NCBI GenBank assembly: GCA_033675265.1
Contig: JAUJYZ010001280.1
Location: 412,501 to 476,500 of the forward strand
Source of the DNA: Actinostola sp. cb2023
Lineage: Eukaryota > Cnidaria > Anthozoa > Actiniaria > Actinostolidae
DNA: 64,000 nt
Direction of reading: 5' to 3'
In this document: positions 1 to 64,000 of the stretch, one piece after another
Position numbering within the stretch: position 1 is the first letter of the stretch
How the letters are laid out: each line of letters begins with the position of its first letter
Notes under the pieces: generated by a model
The model's database searches: none
The model's input: the letters and a program-made list of their open reading frames with translations, nothing else
Told to the model about the DNA's origin: nothing
Position numbers and translations under genes: made by a program

Positions 1-237
1 ATATTTTATATACGTCTTTGTAAACAAAAAACTGGTATCAGATTTGACGAGGAAGTGTGAGTGAAGCCAAAATGATAAAAATAAATAAAAAAACCGAAAA
101 AAGTACAATACAGCTAAATCTCAACCCTATAGTCCATTATTTAGCCCCCTTAATGTTTTGGAAAAAAAAATTACCCAAAAGAGTCAAACCCCCAAAAAGG
201 TTTTGCACTTCACCTTCACTCTTATGCCTAAGTATCC

Positions 238-740
238 CAGGGGCGGATCCAGGGGGAGGGTTCTGGGGGTTGCAACCCCCCCTATGGATATTTTTTTAAT
301 ACCGCTTGTATAGATATGTCTGTCCGTAGGTCTCTCTTGCACTTTCAGCTCTCTCCCTCGTAAGAATAATATAATTCATTCATACTGTTTACACGACCGT
401 TCGACTTCGAGGCCGGTTTGACTGATAACAGAAAGAACCTGCCGTTTTTAGCGTCAAAAACGTTTGTGAAGCCTTCATACTTGTAAGCTCACCCAAGAAG
501 ACTCTTCCAAGCATCTTTGTTGGATGTCCAATAAACTCAAAATTTTACTGAAAATTGAGTTTTGTTGTGTTAATAAAACAACTCCAAATCTCTAAAAATT
601 GCATTTTAGAGCTTGTAGATTTCAAAATTTTCTGAAGGGCATGCCCCCCCACCCTCCTAGTACTTCGCGGCTTTGCCGCTCACACAACACAACGGCTGCA
701 ACACAACCCCCTGTTTGACAAAAAGCTGGATCCGCCCCTG
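238..740. mobile_element. Non-autonomous DNA transposon (hAT-like), 503 bp
   Basis: The ends are a perfect 15-bp inverted repeat, CAGGGGCGGATCCAG at 238-252 and its complement at 726-740. TATCC lies directly outside both ends (233-237 and 741-745), which reads as a 5-bp target-site duplication. CAGGG termini with a 5-bp duplication fit the hAT5-type group; that class call is inference. No ORF of substance lies inside. A fragment with the same GGGGCGGATCCAG terminus occurs at 17180-17195. Confidence 0.7.
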
Positions 741-2258
741 TATCCCCACCCCCTCCCCCCTGAAGTACTTGTTAGGTGGAGGACACACATGTACATGTAT
801 TTATATGGCCCTATCTCTTGAATAGTTTTCATGTATTTTCTATTTATGAATGCAAGGGTTGGTGAATGTTCCTGAGATGCGCTAAAATACTATCGCAAAA
901 TTTACCCCGATCTCAGTCTCAATTTTTTGTCCATGTCCACTTTTCGAGAATGAGATTCAGGGCCCCGGATTTGAAATGGCCATCTCATGGTCTTGCTTGC
1001 AAAGCCTCAATTTTCCTTTCCACAAATGTGTAATGGCTTTTTACCTATAGAAACCAGTGGCAATGTAAGGATATGCGAACTTGAAAACATGACACAACAG
1101 AAAGTCCTTGGTTAGTATCATAGTCTTATAATTCTCTGACAGTGCTTACAGAAGATAAAATAGATTTACTCTTATAAGATTATACAATTTGATACATAGA
1201 GGTTATTAGTCGGCTAAGTATCTGATATGGCTGTGTATTTTTACAAGTCACAGAGTATTTTGGCAAGCCTTTAGGCAAGCGGGGAAATATACAAGTGAAG
1301 AGTAAAAATGCACAGCCGACTAATACTTAGCCGACTAATAAGTTGTTTATCATTTACTTCTGCAAAGAAATAAAAAATGTCCCTGCGAAACAATCTAAAG
1401 ACATTTATTAAAAAATAACATAGGTATGATATAACGCGCGCTCTGATTGGTTGGTTAGCGTGTGTCCGTAAGCCCACTGACACACGCTCGTGCCCATGGA
1501 CACACGCTCATGTCATCGGCATAGCGCACGCTCTGAATTCAATCGGAAAATCAAATCGTTTTATTTGAATTTGCAGTGACTATGTTATAAAAGAAATGGT
1601 CAACGCTTTAGCTGTGCGTCCATCGAGTTATGGAGCACTTGGGAATTTGGAAGAGCACTCGTGAAGCTAACGTTGACCATTCCTTAAATGTTATTATATA
1701 GCCTGATGCGGCACATATCACACCTGTTTAAGCCTGAAGCTGTATCACGTGCGTTCTTTGCAAAAGTAAATGATAATTGCATGTACTGTCTATAACCTCT
1801 TTACTCCAAAGCTGACTGATTAACTAGTGAGATGAGTGTTAGACGCAAAATATATTCATTTGTTATTGAATTGAACTAAAAGTTACAACATGTAGCAAAG
1901 ATCACTGCAGCAGTGAGTGTTCTCACCACTCGGATCACCCTTACTTCTACCAAGGAGCAAGCATGAAGTACAATGTATACTCACATTTAATACTTCATAC
2001 TTGTATACACCTATTTCAAAAAATGTTGTCAACGGTTGATCTGAAATGGATGATCTGAAACTTTTAAATTCACGTTGACCTCCACCATAGTCACATTTGA
2101 ACACCAAGCGTGATTCCAAGCTTGAGGTCGAATGAATGAATTTCGCATGTTACTAACGAAAGACCCTCAGTTTCCCATAATTCGTCTTGATCTCAGATCC
2201 TCCATTTCAGATCACCTGTTGTCAACGTTTTTTGAAATAGGTCTATCTTTCGATTTAG
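741..2258. other. Stretch without a recognised exon, upstream of WDR89
   Basis: Apart from the small inverted repeat at 1203-1341, the stretch holds only dispersed-repeat-looking sequence. One part (about 1430-1530) carries several near-copies of GACACACGCTC. The missing 5' exon(s) of the WD-repeat gene should lie here or beyond the window edge. I could not find an ORF resembling the N-terminus of WDR89. Confidence 0.4.
1203..1341. mobile_element. MITE-like inverted repeat, 139 bp
   Basis: TTATTAGTCGGCTAAGTA at 1203-1220 is repeated in perfect inverted form at 1324-1341. A second partial copy of the arm (AGCCGACTAA) lies just inside at about 1315. No coding content is present and the superfamily was not determined. 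Confidence 0.6.
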
Positions 2259-5200
2259 CTCACAAGAATAATATCACTGGATTAGAGTTTTCCAAAGCTA
2301 ATGAAAAACTGCTGTGGACATCATCATCATGTTCAATCATGAAGTAAGTTTATAGTGATTCAAATAAAAAAGGGAATAATAGAGTGAAATATAATTGGTC
2401 ATTTGGAATGCTGTGGGTTACCTGTGGTGTAACACAGGAATCCCATGGGCACCAGTAGCCCTATAAATTACCTGCATTGTAATAAATTTATTTTGTTATA
2501 ATTTATTTTGTTCTTCAGTTATAAATTAAAGTAAGTTAGTCGTTTGTGTAAGAAGTGTCTTCAAGTGTATATAATTTTATTTGGTCTTGTTATAGTTGCT
2601 GGGACTTAAGGGGAAGCTGCGAAAGACCGGTACAGAAATTGACAAGTATGTTTCAAATATAAATTATTATTATAATATTATATATATATTATTATTATTA
2701 TATTATATAATATTACACTCAATTGCAGAAAGGTTGTAGTATACATTTATACAAATATCTAATGAGATACAAGATATCTAATGAGATACAAAGTGCGAAA
2801 CATCGCTTATTTTCATCTAGTATATCTGAAACATCAATTTTAGATTAGTATCGCATCCAAAAAGGACAACACAATAATTTTCAACACTATTTTGTGCTTC
2901 AACAGTTGTATTTTAGCATGTCTAACATTTTGCATCTCATTAGATATTTGTATATTTGTATAAATGTATACTACAACGTTTCTGCAATTGAGTGTATATT
3001 CATATTTATTAATTTTTTATATATATTTTTCATATTGGGAATTCATCAGGGGTTGGGTATACTAGGTTATATTCTTATTGGGTGGGACGTGGTGTAATGT
3101 ATTGTAAAGGGGACTTTGTGTCCTATTATACAACACCTGCCCTATGGGAGAATCTTGAAAATAAAAATAAAAATAAATAATAGTGCCCAGTGCTTGCAAT
3201 GTGGAATAAAAAAAACTGAAGCTAACGTTATCGGTACATGTATTACAACATATTGTTAATGGAGCTATATATAATTCTATAATGACACCTTGTGCAGGTC
3301 CAAATTCCTCACCATATACATGTTGTGGTGTCGGCTGTGATGGAGACATTGTGGCCGGGGCAACAGAACCAACTGGTGATGATGTATGTTTATATGTCTG
3401 GTATGTATCTTGTTTCTCCAGTCACCTAGTTTTATTTTACCAACTACAGTAGAACCCTGCTAACTCAAACTCCCAAGGGAACTGGAAAACGAGTTAGTGC
3501 CAGGGGGTTCGAGTTATTAAATGGGGTAAGTTTGACTCTGATTTGGGCGAAGGGAAAATAAAATTAGTTTGAGTTAGTGGGGAGTTCGAGTTAACCGAGT
3601 TCGAGGGGTTCTACTGTACATTTTACTGTTTTTACATGCAAGAAATGAGACAGCTCATATAGACTGTGTCGTCCCGTATGACCACAGGTGACACAACCAT
3701 TGCATGTGAACCTTTTCTCATGCATGTATGTAAACCTTTTTTCATGCATGTATGTGAACCTTTTTTCATGCATGTATGCAAACCTTTTTCCATGCATGTA
3801 TGTAAACCTTTTTTCATGCATGTATGCAAACCTTTTTCCATGCATATATGTGAACCTTTTTCCATGCATGTATGTAAACCTTTTTTCATGCATGTATGTG
3901 AACCTTTTTCCATGCATGTATGCAAACCTTTTTTCATGCATATATATAAACCTTTTTTCATGCATGTATGTGAACCTTTTTTCATGCATGTATGTAAACC
4001 TTTTTTCATGCATGTATGTGAACCTTTTTTCAAGCATGTATGCAAACCTTTTTTCATGCATGTATGTGAACCTTTTTTCATGCATGTGTGTGAACCTTTT
4101 TTCATGCATGTATGCAAACCTTTTTTTCATGCATGTATATAAACCTTTTTTCATGCATGTATGTGAACCTTTTTTCATGCATGTATGTAAACCTTTTTTC
4201 ATGCATGTATGTAAACCTTTTTCCATGCATGTATGTGAACCTTTTTCCATGCATGTATGTAAACCTTTTTCCATGCATGTATGTGAACCTTTTTTCATGC
4301 ATGTATGTGAACCTTTTTCCATGCATGTATGTGAAACCTTTTTCCAAGCATGTATGTGAACCTTTTTTCATGCATGTATGTGAACCTTTTTTCATGCATG
4401 TGTGTGAACCTTTTTTCATGCATGTATGTAAACCTTTTTTCATGCATGTATGCAAACCTTTTTTCATGCATGTATGCAAACCTTTTTTCATGCATGTATG
4501 CAAACCTTTTTCCATGCATGTATGCAAACCTTTTTTCATGCATGTATGTAAACCTTTTTCCATGCATATATGTGAACCTTTTTCCATGCATGTATGTAAA
4601 CCTTTTTTCATGCATGTATGCAAACCTTTTTCCATGCATATATGTGAACCTTTTTTCATGCATGTATGCAAACCTTTTTCCATGCATGTATGCAAACCTT
4701 TTTCCATGCATGTGTGTAACCCATTTTTCATGCATGTATGTAAACCTTTTTCCATGCATGTGTGTAACCCTTTTTTCATGCATGTATGTAAACCTTTTTT
4801 CATGCATGTGTGTAAACCCTTTTTTCATGCATGTATGTAAACCTTTTTTCATGCATGTATGCAAACCTTTTTTCATGCATGTATGCAAACCTTTTTTCAT
4901 GCATGTATGCAAACCTTTTTTCATGCATGTATGTAAACCTTTTTCCATGCATATATGTGAACCTTTTTCCATGCATGTATGTAAACCTTTTTTCATGCAT
5001 GTATGCAAACCTTTTTCCATGCATATATGCAAAACCTTTTTTCATGCATGTATGCAAACCTTTTTCCATGCATGTATGCAAACCTTTTTCCATGCATGTG
5101 TGTAAACCCTTTTTTCATGCATGTATGTAAACCTTTTTCCATGCATGTGTGTAACCCATTTTTCATGCATGTATGTAAACCTTTTTCCATGCATGTGTGT

Positions 5201-8200
5201 AACCCATTTTTCATGCATGTATGTAAACCTTTTTCCATGCATGTGTGTAACCCAATTTTCATGCATGTATGTGAACCTTTTTCCATGCATGTATGTGACC
5301 TTTTTTCATGCATGTATGTGACCTTTTTTCATGCATGTGTGTAACCCAATTTTCATGCATGTATGTAAACCTTTTTCCATGCATGTGTGTAACCCATTTT
5401 TCATGCATGTATGTGAACCTTTTTCCATGCATGTATGTGACCTTTTTTCATGCATGTATGCAAACCTTTTTTCATGCATGTATGCAAACCTTTTTTCATG
5501 CATGTATGCAAACCTTTTTTCATGCATGTATGTAAACCTTTTTCCATGCATATGTGTAACCCCTTTTTCCATGCATGTATGTAAACCTTTTTTCATGCAT
5601 GTATGCAACCCTTTTTTCATGCATATGTGTGTGAACCTTTTTTCATGCATGTATGCAACCCTTTTTCCATGCATGTATGCAAACCTTTTTCCATGCATGT
5701 GTGTAACCCATTTTTCATGCATGTATGTAAACCTTTTTCCATGCATGTGTGTAACCCAATTTTCATGCATGTATGTAAACCTTTTTCCATGCATGTGTGT
5801 AAACCTTTTTTCATGCATGTATGTAAACCTTTTTCCATGCATGTGTGTAACCCATTTTTCATGCATGTATGTGAACCTTTTTCCATGCATGTATGTGACC
5901 TTTTTTCATGCATGTATGTAAACCTTTTTCCATGCATGTGTGTAACCCAATTTTCATGCATGTATGTGAACCTTTTTTCATGCAGGGATGTTCGGAGTCC
6001 TAATCCAATTTTTACAAGTATTTTTACCGATTCACATAAAGAAGATATTACACAGGTTGGTGTAAATTAAGTCTTAGATCATTACAATAATCTCATGATC
6101 AATATTCCACTGCCAGGGCACAGGCAAACCACAGTGATAAAGTGACATTTGCACTAAAAAATACCGAATAAAACGTGTTTTAATATATTTTAGCCCGAGT
6201 AAATGCACCATTGTTCCCCACCCTCCCTCACTGAGTCGGAATAGGTCAACCGGAGGACGTATATTATTACAAGGTAGGCAACTTTCAGGATTCCTGTGGT
6301 GAATCTCAAAACAAATCTGCTAAAATATATATCAAATCTTGTGAAAACTCATCCCTAAATCCGTCCAGTTACTAAAATACCTTCAATCTATCATATCAGC
6401 TCAATTGTTTGCTTGTATTTTGAAGAAAATGCTGGCTTTGAGTCCAAGGACGCAAAAAAACAGCTTTCGTACATGTGCCGACAGTTAGGCTTCGACCAGC
6501 GCAGTCCTGGGGACGAAAATGTGGAGCAAAAATAACCCGCGTACCCCTTCCCTTGTATTCCTTTACTCGCCTGATCAAATGGACAAACGCAACCCTACAT
6601 AGGCAAACATTCGACTTCCGCTTTCGTAACTTTTAAATATTCATCGCGTGTGAATTCTTGACGCATGCAAGTTTTGTAAGACGGAATAATACAATACACT
6701 GTACAACAATTACAAGAAAGCTTGGGTTTCGTTCGTTATAGGTCTTATAGTCTACTGAAATTATGAAGAAAGTACAAGGTGTTTTGTAATTTGTATAATT
6801 CAATTCAAATATTTCGTTTGCCTTCCCACTGATTATTCGAAATGAATAACGCTTATTTGCGGACTTATTTGACATTAGAATAACAGTAATATAAATAGCA
6901 AGCTCTGCAACATGTGCATTGTAGATAACAATCTGGGACGAAATTCAACTGAGAACTGGTGAAAGTTAAGAATAACATTCAAAAATGTTACTGTCATTCA
7001 TCTGTATGTTGTAGTTTAATTTTTGCTTGTAATTATTGTGCAGTGTATTGTATTATTCCGTCTTGCAAAACTTGCATGCGTCAAAGAATTCACACGCGAT
7101 GAATATTTAAAAGTTACGAAAGCGGAAGTCGAATGTTTGCCTATGTAGGGTTGCGTTTGTCCATTTGATCAGGCGAGTAAAGGAATACAAGGGAAGGGGT
7201 ACGCGGGTTATTTTTGCTCCACATTTTCGTCCCCAGGACTGCGCTGGTCGAAGCCTAACTGTCGGCACATAGTACGAAAGCTGTTTTTTTGCGTCCTTGG
7301 ACCCAAAACCAGCATTTTCTTCAAAATACAACCAAACAATTGAGCTGACATGATAGATTGAAGGTATTTTAGTAACTGGACGGATTTAGGGATGAGTTTT
7401 CACAAGATTTGATATATATTTTAGCAGATTTGTTTTGAGATTCACCACAGGAATCCTGAAAGTTGCCTACCTTGTAATAATATACGTCCTCCGGTTGACC
7501 TATTCCGACTCAGTGAGGGAGGGTGGGGAACAATGGTGTATTTACTCGGGCTAAAATATATTAAAACACGTTTTATTCGGTATTTTTTAGTGCAAATGTC
7601 ACTTTATCACTGTGGTTTGCCTGTGGCCAGGGGGACACAGGTGTAAGAGTGACTGGGATGTACATAAGCACAAATTTGGAACTGTTTTTGGGGGTCCAAA
7701 TTTTTGGAGGACTAGTTTTTGCCAAGGAAAACAATGACTTTTTTGGGGGGTTAAATTATGGATCGTAGGACAATTTTTGGGTTGACTTTTAGCAGTATTG
7801 GACATAAATTCATAATAACAACATTACACAAAACAATGTACATTATTGTGCTTGCAAGTGATTGCTTTTCGTTTCAATTTATTCTAAGATTAAGTTCCAC
7901 CCTAGAAGATCAAAACATATGGCATCATGCTCAACAGTAAGTGCATTGTACATGTGGTTGGAAGGAAGGATAGGATGGTTGGAAGGAAGGAAGGAGGCAG
8001 GATGGAAGGAAGGCAGGATGGAAGGAAGGTAGGATGGATGGATGGATGGTTGGAAGGAAGGAAAGAAGGAAGGATGAAAGGTAGATGGGAAGGAAGGATG
8101 AAAGGTAGAATGGAAGGAAGGATGGAAGGATGGAAGGAAGGATGGTAGGATGGAAGGCAGGATGGAAGGAAGGTAGGATGGATGGTAGGATGGATGGAAG

Positions 8201-11200
8201 GAAGGATGGTAGGAAGGAAGGATGGAAACAAGGATGGATGGATGGTTGGAAGGAAGGAAAGGTGGAAGGATGGATGGTTGGAAGGAAGGAAGGATGGAAG
8301 GAAGGATGGAAGGAAATGGAAGGAATAGGGAAGGAAGGATGGAAGGAAGGTAGGATGGATGAAAGGTATGATGGAAGGATGGAGGATAGGATGGAAGGAA
8401 GGCAGGAAGGGAAGGAAGGTAGGATGGAAGGAAGGATAGAAGGTAGGATGGATGGAAGGAAAGAATAGGATGGAAGGAAGGATAGGATGGAAGGAAGGTA
8501 GGATGGAAGGAAGGTAGGATGGAAGGAAGGTAGGATGGAAGGATAGAGGTAGGATGGATAGGATGGGATGGAAGGTAGGATGGAAGGATGGAAGGATGGA
8601 AGGAAGGTAGGATGGAAGGAAGGAAGGATGGAGGTAGGATGGAAGGCAGGATGGAAGGAAGGAAGGCAGGATGGAAGGAAGGTAGGAGGATGGAAGGATA
8701 GAAGGTAGGATGGATGGAAGGAGGATGGAAGGAAGGTAGGATGGAAGGAAGGTAGGATGGAAGGAAGGAAGGATGGGTAGGATGGAAGGATGAAAGGAAG
8801 GTAGGATGGAAAGTACATGTAGGTAGGAAGAATAGAAGGTAGGAATGGGAAGGATAGGAAGGTAGGTAGGAAGGATGGAAGGTAGGATGGAAGGAAGGTA
8901 GGATGGAAAGGATGGAAGGTAGGATGGAAGGAAGGAAGGATGGAAAGGAGGTAGGAAGGATAGAAGGTAGGATGGATGGGATAGGGAAGGAAGGTAGGAT
9001 GGAAGGAAGGTAGGAGGATGGAAGGTAGGATGGAAGGAAGGCAGGATGGGAAGGAAGGTAGGATGGATGGTAGGAGGATGGAAGGAAGGATGGAGGAAGG
9101 AAGGAAGGAAGGATGGATGGATGGAAGGAAGGTGAAAGGAATGGAAGGATGGAAGGAAGGATGGTAGGATGGAAGGCAGGATGGAAGGAGGCAGGATGGA
9201 AGGAAGGCAGGATGGAAAGGATGGAAGGAAGGCAGGATGGAAGGAAGGTAGGATGGAAGGAAGGTAGGATAGAAGGAAGGATGGGAAGGTAGGTAGGATG
9301 GATGAAAGGTATGATGGAAGGTAGGATGGAAGATAGGATGGAAGGAAGGTAGGATAGAAGGATGAAAGGAAGGTAGGATGGAAGGAAGGAGGTAGGACGG
9401 ATGGAAGGTAGGATGGAAGGAAGGTAGGATGGAAGGAAGGAAGGTAGGATGGAAGGAAGGTAGGATGGAAGGAAGGTAGGAAGGAAAGGAAGGTGGATGG
9501 AAGGTAGGTAGGAGGATAAGGTAGGAATGGATGGAAGGATGGAAGGATAGGAAGGATGGAAGGTAGGATGGAAGGTAGGATGGAAGGTAGGATGGAAGGT
9601 AGGATGGAAGGTAGGATGGAAGGTAGGATGGAAGGAAGGTAGGATGGATGGAAGGATAGAAGGTAGGATGGATGGAAGATAGGATGGAAGGAAGGTAGGA
9701 TGGAAGGAAGGTAGAAAGAAGGTAGGAAGGATGGAAGGTAGGATGGATGGAAGGAAGGTAGGATGGAAAGTACATGTAGGTAGGAAGGATAGAAGGTAGG
9801 ATGGATGGAAGATAGGATGGAAGGAAGGTAGGATGGAAGGAAGGTAGGAAGGATGGAAGGTAGGATGGATGGAAGGAAGGTAGGATGGAAAGTACATGTA
9901 GGTAGGAAGGATGGAAGGTAGGATGGAAGGAAGGAAGGATGGAAAGTACATGTAGGTAGGAAGGATAGAAGGTAGGATGGATGGAAGATAGGATGGAAGG
10001 AAGGTAGGATGGAAGGAAGGTAGGAAGGATGGAAGGTAGGATGGAAGGAAGGTAGGAAGGATGGAAGGAAGGATGGAAGGAAGATAGGATGGAAAGTACA
10101 TGTAGGTAGGAAGGAAGAATGATGATCTCCTCAAATTCTTCTTCACTTGCCCTCCTTTGATTCCAATTTATATTTTTCTTCATGTTATTCTAGGATGGTT
10201 TAGTTTGTCTATTTGATGTATCTCATGCTGAGGAAGACGATGCCCTGCAATTTGTATTTAATTCAGGATCATCAGTGGTACAAAATGTTTAATTAAATGT
10301 TTTAATTAAAAATAATTACTTCATAAAGGTTTATAACTACCAGGCCCCGGTTGCACGAAAGGTGATTCAATAGCGCTATTCAACGCTATCCACCGAAATG
10401 GTTGGGATTTTTAGGACCGCCCCATAAGGACGCCTGCAAAGGAGGCTACACAATCACACTGAGGCATTATTTTTGTTTTTCGATAAATCTTTAACGTTAT
10501 CTTGAATGTATCTGTATTGATAGGGGCGAATTGGTTTCTATGCTGACAGATACAATAAACTCTTCTGTATTACCCACATCGAAACACTTCAATTATGGGA
10601 TATCAATGAGGTGAGAAGCTCCACATCAGATACATTTATAAAAATGACATGGCAGCTGAGTGAGAATGTTTTATCCGACAAGGATAATCAAGGTTGTAGA
10701 CACAAGGATATATCCAAAAACTGAGAAGTGTGTCAAAAAAAAACAGGCGCACCTGCCCAGTTGTGTAAGGTCCCTATTATTAGCCTCTTGATTTCTATAA
10801 AAGAATACATTTCAATTCTCTTTACAGGCCTCATTACTAGCGAATCATTCTGGGATAAGAAAGTGTGACAATGTAAGTACAAGTTAAATCACAAGTGGAA
10901 TCTTGAGAAAGCTGTATTACATTCTTTGCGTTATCGGGCATAAACTCCCAGGGAATCAAGACTTCAAAGGCTTACCAATAATTTTATTCTTAATATTAAT
11001 TATGTATTCAAACTTGTCGCCATATTGAAAGTGAAGCGTCCCCTAAAACAGCCCCACAATCCCTGGGACCCGTTTCTCGAAAGCCCCGAAAGCTTATCGG
11101 GCCCGAAAAGGGTTTCTTTAAATATCTATATCTTCAAAACAAAGTAGTTTACAGAGTTTGTTCATATTAAAAACATGTCAAAAGAACAGCTTTGTAGAGT

Positions 11201-14200
11201 AAGTGTCTCAGATTTCTGGGATGTCTTTTCGGGCCTGTAAAGTTATCGGTCTTTCGAGAAACGGGGCCCCACAACTCTGAAATGGCTGATAGCATTCGGT
11301 GAATGAATTTTAAATAAAAAAATAATGAAATAAAAAAAGTGAACTTTAACGTATTTTCCTGATATTTTGGTGTATAGGGAACTCAAAGTGTGGATTATCT
11401 AATCGATTGTTTCTATCATCCATCACTTAACAAGTTGTATCTAATAACTGGAAAACACAGGTTTGTATGCACAATAGCATGCTCGGGGGAAAAAACATGC
11501 TCGAGAGTCCAGCGGTGCTCTGAGCCCGCGCTGAAGAGCACTCTTGGACTCTTGAGCATGACACAATATAGATGGACAAGTTATTTTGTCCCAGTGCAAT
11601 TCATCTCAATAGTATCTCAATAAACACTCACAACAGCCAGTACTCATTGACAGTTGAGCAGGTGATATTTGCAAGCTATTGTGCACAAACAGAATAGTTC
11701 AAAAATTGACTATGACTATTATGCGAGTGCTCCTTAGCTTGCAAAGTCAGCAATTATTTGCTATCTCTCTGTGTGAGTGTTATCTGCATTGAGTGGATAA
11801 TGGCCTCGAGGCCCAGGGGAGGGGCAGTGTGCAGGTTGTGTATCCTGTTTGATATGAAAATAGAGCTTCAAATTAACAAATTGCAGATCACGTCATTGGT
11901 TTTGAGTTGTCTGTGCCCTGATTGAGTCCACTTTTAATCAGAACAGCCCAATTGCTATCAAAGCTGAAGATCATAAAAAATGCATTGAATTTCATGTTTT
12001 ATGTAATGTCTGGGACATCAAGAAGCTATCTCACAAAGGTGTTTCAACTGCAGAAAATCCTGGATATGCCCATGGTGTTGTTGTCAACGATGAAGTCATT
12101 GTTGAATACAGTCGAACCTCCTGTAAGCGACCACCTAAAATACCAAGCTTTGTGGTCGCTTATTAGAGGCGGTCGCTTACGAGAGGTTCCGACTATAATG
12201 ATTTGACTTGGAACTGAACTTTTGGTATTTTGGAAAACTGGTCGCTTACGAGAGTGGTCGTTTACGAGAGGAGGCAGTCGCTTATACGAGAGGTTCCAAC
12301 TATAGTGATTTGACTTGGAACTGAACTTTTGGTATTTTGGAAAACTGGTCGCTTACGAGAGTGGTCGTTTACGAGAGGAGGCAGTCGCTTATACGAGAGG
12401 TTCCAACTATAGTGATTTGACTTGGAACTGAACTTTTGGTATTTTGGAAAACTGGTCGCTTACGAGAGTGGTCGTTTACGAGAGGAGGCAGTCGCTTATA
12501 CGAGAGGTTCCAACTATAGTGATTTGACTTGGAACTGAACTTTTGGTATTTTGGAAAACTGGTCGCTTACGAGAGTGGTCGTTTACGAGAGGAGGCGGTC
12601 GCTTACGAGAGGTTCCAACTATAGTGATTTGACTTGGAACTGAACTTTTGGTATTTTGGAAAACTGGTCACTCAGGAGAGGTGGTCGCGTACGAGAGTGG
12701 TCGCAACCGGAGGTTCAGCTGTATGTAATTTCCAGCCGTCAGCTTGAAGTAAATGTAGCTTCTTTGTATTTTAGTGGTGATCTTCAAGTCTTTGATGTGA
12801 CTGACGACAGTGTAACCAGTGTCTGTACGTTAACAGGGGGCCATGCAACGACTGTCAGGTGCTTGGAATGGTACTTAAAGGTGAATCTATGAAGTGATTT
12901 TATCAGAGTTTTTAACTGTTATCCCCACTATTATAATAACAACATCAACAACAATTGTAATAACAACAATAATAATAGTGATAATAATAGTAATATTAGT
13001 GATAATAATAATAACGACAACAATGATAACAACAATAGAAATAAGAAAACGAGAGAGATACGACGTTACGATGTCATCTTGTCGACATCATTATCAAGTA
13101 TAGTGAAAGTTGAAGTAGATGTAGCTTCACTATACTTGATAATGATGTCGACAAGATGACATCGAAACGTCGTATCTCTCTCGTTATTTCAATTGAAATG
13201 TATTAGTAAATCAACCGTTAATAATAACAACAACAATAATAACTTAAAGAAAGAAAACGATTTGTTGAGCGACGTTTCGGAGTCGTCATGACGCCATTAT
13301 CAAGCTACTAGAACAGAAATAGAAAGAAAACTAAAGTGTGAATGAGTAATGTAGGTAGAGGTAATCATACGATTTCGAGTTCAATTTGGAAATAATTTGC
13401 TCTCGTGTGTTTTTCAAAGAGCTCAACTAGTACTCACCCTACGGGCTCGCTACGGGCTCGTGCAATTTTGAAACCCTTTAAAAAACACACGTGCAAATTA
13501 TTTCCAAATTGAACTCGAAACCGTAAGATTACCTCTACTAATAATAATAACAAGACGCTCAATGAGCGTTCATGCGTTTTTCGTCGGCAGTTTTTGTTCG
13601 GTGTGAAAAGGAAAATGTCAGTTTTGATTTCGAGGAAGTACTGAGTAAATGAATGCCAGCTGTAGTTGAAGAACAAGGACAATGTCAGCTGCGCGGGGAG
13701 AGACCTGACAATTTGAAACCCTGACATTTTGCGTGACGAGGGAGACTATGTATATACAAATGTAAATGAATGTCGAGTTCATTTGATTTGCCTTTGAGTT
13801 CATTTGATTACGAAAAATAGCACTTTTGATATGAAAAGGTCAGGATTTGAGTTCAATGATTTGATTTTGATGAGTTTGTTTAAACGGAGCCCCTCTCTAG
13901 CTTCAGATCCCGAAACGTCGAGTTTGGAATCGAGTTCGGGTTCGAGTTACGGTTCGAACGTCGAATAAAACAAGGACATCTTCTTCAATACAATATAATT
14001 TCTCTGACGTCATGACAATCAGTGACAGTTGAGTGACGAGGGCACTCCGTTAAAACTTTGATTAGTCCGGTGAGTACGAGCATGATACGTCCAATAAAAA
14101 ATATAAACAGAATGAGGTTGACTTCATAGCCTCAGATGGTTCTTCGATAACGGCCTCGCGATTTTTTGTTTGGAAAAAATCATATATCAAGTTGTTTAAG

Positions 14201-17200
14201 CGAGCTTCTAGTCACTTTTACCACTTCTAGTCATTGAACGATGAACTAGAATCCTGACCTTTTAATAGCTTGAAGAGTTCTACAGCTGCTTTCAAAACTA
14301 AGATTCATAATCTACTTGAGTCCTGTGTCTCCTTTATCTTTTCAACCGCTTCTTTCATCTTGAAACTCCGAATACGATGACTTAGCAATATCTCAGTATC
14401 TGCCCTGAGCGAACAATACTATTTGACACGTTTGTGACGATATCAATATGCAAGCTCAAGTGACCTCAAGTACGTTTAAATATGTAATACTACTACACGA
14501 ATCTTTACTCATCGACTATTGTTTCTCGTCACGCAACTCTCGCATATTTCTATAACTCGAGCGTCTTCTTCTGCGGCCTGACGGCCCGAGTATTTTTAAC
14601 ACTGACTTGTTTTCACAATTCTTCTTTACTCGCTGGCCCTTCCGAAGTGCAAGCCCGAGTTATAAAAAACTTTGCGTTTTTCGGTAGTCGTTTAGCTTCG
14701 TAGTTTTTGATCGTTTTGAAGAAAGAATGACTTCTGAAGTATCGAATCGAATAAACGTATTTATATCTGAGAAATGTGTTTCGTTTTATTGCCGGATACT
14801 TTTCAAGAAACGGGTTTTCAGCACGATCAAGAAAAAAAAAACACACTAAACAGGACTAAAGTATCAAATTTGAATCTTAGCTTTTGAAAGCAGCTGTAGA
14901 TCTTCAAGCTATTCAAAAAAGGTCAGGATTCTGTGTGTCATCGTTCAATGACTTGAAAGTGATTAAAAGGACTAGAAGCTCGCTTACCGAAAAAATTTTA
15001 TACTCGGGCTTCCTTCGGAAGGGCCCGATAATAAAAACAAACGCGAGGGCGTTATCGGAACCATCTGACCTATGCAACCTCAAGACGTATCATGTTCGTA
15101 CTCACCCGACTCATAGTCTCCCTCGTCACTCAACTGTCACTGATTGTCATGACGTCAGAGAAATGATATTGTATTGAAGAAGATGTCCTTGTTTTATTCG
15201 ACGTTCGAACCGTAACTCGAACCCGAACTCGATTCCAAACTCGACGTTTCGGGATCTGAAGCTAGAGAGGGGGCCTTTACACGAACTCATCAAAATCAAA
15301 TCAATTGAACTCAAAGTCAAAAGGTAATCAAATGAACTCAAAGTCAAAGGCAAATCAAATGAACTCGACACATACATGTATATACATAGTCTCCCTCGTC
15401 ACGCAACTGTCAGTCATTGTCAGGTCTCTCCTCACGCAACTGACATTGTCCTTGTCATAAGCCCGAGTGTACGCTCATTGAGCGTCTTGTTTATGAAGTA
15501 ATTTGTAGTGTTTCGATAAGCGTAAATAAAGATTAAATATATTTTTTCAAATAAAAAAACGATAATAATAACAACAACAGCAAACAATATAATAATAATA
15601 ATTTAATGTTGTCCAATAATAATTACCCAAATGAGCTTTGCAATGATCTAAAAAAAAAGGACGTAAAAGTATGTACAAAAAAAGACTAAAAATAACATGG
15701 GAAGTACTTGGGTTTGAGGGTGGTTGACACTGAGCTGATACAATTGTAGGTCTGTCAAGTTACCAGATACACATCAGGAACTAGGTCAATTCTATCATTA
15801 GCCCGGCCATCGTCACGATTGGTAATGATACGCCTTTTTAGGAGTCACGGCATTCGTATATCCACGCAAATTATGACCCGACGTCTAGACCGGCTCCATT
15901 CAGGAGTACACAGAGATGAGAGCAGCAGTTTGAAAGGGGAAGAGGTCGAAGGGAGATAGATGCATTGTAGACCTTAGCTGAGGAAGTCTTCTCAACAATT
16001 CGAGCGACATTAAACTCAGTGACACAGATTTTAATTACGAGTAAAAGTGCATGTGAAATTTATGAGAACTGTACATGGAAGTACATTTAGTTTACGCTTT
16101 AGGGATATAAACTTCGTTCTCGTGAGAAAAGAGACGCCCCACGAAGACTAAGAAAAGGGCTGCATTCATTAGCGAACTTTTAATGATCAAATTGACGGCA
16201 TAGACGTCTTATGTCACCAACTCACTTTTAAGAAAATATCAATTTGGAAGATACAACCATATATGCCAGCCCCTTGTGAACCCCATTATACGACCACCCT
16301 ACACTGCCAGCCCCTTGTGAACCCCATTATACGACCACCCTACACTGCCAGCCCCTTGTGAACCCCATTATACGACCACCCTACACTGCCAGCCCCTTGT
16401 GAACCCCATTATACGACCACCCTACACTGCCAGCCCCTTGTGAACCCCATTATACGACCACCCTACACTGCCAGCCCCTTGTGAACCCCATTATACGACC
16501 ACCCTTACACTGCCAGCCCCTTGTGAACCCCATTATACGACCACCCTACACTGCCAGCCCCTTGTGAACCCCATTATACGACCACCCTACACTGCCAGCC
16601 CCTTGTGAACCCCATTATACGACCACCCTACACTGCCAGCCCCTTGTGAACCCCATTATACGACCACCCTACACTGCCAGCCCCTTGTGAACCCCATTAT
16701 ACGACCACCCTACACTGCCAGCCCCTTGTGAACCCCATTATACGACCACCCTACACTGCCAGCCCCTTGTGAACCCCATTATACGACCACCCTACACTGC
16801 CAGCCCCTTGTGAACCCCATTATACGACCACCCTACACTGCCAGCCCCTTGTGAACCCCATTATACGACCACCCTACACTGCCAGCCCCTTGTGAACCCC
16901 ATTATACGACCACCCTACACTGCCAGCCCCTTGTGAACCCCATTATACGACCACCCTACACTGCCAGCCCCTTGTGAACCCCATTATACGACCACCCTAC
17001 ACTGCCAGCCCCTTTGTGAACCCCATTATACGACCACCCTACACTGCCAGCCCCTTGTGAACCCCATTATACGACCACCCTACACTGCCAGCCCCTTTGT
17101 GAACCCCATTATACGACCACCCTACACTGCCAGCCCCTTGTGAACCCCATTATACGACCAGCAAACGTGACCCTTTTTTGGGGCGGATCCAGGATTCACT

Positions 17201-18007
17201 GGAAATAAAACCTCGAAAAATTTATCATTGGGCCGGAACATGATCCATTGGAAATTGATTTTCCAACAAATTTGAAAACCTTTGAAGAGTGCGCGCTTTT
17301 GTAGTGGTTTTTCCAGGGGTGATTCGAAAACAGGGACTTGGACAAGCAATGACAACATACATTTTATCAAGGATTTACGTACGTTATGGGGTGTCGAGTT
17401 GTCACTTAGGGGGTTCGATGGAGGGAGTTCGGACGATAATAATAATAACAACTTTATTAACGTGTCATAATGATTTAGCTTACATGTGTAAGCTAATGAG
17501 GGACACCTATCTACATGCATTCTATAAATCCCCTCAAACCTATGAAATATCTAATTAATTAACGAACCCCCTAAACGCCCCCTTGCCGTTGTCCACTGTA
17601 TGCGACCACCCCTCTAATGGGGTATTCAAGTAGATACTCCCTTTGACAAATGATATCGATGATGGCTGGAAACCCGTCTAATATAGTTTGGTCCGTATGT
17701 GTTGGTAAAGGTCGACATGTTCGCGTGATGGTAGTATCGATTGTATATCACTTGCCTTGGGGATGGACCATTATTTTTTTTGGGGGGGGGGGGGGGGGGG
17801 GGGGAGTTGGGCAATTACCCAAATAAATTTGCTGCACAGCAAAATATAAAAAGAGAAAATTCATGCACAACAAAGCAAAGGAAAAAAAATTCAAGCAGTC
17901 CTTTTCTACTCTTGGGGTGCAATGAAAATAAAATTGCACAAACTCGAGAAGGAAAGAAATCGAGCTCAGAAAACATTGACCACCCTCCCCCACCCCCCCT
18001 CCCCCCT

Positions 18008-18038
<31 letters not shown>

Positions 18039-21000
18039 ATAATGGTCCATCCTTACTATGTTCGTCGATGAGCGGCGACAGACTTGCGGCGACAAGCATT
18101 CGCCCGCCACACGAGATGAAAGTAAGAACCACACATGCTCACCACATGCCAAACAACTTAGGTTTCGTTGTCGTGTTATTTCAGGGCCGTTCTATCTCCT
18201 GCTCAACGTGGTAGTCGGGATTTTGATCGAATGACTTGTGATCTTTTCTACAGAAGCAACGTGTGCAGTCGATCAAGAGTTCTAGAACCAATTGCTTGTC
18301 TATTACCGAGATGGAAGAAAATTACCTGAGCAGTGTGTGGAAGAATGTTATTGACCTCAAATTGTCTCATATAATTGCATCAGTGCCGCAGGAATAGTTT
18401 CCATGTACGCGCTCTTCAAAATTTAACCATGGAAATTCGTTGGATATTTTCACTGAATTTCCAAGGTTTTGTACATTTTCACTGAATTTCCAAGGTTTTG
18501 TACATTTTCACTGAATTTCCAAGGTTTTGTACATTTTCACACTGAATTTTCCAAGGTTTTTGTACATTTTCACAGGTTTTCACACTGAATTTCCAAGGTT
18601 TTGTACATTTTCACTGAATTTTCAAGGTTTTGTACATTTTCACTGAATTTTCAAGGTTTTGTACATTTTCACTGAATTTCCAAGGTTTTGTACATTTTCA
18701 CTGAATTTTCAAGGTTTTGTACATTTTCACTGAATTTCCAAGGTTTTGTACATTTTTGTACATTTTCACCAAGGTTTTGAATTTTTCTGAATTTCCAAGT
18801 TTTGTACATTTTTTCACTGACTGATTTTCATTTCAAGGTTTTTTTTTCACAGGTTTTTACACTGATTTTTTCAAGGTTTTGTACATTTTCACTGAATTTT
18901 CAAGGTTTTGTACATTTTCACTGAATTTTCAAGGTTTTGTACATTTTCACTGAATTTCCAAGGTTTTGTACATTTTCACTGAATTTCCAAGGTTTTGTAC
19001 ATTTTCACTGAATCACAGAATTTTCAAGGTTTTGTAGGTTTTGTACATTTTCACTGAATTTCCAAGGTTTTGAATTTCACAGAAAAGGTTTTGGACATCA
19101 AGGTTTTGTACATTTTCACTGAATTTCCAAGGTTTTGGACAGTTTTTTCAAGGTTTTGGAATTTTTTCCAAGGTTTTGGACATTTTCACTGAATTTCCAA
19201 GGTTCCAATAACATCCGAGGTGTTTCCAGTGACAGACCGTCCATACCCTTGTTTCATCCCAGTATGAGGTTGTCACAGTCGTAGGTCTTTGAAATGTGCC
19301 GTATCGAAATCAAGCGGTACCCCGTCGATACAAAGCCCTCCTAATTACTCGGGCCCTTCCGAAGGAAGCCCGAGTTATAAAATGCGTTTTTCGGTAGTAG
19401 TAGTCGTAGTTTTGTTCGGCTAAAGAATGACGAAAGTATGCGACGTATTTAATCGTATCGAGTTTCAAGATTACTCAGCAGATAAGAAAAAAACAAACGA
19501 CACACAGGACTCAAGTAGATTATGAATCTTAGTTTTGAAAGCAGCTGTAGATCTTCAAGCTATTAAAGGTCAGGATTCTAGTTCATCGTTCAATGACTAG
19601 AAGTGGTAGAAGGACTAGAAGCTCGCTTAAAATATATTTAACAAAAACAAACGTGAGGGCGTTATCAGAACCATCTGACCTATGCAACCTCATTGTCAGG
19701 TCTCTCCTCACGCAACTGACATTGTCCTTGTCATAAGCCCGAGTGTACGCTCATTGAGCGTCTTGTTTTCATAACAGATTATATGCCTCCCTTGATTCGT
19801 TAAATTTTGAGTTAAAATATCCGCTAATAGCAGTACGGTAAATCTTCGATTTCCGGCCACGGCGGTTTATCGCCACGCCCACGACGGACGACCCCCTAGT
19901 TCCAGTGGGATTAGCAGCCAAAAATGAAGCATGAGGAAAACACCGAAGATGCCAATGAAAATAATAACAATGGTGGACAAAGCATTACCATTTGGTTGGC
20001 CACTTTGTGTGGTTTTTGTAGATAGACTAGGGAGGGATGGTACTGCTCCAAATGAACGGACAATGTTGCTTCACTACACAGTTTGATTTCTTCAAGCGCG
20101 AAACTATTTGATTTATTCTCCGTCAAGACCCACCATGCACCGTCACCTCTATTTCCGATCCCTCTTCCAACTACTTCCCGTTATATCTGTTGTATTGGAA
20201 TGGGGTACAACACATTTCAACTAAGAATGGGGGGACCAAGGCATAGGGCCATATTATGGGGGGGGGGGGGGGGGGCGAGGGGCGACACACGGATAAGGAC
20301 GTTAAACCGTAGGTCCCGTCTCCCGACCCTAATCTAACCTGTACATGGGGGACATCAAAGAACCTGTTGAACTCTTCGTAAGAGTAGGGAATTGTTACCC
20401 GGCTCAACACCCTACTTCATAAATTAGAGGCATAACATACTAACTCCTCACGATTGTAAGCTGCTCGGCTGCCTATCATATGTAGCCTGAAAAAATCCTC
20501 CATTGGTTGTAAAGCGCATTTTGAGACAATGTGAAATACGCTATATAAGAACTGACTTATTATTATACACTACAGTCATTTGCAAAAATTCTGGCCGCCA
20601 CGGTATATGAATATATCAATATATCGGGTGCATCACTAATACTATTAAATGAAGCAAAATTTACAAACAACAAACGTAAGACTAAAATAAACATTAGAGT
20701 CGTTTTCGTATGAGTGGGAAACCTACGGTACGGAGTTACGGTCACGGTACGGAATCGAAGACATTGTATTCAACCAATCACAGCGCGCAAAATCATCGCT
20801 CAACCAATCAGAATGCTTGGATACGGCATGATGATGGCGCGATACGGTCACCGCACGGTACGAACCGTACCGTAAGTACTTCCCACTCATACGAAAACGA
20901 CTCTATACTAAATATTTCTACCAACTTTGCTGGCGTTAACACTCTTTAAGGGGAATTTTCGATTATTTAATTACCCATAATGCACCTGATATATTGATAT

Positions 21001-21230
21001 ACTGATACTTCGTAGCGGCCATAATTTTTGCAATTGACTGTATTATCATTAATAACGTTTAATGGTTGATAATTCCACAGGATGAGCAAATCGTGACTGG
21101 CGGAGAGGATTCTACTGTCTGTTTCTGGAAGGCGACTAATCAAGTTTTACCAGTACTGGACAGTCCTGCACGATCAGTCATTGAATCAACGGAAACTTCC
21201 GACAGCAAAAACAAAATAGGAAAGGTATGA
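2259..21230 (+). CDS. WDR89: WD-repeat protein WDR89-like, 5' end missing (11 exons)
   Basis: Joined exons: 2259-2343, 2596-2645, 3298-3400, 5986-6055, 7889-7936, 10194-10277, 10524-10610, 10828-10872, 11378-11460, 12775-12880 and 21081-21230. All junctions are GT-AG and the splice phases agree throughout. They encode about 302 residues, against roughly 387 in vertebrate WDR89, so some 75-90 N-terminal residues are missing. WD blades show as ...NCWDLRG, GDDVCLYVWDVR, DGLVCLFDVS, LQLWDIN, GDLQVFDV, GGHATTVRCLEW and TGGEDSTVCFWK. The order and linkers follow WDR89 closely, for example the GRIGFYADRYNKLFC and SVDYLIDCFYH segments. The protein is a beta-propeller scaffold whose molecular role is poorly known. 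Introns total about 18 kb and hold the arrays listed separately. The last exon stops at TGA 21228-21230, although GTATGA at 21225 could instead be a donor to one more exon. Confidence 0.85.
2714..2996. mobile_element. MITE in WDR89 intron, 283 bp
   Basis: The arms start TACACTCAATTGCAGAAA and continue for about 45 bp with one or two mismatches (2714-2760 against 2950-2996). The left arm contains a short tandem duplication of TATCTAATGAGATACAA. No coding content is present. Confidence 0.65.
3445..3618. mobile_element. MITE in WDR89 intron, 174 bp
   Basis: The terminal inverted repeat is TACAGTAGAACCC at 3445, with the complement GGGGTTCTACTGTA ending at 3618. The interior repeats a GAGTTAGTG/GAGTTCGAG theme on both sides. 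It resembles the TACAGT(G/C)GAACCTC elements at 12107 and 60629, so these may be one broad family. Confidence 0.65.
3710..5984. repeat. 24-bp minisatellite, about 95 copies, in WDR89 intron
   Basis: The unit is AACCTTTTTTCATGCATGTA plus 4 bases (24 bp), with variation at a few positions (TTTC/TTCC, GTATGC/GTATGT/GTGTGT). The period is a multiple of three and contains no stop, so open frames of up to about 250 codons appear on both strands. They encode only reiterated 8-residue units and are not genes. A few units are 23 or 25 bp, which shifts the open frame along the array. The array abuts the next WDR89 exon. Confidence 0.95.
5986..6055 (+). CDS. WDR89: WDR89 exon directly abutting the 24-bp array
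   Basis: This exon completes a split Trp codon and continues DVRSPNPIFTSIFTDSHKEDITQ, matching the WDR89 segment between two propeller blades. Its acceptor is CCTTTTTTCATGCAG at 5971-5985. That is the last minisatellite unit with GCATG changed to GCAGG, so the repeat itself supplies the pyrimidine tract and the AG. The donor is GTTGGT at 6056. Confidence 0.85.
6117..7627. mobile_element. Foldback element, 1.5 kb, in WDR89 intron
   Basis: Two arms of about 600 bp (6117-6716 and 7023-7627) are near-perfect reverse complements. They start from GGCACAGGCAAACCACAG on the left and end CTGTGGTTTGCCTGTGGCC on the right. A spacer of about 300 bp separates them. No transposase is encoded; the short ORFs in the two arms are mirror copies. 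The superfamily is unknown. Confidence 0.85.
7889..7936 (+). CDS. WDR89: WDR89 48-nt micro-exon
   Basis: The 48-nt exon encodes IKFHPRRSKHMASCST and sits between TTCTAAG and GTAAGT. It supplies the segment equivalent to VRFHP...SGS of vertebrate WDR89 and joins phase 0 to both neighbours (...EDITQ before, DGLVCLFDVS after). It lies between a 1.5-kb foldback and a 2.1-kb GGAA array, and automated gene finders could easily miss it. Confidence 0.75.
7957..10118. repeat. Purine-rich GGAA/GGAT/GGTA satellite, 2.2 kb
   Basis: The array is built from imperfect 4-bp words GGAA, GGAT, GGTA and GGCA, so the + strand is almost entirely purine apart from scattered T and C. A higher-order block containing AAAGTACATGTAGGTAGGAA recurs near 8811, 9769, 9887, 9945 and 10093. 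The complementary strand has long open frames of Leu-Pro-Ser-Phe repeats (up to 755 codons), which are artefacts. The array lies inside a WDR89 intron. Confidence 0.95.
10341..10400. repeat. Fragment of GGCCCCGGTTG-type MITE
   Basis: CAGGCCCCGGTTGCACGAAAGGTGA at the start resembles the terminal repeat of the 110-bp MITE at 58992-59101 (GGGCCCGGTTGTTCGAAAGG). Only one end is recognisable. A related fragment lies near 32828. Confidence 0.4.
11065..11270. mobile_element. MITE with GGGACCCGTTTCTCGAAAG ends
   Basis: The left end GGGACCCGTTTCTCGAAAG (11065) matches the complement of CTTTCGAGAAACGGGGCCCC (11251-11270). CCCCACAA occurs at 11052-11059 and again at 11267-11274, which could be an 8-bp hAT-type duplication, but the left copy is offset by a few bases. 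A second inverted motif (CGGGCCCGAAAAGG / CTTTTCGGGCC) lies inside. Confidence 0.55.
12107..12720. repeat. 107-bp tandem repeat, about 5 copies, in WDR89 intron
   Basis: The unit is about 107 bp, with anchor GGAACTGAACTTTTGGTA at 12210, 12317, 12424, 12531 and 12636. It contains several sub-repeats of GGTCGCTTACGAGAG. The first portion (ACAGTCGAACCTCCTGTAAGCGACCACC) looks like the end of a TACAGT-type MITE from which the array was amplified. Confidence 0.85.
13048..13185. repeat. Inverted repeat, 138 bp
   Basis: Two arms of about 58 bp are almost perfect complements, starting AACGAGAGAGATACGACGTT. The motif ACGTCGTA...ATGTCAT...TTATCAAGTA recurs in diverged form near 13265-13310 and 42810-42850, so this is a dispersed family. 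Confidence 0.65.
13362..13540. repeat. Inverted repeat of the GTAATCATACGATTTCGAG family
   Basis: The arms GGTAATCATACGATTTCGAG...CAATTTGGAAATAATTTGC and their complement (near 13480-13535) flank a short GGGCTCG-rich centre. A second copy lies at 23228-23385. Confidence 0.6.
13549..15491. mobile_element. Foldback element, 1.9 kb, AACAAGACGCTCAATGAGCG ends
   Basis: The left terminus AACAAGACGCTCAATGAGCG (13549) is inverted at 15472-15491. Internal segments pair in mirror order, for example ACAAGGACATCTTCTTCAAT near 13970 with its complement near 15175-15190. The arms are diverged and no transposase is seen. A truncated relative with the same right end lies at 19349-19767. Confidence 0.7.
16262..17160. 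repeat. 41-bp minisatellite, about 22 copies
   Basis: The unit is TGCCAGCCCCTTGTGAACCC plus 21 bases (41 bp in all). Copies are almost identical; a few carry one extra base (CCCTTTG, ACCCTTAC). The absence of unique spacers and the eukaryotic intronic setting exclude a CRISPR array. It lies in the 8.2-kb last intron of WDR89. Confidence 0.95.
17761..18052. mobile_element. MITE with opposed poly-G and poly-C tracts, 292 bp
   Basis: The ends are GGATGGACCATTATTTTTTT (17761) and its complement ending at 18052. Directly inside are a run of 23 G (17782-17804) and a matching run of 20 C (18008-18027), so homopolymer tracts extend the hairpin stem. Glycine- or proline-rich ORFs here are homopolymer artefacts. 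Confidence 0.75.
18440..19205. repeat. 29-bp degenerate tandem repeat
   Basis: The unit is TTTTCACTGAATTTCCAAGG plus TTTTGTACA (29 bp), about 20-25 copies. Many copies are truncated or rearranged, especially 18740-18860 and 19010-19190. The array is in the last WDR89 intron. Confidence 0.85.
19349..19767. repeat. Truncated relative of the 1.9-kb foldback element
   Basis: It shares several blocks with 13549-15491: a CCTTCCGAAGG...CCCGAGTTATAAA segment, AAAGCAGCTGTAGATCTTCA, ATCGTTCAATGACT, and the right terminus CGCTCATTGAGCGTCTTGTT. It appears to be a deleted copy with one intact end. Confidence 0.6.
20571..21042. mobile_element. TACAGTCA MITE hosting a second MITE
   Basis: Arms of about 60 bp start TACAGTCATTTGCAAAAATT at 20571 and end AATTTTTGCAATTGACTGTA at 21042, with a few mismatches. 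TA at each end is consistent with a Tc1/mariner-type target duplication. The GAGTCG MITE at 20697-20903 is nested inside and is therefore younger. The WDR89 terminal exon follows 39 bp downstream. Confidence 0.75.
20697..20903. mobile_element. GAGTCG MITE copy 1 (TA target)
   Basis: The terminal inverted repeat GAGTCGTTTTCGTATGAGTG at 20697 is matched exactly in inverted form at the 20903 end, and TA flanks both ends (20695-20696, 20904-20905). The interior is rich in TACGGT/ACCGTA words. It is one of three family members here (also 31819-31953 and 63330-63735). Confidence 0.85.
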
Positions 21231-21571
21231 AATTAGGAAAGCTAGTCTGCTTTGGCACAGTAGCTGCGGGGTAGGGGTTTGCGTGATCGATGTCTTTTAG
21301 AGAATACAGAACACTTAGGAACTGCGAACTCTTAATGAAATATATCTGTTGTATAGATAGGATACCTTATCTCAAGTAGACTCCAAAATACTCGGCATGC
21401 AATCCACGAGGTGGATCCTTGCCCAGCCTAATTCATTCCCTCTTGTGCCTATAGGCAACTCTCTCTAGGCGTACACTTGCTAAAATCAGTCTGGTCTTTT
21501 TAAGACAGACACCTTTGTCTGGTCACTGTTTTACTATAAATTCGGTCTCTCTAAGGCGGACACCTCTCTAA

Positions 21572-23117
21572 GGCCCTGTTTACATGAAAGATAACCCTAG
21601 CACTAGGATGATAAAACAATAGAATTGTCCCTACTGCTAGGGTTATCTCTCTCTCATGTTCACATATTCCCTGTGAGATGATAAAACAATAGAATTGTCC
21701 CTACTGCTAGGGTTATCTCTCTCTCATGTTCACATATTCCCTGTGGATGATAAAACAATAGAATTGTCCCTACTGCTAGGGTTATCTCTCTCTCATGTTC
21801 ACATATTCCCTGTGGATGATAAAACAATAGAATTGTCCCTACTGCTAGGGTTATCTCTCTCTCATGTTCGCATATTCCCTGTGGATGATAAAACAATAGA
21901 ATTGTCCCTACTGCTAGGGTTATCTCTCTCTCATGTTCGCATATTCTCTGTGGATGATAAAACAATAGAATTGTCCCTACTGCTAGGGTTATCTCTCTCT
22001 CATGTTCGCATATTCCCTGTGGATGATAAAACAGTAGAATTGTCCCTACTGCTAGGGTTATCTCTCTCTCATGTTCACATATTCCCTGTAGATGATAAAA
22101 CAATAGAATTGTCCCTACTGCTAGGGTTATCTCTCTCTCATGTTCGCATATTCCCTGTGGATGATAAAACAATAGAATTGTCCCTACTGCTAGGGTTATC
22201 TCTCTCTCTCATGTTCACATATTCCATGTGGATGATAAAACAATAGAATTGTCCCTACTGCTAGGGTTATCTCTCTCTCATGTTCGCATATTCCATGTGG
22301 ATGATAAAACAATAGAATTGTCCCTACTGCTAGGGTTATCTCTCTCTCATGTTCGCATATTCCATGTGGATGATAAAACAATAGAATTGTCCCTACTGCT
22401 AGGGTTATCTCTCTCTCATGTTCACATATTCCCTGTGGATGATAAAACAATAGAATTGTCCCTACTGCTAGGGTTATCTCTCTCTCATGTTCGCATATTC
22501 CCTGTGGATGATAAAACAATAGAATTGTCCCTACTGCTAGGGTTATCTCTCTCTCATGTTCGCATATTCCCTGTGGATGATAAAACAATAGAATTGTCCC
22601 TACTGCTAGGGTTATCTCTCTCTCATGTTCGCATATTCCTGTGGATGATAAAACAATAGAATTGTCCCTACTGCTAGGGTTATCTCTCTCTCATGTTCGC
22701 ATATTCCCTGTGGATGATAAAACAATAGAATTGTCCCTACTGCTAGGGTTATCTCTCTCTCATGTTCGCATATTCCCTGTGGATGATAAAACAATAGAAT
22801 TGTCCCTACTGCTAGGGTTATCTCTCTCTCATGTTCGCATATTCCATGTGGATGATAAAAAATAGAATTGTCCCTACTGCTAGGGTTATCTCTCTCTCAT
22901 GTTCGCATATTCCCTGTGGATGATAAAACAATAGAATTGTCCCTACTGCTAGGGTTCTCTCTCTCTCATGTTCGCATATTCCCCTGTGGATGATAAAACA
23001 ATAGAATTGTCCCTACTGCTAGGGTTATCTCTCTCTCATGTTCGCATATTCCCTGTGGATGATAAAACATAGAATTGTCCCTATGCTAGGGTTTCTCTCT
23101 CTCATGTAAACGGGGCC
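21572..23117. repeat. 69-bp minisatellite expanded inside a MITE, about 22 copies
   Basis: The unit is GATGATAAAACAATAGAATT plus 49 bases (69 bp), nearly uniform across 1.5 kb. The outer ends GGCCCTGTTTACATGA (21572) and TCATGTAAACGGGGCC (ending 23117) are an inverted pair. The array therefore appears to have grown inside a MITE whose core carried GATAACCCTAGCA. Since 69 is a multiple of three, both strands show long repetitive ORFs that are not genes. Confidence 0.9.
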
Positions 23118-23227
23118 ACCTTTGTCTGGTTCCAGATGCATCGTTTTACTATAATAATATTCATGAAAAGAACTCTCGATTTTGAGCAGTGCAGTTGAAA
23201 AATAATATTACCTTAATATTATTAATT

Positions 23228-23385
23228 GGTAATCATATGATTTCTCGTTCAATTTGGAATAATTTGCACTCGTGTTTTTTTCAAAGAGCTCAAATTACAC
23301 GAGCCCATAAATTTTGATACTCTGAAAAATAAAACATTTGTGCAAATTATTTCCAAAGTGAACTCGAAACCGTATGATTGCCTTT
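23228..23385. repeat. Second copy of the GTAATCATA inverted repeat
   Basis: The arms GGTAATCATATGATTTCTCG and the complement of CCGTATGATTGCCTTTAC flank TTTGGAATAATTTGCACTCG and its mirror. It is homologous to 13362-13540. Confidence 0.55.
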
Positions 23386-24804
23386 ACAAATTCGCTCTCC
23401 ACAAGCCTGAGTATGCTGAATGTTCTGATATTGTTGCAACGGTAGTAAACGTTTTAAAAACAGATAGACATATATTTTTCCAAGCGGTCAAACTGCACGT
23501 ATTGCGGCATAGAGAGACTCACAACCTATTCGTTATTACCCAAACCTTTTCTCACTCAATCTCGACGACACTCTTCACCCTTACATGGCCTCTCTTCTCA
23601 TCCACTTCTGCAACTCACTACTTGGTTGTCTTTAACAGACCACCTCGACAGTCACTGGCAAGGTAAGATCCCATGGAAGCAAGCCCTACTCAAGACCCAT
23701 CGTGCACAGCAACCAGCGTAGTCATATCCCTAACAAACCCGATACATAACAATTGATCTCTCCAGTATACTTAACTGAATTAAAACGTTCAATACATTTT
23801 TATTATACCGATAGTTATCTGGACCGATGTTCAAATATATTTTTGAAATATATATTTTTATTGTAACGCTAAATAGACTGACAATAAAATGACTTGTTTG
23901 GAGTTTGCGTGTGGTCTAAACGTTGTCACCCGCGTAGCAAACGGTTCTCCAGTTTCGAGTGCAGGGGCAGACACCGCTGTATTCCTCGACAAAAGACGCA
24001 TTTGCTCAGCCTTAGCCTTTATCCAGAGAATAACCTGTGGAATTAAGTACTGTTTAATAAACGAGCAGGAGTGTTTTATCGGGTTTAAAACCACGAGGCG
24101 AAGCCTCATTTGAACAACGGTCCGAAAGTGTGACCAAGGAGCAATCTTGCCTGACAACATATAATATATGTCGTCCCTTATAGGGAACTGGGAGGTCAAT
24201 GATACGACACCAATACGAGACCTTCCTTTTATATAAAGCTTCATCCTCATTAGTATTCTCTATATAAAGAATACTAATAAGCAGTGCATTACCGGGTATA
24301 CAATGTCAGGATTTATTCGCATTCTCGTTGGTGAATAATTGACCATAATTGAAGCCAAGGTTGCGCAAATGCGTTTCATCAAGGAGTACTTTACAAATAT
24401 GTTTACCTAAACGAATATTGATACAAAAACCCATATATAGAACCTGTCACTTCCACCTACATACGCAAAATACGCACGACTAAAACTCCAGTGATACATT
24501 GTTCAAATGTGACAAATTCCAAGTTTATCGATCAGTGTCAGGAGACTCAGGAAGCCATTGACGTACTTGAACTATATCTCCGCCCATTCAAAAACGTGCA
24601 TAACCTGGAAACCGCCCTATGCAAAGGATGCAAAGCCTTTTTTTAAATGTGAACAGTACGTATAAAATACACGAAACCGAGGCTGGTAGGCCAAAATTCC
24701 GGACTTTCTGGTAGAAATAGGCTCAGTTTTTATTTTCCACACAATGTTTTAAATCACAAGTACATAATCTGAATAAATAGTGTAAGGTTACAGGAGAACA
24801 ACCC
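23386..24804. other. Gene-free stretch
   Basis: Short ORFs of about 75-130 codons exist on both strands (for example 23858-24250, -), but they show no recognisable domain and no splice-flanked exon pattern. No structured repeat stands out. Confidence 0.4.
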
Positions 24805-24974
24805 GAAGGGTTAATATAAAGGATCTTGCAACCCATAGAAAGTGTCAAGTATGTGTACCAGCAGATAGACAGCAAAGTGAACTATATTTGAAGGGTTAAT
24901 ATAAAGGATCCTGCAACCCATAGAAAGTGTCAAGTATGAGTAACAGCAGATAGACAGCAAAGTGAAATATATTT
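24805..24974. repeat. 85-bp tandem duplication
   Basis: GAAGGGTTAATATAAAGGAT begins at 24805 and again at 24890. The two 85-bp copies differ at only a few positions (ATCTTGC/ATCCTGC, GTGTACC/GAGTAAC). Confidence 0.8.
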
Positions 24975-25320
24975 TAAATTTGCATAGAGATTGATAAAAA
25001 AGAGCGCATAAATATTCAAGAAATATTGAAGTCGTTTTTACGTTCCAAGATTTTGTTGTATGGTTCACTTACATTTTTTTATTAGCAATATTTAAACAGG
25101 GCATCTAGTTCAGCAGAAACTAGTAAATCCCTAACTTTCACAAAATTACTGATAACAATACATGGAATGAATGCTCTTCGAAGTTATCACAGATTTCAAT
25201 CACACATTCATTCCAAGCTCTCAAACGATTGAGGTTTATTAGTTTCTGTCATTTATCTTATGCATACAGTCGTTAGATGTTCACGACATAGAGGACAATG
25301 AAAAAAAAACCCACTCCCAT

Positions 25321-25440
25321 GGCCGTACACAGCACAGGGGGGCAGTTACCCCCCCCCCCCTCCCCCTAGCAAGGCGAAAAAGATACCAAAAAGTACTGAG
25401 AACTGATCTATTTTGAATTAATTTTTGCTGTTAAATACGT

Positions 25441-25480
<40 letters not shown>

Positions 25481-25507
25481 TTGAATTTTCGGTTATGTAC
25501 GGCCCCG
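25321..25507. mobile_element. hAT-like MITE with 39-C tract
   Basis: ACTCCCAT lies at 25313-25320 and again at 25508-25515, an exact 8-bp target-site duplication. The ends GGCCGTACA and TGTACGGCC are inverted, with the right end carrying three extra bases before the duplication. The interior holds a run of 39 C (25442-25480) and a shorter C run near 25350. Confidence 0.8.
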
Positions 25508-26324
25508 ACTCCCATCAATTTCCCTCCGCTTCAAAACCCTTCGATTTGCATAATTAGTTTATTGTTCTATCCTTGGCTTTCATGTACCCCACGTGAAACA
25601 AGAATCCTCATTTTCACACCGAGGCTAAAACATGTTATAAAGTGGTTTAACTAAACAGGTTTAGAAAATTATCTACTTGTGAAATTCGATGCTCTCAGAT
25701 TATAGAAACTAGAAAAACCCAGTTTAAAACAAGTTTTGGTGTGAATGGGGCATAAGCCGGGAGGTATGAGAAGCATATGGTCTATTAAACTACCAAATCC
25801 CCGCCCTTTATACGAGTTAGCTTCCGCATCAACGAATGCAAAGGAACCTGTAAATATTGAGATTACGCCTTTAATCTTTTTTCTTGTTATACGATATTGC
25901 ACGTGCCGGAAACCGAAGAGATTTCGTGTTCTAAATCCTAAGCTCCACTTTGCGTTGCTCCACGATAAAATGCTACCAGGAATGAAATTTGTGACCCCAC
26001 TTGGAACGATTAGATGAACGTTAATTAGAACATGTGAAATGCTTAAGTTTTATAGCTCAGCATGAGCGCGTTCACTTTGTTGCCAGATAACATTCTTCTC
26101 GGTAGTAAAGAAGCATGAAACCTTCCTTTCAGCAGATTATAGCATGTGGAGAGTGCAGCTTTTATTCTCATATATTGGGTCTTAATTAGTTAATGCGGCC
26201 ATTCTCGAAAAGCTCCCTGGGTTTCTAAGCTTGTTTCTTGAACAGTGAGGTCATCTTTTTCCAAGGATTGTTACCTCTCGGAACCACACACAAAGCAAAA
26301 CCACTAGTCACTCGTTGGTTTTAA

Positions 26325-26747
26325 AGTGCCTATGAAACGAAAAAACAGACCCCGTTTTTATTTGCTACTACGAAAGTTTACTATTTGCTTGTTTACACGG
26401 CGTTAATAAAAAGTGAATTGAGCTTCAGGAACATTTTTTTATTTCGCGCACGAAGTTGGCCATTTTGGGTTTCAAAGTGCGACAATTCCCGCTCGGTCAA
26501 ACTATAGAAATGTGATGTCATAAGTTGTGCAAACAAAGGCATACACAACTTATGACGTCACCGAGCCATTGTCAAGGGCCCAGTCTCTTGTCGCACATTT
26601 TGGTTGAAAATGATAATTTTCGAACCGCGAAAAGAAAATGTTCGCACGCTCAAAGTCGATGTTTAAATACAGCAAATGTTCAGAGAAAGACCAAACAACA
26701 ATAATGTACAATAAAACAAGGATCGACATTTTCGTTTCATAGGCACT
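26325..26747. mobile_element. TTAA-flanked MITE, 423 bp
   Basis: TTAA flanks both ends (26321-26324 and 26748-26751). The terminal inverted repeat is AGTGCCTATGAAACGAAAA. TTAA targets are typical of piggyBac elements, but the terminal bases are not the usual piggyBac ones, so the class call is tentative. No ORF is present. Confidence 0.65.
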
Positions 26748-26882
26748 TTAAGTGGGCAGTCAAAAAATTGCGTGGCATTGGACTTACAACGTCAATCCAT
26801 GGAATTTGACATCACAATGGTAAATAAAAGTGATAAGAAGGTACACACAATCAAGCCTGGAGTTAATCATCTACTCTGAACC

Positions 26883-26957
26883 TAGCCTGCGAATACAGCC
26901 GCTTTTTGGCGGAGACCCCTGTGGCGAGCGAAAAAAAGCGGCTGTATTCGCAGGCTA
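26883..26957. mobile_element. Mutator-like MITE, 75 bp, 9-10-bp duplication
   Basis: The ends TAGCCTGCGAATACAGCCGC and its complement are perfect for about 25 bp. CTCTGAACC directly flanks both sides (26874-26882 and 26958-26966), extendable to 10 bp with the preceding A. The centre contains GGCGAGCGAA. A 9-10-bp duplication points to a Mutator-like (MULE) source. Confidence 0.85.
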
Positions 26958-27284
26958 CTCTGAACCCAGACAGAAAACAGACAAGTAAACATGCAAAAGA
27001 GAAACTTTTGAAACTTTTTGAATTTCTGTGTATAATAATATAATAAATAATAATAATAAACTTTATTATATAGCTTGATAATTTCCTGGATTCTGATTGG
27101 TCGACGCGCGGTCTGTCCAAAGGCGTATTTGGCAAGTTTGGACCGTTACCATAGAAACGGTCCAACTTGATTATTTCGTTCAGACCGGGAAAATTCAAAA
27201 CATTCACTGAAAATTAAGTTTTTGCGATTACCTGTAAGCAAAAAAAGTCGAAAACAAGAAAGGAAAACGATTGAAAAGTTAATC

Positions 27285-27887
27285 ATGGAAAAAGAAGACG
27301 AAGATCTTTCTCTTTTTGAATTTAATTATCCCGAACTGGAAATTGAGAAAGCCGAAAATCACGAACTTGATGAAGTTCATGGGAGCCAAGAAGAAATTGA
27401 GCGCTTTATTTGCAATCAAAAAAGTGCTAACACCATAAGAAAAACTGTTTCTGACATGAACACTTTACAACGCTACTTGAAAAGCATAAACAAGGACGAA
27501 ATTAAGATTGAATGTCTACCTGAGCAAGAGCTAGACCACATCCTAGCAAAGTTTTTCATGAGCGTACGCAAATCCACCGGCGAAGAGTACGAACCAGACA
27601 CAATTTCAAGTTTCCAGCGAAGTATTCAAAGGTATCTTACCGAGAAAAAGTCTTCGGCAAACATTTTGAAAGATGAAGCTTTCCAAAGAAGAGACCACGC
27701 TACATCATCGAAAGCGACGACGAGGATTGAAGACTTCATAAACATTGAAAAAACTATTCATTTTATCTCGCTTGTTTTGAACTTTGAAGTGAAAAAAGAA
27801 AATTACTCAAAAATCCTTTTTGAAGTTATATTCAACTTTCATAAAAATATACTTTCTAGTGTGTTAAACTTTGTCATGCACTTGTAG
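27285..27887 (+). pseudogene. Crypton/QRICH1-like recombinase N-terminal fragment
   Basis: From ATG 27285 the frame encodes 200 residues. Residues 40-145 (SANTIRKTVSDMNTLQRYL, then ...LPEQELDHILAKFFMSVRKS, DTISSFQRSIQRYLTEK) match the SAM-like core-binding domain found at the N-terminus of Crypton-derived tyrosine recombinases and the related ZMYM/QRICH1 proteins. After KDEAFQ the family pattern is lost, and the last 50 residues look like out-of-frame or intergenic sequence. The catalytic tyrosine-recombinase domain is absent, so this is a truncated copy. It ends 31 bp before the 27919 palindrome. In another frame, 27686-27726 reads a basic then acidic tail before a stop, which may mean that an internal deletion joined two ends. 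Confidence 0.65.
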
Positions 27888-27918
27888 CTGATCCTTTTGT
27901 GTCTTGACTAGCTGAATT

Positions 27919-29656
27919 AAGGTGGCTGGACTGGGTTTTTAGGTGGCGTTACCTTCCATGTTTGAACGGAAAATTCGTTGCTGCTGACAAACTAATTTAA
28001 AATCAATTTTTATAACAAGTCTAGAGATAGATTAAAGTTTGCCATGATATATGTTTCATCACGATCGGAGTTATTCTAGCGCCAAAATGACGTTATTACG
28101 CTTTTTGAATAAATTCGATTTTCAGAGAGAGTAGAGTTTTGTTTAAAAAATTGTCTTCAAGACATAAAGTTCATATGGTCGTCTTCAAGTTTACGAAGTT
28201 TCGATGATTTCTATGGAAGCGTTTGCAAATAGATCGAATCGGAACTTTTTGGTAACGAATTTGTAAACAATCCTAAACAATTGTGTCGGGTGCCCGAAAA
28301 CTTCGCTTTACGGACTATAAGTAAACTTCTTTTGAGCTCATATTGTTCTGCAACCTTTTCGGGATTCCTTTTAGGAAACGGAAAGAAATCGCTTCATTCG
28401 ATTTCGAAAAATACGAGTTCCAGTAAAGATATGCATTTTGTCTTTTGTCAAGGATTTCACTTGTCTTTACTGAAAGGGGTAAAACTTAAAAATCCGGTGA
28501 TGAATTTTTCTCTAACTACCAAGTCAATTAGTTTAGATAGCACATCCCTGAAGTTTCAAGTTCATTGAAACACTTTAACACGGTCAAATATTTTTTCTCA
28601 AATCCGAAGACTTTTGCATGCCCATTTCCAGAATATGACAACCGCATCTAGTTGTGTTATGTTTTCTTTGTCATGCATCTCTATTGTACAGAATACTTGC
28701 TAAAGTTGTGCATTCCAACACACCATGCATTCCATGCACCGCCTGACTACCTTCCGAGTCCCGTCCGAGTATGATAATATAATAATATAATACAATTGTG
28801 TGACAATGCCCATATCCGAGATACCGAAGGGATTCGGAAGGCAATCAGGCGGTGCATGGAATGCATGGTGTGTTGGAATGCACAATTTTAGCAAGTATTC
28901 TGTACAATAGAGATGCATGACAAAGAAAACATAACACAAATAAGATGCGGTTGTCATATTCTGGAAATGGGCATGCAAAAGTCTTCGGATTTGAGAAAAA
29001 ATATTTGACCGTGTTAAAGTGTTTCAATGAGGTTGATGAATGTGCTATCTAAACTAATTGACTTGGTAGTTAGAGAAAAATTCATCACCGGATTTTTAAG
29101 TTTTACCCCTTTCAGTAAAGACAAGTGAAATCTTTGACAAAAGACAAAAATATCTGTACTGGAACTCGTATTTTTCGAAATCGAATGAAGCGATTTCTTT
29201 CCGTTTCCTAAAAGGAATCCCGAAAAGGTTGCAGAACAATATGAGCTCAAAAGAAGTTTACTTATAGTCCGTAAAGCGAAGTTTTCGGGCACCCGACACA
29301 ATTTTTAGGATTGTTTACAAATTCGTTACCAAAAAGTTTTCGATGTATTTGCAAACGCTTCCATAGAAATCATCGAAACTTCGTAAACTTGAAGACGACA
29401 ATGTGAACTTTATGTCTTGAAGACAATTTTTTAAACAAAACTCTACTCTCTCTGAAAAAGTAATTTATTCAAAAAGCGTAATAACGTCATTTTGGCGCTA
29501 GAATAACTCCGATCGTGATGAAACATATATCATGGCAAACTTTAATCTATCTCTAGACTTGTTATAAAAAATATAAATTAGTTTGTCAGCAGCAACGTAT
29601 TTTCCGTTCAAACATGGAAGGTAACGCCACCTAATAAAACCCAGTCCAGCCACCTT
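27919..29656. mobile_element. Large near-perfect palindromic (foldback) element, 1.74 kb
   Basis: The arms of about 830 bp (27919-28757 and 28838-29656) are near-identical reverse complements, separated by an AT-rich spacer. The terminus is AAGGTGGCTGGACTGGG. ATT flanks both ends (27916-27918, 29657-29659), a possible 3-bp duplication. Mirror 95-codon ORFs beginning MCRVPENFALRTISK lie in both arms but show no known domain. Confidence 0.85.
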
Positions 29657-29790
29657 ATTTAAAAGTGAAAACTTGTCAAGTCTACGTCATTACTTGTCAC
29701 GCACATCTCGAGAAAAACGCGGATGTTTTAAAATTTCTTCAATTTTCTTATATATGAATCAATGACTGTTCAGACCAAAGTACGTTGCAC

Positions 29791-30438
29791 TGGGATGGAC
29801 GTCAAAACGAGGCTAAGCCTATTTTTATTTGCTGTTATGTAGTTTGCTCGAAAAAACTTCTCACAGGTTTATAAGTTTTACGACTTCCAACTTTTAAGAT
29901 AGTAATATTTGTCAAAAAATGATCACGTGACCTCTTGCCTCATCCCATGTCCCTCGAAAATTTGTATTAAAATGGGGTGATGGGTATTTTATGTATGGCA
30001 AAAGTCATGCCATATTTTCGTTTTTGTCTTTGTGACAGGTATAAAAATCTGCCCTCACACCTGAACAACTAATTTGTATTAAGGAGATATTTGACAAAAT
30101 AGGAACACGTGACCTGGAGGGTCAATCATATTGAAGCGAATATCTCCTTAATGCACATTAGTTGTTCAGGTGTGAGGGCGAATTCTTATACCTGTCACAA
30201 AGACCAACGAAATGTGGCATAACTTTTTCCATACATAAAATACCCATCACCCCATTTTAAAAAAATTTTCGAGGGACATGGGAGTGAGGCAAGAGGTCAC
30301 GTGATCATTTTATCACATATATTATTATCTTAAAAGTTGAAACTCGTTAAGTTATGCAGCTGTGCGAAGTTTCGTGAATTTCGAGCAAAACGTGTCATAA
30401 CAGCAAAATAAAAAATAGTTTAGCACCCCCCCATCCCA
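29791..30438. mobile_element. Second foldback element next to the palindrome
   Basis: The arms run about 29791-30060 and 30140-30438. The pairing is clear in TGATCACGTGACCTCTTGCC and its complement, and in TGTTCAGGTGTGAGGGC. Identity is lower than in the preceding palindrome. The ends are TGGGATGG/CCATCCCA. Confidence 0.7.
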
Positions 30439-30904
30439 GGCCTTAACGTACTTGAGCATATTATCAAAACTAACCGGTTTGATTCGAATTAGTAGCATTC
30501 TCGGCCATTTAGGCTTATTTTGGCGACTCATTACAAACATTATCCAATTACAGTGTATGGTATGATCATTTTCTTCAGTATACAAACTTGCTCACGATAG
30601 AAATCGCTGAGACTTCTACAATACAATTATATGAATATTTGATGCTTTCTTGAAAAGTTTTATCGTTGGATATTATCTAACACTATTTTAATATCTAATG
30701 AACATGGAAGGTTTGAATTTGGCGCTAAAACACCTTTTTTGAGCTTTGTACCAATCAAATTCTTGTATTTAATTAAAAGCAAACAAGGTCTGATTAACGG
30801 CTCCAAATCGCTTTCAAGTCCAAATCCGCACCACGTCTTACGCGAGTCGCTACTTAACCGGAAACGGATATGATGGTCACAAAAAACTGAGAAAAACGCC
30901 ATAT

Positions 30905-31046
30905 AATAAACAGCTTATTAACCTCGTCCGCTCGGTCTGTACGGAAAAATATCAGACCTCGGTCTTTTTTGTACGGACCTCGCGGTCAAGACCTCGGTCT
31001 GATATTTTTCCGTACAGACCTCGCTCTCGGTTAATAAGCAGTTATT
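30905..31046. repeat. Inverted repeat with CGGTCTGTACGG arms
   Basis: The arms GCTTATTAACCTCGTCCGCT...CGGTCTGTACGGAAAAATAT and their complement flank a short centre. Diverged ends of the same look occur at 54205-54377. Confidence 0.65.
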
Positions 31047-31545
31047 ATTATAAGACCAGAAATATCCTCATTTCATGTTCCCGCGAGGTTACCGTGTCTT
31101 GTAGGCGAACTCGTGGATTCCCAAGGGACTGTTTCTGGTGCGGCAGGGCAGAGCACAGACGGTACAAGGTTTTCAACTGCCGCATTTTGCAGAAGGATTT
31201 TGCATAGTGTTTTGGCTTCATATACTTGGAGGTAAGCGAGCAGTTCCATTCCCTGGGTGGTACTCGAGCATCTACGATCTTTGCGGACAAAGGAAACCAA
31301 AATGGCATCCTGGAGTCAGGCTTATCAGATGATATCATAGTTTCGATGGCAAGATCAACATCTTATATGCTTTAATCGCTCCCCGTTTCAACAGTCTCTT
31401 AGTTACAGGACTTTTAACTTTTCTATTACAAGCTGGACAAATATCATGCAAAATCAATTGGAAAAAGCCATCAGAAACATTAGATAGAACTTTCCCCCTT
31501 ACACTTCTATATTCAGAATTGTCAGAAGTTCATTTTATTCTGTTC

Positions 31546-31675
31546 TAGCCTGCGTAGCCAGGCTATAGGGGAAAGGAGGGGGAGGGGTGGGGAAAGGGGA
31601 AAAGGACTCTCCAGTCCCCCTCCCCTTTTCCCACCCCTCCCCCTCCTTTCCCCTAGAGCCTGGCTACGCAGGCTA
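31546..31675. mobile_element. Mutator-like MITE, G-rich palindrome, about 130 bp
   Basis: The ends TAGCCTGCGTAGCCAGGCT and complement are a perfect inverted pair. ATTCTGTTC flanks both sides (31537-31545 and 31675-31683), a 9-bp duplication that shares its first base with the right end. The arms continue as GGGGAAAGGAGGGGGAGGGG, so each strand holds one very G-rich arm. The terminal TAGCCTGCG is shared with the 26883 element. Confidence 0.85.
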
Positions 31676-31818
31676 TTCTGTTCAGAAAGATAAACGCATT
31701 CTTTGAAGTCGAGAGGGTTAAATGCGGAAACAAAACACCATAAAACAAAAACAAGGGTTAAAACGTGTTTATAAACTAGTACGAAAAACATTTCAGCACA
31801 TGCAATTAAATAATGATA

Positions 31819-31953
31819 GAGTCGTTTTCCTATGAGTGGGAAACATACGGTAACGTGACACTCAAATGGCTTCCTTTCTGAACCAATCCAAAAGCGTGTG
31901 CACAGATGCAGCGGTGCGATGACTGTGCGGTAACTTCCCCACTAAAACGACTC
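31819..31953. mobile_element. GAGTCG MITE copy 2 (TA target)
   Basis: The ends are GAGTCGTTTTCCTATGAGTG (31819) and CACTAAAACGACTC (31953), with TA on both sides. It is shorter and more diverged than the copy at 20697. Confidence 0.75.
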
Positions 31954-31955
31954 TA

Positions 31956-34900
31956 CTATTCTTACCTAGAGCCGATCAATATTCAGTGGAATAATTGTGT
32001 CTAATGTTACTGTAGTTTAGGTATGGCCACGGACGATCAATTTCGAAACTGATCCATCGTGTTTGATTGGAAATATTAGTTGGGAGTAAATTCGGTACTT
32101 AGAAGCCAAGCATTTTCTAGACAAAGTGCAATATACTATATTTGTAAAATAATTCATATGTCAATAAAATCATCCCGTAATCTTGGAACGTTTCCTAGCT
32201 TAGTCTTTAAACCGAAGCCTGAAGTAAACGTGACTAAAGTTAGTATCACGTAATTATAACCAGTTCACGTCCCTCACTTTCAATTCTTGCGGCCCAGTCA
32301 TCGATCGTTACCCAAATCATGCCAAAAAAGCAGTTTACAGCACATACTTGGATGACGTATATTTTAATAAATGTATTTTTCAAGTTCTCTGAAATATACA
32401 CCAATGTCAAAAAATGTTGTCGCCGTCATACGAAACAAGCCAAGCCCATGCCACAGAAGACTTCGGTAGTTTCCACTTGTGATTGATTTATTCGTTATAC
32501 ACGTTCATTGAAGCGGCCTTACTTGACATAGCGCTGGCGAGGTTGGCCATAAAGTATAAGAAGCTATTATATGAACCTACTACTGCCTACTTGTTTCATG
32601 TAGGCACGTACGCCATGACAGACCAATGCGTGTATCAAGTTTCGCGCTGAATTCAGATTCAAAAGATCGGCCCAGAACACATGGATTGATAAAAACTCTA
32701 CTTGCAAGGGTGCGGCACCTCTACAGTACTCCTCTATGCAAAACATTTGATAGCTATACAGCTAAACGATTGACCTCAGTATTGTACTTTAAAACTTTGC
32801 TACCTCTATTGTAGTTTAGGGTTCAGTGGTCCGGTTGTTCAAAGAGTGGATCAGTAGGGAATCTTGAATTCTGTTTAGATCCACCTCAGATTCACTAGAT
32901 TCACTGTGAATGTATTTGGAACTTGATTAAATTAAAGTAACACTATCCACTCGGATAAATCGGCCTTTGTTTATTTTGGGTAGATTGCTCAAAATATTTA
33001 ATTCAACTAAAATAGATATGAGAGATTTACTTAGCAGTAAGTGTTTGTAAATATGTTTACTCATGACCGGATACGATATGCGCGTCTCCGTCTCCATAGA
33101 GATATTATGTTACAGTTACATATAGTACTCTTGCTGGACTCTGTACCATATAGTTGCTAGTCCGCAAGCGAAGTAGTACGAAAAATAGTGATCAGTTAAA
33201 CAAGTTAAAATTTTATATATCTTATTTCCTATATTATGGCACATAACTTAAGACCACGTCAGGGCCTCGATTATGCGGTGATGAACGATGGGAAAGAGTT
33301 ACAATTTGGAACCCCGAGTGATTCGCCAAAATCAAAAAAGGAAAAAATGGGCATAGAGCAAGACGCCAGCGAACAACATGACGAACACACGGTTCTAACG
33401 GCAAATGTATTGGATAACAGTATGAGCTGGATAAGGATGTATATCCTTTAACGGACACTGCGCGATCACTGTACTAAATCCAAAGTCCAAGACTTGACTT
33501 CTGTGTTATTTTTATCATTGATTATTATTTGTTTTTATGCTTGTACGTGCTTGCTTGTAGCCGTTCTCAACGAAGAGAAGACAACGACGACGGAAATTAC
33601 ATTCTCGTTCTGGCACCTCTTGAACGGTCAAGTGGGTTTGTCTAAATTGTGTCAGATAAGACTAGTGATAGTCACGTCCACTACGAACATTCTACAGTTA
33701 GACGGGATGGAAGTAATACATCGAGAGCAGTAACTAATTGGCATACATTTCTCGGCTATGATCCACCTTTTCTGTTACTGTTTCACTGTTGCTGAAAGTT
33801 CGATTGCGTGATATCAAGTTCTGGAGATGTTTACGTTCACAGTTAATTTTAGATCAGTACGGTTTTCTTTTGATTACAGCACACGCGATAACAAACTCGT
33901 AAACAAACCAAACAGAACTAAAATACGTTTTCCTGAAATAACTCCAAAACATATAAACATTTATTCGACTGTCTCAGTGGCCTCTGCCCCACAGGTGGAA
34001 TCCCGGGCCGGTGGAATCTGATTCCTCTTGCGAGGAAGAGTACCCAGGGTAGAGGAAAGAGCAGACCGAGAAAAAGGTAGTGAGTGGACAGTTCTTTGCT
34101 AATGAAATATTTTCTAGATTGATCAAGCAGATAGGATACTATTTTGCCTTTTGAGGGTATGATTCTTCCACTGAGAACAAGTGCAATCTCCCCCAAATTG
34201 GATCGTGTTCTTGGCACTCCCGGTTCTTGAAGGTTTCGTATCGTAGATATTTTAATCTTGTTTGACGTCTGGGATAAGCCAGTCAGGGTTTTTAAGTCGC
34301 CGCGGCACACCCCTTATCGAAAATTTCCTGAGTACCCCACCCCCGAGGAACTTCAACACCACCAGAAGTCCTAATCTTGACTCCACCCAAAATACAGTTG
34401 GTGATGTTCATTTCTCTTTACCCTACATGATAACACTTCAAGTGTTCTCATTCCCTGGCAAAATAGAACCACAATGGTTCGCAAAAGAACTCCTCTTTTA
34501 CGATTCTCGACATTGATGACGGTTGCCTGTACATTGACCAATCACTACGGCTCAACAATGAAACAGCGGGAGATAAAAAAAATTGATAATAATAATGTCT
34601 TTATTTCCCAACTTGCAGACTAAACTGAATTGCTTTGGAATTACAAGCTCGAAAATACGAGTGATGGTCGAAAATGCCCTGCAACGTTTTAATTAAAGCA
34701 TGGGAACTATTTGTAAGATCCATGACTTTTAACTGTATAAATCATTAGAGGTTCCGCCTAAGAACAGTTCTCATTTGAACGTATATACACTCAGTTTTCT
34801 CAAAGAGCATAGAAATTTGTGTGGTTTTGTCGGCAGTCGGAACCCCCCGCAGAGAATTACATTTTTCCGTGCTGCAAGCAGAATATTTTTTTTCTAGTAG

Positions 34901-35408
34901 TGGATTCCAGAACAACCTATTTGAAGAACCTCTAACCTAACCACTGTAGTTCCATGGTCAATTGACAACTGTCCAGAGTATGACGATCGTATATAGGAGC
35001 CGTCGAATTAAGAAACAACGGCCACTTTAATTTCGTTAGTTTCGCCTTTTACTGCACTGTGAGCAAAGGTCACTTTCTCTACGAGCGAGAGAATGAATGT
35101 TTTGTCTCAGTTTTCCTTATTACGATGTACGCAAATTCCGGCAAAGATCTCCTGCTCCAAGGGAAACTTAATTTCTGCCCAGGAAATTCATGCAAGGGGA
35201 GTAAGTGTGACCGACGTTGCCGACTAGTCATGTTATCAACAAGGACTAAAATGGATTACAAGCCGAATGGCTTCACTGAGAAAATCTATAAAGTATCGGA
35301 AGTATTTAAGAGTTTTTAAAATGCTCAGCCAAAATTTGCCTGGCAGAATTGATTACTAGATCAGGAACTGCCTGTGACTTTGCATATTCTCCTTAGGCCA
35401 ATGTCATC
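31956..35408. other. Long stretch without a recognised gene
   Basis: Only short ORFs occur. The most protein-like is 33236-33451 (+, 71 codons, MAHNLRPRQGLDYAVMNDG...), preceded by AT-rich sequence; I do not recognise it and it could be an exon or a retroelement remnant. A GGTCCGGTTGTTCAAAG fragment at 32828 is a one-ended relic of the MITE type at 58992. Confidence 0.4.
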
Positions 35409-35410
35409 AA

Positions 35411-35862
35411 TCCCCAGGGTCAGGAGGGGTTAATGGTGTCTGTTCTGTGAAATAACTGTTCTACCAGTACTTTCCTGGGAAACCTAAGATGAGTTTCGCA
35501 TTTGATTATTTGTATATTATATGGAACAATTATAGGTTCCTGTGAAAAATATATTCTATTAAAGTTAATAATTAGAACTATTATCCCATAAAAATATGAA
35601 ATATACAGAATATATATTAGGTTATGTGCATAGGAAATATTTATGTACCTGGGAATAGTTTTATTTTATAAAAAGTACCTTATTTGAGCACCGTTTAATT
35701 TTTTTTGTGTTTGTTTTTTTGGTTAGGAAATATTGTCTCTCCTGGGAAAAAATGTTCTGATATTTTCTCTCCTGGGAATTTTTTTTATGGGAAGTCTTCT
35801 GGCTGGGTGAATAGAACAGATGTTATTGTCCCAGGGGCCCACTAACCCCTCCTGCAGGGTTA
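35411..35862. mobile_element. MITE-like element, about 450 bp
   Basis: The left end ATCCCCAGGGTCAGGAGGGG (about 35411) and right end CCCCTCCTGCAGGGTTA (about 35846-35862) pair with mismatches. A second paired block is TCTGTTCTGTGAA / AGAACAGATGTTA. The boundaries are approximate. Confidence 0.5.
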
Positions 35863-36230
35863 CTTTTGCACATTCAAGTCTGCCATTTTCAAAATCTTAT
35901 AATAATACTTATGTTTGTGCTTGTAAAAGAAAGTACAACTAGGGGGGTACTCAACAAAGTTTTATACCTCCCAAAGTTTCATATACCTCCCATAGAAAAT
36001 GGTATCCCTCTCACTTGTCGAGTGGAACATTTGGATGAATCAACAGTTAGCGTCTGTTGAAGATATTTTGAAAGGCCCTAAATGATTTCCCTTGCCCTTT
36101 TCTATGCTTGAATCCCTACTCTTTTATATACCTCCAGCCTGAAAAATAGTCCATTATAGGGAGTATTCCCCTGGCTAGTCGCTTGAAGGCGTCAGTAAGG
36201 TATACTTTGTAAAGAGATTCTCACTCCTCA

Positions 36231-36314
36231 TACCCTGGTTCCAGAGGCTACTATTAGTGGGGAGGCGAGCGAAGACTTCGTGGACCTGACTTTCGAGACT
36301 CTGGAACCAGGGTA
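36231..36314. mobile_element. Mutator-like MITE, 84 bp, 9-bp duplication
   Basis: The ends TACCCTGGTTCCAGAG and complement are perfect. CACTCCTCA flanks both sides (36222-36230 and 36315-36323). The interior has GGCGAGCGAA, the same core as the 26883 element, although the terminal repeats differ. Confidence 0.8.
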
Positions 36315-36323
36315 CACTCCTCA

Positions 36324-38998
36324 TGGCCCGGTGCCGAAAGGGAATCCCGATACTGACATGAGTCGAATTGTGCAAATCATCTAGTTTAGATGCCACCACA
36401 TGTTCAGAGTCAGTTATAATGAAAATTACAATGTCACTATTAACTAATGATTACTACTAGTTCATTTGCATGGGGTGGAGTTGGCAGATAATTGCAGTAC
36501 CGGAGATTACTCGGACTGTATCCCTTGCGCAGTGCTATGCGGAAAACCTCAGTCATGGATGCCGCGGTTCATTTCAGTGATGGCCTTGGCCGTTCTAAAG
36601 CTCCAGGATGACTGCATTATTTTCTGAATGCTGTGTTGTTACATATAACGGAAATCCGTATTTAAACTGATGTTGACGGAAGCGTTCGGCGTTGAAGCTC
36701 TATGGTTTTCCAACGAGGTGTTGAATGAATTGATGATGACCTGTTTCTATTCAGTATCTTGTGTACCTCTTTAAAAATAAGACAGAAAACCCATGGCGCC
36801 TTCGGCTATCTTGGTATTTTATGAAGTAAATCGGATCTCAGTTGGCTGTCTATTTGTTGATGAATTGCCATCAGTTGGTTTTTCGAATTTTAATTTTCCA
36901 CAGAATAAGGTAGATAAAACTGCAAGGTATTTGACCTATTTTATCTTGTTTCGTCATACTTCGATAGTGCATTTCAGTCAAACCAATTACACACTAAGAA
37001 TTACGGAGAAGCCTTATGCATTCCTACCCTGCTTGGTAGCACTCGGGAAGAGATAGCCGACTCAGCCAAGCAGGGTAATGCGGCATTCCCCACCTCCCAC
37101 AAGATGCCGTGACTGTGGCCCTCGTCGAACTTGGTCCAAGTCCAAACACAACATACAGATTTGCGAATGGGTTTTTGATGGCACAAACTATATGGGTCAG
37201 CCAGTCTTTACTGCAGAAGAATTACAGTATGTTTATGCCATTTCTGATTCTCGATGTTGCAAGTGGTTCACTAAAAATGCCTATAAACAAACCAGGAAAA
37301 TTACGGCTGGGAATTGTTAGTTTACCGGCTCTGGTTTCAGATTCCTGATAATCGTGAAGTGCGCTTAGCGCTTTGAAGTCTTCCAGCGGAGAGGTTGCTG
37401 CTACAAATCCTGCAAAAGGTGACTGGGATGAACTTGTAGGAAAAAAATTGAACAGAGGAAAGCGTCCACAAGGACAATATAGGGGAAAGAGAAGCCAAGG
37501 AAAAAGTTATTTGTGAGAGGGCGGGTGCATTCATGCATTTTAGGATGTACTCAAACTTTCTATAAACAGTTCAAGTACTTAGTCGGTAAAATTAAATTTG
37601 ATATGCAGCCAATTGGTGGGCTGTGTGATATACGAATTATGAGAAAGGGTGTACAGCGAAAGAGAATAAAACGACGTCGGTCTCCTGTCCCTCGGGCCAT
37701 CCTGATACGTTTGGTCGGCTAGCTGGGTCATTATTTCCCACCCCAACATTATCCTTGACCACTGCATCCTGCTGCTCGCCGCGCTGCATAAACAAAGGGC
37801 GTTAACTTACAAAAAAAAGGTCGGAAAACTAATATTATATAAATATATGATATAAAGCTTTGCAGTTGAAATTTAAACTACGAAGTGACATAGCACTGGT
37901 GAAAGTTTCCTCTTGAATAAAGTCGTTCTTACATTACGTAAAGTCCGAAACGGATTTGCGTGGTGACCGAAAACCTGTCAGTATTAAATAAATCTCACCA
38001 CCTGTAAACTGATTAAAGAACTTTACAGCATTTTCAGATATTCTACTGAATTTTCCCTAGAAATCTTGCGAAGTTGATCTGAACCTGGATGAGGTCATGA
38101 AAAAAAAAAATAATAACTGAAGTATCAAATTACTCAAAGATCAACATTGCACGTGATGTATGCTGAAGTTTCAAATAGTTTGTAGCAGGTTTTGTTGACA
38201 GATAAAAGAAGATTGTTGGTCCACTGAAAGTCTTTAGTTTCAAAATCTCGAGTCAAATGATATTTTAAGGAGTGAAGCTAGATTTCATGTAAGGGGGTTC
38301 AGAATTAATAGAGTGATTGACTGACAAGTTATTTTAATTATCTTGAATGAAACATCAAAGGATGCGAAACCAACACCCTGCAAAGTAGCATTTCCTTTAC
38401 ACTACGAATGACGTCGACAAACATGAAATGGCCGATTCGGGTTTTGACTCATGCAATGTGTTTTTAAACAAAACATTTGCGTAATCGTCGTTGTACATAA
38501 TTTTTTTTCTTGCTCCAAGCACATCCTGTTCCAAGATTCTTTATTTGGGTCAAACTCAACAGCTTACGCCCTTGTGGGAAACGAATTGTACTTCATTGTA
38601 CTTTTACAGCGTCGCATCCATAAGAGATTGCTGTATTTTGACTAGCCATGCTTTGGGAAGGAAATATAAGATCATAACATACTCATCGTGTCGATACCCT
38701 GCTTCTTTTAAGCATCATCGTATCTTCGTGCACGTGTGAGGTCTTTCATTCTCAATGTTTAGGCATTTGATGTATGTCATTGCATTTGACATCCATTGTC
38801 CTCTCAATAGACCAATCGTTACTCGAATATACCCATTGACTAACTGAGACCCTACATCGATTCACCCAATAGGAAGCGCTCTTTTATCTACCAATTATAT
38901 TTACAAACATTTGGCAACATTCGATCGACATTCGGTCTGTTTATTGACATACGATAGAGAGCGTTTGTAACTAGTACAAGCAAGGTGCGTTTAGGATC
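36324..38998. other. Upstream region of PSKH1, no other gene recognised
   Basis: A short inverted pair TACCCTGCTTGG / CCAAGCAGGGTA at 37027-37077 may be one more small MITE. An open frame at 37109-37348 (+) is rich in hydrophobic residues, but I cannot assign it. No clear TATA box was placed for PSKH1. Confidence 0.35.
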
Positions 38999-39046
38999 AT
39001 GGCAAGTAGTATACGATATTCATTCTCTTTGCCGTTGAGAATTTGA
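38999..39046 (+). promoter_or_regulatory. Upstream ORF before PSKH1 (15 codons)
   Basis: ATG at 38999 opens a 15-codon frame ending in TGA at 39044-39046. It stops 4 nt before the first in-frame ATG (39051) and 10 nt before the likely true start (39057). If it is in the 5' UTR it could damp or steer initiation. The 5' end of the transcript is not known from sequence. Confidence 0.45.
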
Positions 39047-39056
39047 TAAAATGACG

Positions 39057-42000
39057 ATGGGTTGCGGCAGTAGTACGAAAATAGTCAACGATTCCCCTTC
39101 AGATCGTAAAGTAAAGACAACTTTGCTCCCCGAAGGTAATACATCACATGAAGCTTACTCGAATGGAAACAAGGGTAATGTAAAAAGAAAACTCACAGAA
39201 AAGAGAGTCAAAGGCGCCAAATTTAGTGCTAGATATGATACTAGAGTCACCGAAAAGTATTCCATCAAGGCACTCATTGGTAAAGGATCTTTTAGCAAGG
39301 TGGTTCGAGTCGAACACAAAGCCACCAAACAACCGTACGCCATCAAAATGATAGAGATACAAGAAGGGAAAGATTCCTTTGAATCGGAGTTAGCTGTTTT
39401 AAGAAGAGTTCAACATAGTTATGTTGTACGCCTGTATGAGGTCTTCGAGAGCAAAAACAAGGTGTACTTGGTAATGGAGCTCGCTACAGGCGGCGAACTA
39501 TTCGAACGTATAGTTAGCAGAGGGTATTTCACAGAGCGGGACGCAACACACGTTCTTTACATGGTGCTAGAAGGAGTTGGTTATCTTCACTCCTTGGGAA
39601 TAACACACCGGGATCTTAAACCTGAGAATTTACTCTACTATCATCCTGGTAATGATTCCAAGATTATGATAACTGACTTTGGTTTGTCCAAGCTGAAGAA
39701 AAGCCCGGACGATAGTACCATGGAGACCACTTGTGGTACACCAGAGTACATCGCTCCCGAAATCCTGATGAGTAGGCCTTATACAAATTCTGTGGACATG
39801 TGGTCAATTGGAGTTATTTCGTACATATTACTTAGTGGAGCTATGCCCTTCGCGGACGACAACAGAACACGATTGTATCGAGCCATTCTCATGGCGAAGT
39901 ATAACTATTCATGCGAGGTATGTTTAAATAGCATCTTAGTGTTAAGATAATTACACTTTTGTGTTATTGCATGACCTAACTATGTTATACACTTAGGATA
40001 AAGAGTTGTGACATGTTCCCCAACCTGTATGTTAATTTCCAATGACAAACTCGATGTCTGGTGTTTTTCCCCCCATTTATCATCGGTTTGTTGTTACTCC
40101 TTGAAGTGTTTCTAAGATGAGTCGGAATATTAAACCAAGAGCTGTTCCTGTGGTGCTTTCATTCAGTGAGTTTGCCGGAGGTCGCAGTTACTAGAGCATT
40201 TCCAACGTACAATATTCATTGTTTATTATATTATACATGGGGGGGACATTTCCGTGGTTGGAAAGAGTTTCATGCTCAATTGATCTGCTTTGATTGCCGA
40301 TTAGATTATTTACATTGATCATGGAGACGAAGCAAGGTGGAATGTGTTTATCGTAAGTTGGTTTAAAACTTAAAATTGTATAGAGTTGGCTATCGTGTCA
40401 AGCTCTTGTTTGGTTGTTTGGCCTAAATTGAATGCCATCAAAGGACCTATAAAGGTTACTGCCCCCGAAAGGATCCTTTGTTAACAAGAATGCGCAACAT
40501 AAGACACAGCCAATAGGTCTGGAACGTTCTAATAAACGTAATGAGTCTTTTCCTACCACGCAAACCATTTATCTCTCTGGAAACCCTTCAAATTATTTTA
40601 CTTTACTTTTTCTAACATGAGAACCTGTAAAACTGTGCAAGTATCGAACTAGAGATCGGGTTTACAATCACATACGGTACACAAGGCGGACGATCTCATT
40701 TGTTATCGGTTCTGTATACATGATACGAACTTCCTGCACCGAGTGTCTCGCAATGTTATTGTTCATCAGAGCCATATGGTGTAAACAATAAATTGTACAT
40801 GTCTCCTCGAGATCGTATTGTCTCATACATTTGACGACTCACGAGCCCTACGACGTTAAATTTACTACTGTCGCGTCGCCCAATGTTTTGAGGCTTGTAG
40901 AGATACGAGTAGGATTACATGCAAGTCATATTAAATTATTATTATAATATTATTATATGTCGTATGGCATTTGAGCAAGATTCCACCGCTGCCTTGCTGA
41001 GAGGTCGAGAAATGGGCATCTTTTACGGGAGATATCACTTTATTACATATTAAAATTGCCGAGTGATCTGCAGGGACTCGACTCTGACAATCAATATAAC
41101 ACCGTCACCGTTTGCTATCGTATTATACTACAACGGTACGATCACAAGACTGATCGCGCGTTTCCTGCGGTATGTTCAAGCTGGTAATCCCATAAACATG
41201 AACTGCATAGTTTTCGCATATTTGTTGTTGGAAGTAAACAAACGGAGGAAATATCTCGTGTAGTCCCCATGTATTTGTATAAAGGCCACTGACATGTGAT
41301 TTGTATAAAGTGGACAACCGTTTCTAGCGCTGATCACGATACAATAAATAACACAATGCTTAGGTAAAGTTCAAGTATGAAAGTCCATATAGTTTTAGTC
41401 CCTTATCTGAAAATACGCTCTTAACTCCTTTTGGCATGTGTTCAAATGCATGTTAGATAATATTTGGCTCTCAACTCTTCTGTTGAGGCACGCCTTCTTC
41501 TACAGATATCACTGGTGTGTGAAAGTGTCTCTGCTGAGTAATATTTGACACTGTAGCATGTTTTCCAATGCTTTTTCTTCAATCCAATCTACTGGTGTGA
41601 ATACTAAACGCACTATCAAATTATAAGGTGTTATTTAATCCTTAACTAGTGTGTTTACCATAGTAATTCCACAGTCATGAAAAGTCATTCTCGAAGTAGA
41701 TTAATTCCCTTCTCAAAGTGGATATAAATGGCATGTGAAAAAAAAAGGTTTGAGAACATCATTTATTTGTTTTGTTTTGATTGCATTTTTTTCACATGTA
41801 CACTTGATGGGGTGAAATTTTAATTTCAAATGGTGTTATTAGGTATTAGGTGTTTGCATTTGTTACTCTGTGTATGATGTACTGACATAGGGCACTACTA
41901 TTATGACTAATAAATAGCACATCAAGATGAACCTGGTGAAGATCAAAACCATCACTGACATTGCGTGAATGTAAAACATCTTTCAACATTTGAAGCATTC

Positions 42001-42750
42001 TTGAATGCCTTTAGATGTTTGAGTTCTCCTTATTACAAGGCAAGGTTTCTCAGTGAGAAGATTGATTAGGTTAATGTGTTTTTATAGTATGTTTATTTAG
42101 TGAGAGTAGTGTTAAAAGTTTCTTATGGGTTAACCAACTTTGTCTTTAACTACTAGAGATGACCATAATGATCTGCTTCAATTAGTTGTCATTTTTCACA
42201 TACCTGGACGGTAATGCTCAGTATGCAATAATAGACCTGACCTTTTTATCCTAACCATTCAATTATGGCCAAGTTCAAGCTTGTTACTCTTTGTTACATC
42301 TTTAATAAGGAGTCTGATCAATAAAAATTATATTATTATGTGAGGCATGATAAACGAAGCAAAAGAAAGAAAATGAAGAATGCATGAACTTTTTCATTGA
42401 AATATTCAAAAGTGAGAGTGCTCCCTTCCCCTAAAAAAATATAAGAGAAGATGAATCAGATTCAATTTCAGTGTAATTTCTGAATTTGTAGAGTCTGTTG
42501 TTTCAGATGCCAATGTGAAGGTCAAAACTGACACTGAATGGCCTAACTACACATTGATGATCTTGGCATGTGTCTTTGAAAGATAGAAACTATTTTCTAA
42601 GTTTATTCAAAATTATTGTCCCTGCAGGGTTTTGGCCAGAAGCCAAAACCGGAGGATCAGAGGCACATATACATGTAGAAATACCCACATATAGTAAGTG
42701 GGTATACGACTAGACGAGATTAAAGTTCCAAGGCAGCACTGGGTAATTAA

Positions 42751-42783
<33 letters not shown>

Positions 42784-45386
42784 TGTATAAGAAAAATCAG
42801 CGATATAAAGTTACGACGTTTCAACATCGTCAGATGTCATTATCAAGTAAATGTCAGTGTCAATGCTTAAAATAACATTCGAAAAATATGTACATATATT
42901 TACATATATTTTAACTACTAAGGTGACAATAATAATAATAATAATAATAATAAATTACCAAGAGACTATGGGTAATTTATAGACACATACACAGGAATTC
43001 CAAATGTCACCTGAAATTTACTTTGCAGTGTCTCTATTATTACGGCAATCTTGTGAGCATTTCAATCTCTATATGGCGATCATTATAGTAGATATTGCTA
43101 TTATGGCACTAATTTTTAAGTAAACTTGCTACATGACAATCATCATATTTGTTGTACAATGATCATTGAAGTCAAACAACAACAACACTTGTTTTCTATC
43201 AAGTTTGAGCATTATCAGTTCTAAAGTATATAGGCTCATTACTGTGCACGTGTTACATGTGAATCTATGGAAACATCTCCAATGGGGTGCTGGAATCCCG
43301 CTGGAGATCCAACAAGACTTTTGTATCAATGTCAAAGGTTTTAGGGACAATTTAGTGAGAACTACGACAAGTAATCAAATGCGTGTGTATCTGGAACTGT
43401 TCTGAAAAAAGAGCATTCAATTTACCAGTAATTAATAATAATGAAGGAAATTTGGAGAAACAAGCTTTCTGCTTTCGATGCAGAGTAATTTATTAATGTA
43501 AAAAAAAATCAAAATTAAAGATGCAGATTTTGTAGGGAAGGTGATTCAATATATCTAATGTAGACTATATAAAATACTGGATATCAAAATATGTCTGCAT
43601 GTCCACCAAAAACGACTATATATTTAAGTTATAAACAATTTTGTAATTACAAGACCTCCCTCGCTCCAAGACCCTCAGTGGTTAGAGTGCCTGACTAGTA
43701 TCCAGGAGGTCATGGGTTCAATTCCTGTCTGGGCTTGGATTTTTCGGAGTCTTTACTATGCAAATCACTAGTGATAAATTGCCTGCCAGAAATTTGAACC
43801 GGCGGCGAGAGAATTTGTATGATGTGATCACAAAATATTTGTCTCCTGATCGAACGTTGAGTCAACATTTCTTCTTGAAATGATTAAGGGAGATGTCAAC
43901 AGGTAAAACATGTGATTAAACAAGAAAGGGTCTTTAAAGGTTGACTCAACGTTCGATCACGAGACAAATATTTTGTGATCACGTAATACAAATTGTCTTG
44001 CCGCCGGTTCGAATTTATGGCGGCCAATTTCCCACTCTAGTGATTTGCGTAGTATTTACAATTGACGAAACACTACAAATTACTTTACGGGCTATGTATT
44101 TGTCCATGCAAATTTACATGTGTCTTAATAACAACAAGCCTGCAGCCGGACATCAGACATCTGTCCAGTAAATTTGATATTTTGACCAGTGAACTCAGTC
44201 TGGTTAGACACACTGACTGCAACCTTCTGCTATGATATGGAATAAATATTTTCCTAACAAGTCTATGAAAAATTGATGATCTAATATCTTTGTATAATAT
44301 TATGTCTTTCAGCCATGGAATGATGTCTCAGATTTAGCCAAAGATTTTATCAACAAGTTGCTGGTGCTTGAACCAGAGAAAAGGCTGTCAGCAAAGGAAG
44401 GACTAAAGCACCCGTGGATTGCTTCGTTTGCAGCCTCTTCAAGCTTTAAGAATTTGCATGGCTCGATTAGTTCAAACTGGCTGAAGTCATCATCCAGGCT
44501 CAACAGTGCCAAATCAAACCGGTCAAAGAGATCCAGCAGGTCTTCAAGATCAGGAAAATCCATGCTTTCAAGACGCAAACAATCCACTCCTTCACAACAG
44601 CAGAAGGGATCTGATCTTCAAGAGAAGCAAGCCACAATTATTCAAAGTGTGGCAATTGGCCTCCCAGATTCCTGCAAGCCTAAGACCACTCATCTAAAGT
44701 TAACAAAGCAGCTTGTGGAAAAGCTTCAGTCTGTTGCTAAGGAGGAATTAGTGGAGTTTCCTGTTGTTTCAGAAAGTAATGATGATCAAAGTAGTGTACA
44801 AACCAGTGATCCAATCAATCAAAGAGGTGCTTACACAAGTAGTGGGTATATAGTAAGTGAAACACAGCATCTTCTTCAAATTCCTTCATCATCACATATG
44901 AGATTACCCGATGTTGCACAAAGGAATGATGTTGTATTAGGTGTTGATGCACCAATGTCTGATGCTGACACTGCAAGATTTCCCACCTTTCCTCCTTTAG
45001 AGCAATCATATTGTAATATCAATAGTGATATTGAAAGCACACTTCAATTCCCTGCTATGCTACAAATGTCAAGATTAAGTAAGTTATCTGAGCGAGATGA
45101 GGATATGATGGACAGTCATGATCATTTTAGTCCCAATGCTCATTCAACAACTTTGACATCCAATAATTATTTTACTCCTCTAAGAGAAACACATCAAAGA
45201 AACAATTTCTTTAGTGAGAGTCCTAATATACCACCAAAGCCTTTTGCTATGGATGTAGATTGTTCAAATGAAGGAACTATCAGTTCTGGATCTTCCATAG
45301 TTTCAACTAGTCAAGCCAAGCCTACAAGACTTAAACCAAAGATGTCACCTAATGCTAACAGAAACAAGGTGTCTTGCAGTTTCTGA
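39057..45386 (+). CDS. PSKH1: Protein serine kinase H1-like (CAMK group), two exons
   Basis: The exons are 39057-39917 (287 residues) and 44313-45386 (357 residues plus stop), joined in phase 0 as ...YSCE|PWNDVSDLAKDF. The chosen start gives MGCGSS, the myristoyl/palmitoyl signal of PSKH1; an in-frame ATG lies 6 nt upstream. The kinase domain starts near residue 68: glycine loop GKGSFSKV (75-82), Lys97 in YAIKMIE, catalytic HRDLKPEN (184-191), DFG (207-209), TTCGTPEYIAPE (224-235) and VDMWSIGV (247-253). After the domain the SSSFKNLHGSIS segment and an Arg/Ser-rich tract follow the vertebrate protein, but about 220 further residues continue beyond the usual end (644 in all against 424 in human). 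The known family acts at the Golgi and in splicing-speckle organisation. All catalytic residues are present. Confidence 0.95.
43663..43735 (+). repeat. tRNA-Thr-derived SINE head
   Basis: CCTCAGTGGTTAGAGTGCCT matches a type-2 promoter A box and D arm. GACTAGTAT gives a threonine AGT anticodon loop, and GGGTTCAATTCC is a good B box and T arm. The acceptor stem does not pair and the anticodon stem has a mismatch, so it is not a functional tRNA. The following TTGGATTTTTCGGAGTC is typical of a SINE body. Confidence 0.7.
43745..44060. repeat. Inverted repeat next to the SINE
   Basis: The arms include GAACGTTGAGTCAACATTTC and GGTTGACTCAACGTTCGATC, plus ATTTGTATGATGTGATCACA and its diverged complement, centred near 43900. 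It may be two SINE tails in opposite orientation, or a MITE. Confidence 0.55.
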
Positions 45387-46390
45387 GATTAGGTAAGAGT
45401 TAGTGAAGGCCTTCTTGCAAATAAGGGAATACCAACAACTTTTCAAACAACTTTTGATCATGTTACACAATTTCCAATTTTGTGTTGTTTTGAGAGTTTT
45501 GAAAAATTGTTGTTTGTACAGTATTTGGGCCTTTAGTTTAACAGTTTTAACTGGTAATCACAGTTAGCATAACATTTACCTCAGTACCTAATATTTTCTA
45601 CCAATAACTGCATATTTTTAGGTGTTTTACCTATGTATTCTTACTATGTATTTTATTCATTATTTTCATATAAAATGTATTCTTCTTATCTATTGCATAT
45701 TTACTCAAAAACTAAAGTCTATACTGTCTGCATTTACTAATTACTAATATATTGTTTATGGGGCTCAGTGAGTTCTTTATCAACAAAGGGATAACTATAA
45801 TCTATATAGATTTTAAAATATTGGATGAGGATTTACTTCAAAAAGTGTGAATCAGACAATCTTGAAAGCATATTTTTAGATAGCATATAGCTTTTTAGCC
45901 CTGGTTGTCTTAAGAATATTATTACTAAAGGAGAACTAAATTGATTTAAACTTGAATTCTATAGGCTGAATAAAATATTATAGTCCACAAAATTCACTGT
46001 TACACCATACTAATGTGATTATAATTTCATATACTATCTCTGGTGTACAAAGTTTGTAAAAAGTTTCAGTTGATTAATTATGAAAAATTCACATCTAAAT
46101 GTATAAAGAATTTGAAGGAGAACAGAAGATGCAGTTTATTTAACGGAAAAGTAGATTGATATTTTCTGGGTGACGCTAAGTCATAAACCATACTCATGTA
46201 CATGCAGCTATCAAAATAAAATTTGTGAACTAAAAATGAAATAGAAAGGTAACTAGTGCATAACAATATTAACTTCAGTTCTCCTTTAAATGTCCTGTAA
46301 TTAAATCACGCATGATTGAGAATTACTATATTTGTATATAAATGTAGGAATATTGTAAAATATGTAAATAAAATAATTAAAGATTCAGCC
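45387..46390 (+). other. Probable PSKH1 3' UTR, with MITE-like pair
   Basis: AT-rich sequence follows the PSKH1 stop. AATAAA at 46367-46372 is one candidate poly(A) signal; others exist. An inverted pair TAAAGGAGAACTAAATTGA (about 45926) and TTAACTTCAGTTCTCCTTTA (about 46269-46288) suggests a MITE in the UTR. Confidence 0.45.
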
Positions 46391-49300
46391 AGCTTTTGAA
46401 AGGACATTTCCTTATGCTTAAGTTGAACAACAGTTTATCATCATGATGCCTTTAAGAAATGGCCTTTCAAAAGCTTACTATTTCAGATGATATTATGTAA
46501 TAGTACAAATGTAATGACCAGTATATTAATTATTAAAACAAAATGTATTTATTTTATTATGGGAAAACATATTCAGGTAAAAGTATTGTGGCACTTTGCA
46601 AGCAATAATCAATGTCATATAAATGTGGTAAATTCAAAATGAATTTTGTTTCTAACAAACAGTATACATATACTATTGAAAGCTTATTACCTATAGTTCA
46701 TTCTGTAAGTTCAGAGTACGTGTCTGATATTTTACTGTGTACATGATGGCATTCATCATAAATAATAAGGACCTTACACAATAGGACGGCACAAGGACAG
46801 CAACAGAGAACATCTAGCATGACCATTGTGACAGCTGTCACCTGATCCTTGTGTCGTCCTGTTGCGTATTACTGTAATTAAAGTGTCATTTGTGTTATTG
46901 AAAGCTTCATAGTACATGTATATGCAATTTGTTGAAAAATCAAAGGGGATTGCATTTACATGTACATTTCAGTTAAATCAAAAATATTAATTACAATATT
47001 ACTTTTTACTACACAAATTTAATATAAAAAGATTCATTTAGATAAAAGAGTTTGTTCTCCTTTTATATTCAGTATATTATAATATTATGTTGTCAGTGTT
47101 ATGAAAGCATTTTCAACATAATGTATTTCAAAGTAATGTAATATGTACATTTACAGAGGAAAAATTTGTACCAATTCAAAAGTATTTTTGATTTATTATT
47201 GTAATGAGCGAAATGAAAAACTATTGAAAACTACATGCATTGTCGTTGACGATATGCACGTTTTAGTGATTCTATATTAATACAGGGCCATAGCCGCCAG
47301 TACGGTTCTTTTCCAATTTCGTAGGGTGTTGGGGGATGGTGTGTGTCTTGAGTGATTGGTGTGTGTCTTGAGTGATTATATTATTTTTTCCCCAATTTTG
47401 AAAACCGGACCATTAACCGGACCACTCATAAACTGACAGCTATGGCCCTGTAATATGTAGATGCAAATTGTGTCAATCTATGTCTGATTCTCAATTAGAT
47501 TGCTCTCAATTTCCATAATATACCCCGGTAATAGATTTACTGAAACAGACAACTAGGACAACAAATGGGCTAGCTGGATCAAGTGTATTCTATGCAGCCG
47601 TTTTTAGCTGGGAGCGTTGCGTGATGGAACTAAAAACAGCTGGGTAGGAGACTACCAGTAACTACAATTGTAGTTCAAGTGAAGAAGGACCTTATGACAT
47701 TTTCATAAGAGTGTGCTTTTTGTCAATATATCTGCCACATCTCTCTCATGTTGTTGACAGTTCACTAAGAGTCATACTACCAAGAGATTGGCAATAGCCT
47801 TTGGTCTGAAAGCTATGGGGCCTGGAGTTTTCAAATTTTCTTGTGTGGACAAGCACATTTTTTGAATGTCATAAGTTCCCTTTTCATTTGATGTTGGTCC
47901 AGGGTGTGAGTTCAACAGATACGTAAACAGTCAACTATTTAACCACTTTATATATACCAGCAGATATACAATGTATAACACCACAATGACAAAAAGAGCA
48001 TTATTTTTGTACTTATCTTATTATCAAACTACTTATACAAGCATGTTCTCACTTCTTTGTCACAAAATAATAAAATCAAGTGTACTACATCATGTCATTG
48101 TGTTTAATTGATCCTGTCTTTAGTTATGTACGTTTTATAAATCATTGAAGCTACAATGTTAGGTCTGCCATTTAATGACCACCTCTGAATTTCCAACTAT
48201 CTTCTTCCCTTACCCATTTCCCCCTTAAAGGGGTTATCTCGGTGCACTGAGCTTGGGATACCTGTGCTTATAGAATCCCTATTGGCTAGGGCAGCCAAAA
48301 AACATCCCCCTCTCAAATCACAAGAAAAAGGAACCCAGAAGGAAAAATTATAGGAACATGCTGTTCCTGCGATCAAGTAATCAGATGTGAATAATGATAA
48401 TATTGAAAGATTCTTGCAGTGAATTAAAGCTTAATGTTTAATATTTGAATAGCCATGAGCCTCACAATTCCAGTGCAAAGCAGGCCCTAGTTGTTGAAAC
48501 ACTAGTGAAGAGAATTTATCCACTGGATAAGGATTAATCTATGCTATCCACCATTTGAACAATTAAACGGTGCCAGGTTAATCAAGGTGTAGGTTAATAG
48601 GTGTATTGTATATACATGTATGAACTTCTCATGATCAATGGTAAAAATGAATGTTCTCTGGAAAACACCAGCTATGCAGGACGCATTGGGCCATATCCAG
48701 TTGGATGATTGATACATATGAAGTATTTAGAGAATACAGCAAAGTTTATATTATTATATTAAGGGAAAAGCAATATTTTCACTTTGCATTGATGAAATCG
48801 AAGTAAAAGTATATGTCTCACATGGCTTGAGTTTCATATCTTATTTCATACCCAGTTGAACATACATATGTAAACATGCACAATGGAATGTAGAATGCTC
48901 ACGATTCAGCTGTGTAAAAAAAAGAGACAGTCCAATACATTTACACATTCCGCATGCTCAAACACAGGAAAGCTATCAAACCCAGATGCGTGCATACAAA
49001 TGTATAGAGGTTATGTTTTACAATTAGCCTCAGGAGAAGTGCATGGTTGGGCTGCCTGTGTCTCACTAGCTAGAAACATTCAGAAAGGCTAGTCCTATTC
49101 CTTTGCAGATTTTATTGAAGAATTTTATCTGTGAGTTGCCCCCCTCTTTTTACCCTCTCCCTCCTTCATTGTTCCTTTGGCTTGAAGTGGTAAAAAGGAC
49201 AGGCCTGGAAATGCTTTTGTTTGCCTTTGATTGAACAGAGAGATGGCCACCGTTCCCAAAGGCAAAGGCGAGAGATGAAATATAGGAATCTGTAAAGTTA

Positions 49301-49688
49301 TAAACTTCAATGAAGAAAACAAGCACTTCAGGAATCCTTTTAATAGATAATAAGAGGAAAAAAGAACCCACCCAGTGCAAAAAGAAAGAATGAAGAAGGG
49401 AAGCTACATTTTAAGTTTAAAAAGAGAAGCTAGCCTACAATGTACCTTGCGTAGTTGCGACATCTGTCGAGATACTGATGAAAATACAAACAAAATATCG
49501 ACAAAACTTACCTTGCGAATCTTCTTTTTAGCTCTTTTTCCAAAAAGAAGGAAAGCTTCTCAAATAAAGCGTTTTTAGAGGGACAAACTCGAGAGTAAAT
49601 CAGAGTAAAACTGTTTCTACTCTCTCTGTCAGTTTGTGTCTGACTTCAAATTCAGTGGGAAATGCCGGGGCGCGTTTGGCATCAAAAG
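46391..49688. other. PSKH1-E2F spacer
   Basis: No gene was recognised. The spacer contains an inverted pair at about 46391-46475 (AGCTTTTGAAAGGACATTTC and its mirror), a diverged pair at 46776-46865 (GGACGGCACAAGGA / TCCTTGTGTCGTCC), and the TACAGGGCC MITE listed below. Confidence 0.5.
47281..47452. mobile_element. CAGGGCCATAGC MITE, about 170 bp
   Basis: The ends TACAGGGCCATAGC and GCTATGGCCCTGTA are perfect inverts. If the element proper is CAGGG...CCCTG, the flanks read TAATA on both sides, a 5-bp duplication as at 238-740. No ORF is present. Confidence 0.65.
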
Positions 49689-49705
49689 CCCGCGCGCGGG
49701 AAAAA
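49689..49705 (+). promoter_or_regulatory. E2F-type site 1 upstream of the E2F gene
   Basis: CCCGCGCGCGGG is a 12-bp palindrome followed by AAAAA. GCGCGGGAAAAA is the reverse complement of the E2F consensus TTTSSCGC extended by T and G/C. It lies about 575 bp before the E2F start codon. Confidence 0.55.
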
Positions 49706-49906
49706 TGTTGAGTGACGGGAAATTACCATCTCAAATTACTATATTTACCTTGAAAATTAAAATTATAGAAACAGTTAATACCATTCTCTTCTCAATCGGT
49801 TTATTCTTAATTCGTTTATATATTTTTTCTTTTTAAATAAGTGATTTTCATTGAAACAAAGTGAATTTCGCATAAACACGGTTTTGTTAAAACCGGCTTA
49901 GTAAAA

Positions 49907-49923
49907 GCGCGCGCGCGGGAAAA
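49907..49923 (+). promoter_or_regulatory. E2F-type site 2 upstream of the E2F gene
   Basis: GCGCGCGCGGGAAAATG repeats the same core as site 1 (GCGCGGGAAAA) and lies about 360 bp before the start codon. Both sites are followed by AAATGTT, so the segment may have been duplicated. A CCAAT box (AGCCAATCA, 50231-50239) lies nearer the start. Confidence 0.55.
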
Positions 49924-50279
49924 TGTTACACGTCATTCTAAGAATTATGGGTAAGAAAATCTAACTGCTTATTTGGTACTAACACGGGAGGAGTAAAGTA
50001 GTCATTTATTTTTATTTTGAAAAACACGATTTATGATTCAAATTTAATAAAATTAAGATATTCTATGGCTATTTTAAAACATTTTCTATAACTTAATAAT
50101 TTTTCTATGCAAAGATAATTAAATTGTGAGGTAAAATTTGTACATTTGTGTTGGCATTTTTACCCCTCCCCCCGTTAAAGTACATCATCATAAAGCCATC
50201 TAACGGGCGCCTTATTTAAAACTGAAATTTAGCCAATCAAATGATCGCATGAATTCCGTGCAGCATGCACCTCGGAAAC

Positions 50280-53200
50280 ATGGCGGATTTCGGTTCTCCA
50301 GGAACTCCGAGTCGACATGAAAAATCCCTTGGATTACTGACTACGAAATTTGTGGGTTTACTACAAGAAGCAAAAGATGGCGTCTTAGATCTCAAAGTTG
50401 TGAGTAGCCTTGTTTTTGGAATCATTTTGTCGCCTTTGACGGGGTTTTGTGCCATTCGAAGCGTCGTTTGAAGACTTGCTCGCTTTGTTAGCCATTCTTG
50501 GCCAACTGTTTACAGTGCTGTTATTTCTTCTCCAAGGCTGCTGATACTTTAGCTGTTCGACAAAAGCGAAGAATATACGACATAACAAACGTTCTTGAAG
50601 GAATTGGACTAATCGAGAAGAAATCGAAAAACAGCATCCAGTGGAAGTAAGTGAAATGGGCTTGACTAGAGGGGTAGAGTAGAGTGCAAAGAATAGCAGT
50701 CCTTCGAAGATCGCGCAAGACAAAATTCCATTGCACTTTGTGTTGAAGTTTTGACTTGAAAAGATCGATCTTGTTGTGACATAATTTAGAAGAGCTGTTC
50801 TGTTGATAGAGTTTTAGAGCTATCATTTTAAATTCTGTCATTATGTTAGTGGGGGTACATTGGAGTTTTTTTGCGATGGCGCTTACGGTATTTATTTACT
50901 GATGCTTTATTTGTCAAAAATGATTTGATTGCAACGAGCTTGCATGTCAAATTCAAGTGCTCTTGTACAGTAAACCAAGTCATAAAGAACATACAAAGAG
51001 AAGTATCCTTGATCTCATGTAAAAAAAAAATCAAGAGGAAAAAATTCTGAAATTGATCTTACATAACCCCCCTCATGAACAATAATAGGGTAGGTATTTG
51101 GATTGCGGCTTCAGACCTTCAGCACAAGATTGCATTAAAGACTGATTTAAAAATTGGTGTGGTTTATTAAATACATTACCACCACTGCTCTTTATAAAGT
51201 GTGAATACAAACAGTATAATTAATGCATTTAATATCAGAAACCTGTCAATCACAGCTCAATCAAAAAGCCACATTTAATTTAAACAATAGAATTGTAAAA
51301 AGTCCTATCTTAATTTCATTGAGTGTTTAATATACTGTTTTAGATATAATGAAATGTAGGGAATACTATAAATGTTCACCCTTGAGTGGAATTGTAATAT
51401 TGCACTTCTTTGCTTTAAGGAGCACTTTCATACTACTGTAAATAGTTCTACATTATATTCATACTCTTGGAGTTGAATGACCTTGTAATGGTATACTCAG
51501 ATATTACGCACATGTAAATCATTAAATGCAGGGTACATTTTATTATTCCGGACGTATTATTGTTATTATGTTATTGTTTAATGAAAAAATTAAAAACAGG
51601 GTAGCAAAGGGGTTACACATGACTTGTGATTTGGCCCAAAAATGGCATGTGAATCACGAAAAACACTTCATAAACAAAAGATAAAACCATGATCCGTGAA
51701 TTTGCAAGAAAGACGTGCGTGAAATCGCTAAATGATTCTTTTTAGTCGTGAATTTACAAAAAAAATGGCACGTGAAGCGTGATCACAACCCCCCCTTTGC
51801 TACCCTGTAAAAAGGTCTATGCATCTCATCGGAAGAACATTGCAACTAAGACTTTATATAGATATCAACACTACAGAGTGTAGGCAATTTAAGAAAGCCA
51901 TTTGAATGGTTGTCTTTCAATACATAATAATTACATGACTGTGTACACAAGTTATAAACACAAGTGCGGGAGGTGGAACTCTTGTGCATTTTAAAGAAAC
52001 ATATTCAAACATACCAACAATTCCATCCCAGGTGTGTATATTATAATACAGTACATTAATAATCCTGACAACAGACCCATGCATAATAATTACATGACTG
52101 TGTACACAAGTTATAAACACAAGTGCAGGAGGTGGAACTCTTGTGCATTTTAAAGAAACATGTTCAAACATACCAACAATTCCATCCCACACACGTATAT
52201 ATTATAATATAGTACATGAATAATCCTGACAACAGACCCATGCATAATAATTACATGACTGTGTACACAAGTTATAAACACAAGTGCAGGAGGTGGAACT
52301 CTTGTGCATTTTAAAGAAACATGTTCAAACATACCAATAATTCCATCCCACACACGTATATATTATAATATTTGAATAATCCTGACAACAGACATGCATA
52401 ATAATTACATGACTGTGTACACAAGTTATAAACACAAGTGCAGGAGGTGGAACTCTTGTGCATTTTAAAGAAACATGTTCAAACATACCAATAATTCCAT
52501 CCACACACGTATATATTATAATATAGTACATGAATAATCCTGACAACAGACTCAGTCCAAGAGACATGGATTTAAGAAATGAGTTTCCTATCTTTCCTTC
52601 TTCTTTTTTTGTATTGATTTTCTTACAAGCTAGTAACCAGTGAATTCTGGCACGCAGTTACTTTCAAAATCTGAGCTGTCTAATTTTGTCAATTCCATCT
52701 GCTGATTTTGATATTCTTATAGCATAGAGGGCGATATTACTTGATTCTGATTGGTTAATCAAGGAGGACTTTTTCCTTAATTGAAGGCTGTATTACTGGC
52801 AGACGATTGGTCGATCACTACATTAGCTCAATTTGAAAATTAGTTGTTGCATTTCCACATAGAAGTACTGCAGCATCAGATAAAGTTAATTTTATCGCAA
52901 CTCATTCAGTTTTTGATAAAGAAAACTGCAAAATTTTTGTTACAATTAAAATTTCCAATCAATTCAGCAAGGGCGCATGCTATTTTATGTTTCAATTTTA
53001 CCCTTTGTATTCTATCTCCGACCGAATACAAATCATTTTCAAACTAAATTTTCCAATCAATTCAGCAAGGGCAGTTTTTTGCACATTTTATTTTATGTAA
53101 ATTTTTTCAATTTTACCCTTTATATCAAACAAGTAATTGCATGGGGCCAAGTGAAATTAATCCAGTGTTTTCAATGTTTTGAAATTGCCCTTGACGCTAC

Positions 53201-56200
53201 GTGACTCTGGCAATGAGGGTTTATCACATAATTTCAAAACTCATAGGACAAAAAAATGATTATCATAGCTGGAAAGAGCTCGTTGAAATTAGTAAAAATG
53301 TGAAGTTTGGAAAAGATCGCTTCACAAATTACGAAGATATGAATTTTCAAAAATCGAAATTTTGTATGAAAACCTTTGTTGGAGGCAAGAGTTGCCTCCA
53401 AGCGTAATTTCCAAAGATTTTCATATAAAATTTCGATTTTTGAAAATTCATATCTTCGTAATTTGTGGGGCGATCTTTTCCAAACTTCACATTTTTTGTC
53501 CTATGAGTTTTGAAATTACATGATAAACCCTCATTGTTTTGAAACTTTAAAATTGTCCTTGAAGTCGATCCTTAATTCTACTCAGCCCACGTCCACGTGA
53601 TTTCCTTATATTATTTGAAGCTTTTTATAATAAATTCCTTGTCATTGCTTCTAATACTAGCTCCAGTGAAACCCTTGCTCTTTCCACTATCTCTTTGCTG
53701 TCTTTGCAGACTACTGATTTAGTTGTTGTGTTTTTCCAAGGGGAGCTGGTCCAGGATGCAATACAAGAGAAATATCAGATAAATTAGTAGACCTTAAACG
53801 AGAACTCGAGGGTCTTGACGAAAAGGAAGCAGAGCTGGATGAACAGCGAATATGGGTTCAACAAAGTCTAAAAAACATTTCAGAAGACTCTGACAATGAG
53901 AGGCTTGCTTTTGTAACATATGACGATGTTTGTAAGTCGTTTACTGGAGATACATTACTTGCTATACAAGCTCCGTCGGGAACTCAACTAGAAGTACCAA
54001 TTCCTGAAGTGGTAAGTTGCTCATCTTCAAATAACAAAAGATAGGAAAGGTGGCTGCATAGCACTTATGAGGTCCTCCAGGTTTGGGGGTTAGGCTGAGG
54101 GGTAATGACCCACTCTTGTAATAAAAAAAAGATATTACAGAAACCAAAATAATTCTAGATACAGCCTATAGTTGGCCTTATGGAACATGGCGCAATGAGA
54201 AACAATAATAAATACCTCTTATTAACTGAGCACAAGGCACATGGACCGAGTTTTTTCGCACAGCCTTGTGGCCCAAGCTCGTAGTGCGCGGGCCATAGAA
54301 AGTGGGGAAAAGACAATGATCCATAACTTCCCGTATGGACCGAGCAAGCGAGGTTAATAAGATATTTATTATATAGCTTTTCCTTACATTTCTGTTTTCA
54401 GCGGGCCATACCGGAAGTTACGGCCCGCTAATTGACCAATAAGAGCACACGTAGTATCTGTGCTATGTAATAATAGCACTTATGAAACAGGTACAGTTAG
54501 AAATTGAGGGAAAGTTGAAATGCTATAAAAAAAAACACAAAATCCTTCTGAGCGTTAGCCCTACAATGGAAAGGTGATTTGGACTTGTGACCTTCAGAAC
54601 TGATCACCGATGCTCTGGCCGTGGGTAATTAGGATGGAAATTCATGGCAAATAACAATATACACCAATACTAGGAAAGGTGGCAACGTAGCATTTATCAA
54701 TATTGGGTAGAGAGAATGCAATAATGGCGTCCAATTTCAATTGGCATTGTTCTGGACTGACTAACCTTCATGTGGAAACATTTCACCTGTATGAGAGGCT
54801 ACAATCCCATGCAAAATAAAATGTGCCACCATGAAATCTTAAGTCTCACCCCCCCTCCCCGTTCCAAAGTTGATGTTTGGGTTCAAAATTCCCTCAAATA
54901 TTACAAACTATCACTGATCAACATTGTGGAAGGGGAAGGGATCATAGGTGTCTCGTTTATATTGCAGGAGATTGTCTATAACAGGAATGATTGGAATGCA
55001 GCGTGTGGAGGGATGAATGTGTGAGATAGAGACCACAATATCGAACGGCAAATGCACATTTAAAATGTCATATTAATTATCCTAAAAAATTCGAACAAAT
55101 ATTGCAGCAGTAATGCGTATGTATGATATGTTTACTTATTAAAAGGGCTAATAATACAATGCGGAAAAAATCAGGAAAAAAAACTTTAATTATTGTAAAA
55201 AACAAAAAAATCATTGCACAACAATTTGTAAAAAGCAATGCATATATGGTAATTACTATGAAATGTACAAGACATACATTGCACAACAATCGTGTTAGAT
55301 TCAGTAGAGTCGAATGAATTCTGTAGTGACGTTATAAAATCTGAAGATCGAATGGACAGCGAAGAACAACTAGGGAACGAATTGCTTCGCAATCGCGATG
55401 TCAGACAAGTTTATTTAATAACATACAGTCAAGTCAATGCCGATATATTCCCAACCAGGGAGAGTTTTGTCACCATAGTTGAAGATGCATTTTCGACTTG
55501 TAATGTGCAGATATTACAATGGGTTTGTGCCAAAGAAAACCATATAGAGTCAGGATTTCACTATCATATGGGCGTCAAGTTGTTTGAACGGCACAGGTGG
55601 AGGAGAGTTAGGAGTGTTCTTCAAGAGAAGCACGGTGTGCATGTAAACTTCTCTAATCGTCATGAGAATTATTACTCTGCATGGAGTTACACCACGAAAG
55701 AAGATTCGGAGTATATTCAGTCAGAAGGCCATCCTGATCTTACCAATGCTCGACCTCCCCAAACCACGCGAGCAACTGAAGCACGGCGCAGAGGAGCGAG
55801 GAGTCGCACAAGAGAACGAAGTGCCAGAGGAAAAGCCAGAAGACGTCAATTGAGTGTTTACGAAGTTTCGCAAATAGTTGTAAGCAAAGGAATCAAGTCC
55901 CGTCTCGAACTTTTAGCGTTGGCCCAAGAACAACAAAGTCAAGGAAAAACAGACCTCGCTCAGTTCATAGCCAACCGCGGTCCAAAGGTTGTCGACGAAG
56001 CAATCCGAGTTGGATGGGAATTGAACGAAGCACCAAGTCTTGTGGTTCGGTCGCAGCAAAGTCGTTTAGAGCGACTAAACGTTGCCTTTGAAGGAGATTG
56101 TGTATCCAATTGCAATAAGAAATGGTTGGAGCTCGCGAGAAATATACTCACGCGAAACAACATCGATGGACCTGAGTTCGTAGGAGCTGTACGTTTATTG

Positions 56201-59198
56201 CTAGAGCAAGGAAGAGGGAAATATCGCAACATCATAATTACAGGCCCATCGAATTGCGGGAAAACCTTTATCCTCAATCCATTAAATATGATATATGATA
56301 CATTTAGCAACCCTGCTACGACAAGCTTTGCCTGGGTTGGAGTTGAAGGTTGTGAAGTCATATTTTTAAATGACTTTCGATGGTCAGCCCAGATTATCCC
56401 TTGGCACAATCTCCTATTGCTCCTCGAGGGACAGATGGTGCGTTTTCCAGCTCCAAAGACGCATTATGCTCAAGACATTGTCTTTGAGAAGGATTCGCCT
56501 ATATTCTGCACGGCGAATGAGCACTTCAGTTTTGTGAGAGGGGGTGCAGTTGACCGTGTTGAGACACAGATGATGAGAGTAAGATTTCGTGCATTTCATT
56601 TCTTTTCACAAATCCCGCAGGATGAACAAGTCAGTATCCCATCATGTGCGCGTTGTTTTTTGCGGAATTCATTCTTCACTGAAGCCCATGTAATTAGCTG
56701 CGATCCGTTTTCTTTGAAATTGAATTAGCATAATGTCATATTTTCATGGATATAACGCAGACGTCGGTGCTGTGAACGGTACACTGGGACGGATCACCAT
56801 GTTTTAAACTCAGAATTATATACTATGCTTGTAGTGTACAAACTCGATATACTAGTATATTGAGACATTTATATGTCAGTATAAAGATGAAAGGCTTTTT
56901 CAGTGATTTTATCTTAATATAAAGATATTAAACGACGATACACCACGGTGAACCGTGTAAATAAGATATAATATGTTATATATTCTCTTTTAGTGTCAAC
57001 GGTACACCGTTGCACAATGAGCTCGTTATATTGCGCTTTTGCACAAGAATACTAAACTTCAAGCCCATCATGGTATAATGGTGCAGAGCTCACTTCTTAT
57101 GGCTTTAATGTGCACCCAGCGTATTCTGCAGAGCTGTAATATTACATGTTTTACATGGTGTACCGTGGAGGTGATCCGTTCATTGTCATAGGACACCCCA
57201 TTCAGGGGTGGAGTGGGGTTTTCGGTGTCATACTTATTCTATGAAGACTTTTATGTTTATACCTGACACTGCGATAGAGGTGTCATAATCAGTCATAATC
57301 AAGATAGTAAATTGTTTTAAATGCATGTTTGATTGTAATACTTCACATTTATAGGGCGTTTGTTTATTCCTGAAATTTGCGCAGACTTGTAGTCTTAGGA
57401 AATAGTCATTGCACATGATTTTTATTATCAATAAATCACATTAACTAATAGGCTGTTTACAATACTTCAGGAGTTCTAATATCTTAAACGCTGTCCTTTT
57501 CTTTTTATAATTTCTTTCAAGCGATTTGACATCGATGCAATTATGTTATTTATGGTTGCTATGGGAACCGATTGAATTGTATTTATTACTCTATCCTGAA
57601 ATTCTTCGTACGTTTCCTTTTTGATTTGCGATGTTATTGCTTGCTCACGCAAAGCATCTGAAACAAGTTTAAAAACATTTTCGATAGGATTTAAGTCTGG
57701 ACTTCTCGGGGGTATACTGAGAAGTTCACAGTTTGCACGGGCCATAGCCGCACGAGCCATGGCTGAGTTTTGAATTGGATCCCCGTCTTGAAGCCATAAT
57801 CGCCTTTGGCCTTTATCTGCTATGACAAACATGGTCTCAAAGTTGTCGTCAATAAACTTGGCGAAATAAGGGCCATTCAACTTAACATAAGCTTTGCATG
57901 TGATCACACCCTTGTCGAAACTTATAGCTACCATCAGCTTCACAACACGGCCACCAGTGCCTGTTTTTTGCCCCTTCGCGGTACAACCACGATCCAGTCC
58001 TTCACATCTCTTGCGCCATACCCTGGCTTTGGGTGCCAGAGCTTGATCCAAGGGATTTCTCTTGTACGCAAATCCCGTTCCGTCAAGGTAAAATGCTATA
58101 TCTTGCGTCCACACATCGCAACGAAACTCTTTTAGCATTCTCCGTGCAAAAACTCTTCGTTTTTTTATGTCTGTCTTCGTTAATAGACCTTTCTTTCGAG
58201 CTTGTAGATAATAGTAGCCCTCTTTATTTAAAAACCGCGAAATTGTACTCTCTGAAACCTCTAGTCTAGCAATACAAGCGTTTTCCATGAGTCTCTTGAT
58301 CGTGAAATTACCTTCTTGCTCTCTCAGTATCTGTATAGATCTTCTAAGTTGCCTTTCTTGACGTACACTTAATTTTCTTGGTCTTCCTCTTGTCTCAAGG
58401 CGTGTATTCACAGATCTATCCCTGTTCATATCCATATTACGAATTCTCCACACAGTTGCTCTAGAAACGTTACACACTCTTTCGCCACTTTTCGAATTGA
58501 AAGTCCTTGAAGTTTGGATAAATAATATACCATAGCTCTTGTCTTGGGGTCAATGGCCATACCTCTGTTTATACCTCTACTGATCGTTATTTTCAATGCT
58601 CTTGTTGAGTTGTTGTGATTCAAAAGGTAATACTAATGCTTATATATCATTTGTTTGCTTTATTGGTTCATTACATAAATATTTGAACGCGTTATAATGT
58701 ACGTAAGTTCAAACTTTCTCGTGACTTCCAGTTCAAATCCGTTCGCACGTCATAAATTTCAACACCTACTTTACGTCATTTGTTTATCTTGATATCTAGG
58801 TCTAGAGACAATCCCATGCAAAATAAAATGTGCCACCATGAAATCTTAAGTCTCACCCCCCCTCCCCGTTCCAAAGTTGATGTTTGGGTTCAAAATTCCC
58901 TCAAATATTACAAACTATCACTGATCAACATTGTGGAAGGGGAAGGGATCATAGGTGTCTCGTTTATATTGCAGGAGATTGTAGTCAGTCCTGGGCCCGG
59001 TTGTTCGAAAGGCGATTAGCGCTAATCCAGGATTAAATCTTAAGAAAACTATTGACGCTAATCCAGGATTAGCACTAATCACCTTTCGAACAACCGGCCC
59101 CAGAACAATGGCAATTGAAATTGGACGCCATTATTGCATTTGGTCTATACATATATTTATTTCTACCATCTTCAAAATAAGCCATTATTATAATCATT

Positions 59199-59229
<31 letters not shown>

Positions 59230-60587
59230 AGTAAGCCAATTACTGGGGACTATACTTTTACGTGCTACCCTCATTAAATAAAATCTTTACCTTACCTTTA
59301 CCAATAGAAGCTGGTTACCGGCGGAGCTTCGGCGGTTATTTACCATTCCTCCAGTGGCTACTTTTGTCTGTGTATGATCGTACAGATCTAAAAATAATAA
59401 TTGAGTACCGGTATACGGCTACTTTGAGCATCTCGTACAGCTACTTCAAAAATTAATCAAAGCCCAGACTGCATGTGCACTTGCTTCAAGGGCATATGAC
59501 TATTTGCCCAAGGGAGCCTGATGCTCCGATATAAAGTGTTTGTCTGAGAAAAGGATGTTTTTATCCTCATTATAGATCACATTAGTATACTGGATCTTAT
59601 TTTTGCTTGTTATTTTTGAAGAAAACAGTGAAGTGACACAAAATGTTTATATATTTCACTGAGGGTGGTGATCATTTCCTCCCACTTTAATGGGAACAAG
59701 GGTTGAAAACAGTTTAGAGGACTTGGTTTAACATGGTTCTTTGTGCATACATAAAGTGCTTACAAGTGCCTATCAACTGTAAAAGAATAATACACCACTT
59801 CAAGGTTCTGTTCAGTATAGCTACGAACAATGGTATCAAGTCAAGGTTGTCCTTATGCTTTCATTCAATAGACCTTTTTACCGATACGGCAGCCATTTTG
59901 GATTCTATTGTTTTGGCTAAAACATTATGGGATGCTCAGGGTGCAAATGACCCAAAAACTCCCAAAAACTGTACATGTGGAGTCGCGTCAATATATTATT
60001 TTTCTATTTCACTCTAACCATAGTGTTGTATGATTTACTATCTACATGTGTTGTGTATTGTATAATTTTGTACAAATTCATTGCTTTAAATTAGGTTTTC
60101 GTAGTTTTTCATGGCCAAATGGTTACTAGCTTGCACCCTGGGCATCCCATAATTCAAGATGGCCGCCATATCAGTAAAAAGGACTATTATTGTATTTGCA
60201 CAAGGCCAACCTCAACTTGGTACCATTGTTCATGGGTACTCGACAGAACCGTGAAGTGGTGTATTCTAATAACAGTTATTATTATTATTAATAATTATTA
60301 TTGTTACTTTATTTTCATTCTTCAGCACCAAGGAATGTCTAGAAAGTATCAAATTCATCTTAAAAGTCAAAATGGTCCAATACATGTTCTACTTGTGAAC
60401 AAAGACGCTTCGGCAGATAGTCCAGTCGTTACCCCTGTACCACCCCCAATGGCAACAAATGGTACCAATGTCAATCTCAAGCAGGAACCAATGGAGACAG
60501 ACCTTCCAAAATCATCTACACGTAATCAGAATGCTAGTGCTGGCACTGGTAGTGGTGTGAAGACAGAAGTTATTGAGTCAAGTCAGG
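50280..60587 (+). CDS. E2F4/5: E2F4/5-type transcription factor, 3' end beyond window
   Basis: The exons are 50280-50399, 50537-50646, 53741-54011 and 60326-60587, all GT-AG with matching phases. They encode 254 residues plus a partial codon (phase 1), so the C-terminal transactivation/pocket-binding exon(s) are missing. The winged-helix DNA-binding domain spans residues 10-77, with the signature [20 protein letters not shown] at 51-70. A dimerisation coiled coil follows (about 83-125, [15 protein letters not shown]...), then the marked box (about 130-185: [26 protein letters not shown], and KYQIHLKS in exon 4). The short N-terminus without a cyclin-A-binding region, and the GPGCNTREI...[13 protein letters not shown] wording, place it with E2F4/E2F5, the p107/p130-partnered repressor class. 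ATG at 50280 is preferred over the in-frame ATG at 50265 because of its AACATGG context. Intron 3 carries the Rep/transposase element. Confidence 0.93.
51598..51808. mobile_element. CAGGGTAGCAAAGGGG MITE in E2F intron 2
   Basis: The ends CAGGGTAGCAAAGGGG and CCCCTTTGCTACCCTG are inverted. The interior has mirrored TGACTTGTGA-type and GTGAATCACGA-type words. The target duplication is unclear (A-rich on both sides). Confidence 0.65.
51923..52555. repeat. 154-161-bp tandem repeat, 4 copies, in E2F intron 2
   Basis: CATAATAATTACATGACTGT begins at 51923, 52082, 52243 and 52397. Copies differ by small indels in the AT-rich end. Minus-strand ORFs repeating [17 protein letters not shown] are artefacts of the repeat. 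Confidence 0.9.
53211..53536. mobile_element. Inverted-repeat element, 326 bp, in E2F intron 2
   Basis: The arms CAATGAGGGTTTATCACATA and complement extend inward for over 100 bp, through GAAGATATGAATTTTCAAAA, to a centre GGAGGCAAGAGTTGCCTCC. A second copy lies at 63391-63645. The two exons on either side are intact. Confidence 0.8.
54205..54377. repeat. Diverged inverted repeat in E2F intron 3
   Basis: AATAAATACCTCTTATTAAC on the left pairs with GTTAATAAGATATTTATT on the right, with GGACCGAG-type words inside. It resembles 30905-31046. Confidence 0.5.
54801..54975 (+). repeat. 175-bp direct repeat, left copy
   Basis: The repeat begins ACAATCCCATGC and ends GCAGGAGATTGT, so its ends are inverted over 6 bp (ACAATC/GATTGT). 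It is identical by eye to 58808-58982. CT lies directly outside both ends of this copy. It contains a CCCCCCCTCCCC tract. No coding function is apparent. Confidence 0.9.
55352..56728 (+). CDS. rep: CRESS-DNA/geminivirus-like Rep: HUH endonuclease + SF3 helicase
   Basis: The first ATG in frame is 55352, giving 458 residues; the frame is open further upstream. Rolling-circle motif I is YLITYSQ (21-27), motif II is HYHMGV with the HUH pair at 70 and 72, and motif III is YTTK (113-116) with the nicking tyrosine. A basic linker follows at about 145-165. The helicase part has Walker A GPSNCGKT (298-305), Walker B VIFLND (336-341) and motif C IFCTAN (384-389), then an arginine-rich [13 protein letters not shown] segment. 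Every motif needed for nicking and ATP-driven unwinding is intact, and the gene has no intron although host genes are intron-rich. In known CRESS viruses Rep starts rolling-circle replication at an origin hairpin. A similar role on this element is inference. It is annotated as a mobile-element or old viral-type gene. Confidence 0.9.
   Translation: MDSEEQLGNELLRNRDVRQVYLITYSQVNADIFPTRESFVTIVEDAFSTCNVQILQWVCAKENHIESGFHYHMGVKLFERHRWRRVRSVLQEKHGVHVNFSNRHENYYSAWSYTTKEDSEYIQSEGHPDLTNARPPQTTRATEARRRGARSRTRERSARGKARRRQLSVYEVSQIVVSKGIKSRLELLALAQEQQSQGKTDLAQFIANRGPKVVDEAIRVGWELNEAPSLVVRSQQSRLERLNVAFEGDCVSNCNKKWLELARNILTRNNIDGPEFVGAVRLLLEQGRGKYRNIIITGPSNCGKTFILNPLNMIYDTFSNPATTSFAWVGVEGCEVIFLNDFRWSAQIIPWHNLLLLLEGQMVRFPAPKTHYAQDIVFEKDSPIFCTANEHFSFVRGGAVDRVETQMMRVRFRAFHFFSQIPQDEQVSIPSCARCFLRNSFFTEAHVISCDPFSLKLN
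56774..57181. promoter_or_regulatory. Candidate replication origin: iteron-like repeats, hairpins, TAATATTAC
   Basis: The region lies between the convergent stop codons. ACGGTACAC (56776-56784) and ACGGATCACC (56789-56798) occur as a pair. The inverted pair GTGTACCGT (57158-57166) and GGTGATCCGT (57170-57179) closes the region. Between them are two tight hairpins: CACGGTGAACCGTG (56944-56957), and CAACGGTACACCGTTG (56997-57012), which again contains ACGGTACAC. TAATATTAC, the geminivirus nick-site nonanucleotide, lies at 57137-57145 within the palindrome TGTAATATTACA, but without an obvious GC stem. Rep binding here is inferred. Confidence 0.5.
57476..58560 (-). pseudogene. Tc1/mariner-like DD34E transposase, one frameshift
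   Basis: The main frame (57476-58477) encodes about 333 residues. A second frame upstream (to ATG at 58560) encodes [19 protein letters not shown] and the start of a helix-turn-helix. The two frames would join at [15 protein letters not shown] if one GT of a TGTGT run at 58472-58476 were absent, so a 2-bp insertion breaks the first helix-turn-helix. The GRPRK AT-hook-like link lies at residues 31-35 of the main frame. The catalytic triad is Asp132 (FYLDG), Asp231 (LQDGD) and Glu266 (SPDLNPIEN), with 34 residues between the last two. Other family-like wording includes [17 protein letters not shown]. Such an enzyme cuts at inverted repeats and joins into TA, which fits the element's ends. This copy is probably inactive unless the frameshift is an assembly error. 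Confidence 0.85.
58808..58982 (+). repeat. 175-bp direct repeat, right copy
   Basis: Same sequence and orientation as 54801-54975, with no difference seen by eye. AG lies directly outside both ends, and the right terminal inverted repeat begins at once with AGTCAGTCC. Confidence 0.9.
58992..59101. mobile_element. 110-bp MITE splitting the right terminal repeat
   Basis: The ends GGGCCCGGTTGTTCGAAAGG and the complement of CCTTTCGAACAACCGGCCCC flank a core with two GCTAATCCAGGATTA motifs. Removing 58992-59101 restores continuity of the right terminal repeat (AGTCAGTCC then AGAACAATG), so this insertion is younger than the Rep/transposase element. Confidence 0.85.
59865..60190. mobile_element. 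MITE in E2F intron 3, about 326 bp
   Basis: The arms AATAGACCTTTTTACCGATA and the complement of ATCAGTAAAAAGGACTATT extend inward through GGCAGCCATTTTGGA and CATTATGGGATGC...GGGTGCAA. The right end is 135 bp before exon 4. Confidence 0.75.
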
Positions 60588-60628
60588 GTAAGATATCCAA
60601 ACATCTAATAGTGATTTTAAAATTAATA

Positions 60629-60817
60629 CAGTGGAACCTCTATATAACGGCCACCTTTGGGACTTTTGCAAAGTGGCCATTATATAGGTGGCCGCTTAAT
60701 AAAGGTATAATTTACAGAGCTTTACTGACAAAAAAAAACAATCGGGACCTTGAAAATTGGCCACTGAATAGAGGGTGGCCGCTTAATAGAGGTCCATTAT
60801 ATAGAGGTTCCACTGTA
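60629..60817. mobile_element. ACAGTGGAACCTC MITE in E2F intron 4
   Basis: The ends ACAGTGGAACCTCTATATAA and its complement ending CCACTGT are inverted. The interior repeats GGCCACC/GGTGGCC and GGCCGCTTAATA. It belongs to the same broad family as 3445-3618 and the source of the 12107 array. Confidence 0.75.
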
Positions 60818-61324
60818 GATCTAACATGACGAGACCAATAGGGAGCCTTACAAATTTAAGGAGGGTGTATTCTAATACTGGTAACCTCAATTTTGTATGC
60901 AATCATAATGCCATAGTCTATAATGTATGGTTTTATAGACTGCTACTATTAAGTCACTGTAGTCACAATTTACCATTTAACAATGCGTTTCACATCACTT
61001 TGGACGAGCGGATTCCAAAGTTCATTCGTAAGTTCCAAAGTTCACCTTGAACTTGGGAACTTTGAAGTGAACTTTGTTGGTGAATGTACATACATTGCAA
61101 CTCCCTTTCAGACTTATTATTAATAAATAAATGTACCGTAGTATTAGGGAAACAAATTCTGAATACAGTCAAACTTCTCCTAAATGACCACTCTTGTTGT
61201 AAGGTAAGGTTGCTTGTGGAGTTGGTTATTTATAAACAGGATAATGTTAGTGCGAGAACAACATCTGTGATTACTGACTGAAGGGTAAATTCTCCTTCAG
61301 AATGTTTGAATTCTGCAAGAGAAT

Positions 61325-61495
61325 AAGCCAGTTTGGAGTTTAAGAATAAGGTTCAGTGCACATGCGATTTTATCCCGAATTTATCACCTTCTTTTGTTAA
61401 CATTTTGTGTTATTTTTAAATAACAAAAGTGATATAATCGGGATAAAATCGCATGCGCACTGAACTCATTCTTAAACTCCGAACTGGCTTATTTG
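61325..61495. mobile_element. MITE in E2F intron 4, about 170 bp
   Basis: The arms AATAAGCCAGTTTGGAGTTT and complement continue through TTCAGTGCACATGCGATTTT, with very few mismatches over 55 bp. The centre has TAACAAAAG on both sides. Confidence 0.8.
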
Positions 61496-61628
61496 GATTC
61501 ATGAATTGCATGTCACTTACACTGTTTAGTGTTCACATAATAAACAAGAAAATTGGGATTTGCAAAGGAGCTGTTCACTTGTACCACCATTTCTGTTGTC
61601 ACATGACCACCCGAGCCAAGTCACTCAG

Positions 61629-63221
61629 CAGGGTTGTCGCTAAGGAAAACGTCAGGCGGCTGATGACAAATTTGAGCCGGCTACTGCTGATTGAGCTATT
61701 TTTTATAGAAAGGATTTTCGGATTTTCTCTGTTTCATCGATCGTAAAGTTTCGGAATTAAAACAAATAATGCTACAAAGTCGTTCTTAGCAATCATTTTA
61801 CTATACATCATGTCTTCTTACTTAGATATATTTTTTGAATGACGTTTTACACGTGAACAAGAACTGAATGTGTTCGTCCGTAGTTAGTAACCAGGCATGT
61901 GATCGAAAGATAAAGAACTGGACACTAGAATACTTTTTACACATGCAGATACAAGCCACACTCCCATTTTGGACGGCAAAGATTTTTGGTGGAAAGGTGC
62001 GGCTTTCGTTGATCCCTGAATCTGAATCTATTTTTTTTTTGGCAGGGAGCACGATTCCCATTATTAATGTGAGAAGAGTGGTGTGTCATTGGTCTGGAAA
62101 CGGATCGTTTGTGTCCTGACAGACTTTCTGGCGCCAGTTAATGTACCGGCATGCTTCAGTGACTTCACCTGATTAATCACAGTTTAAACCGCAAATCGAG
62201 AAGCATGATAATTGAGAATCTAATCCCATCTATGCATGTACCGGATAGAAGACTAAAATTTGAAAGGTTTTGATAAACAGTCTTTCACATGCTTGTACAC
62301 AGCTATTCACCTTACAGCTGATCAAAGTAAATTAAAAAAACATATAGCTGTTTAGTATTCTTGACCAAATTGAACATTGTGATTGATGAAATTTTGTCCA
62401 AAATATTTTGATCATGCCGTGTACACCAACCGCCGTGCGCGAGGCCAAATATGTTGTAATTACCTTGCTGTCTTTGACCGGGAGCACGAGCACCAAAAAG
62501 AAGCACGAGCACCAAAAAATACCCTTATATCCCTTTCCTGGGCATGTTTTCGCTTCTTTTCAGCTGATGCCATGACTGAAGTCAGCTTAAGTCTTGATTT
62601 ACATGAACAATGGTATAGGGATTTTTCACGCGCGAGTGGGATTTTTCCCACGGTAAATACTGCAATTTGATTGGTGCCCATTGACCCATGACTCGCTGCC
62701 GTTTTCACAGAAAAGCACAAAAATGCATTGGCAATATTCTGACGCAATATATATTCCAGCATTGATGGGTTCCTTCAGTGAAAACCAAAACTGAATAGAA
62801 AATCAACAAATTCATTTGAAAAACTATAAAACGAGCTTGAAAATTGAAGTGGGTTTTATTCCGAGCGCTTCTTGTCACTTTGCGTACTGTACTATCCAAT
62901 CCTCGATCCAACACCTGTAACTATCATTGTCAACACGTATCTTGTTCCCAGTCTTTTGCAACCTCTTGCATGCTGGGTTACTAAGCTTCGTATTTAGTTT
63001 ACAAGATGGCGGAAAATGGCGGGTAATAGCGCTTGTATCCAAGTGTTATACTTTTAGCAAAGCTGTTTGGGGGTATTTATTTTAACCATTTCATTTAGAC
63101 AATAATAGTTTGACAAATAACAATTTATTGTAACTTCGGAACTGCATGAAAAATTCAGCCGGCGATTGCACTTTCTCAGCCGGCTAATTTCGCTGGCAGC
63201 CGGCACTTAGCGACAACCCTG
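61629..63221. mobile_element. Non-autonomous hAT-like element, 1.6 kb
   Basis: The ends CAGGGTTGTCGCTAAG and CTTAGCGACAACCCTG are perfect inverts. ACTCAG flanks both sides (61623-61628, 63222-63227), a 6-bp duplication. AGCCGGC/GGCGGCT words cluster just inside both ends, as the sub-terminal repeats of hAT elements do. No transposase ORF is present. It lies downstream of E2F exon 4, presumably in its next intron. Confidence 0.8.
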
Positions 63222-63329
63222 ACTCAGTAATAAACTTTCAACAACAAAGAAGCCATTTTCGGCATATTTGATGTTTGTGATTGACGGAAGTCTATGACGT
63301 ATAGTCACCTCTCCAGTGGTCACATAATA

Positions 63330-63735
63330 GAGGTGTTTTCATATGAGTGGGAGAGTTACGGTACCGTGCTGTGCTGTATTGAAAGAGTTTAATGAGGGTT
63401 TATCACATAATTTCAAAACTCACAGGACAAAAAAAATATGATTATCATAGCTGGAAAGAGCTCGTTGAAATTAGTAAAAATGTGAAGTTTGGAAAAGATC
63501 GCTCCACAAATTACGAAGATATGAATTTTCAAAAATCGAAATTTTGTATGAAAACCTTTGTTGGAGGCAAGAGTTGCCTCCAAGTCATAATTTCCAAAGG
63601 TTTTCATACAAAATTTCGATTTTTGAAAATTCATATCTTCTTGCTTCTTGCATCTGCTTGCTTTTGATTGGTTGAGAAAGGAAGCCATTTGAGTGCCACG
63701 GTACCATAGGTTTCCCACTTATACGAAAACGACTC
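63330..63735. mobile_element. GAGTCG MITE copy 3, with nested element
   Basis: The ends are GAGGTGTTTTCATATGAGTG (63330) and CACTTATACGAAAACGACTC (63735), with TA on both sides. A copy of the 53211-type inverted-repeat element (63391 to about 63645) is nested inside, so two families stack. Confidence 0.8.
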
Positions 63736-64000
63736 TAATGCCAATGGTGGTATTGAGGATAGACTACTCCACACAATCTACTTTGATAACCAGTCATTTT
63801 TAACTCATAGATTATGTCATCCACAAGTTATAGGGATGACATTGGGACAATCTTGGGATCACTCACTCAGCTGTAAACTTTCATTACATTGCCGCTGAAG
63901 TACATCGCAGGCTCACAACTTTGGGGGAGGGTGGTAATTCATGAGTTGGCAAACGGGTGCCGTTGATCCTTTGTCTGATAGTCTATTGTAAATAGAGCTG

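Follow-up and report, generated by a model that had tools for sequence, protein, structure and literature searches.

A Rep gene and a Tc1/mariner-type transposase gene share one mobile unit between direct terminal repeats in a sea anemone genome

Introduction

Can a virus-like Rep gene and a DNA transposase gene lying side by side in an animal chromosome belong to one mobile element, and if so, where does this element end and how might it move? According to PMC10175614, the Rep endonuclease is presumed to mediate the integration of ssDNA-virus sequences that are found as high-copy endogenous elements, a view lacking experimental proof. We analysed a 64,000-nt stretch of Actinostola sp. cb2023 (GCA_033675265.1, contig JAUJYZ010001280.1, positions 412,501-476,500, forward strand), referred to here as the window, in which the original prediction had placed both genes in one transposon bounded by 53-bp inverted repeats.

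Results

Element ends and target site

Our analysis supports one mobile unit combining a TA-targeting Tc1/mariner-type transposase with a HUH/SF3 Rep, but not the ends originally proposed for it. Outer inverted repeats with TA alongside do exist around both genes (54708-54755 and 59100-59147; 48 nt, 92% complementary), being the arms of a MITE of about 160 bp, MITE-1, for which 40 loci were scored among 980 candidates, the window locus included. Copies of these ends lacking Rep had been named in advance as evidence against the pairing, and each of the seven other MITE-1 copies read is the short MITE alone, without Rep or transposase. By that criterion the outer repeats fail as element ends, because they belong to a MITE into which the element jumped, and we rejected them. 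Five of the seven other MITE-1 stretches show the site empty, as GAGAGGCTA-GTCAGTCC or the complementary sequence, while the window reads GAGAGGCTA[CAATC...GATTG]TAGTCAGTCC at the same position; comparison of the empty GGCTAGTC with the filled GGCTA[...]TAGTC delimits the true element to 54802-58981 (4,180 bp) with a duplicated TA. MITE-1 copies elsewhere provide only paralogous empty sites for this insertion. A second small foldback MITE interrupts the right MITE-1 arm.

The element has the form TA-M-U-M-TA (Table 1), in which M is a short cassette without genes, present as identical left and right terminal direct repeats, and U contains Rep and transposase as convergent genes. Each M carries both inverted transposon ends (CAATC...GATTG), the chromosomal TA being duplicated at the outer flanks, and the inner flanks AGA[M]TCT, with a fixed GA...TCT, being part of U. 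The direct repeats had been overlooked in the original prediction. Both outer flanks were visible in 29 of 34 compared loci, 28 reading CTA[...]TAG and one CTG[...]TGG, which indicates a 2-bp target duplication.

Table 1. Features of the Rep/transposase element and its insertion site (window positions)
Feature	Position	Strand	Basis or remark
Left part of host MITE-1, target of insertion	54708..54801	+	matches start of ~160-bp MITE copies elsewhere in genome
Left TA of 2-bp target-site duplication	54800..54801		context C-TA; empty versus filled MITE comparison
Left terminal direct repeat M (173 bp)	54802..54974	+	inverted ends CAATCCCATGCAAAATAA / CAATCTCCTGCAATATAA
Unit U (Rep, intergenic region, transposase)	54975..58808		inner flanks M]TCTATA ... 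TAGAGA[M
Rep, HUH endonuclease and SF3 helicase	55352..56728	+	ORF and motifs
Candidate origin region for Rep binding, with seven iteron-like GTGNWYCGT sites	56776..57179		motif count
TAATATTAC nonamer	57137..57145	+	sequence match; without supported stem-loop
Tc1/mariner-type DD34E transposase	57476..58560 (open frame 57476-58549)	-	ORF, domains, family alignment
Right terminal direct repeat M (173 bp)	58809..58981	+	identical to left M
Right TA of target-site duplication	58982..58983		context TA-G
Right part of host MITE-1	58984..59147	+	split by foldback MITE (about 58994-59102)

Transposase, Rep and intergenic region

The DD34E transposase predicted between the inverted repeats was borne out, its Pfam matches DDE_3 (2.3e-11) and HTH_Tnp_Tc3_2 (7.4e-8) both lying above cut-off. 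Across 29 sequences, residues D156, D255 and E290 show no or almost no variation, 34 residues separating the last two, and Sleeping Beauty is related at 2.1e-14; the IS630 model gives 80 bits, under its cut-off of 100. The window copy is slightly damaged, its frame being broken near the N-terminus.

The Rep likewise proved to be an HUH endonuclease/SF3 helicase, carrying the HUH motifs LITYS, HYH and YTTK and the helicase motif GPSNCGKT, and joins a geminivirus-like nuclease to a papilloma/parvovirus-like SF3 helicase. Its last few residues are off the family frame, which is kept in other copies. No Pfam Rep family scores above cut-off for the window protein; PPV_E1_C is matched by 21 of the 63 Rep proteins analysed here at E 0.01. 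A Rep profile found no match in PDB sequences at E 0.1, and a single-sequence Rep search gave weak matches only. Searching a viral contig collection with Rep, the Rep alignment and the transposase alignment revealed no relative, nor was one gained from a genome contig collection with a further alignment (A2). Beyond Rep and transposase, the element has no ORF of more than 170 aa, the gaps being 0.25-0.75 kb, a search that a spliced or very short capsid gene would escape; a transposase standing in for the capsid gene, as originally suggested, is compatible with these data.

We also confirmed a repeat-rich region between the genes, where seven of the 11 GTGNWYCGT sites of the whole window fall within 404 bp, the motif having been picked after the repeats were seen; a total of 11 was reached by one of 100 shuffles of the window. 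In exact 8-mers, the intergenic region in the window (top count 3), that of locus L050 (top count 4) and, an AG run aside, that of L053 stay within the shuffle range. Shortened derivatives keep the seven-site region wholly or in part, which is weak evidence as they probably share few founding deletions; one of them, L026, has lost the part after E2054, in which the nonamer and five of these sites lie. The TAATATTAC nonamer, which we take to be as in geminivirus origins, occurs at three more places elsewhere in the window, and folding of its surroundings gave no supported stem-loop (z -0.71). Among five lineages compared we found no conservation of the nonamer, the NANTATTAC form being present in two and absent from three, and a fourth having a variant only.

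Recurrence in the genome

The originally predicted pairing of both genes holds in other copies: in the same genome we read ten more members of the window family that are complete or almost so, and a convergent transposase lies close downstream of Rep at 63 of 81 Rep loci (Rep identity 41-100%), compared with none of the 81 for a same-strand transposase as control. Pairing extends to Reps only 41-57% identical, and many loci have stop-free Rep frames at 46-57% identity. As the pairing recurs between different ends, namely the 173-bp direct repeats, it is not due to chance. The scored candidates offered no partner for 18 of the 81 Rep loci, nor for 43 of 106 transposase loci. Across contigs, in which 661 Rep relatives were found, the Rep and transposase match lists have seven exact contig sizes in common, two of them long (24,302 and 384,268), compared with 0 to 6 (mean 1.6) for lists shifted by 1-15. 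In 25 of the 120 Rep clusters, and in 29 of 120 for the transposase, the longest contig measures 3.5-4.5 kb, a size that collapsed repeats would give as well. The ten family copies are too alike for a selection test, differing from the window in Rep by 17 synonymous and 24 non-synonymous changes and in the transposase by 16 and 29, respectively.

M repeats are present in four of five divergent lineages examined, one being cut by the end of the available DNA, with the same inner GA/TCT flanks around M in different lineages; in L054 no M repeat was found within 5.6 kb. This recurrence rules out M-U-M as a one-off recombination in the window. M copies are closer within one locus than between loci, left and right M sharing locus-private or subfamily changes, and gene conversion between the two copies would be an alternative cause of this likeness. 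Subfamily differences aside, single changes are mostly confined to one copy, and L041 has two changes common to left and middle M that are absent from the right M. Head-to-tail tandem arrays are present, which may also arise by unequal crossing-over. A solo M, TA-flanked and 100% identical, was recognised at one locus (L046) only among 42 matches, with 40 of 196 candidates scored.

Discussion

We consider it reasonably probable that the element is a Rep-replicated circle, consisting of U and one M, which is integrated by its own transposase acting on M and thereby leaves a cointegrate-like M-U-M. The replicating form would be a circle of 4,007 bp here, as judged from the assembly alone. Rep may bind the iterons between the genes and replicate the circle in rolling-circle fashion, so that head-to-tail multimers form, and the transposase would then join the left end of one M and the right end of the next M to a CTAG target; alternatively, replicative cointegration could take place at a single M into the CTAG target. 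Either route would result in one unit between two direct M copies, as in a bacterial cointegrate. Recombination between both copies could free the circle again, leaving a solo M behind, and M by itself is probably able to jump or be excised too. Such a life cycle of circle, replication and integration fits the anatomy of the element, known from assembled copies only; two M copies side by side, as in L038, are not simply predicted by it.

That the whole linear M-U-M moves as a plain cut-and-paste transposon without any circle, Rep being a captured passenger or a mere bias on copy number, seems unlikely to us. Such a transposon accounts for the TA duplication, for a Tc1/mariner-type transposase related to Sleeping Beauty, for shortened derivatives, as such transposons have, and for the solo M with TA flanks, which behaves as a MITE, but it gives no reason for M holding both ends or for left and right M sharing locus-private or subfamily changes, and the head-to-tail arrays, the pairing at 63 of 81 loci and the stop-free divergent Rep frames speak against it. 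There is a small chance that M is an independent MITE and that U+M circles enter a solo M already present at TA by homologous recombination, which would produce the same final arrangement, TA outside and GA/TCT inside; the identical solo M suits this route, which predicts left and right M to be no closer than random pairs, whereas they are closer within a locus, and only one solo M was recognised among the 42 matches, with 40 of 196 candidates scored.

In a composite-transposon-like arrangement two M MITEs would bracket and mobilise U, which would not be a replicon; M bearing both ends and occurring alone agrees with this, yet independent brackets would neither match locus by locus nor have the same inner GA/TCT flanks in different lineages, making this arrangement highly improbable. 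Chance nesting, in which a transposon and the Rep of an endogenised CRESS virus fell together without being related, can draw on the outer 53-bp repeats, which do come from another element, but has a negligible probability, being refuted by the excess of convergent over same-strand transposases, the ten further copies and the contig sizes common to both lists.

To our knowledge, two direct cassettes each bearing both ends are an architecture of no eukaryotic family. With the scales evenly balanced, the integrated circle may represent an undescribed class of animal mobile element, i.e. a capsid-less, Rep-replicated circular replicon integrated cointegrate-like by its own Tc1/mariner-type transposase at M as an attachment cassette without genes. 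Such an element would be to animals what integrative plasmids are elsewhere, diverse in a single sea anemone genome and, given the 661 Rep relatives, probably widespread. The Rep here comes with its own dedicated transposase and with ends making circle integration lossless, which offers a testable route for ssDNA-virus-like replicons to live in the chromosomes of animals, possibly as an intermediate between viruses, plasmids and transposons, and may account for some Rep-like genes in marine animal assemblies.

Tc1/mariner (IS630) elements, e.g. Sleeping Beauty and Mos1, have in common with the anemone element the DD34E triad, the HTH_Tnp_Tc3_2 and DDE_3 domains, the TA duplication and inverted ends. 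Ordinary members have one terminal inverted repeat pair and the transposase as sole gene, whereas here the ends lie on the direct-repeat cassette M at both sides and Rep is in the unit; the element is a relative of Tc1/mariner, not an ordinary member. In bacterial replicative cointegrates (Tn3, IS26) two direct copies of the transposable sequence enclose a circular donor replicon within the target, with the target duplication outside and the donor flanks inside. The likeness is one of form only: the anemone transposase comes from an animal and from a family that ordinarily works by cut-and-paste, and the short cassette contains no genes, these being carried by the donor part. CRESS-DNA viruses (Cressdnaviricota) have a circular ssDNA genome with a nonanucleotide in a stem-loop as origin and share the HUH endonuclease-SF3 helicase fusion, but have a capsid gene, none being present among the ORFs above 170 aa here. 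Helitrons, with HUH, SF1 helicase and no TSD, are ruled out by the SF3 helicase and the TA duplication.

Within the open-access full texts searched, no Rep/transposase M-U-M element was found; the portion of PMC6668415 on HUH replicons contains no such element, and the coral MITE paper PMC2872659 deals, in the part seen, with piggyBac-type MITEs. The geminivirus-like transposon of Tuber melanosporum (Liu et al. 2011, PMC3198968) resembles ours as a repeated eukaryotic-genome element whose inverted repeats enclose both a CRESS-type Rep ORF and transposase ORFs. Compared by description, its ends and target duplication differ: it is reported from one species, with inverted repeats of 37 bp, without an obvious target duplication and with ORFs that are interrupted or truncated, and section 8 of that paper names no direct M repeats, no transposase type and no cross-lineage pairing. 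The RepE1 cressviruses found in sea anemones and in seawater (preprint PMC11071296) share the host group and the papillomavirus-E1-like helicase on a CRESS-type Rep and occur as high-copy endogenous fragments; their contigs, as far as described in the excerpted text, encode capsid-like proteins, with no transposase or M-U-M mentioned. Teratorn, a piggyBac-herpesvirus fusion, also unites virus replication genes and a DNA transposase in one intragenomic element, differing, according to PMC10175614, by its herpesvirus genome of about 180 kb and its other transposase superfamily.

Boundaries and genomic setting of the element

The two reading frames originally reported for the region, one for Rep and one, convergent with it, for a transposase, are both present, and both genes are damaged in this copy. 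The 53-bp inverted repeats proposed as the element's ends do exist (92% complementary, 48 nt), but belong to MITE-1, a family of gene-less MITEs of ~160 bp, into which the element has jumped. The left inverted repeat of MITE-1 gave 77 genomic matches, with 40 loci, including the window's, scored among 980 candidates, and the seven other copies read are ~160 bp long and without genes. The uninterrupted site, GAGAGGCTA directly followed by GTCAGTCC, is present in 5/7 printed MITE-1 stretches, one of them as complement, and is interrupted in the window by the insert with TA on either side.

The insert consists of a unit U, containing both genes, between two direct repeats M, which are identical in the window and each of which opens with CAATCCCATGCAAAATAA and closes with an imperfect inverse of CAATCCCATGCAAAATAA. 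Flanks were compared at 34 loci, window included, with both outer flanks visible in 29, among which are a solo M and two copies that have lost much of their interior: 28 of the 29 read CTA[...]TAG and one CTG[...]TGG, and the remaining five loci, having a single outer side visible, show CTA or TAG. On its inner side M is bordered as ...TAGAGA[M and as M]TCTATA...; genome-wide, the left inner junction occurs 35 times, compared to 0 for a reversed-pattern control.

The window belongs to a 424-Mb animal assembly of 1,594 contigs. Because E2F_CC-MB domain matches are found on both sides of the element, it is probably located in an intron of an E2F-like gene. The site holds three nested elements, i.e. 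MITE-1, the Rep/transposase element and a foldback MITE.

Positions and properties of the features described (L, fetched loci of the same genome; E, positions along the window element)
Feature	Position	Properties
Rep/transposase element	window 54802-58981	same 173 bp (M) at start and finish
MITE-1	window 54708-54801 and 58984-59147	~160-bp MITE family; 53-bp inverted arms
Third MITE, foldback	window ~58994-59102	inserted in MITE-1 right arm; arms 48 nt, 90% complementary
E2F-like gene exon, upstream of element	window 53718-54041	E2F_CC-MB, 9e-24
Second E2F_CC-MB match, downstream of element	within window 60095-60826	weaker: 2.5e-4, below cut-off
GGAA-type tetranucleotide array	window 7960-10094	2.1 kb; extreme GC skew (0.967)
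Satellite-like array (L022)	G000:C1436:151300-157300	~415-bp units from E267-433 and E1595-1841
Derivative M-M-U'-M (L038)	G000:C1332:132300-138300	two adjacent M copies at left end
M repeat, divergent lineage L050		~158 bp; CA...TG inverted ends
M repeat, divergent lineage L051		~288 bp; CA...TG inverted ends
M repeat, divergent lineage L052		~274 bp; CA...TG inverted ends
Head-to-tail array, L052		period 3,936
Head-to-tail array, L041
12-copy transposase array	G000:C1569:144.7-190.1 kb	one contig, 45 kb; spacing 3.5-4.1 kb; another lineage

Copies of the family and the intergenic region

Using as query the left M together with the adjoining inner sequence, we obtained 42 matches in the same genome (40 scored among 196 candidates), and 33 further loci were fetched and each compared with the window element. 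Ten are full-length or near full-length, seven being collinear across all 4,180 positions with 98.1-99.7% identity and three having insertions/deletions; both reading frames are open in 2/11 full copies (marker peptides in one frame). Shortened derivatives account for 18/33 loci, the usual form retaining E1-433, E1595-2426 and E3571-4180, i.e. M at each end and the intergenic region with iteron-like sites. L026 lacks part of the intergenic region, L033 lacks the right M, and L038, L043 and L044 have different break points. The remaining five loci comprise a solo M (L046), a 5'-truncated copy (L047) and three other partial copies. The doubled left M of L038 does not follow simply from the circle model proposed below, and the array at L022 is perhaps a satellite being born from a transposon.

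Seven of the 11 GTGNWYCGT sites in the 64 kb lie between the Rep and transposase genes; this motif was picked after the repeats had been seen, and 1/100 shuffles reached 11 sites. Repeated intergenic 8-mers exceed all 300 shuffles in L051 (7; shuffle maximum 5) and L052 (5; shuffle maximum 4), and are not above shuffles in the window (3), L050 (4) and, once an AG run is set aside, L053. For the TAATATTAC nonamer no stem-loop was found, and it is not conserved in the lineages compared.

Rep-transposase pairing across divergent lineages

Six-frame genome searches gave 107 matches for Rep (92 scored among 386 candidates) and 118 for the transposase (114 scored among 388 candidates). A convergent transposase lies at most 2.5 kb downstream in 63/81 merged Rep loci, at a distance of 0.47-1.34 kb in 60 of these 63, and a same-strand transposase in 0/81. 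A Rep partner is present at 63/106 transposase loci; unpaired loci may be truncated or have their partner outside the scored candidates. Identity to the window's Rep ranges from 40-100% across all loci and 41-100% in paired ones. Rep/transposase elements are a class comprising more than one family.

Five loci of divergent lineages were fetched (L050 to L054). The outer 2-bp duplications are TA in L050 and L051 and CA in L052, all three sharing the inner flanks GA[M]TCT. L053 has the left portions of two M copies, the outer flank being CTA and the inner one CTCAGA; its fetched DNA stops within the second M. In L054 no M repeat was found in 5.6 kb.

For public protein clusters, comparison of the best 120 of 661 Rep matches with the best 120 of 824 transposase matches revealed seven contig sizes that occur, exactly matched, in both lists. 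As a count alone this is modest, because lists offset by 1-15 bases still share 0-6 sizes (mean 1.6); two of the seven are long (24,302 and 384,268). Judging from these sizes, the clusters agree with the pairing. Rep and transposase distances are correlated (r 0.91 for eight pairs including the window; reached by 9/5000 permutations). The nearest printed case found is a truffle element, the account of which mentions Rep and transposase ORFs (PMC3198968), and searches of open-access full text turned up neither the M-U-M structure nor a conserved Rep-transposase pairing. The parts are known; their combination and the architecture appear to be new.

Origin of the M-U-M architecture

We infer circles of U and one M, which would be replicated by Rep and joined to the target by the transposase. 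The transposase would act at M, in a replicative reaction or on ends taken from two consecutive M copies of a multimer. Either way the product would be M-U-M, flanked outside by duplicated chromosomal bases and inside by constant sequence from U, and both M copies of an insertion should come from one M. M copies differ by a mean of 1.25 within a locus vs 2.81 across all left-right pairings (0/20000 permutations), the within-locus similarity being reached in 125/20000 permutations inside full copies and 177/20000 inside derivatives, and M copies belonging to a single insertion look as if derived from one. Gene conversion could imitate this likeness. Locus-private changes are shared by every M copy in L040 and in L038. 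Of the other single changes, most are found in one copy only, and L041 has two changes in its left and middle M that are absent from the right M.

The head-to-tail arrays, including the 12-copy array in which Rep copies lie among the transposases, fit multimers, and could also have been made by unequal crossing-over. Derivatives are furthermore joined directly, unit to unit, at six junctions in two loci (L033/L048 and L035), TCTAGAGAC being followed by GTCTATAAC. Only C and G remain of M between the units at these junctions, as if they were the footprint of M excision.
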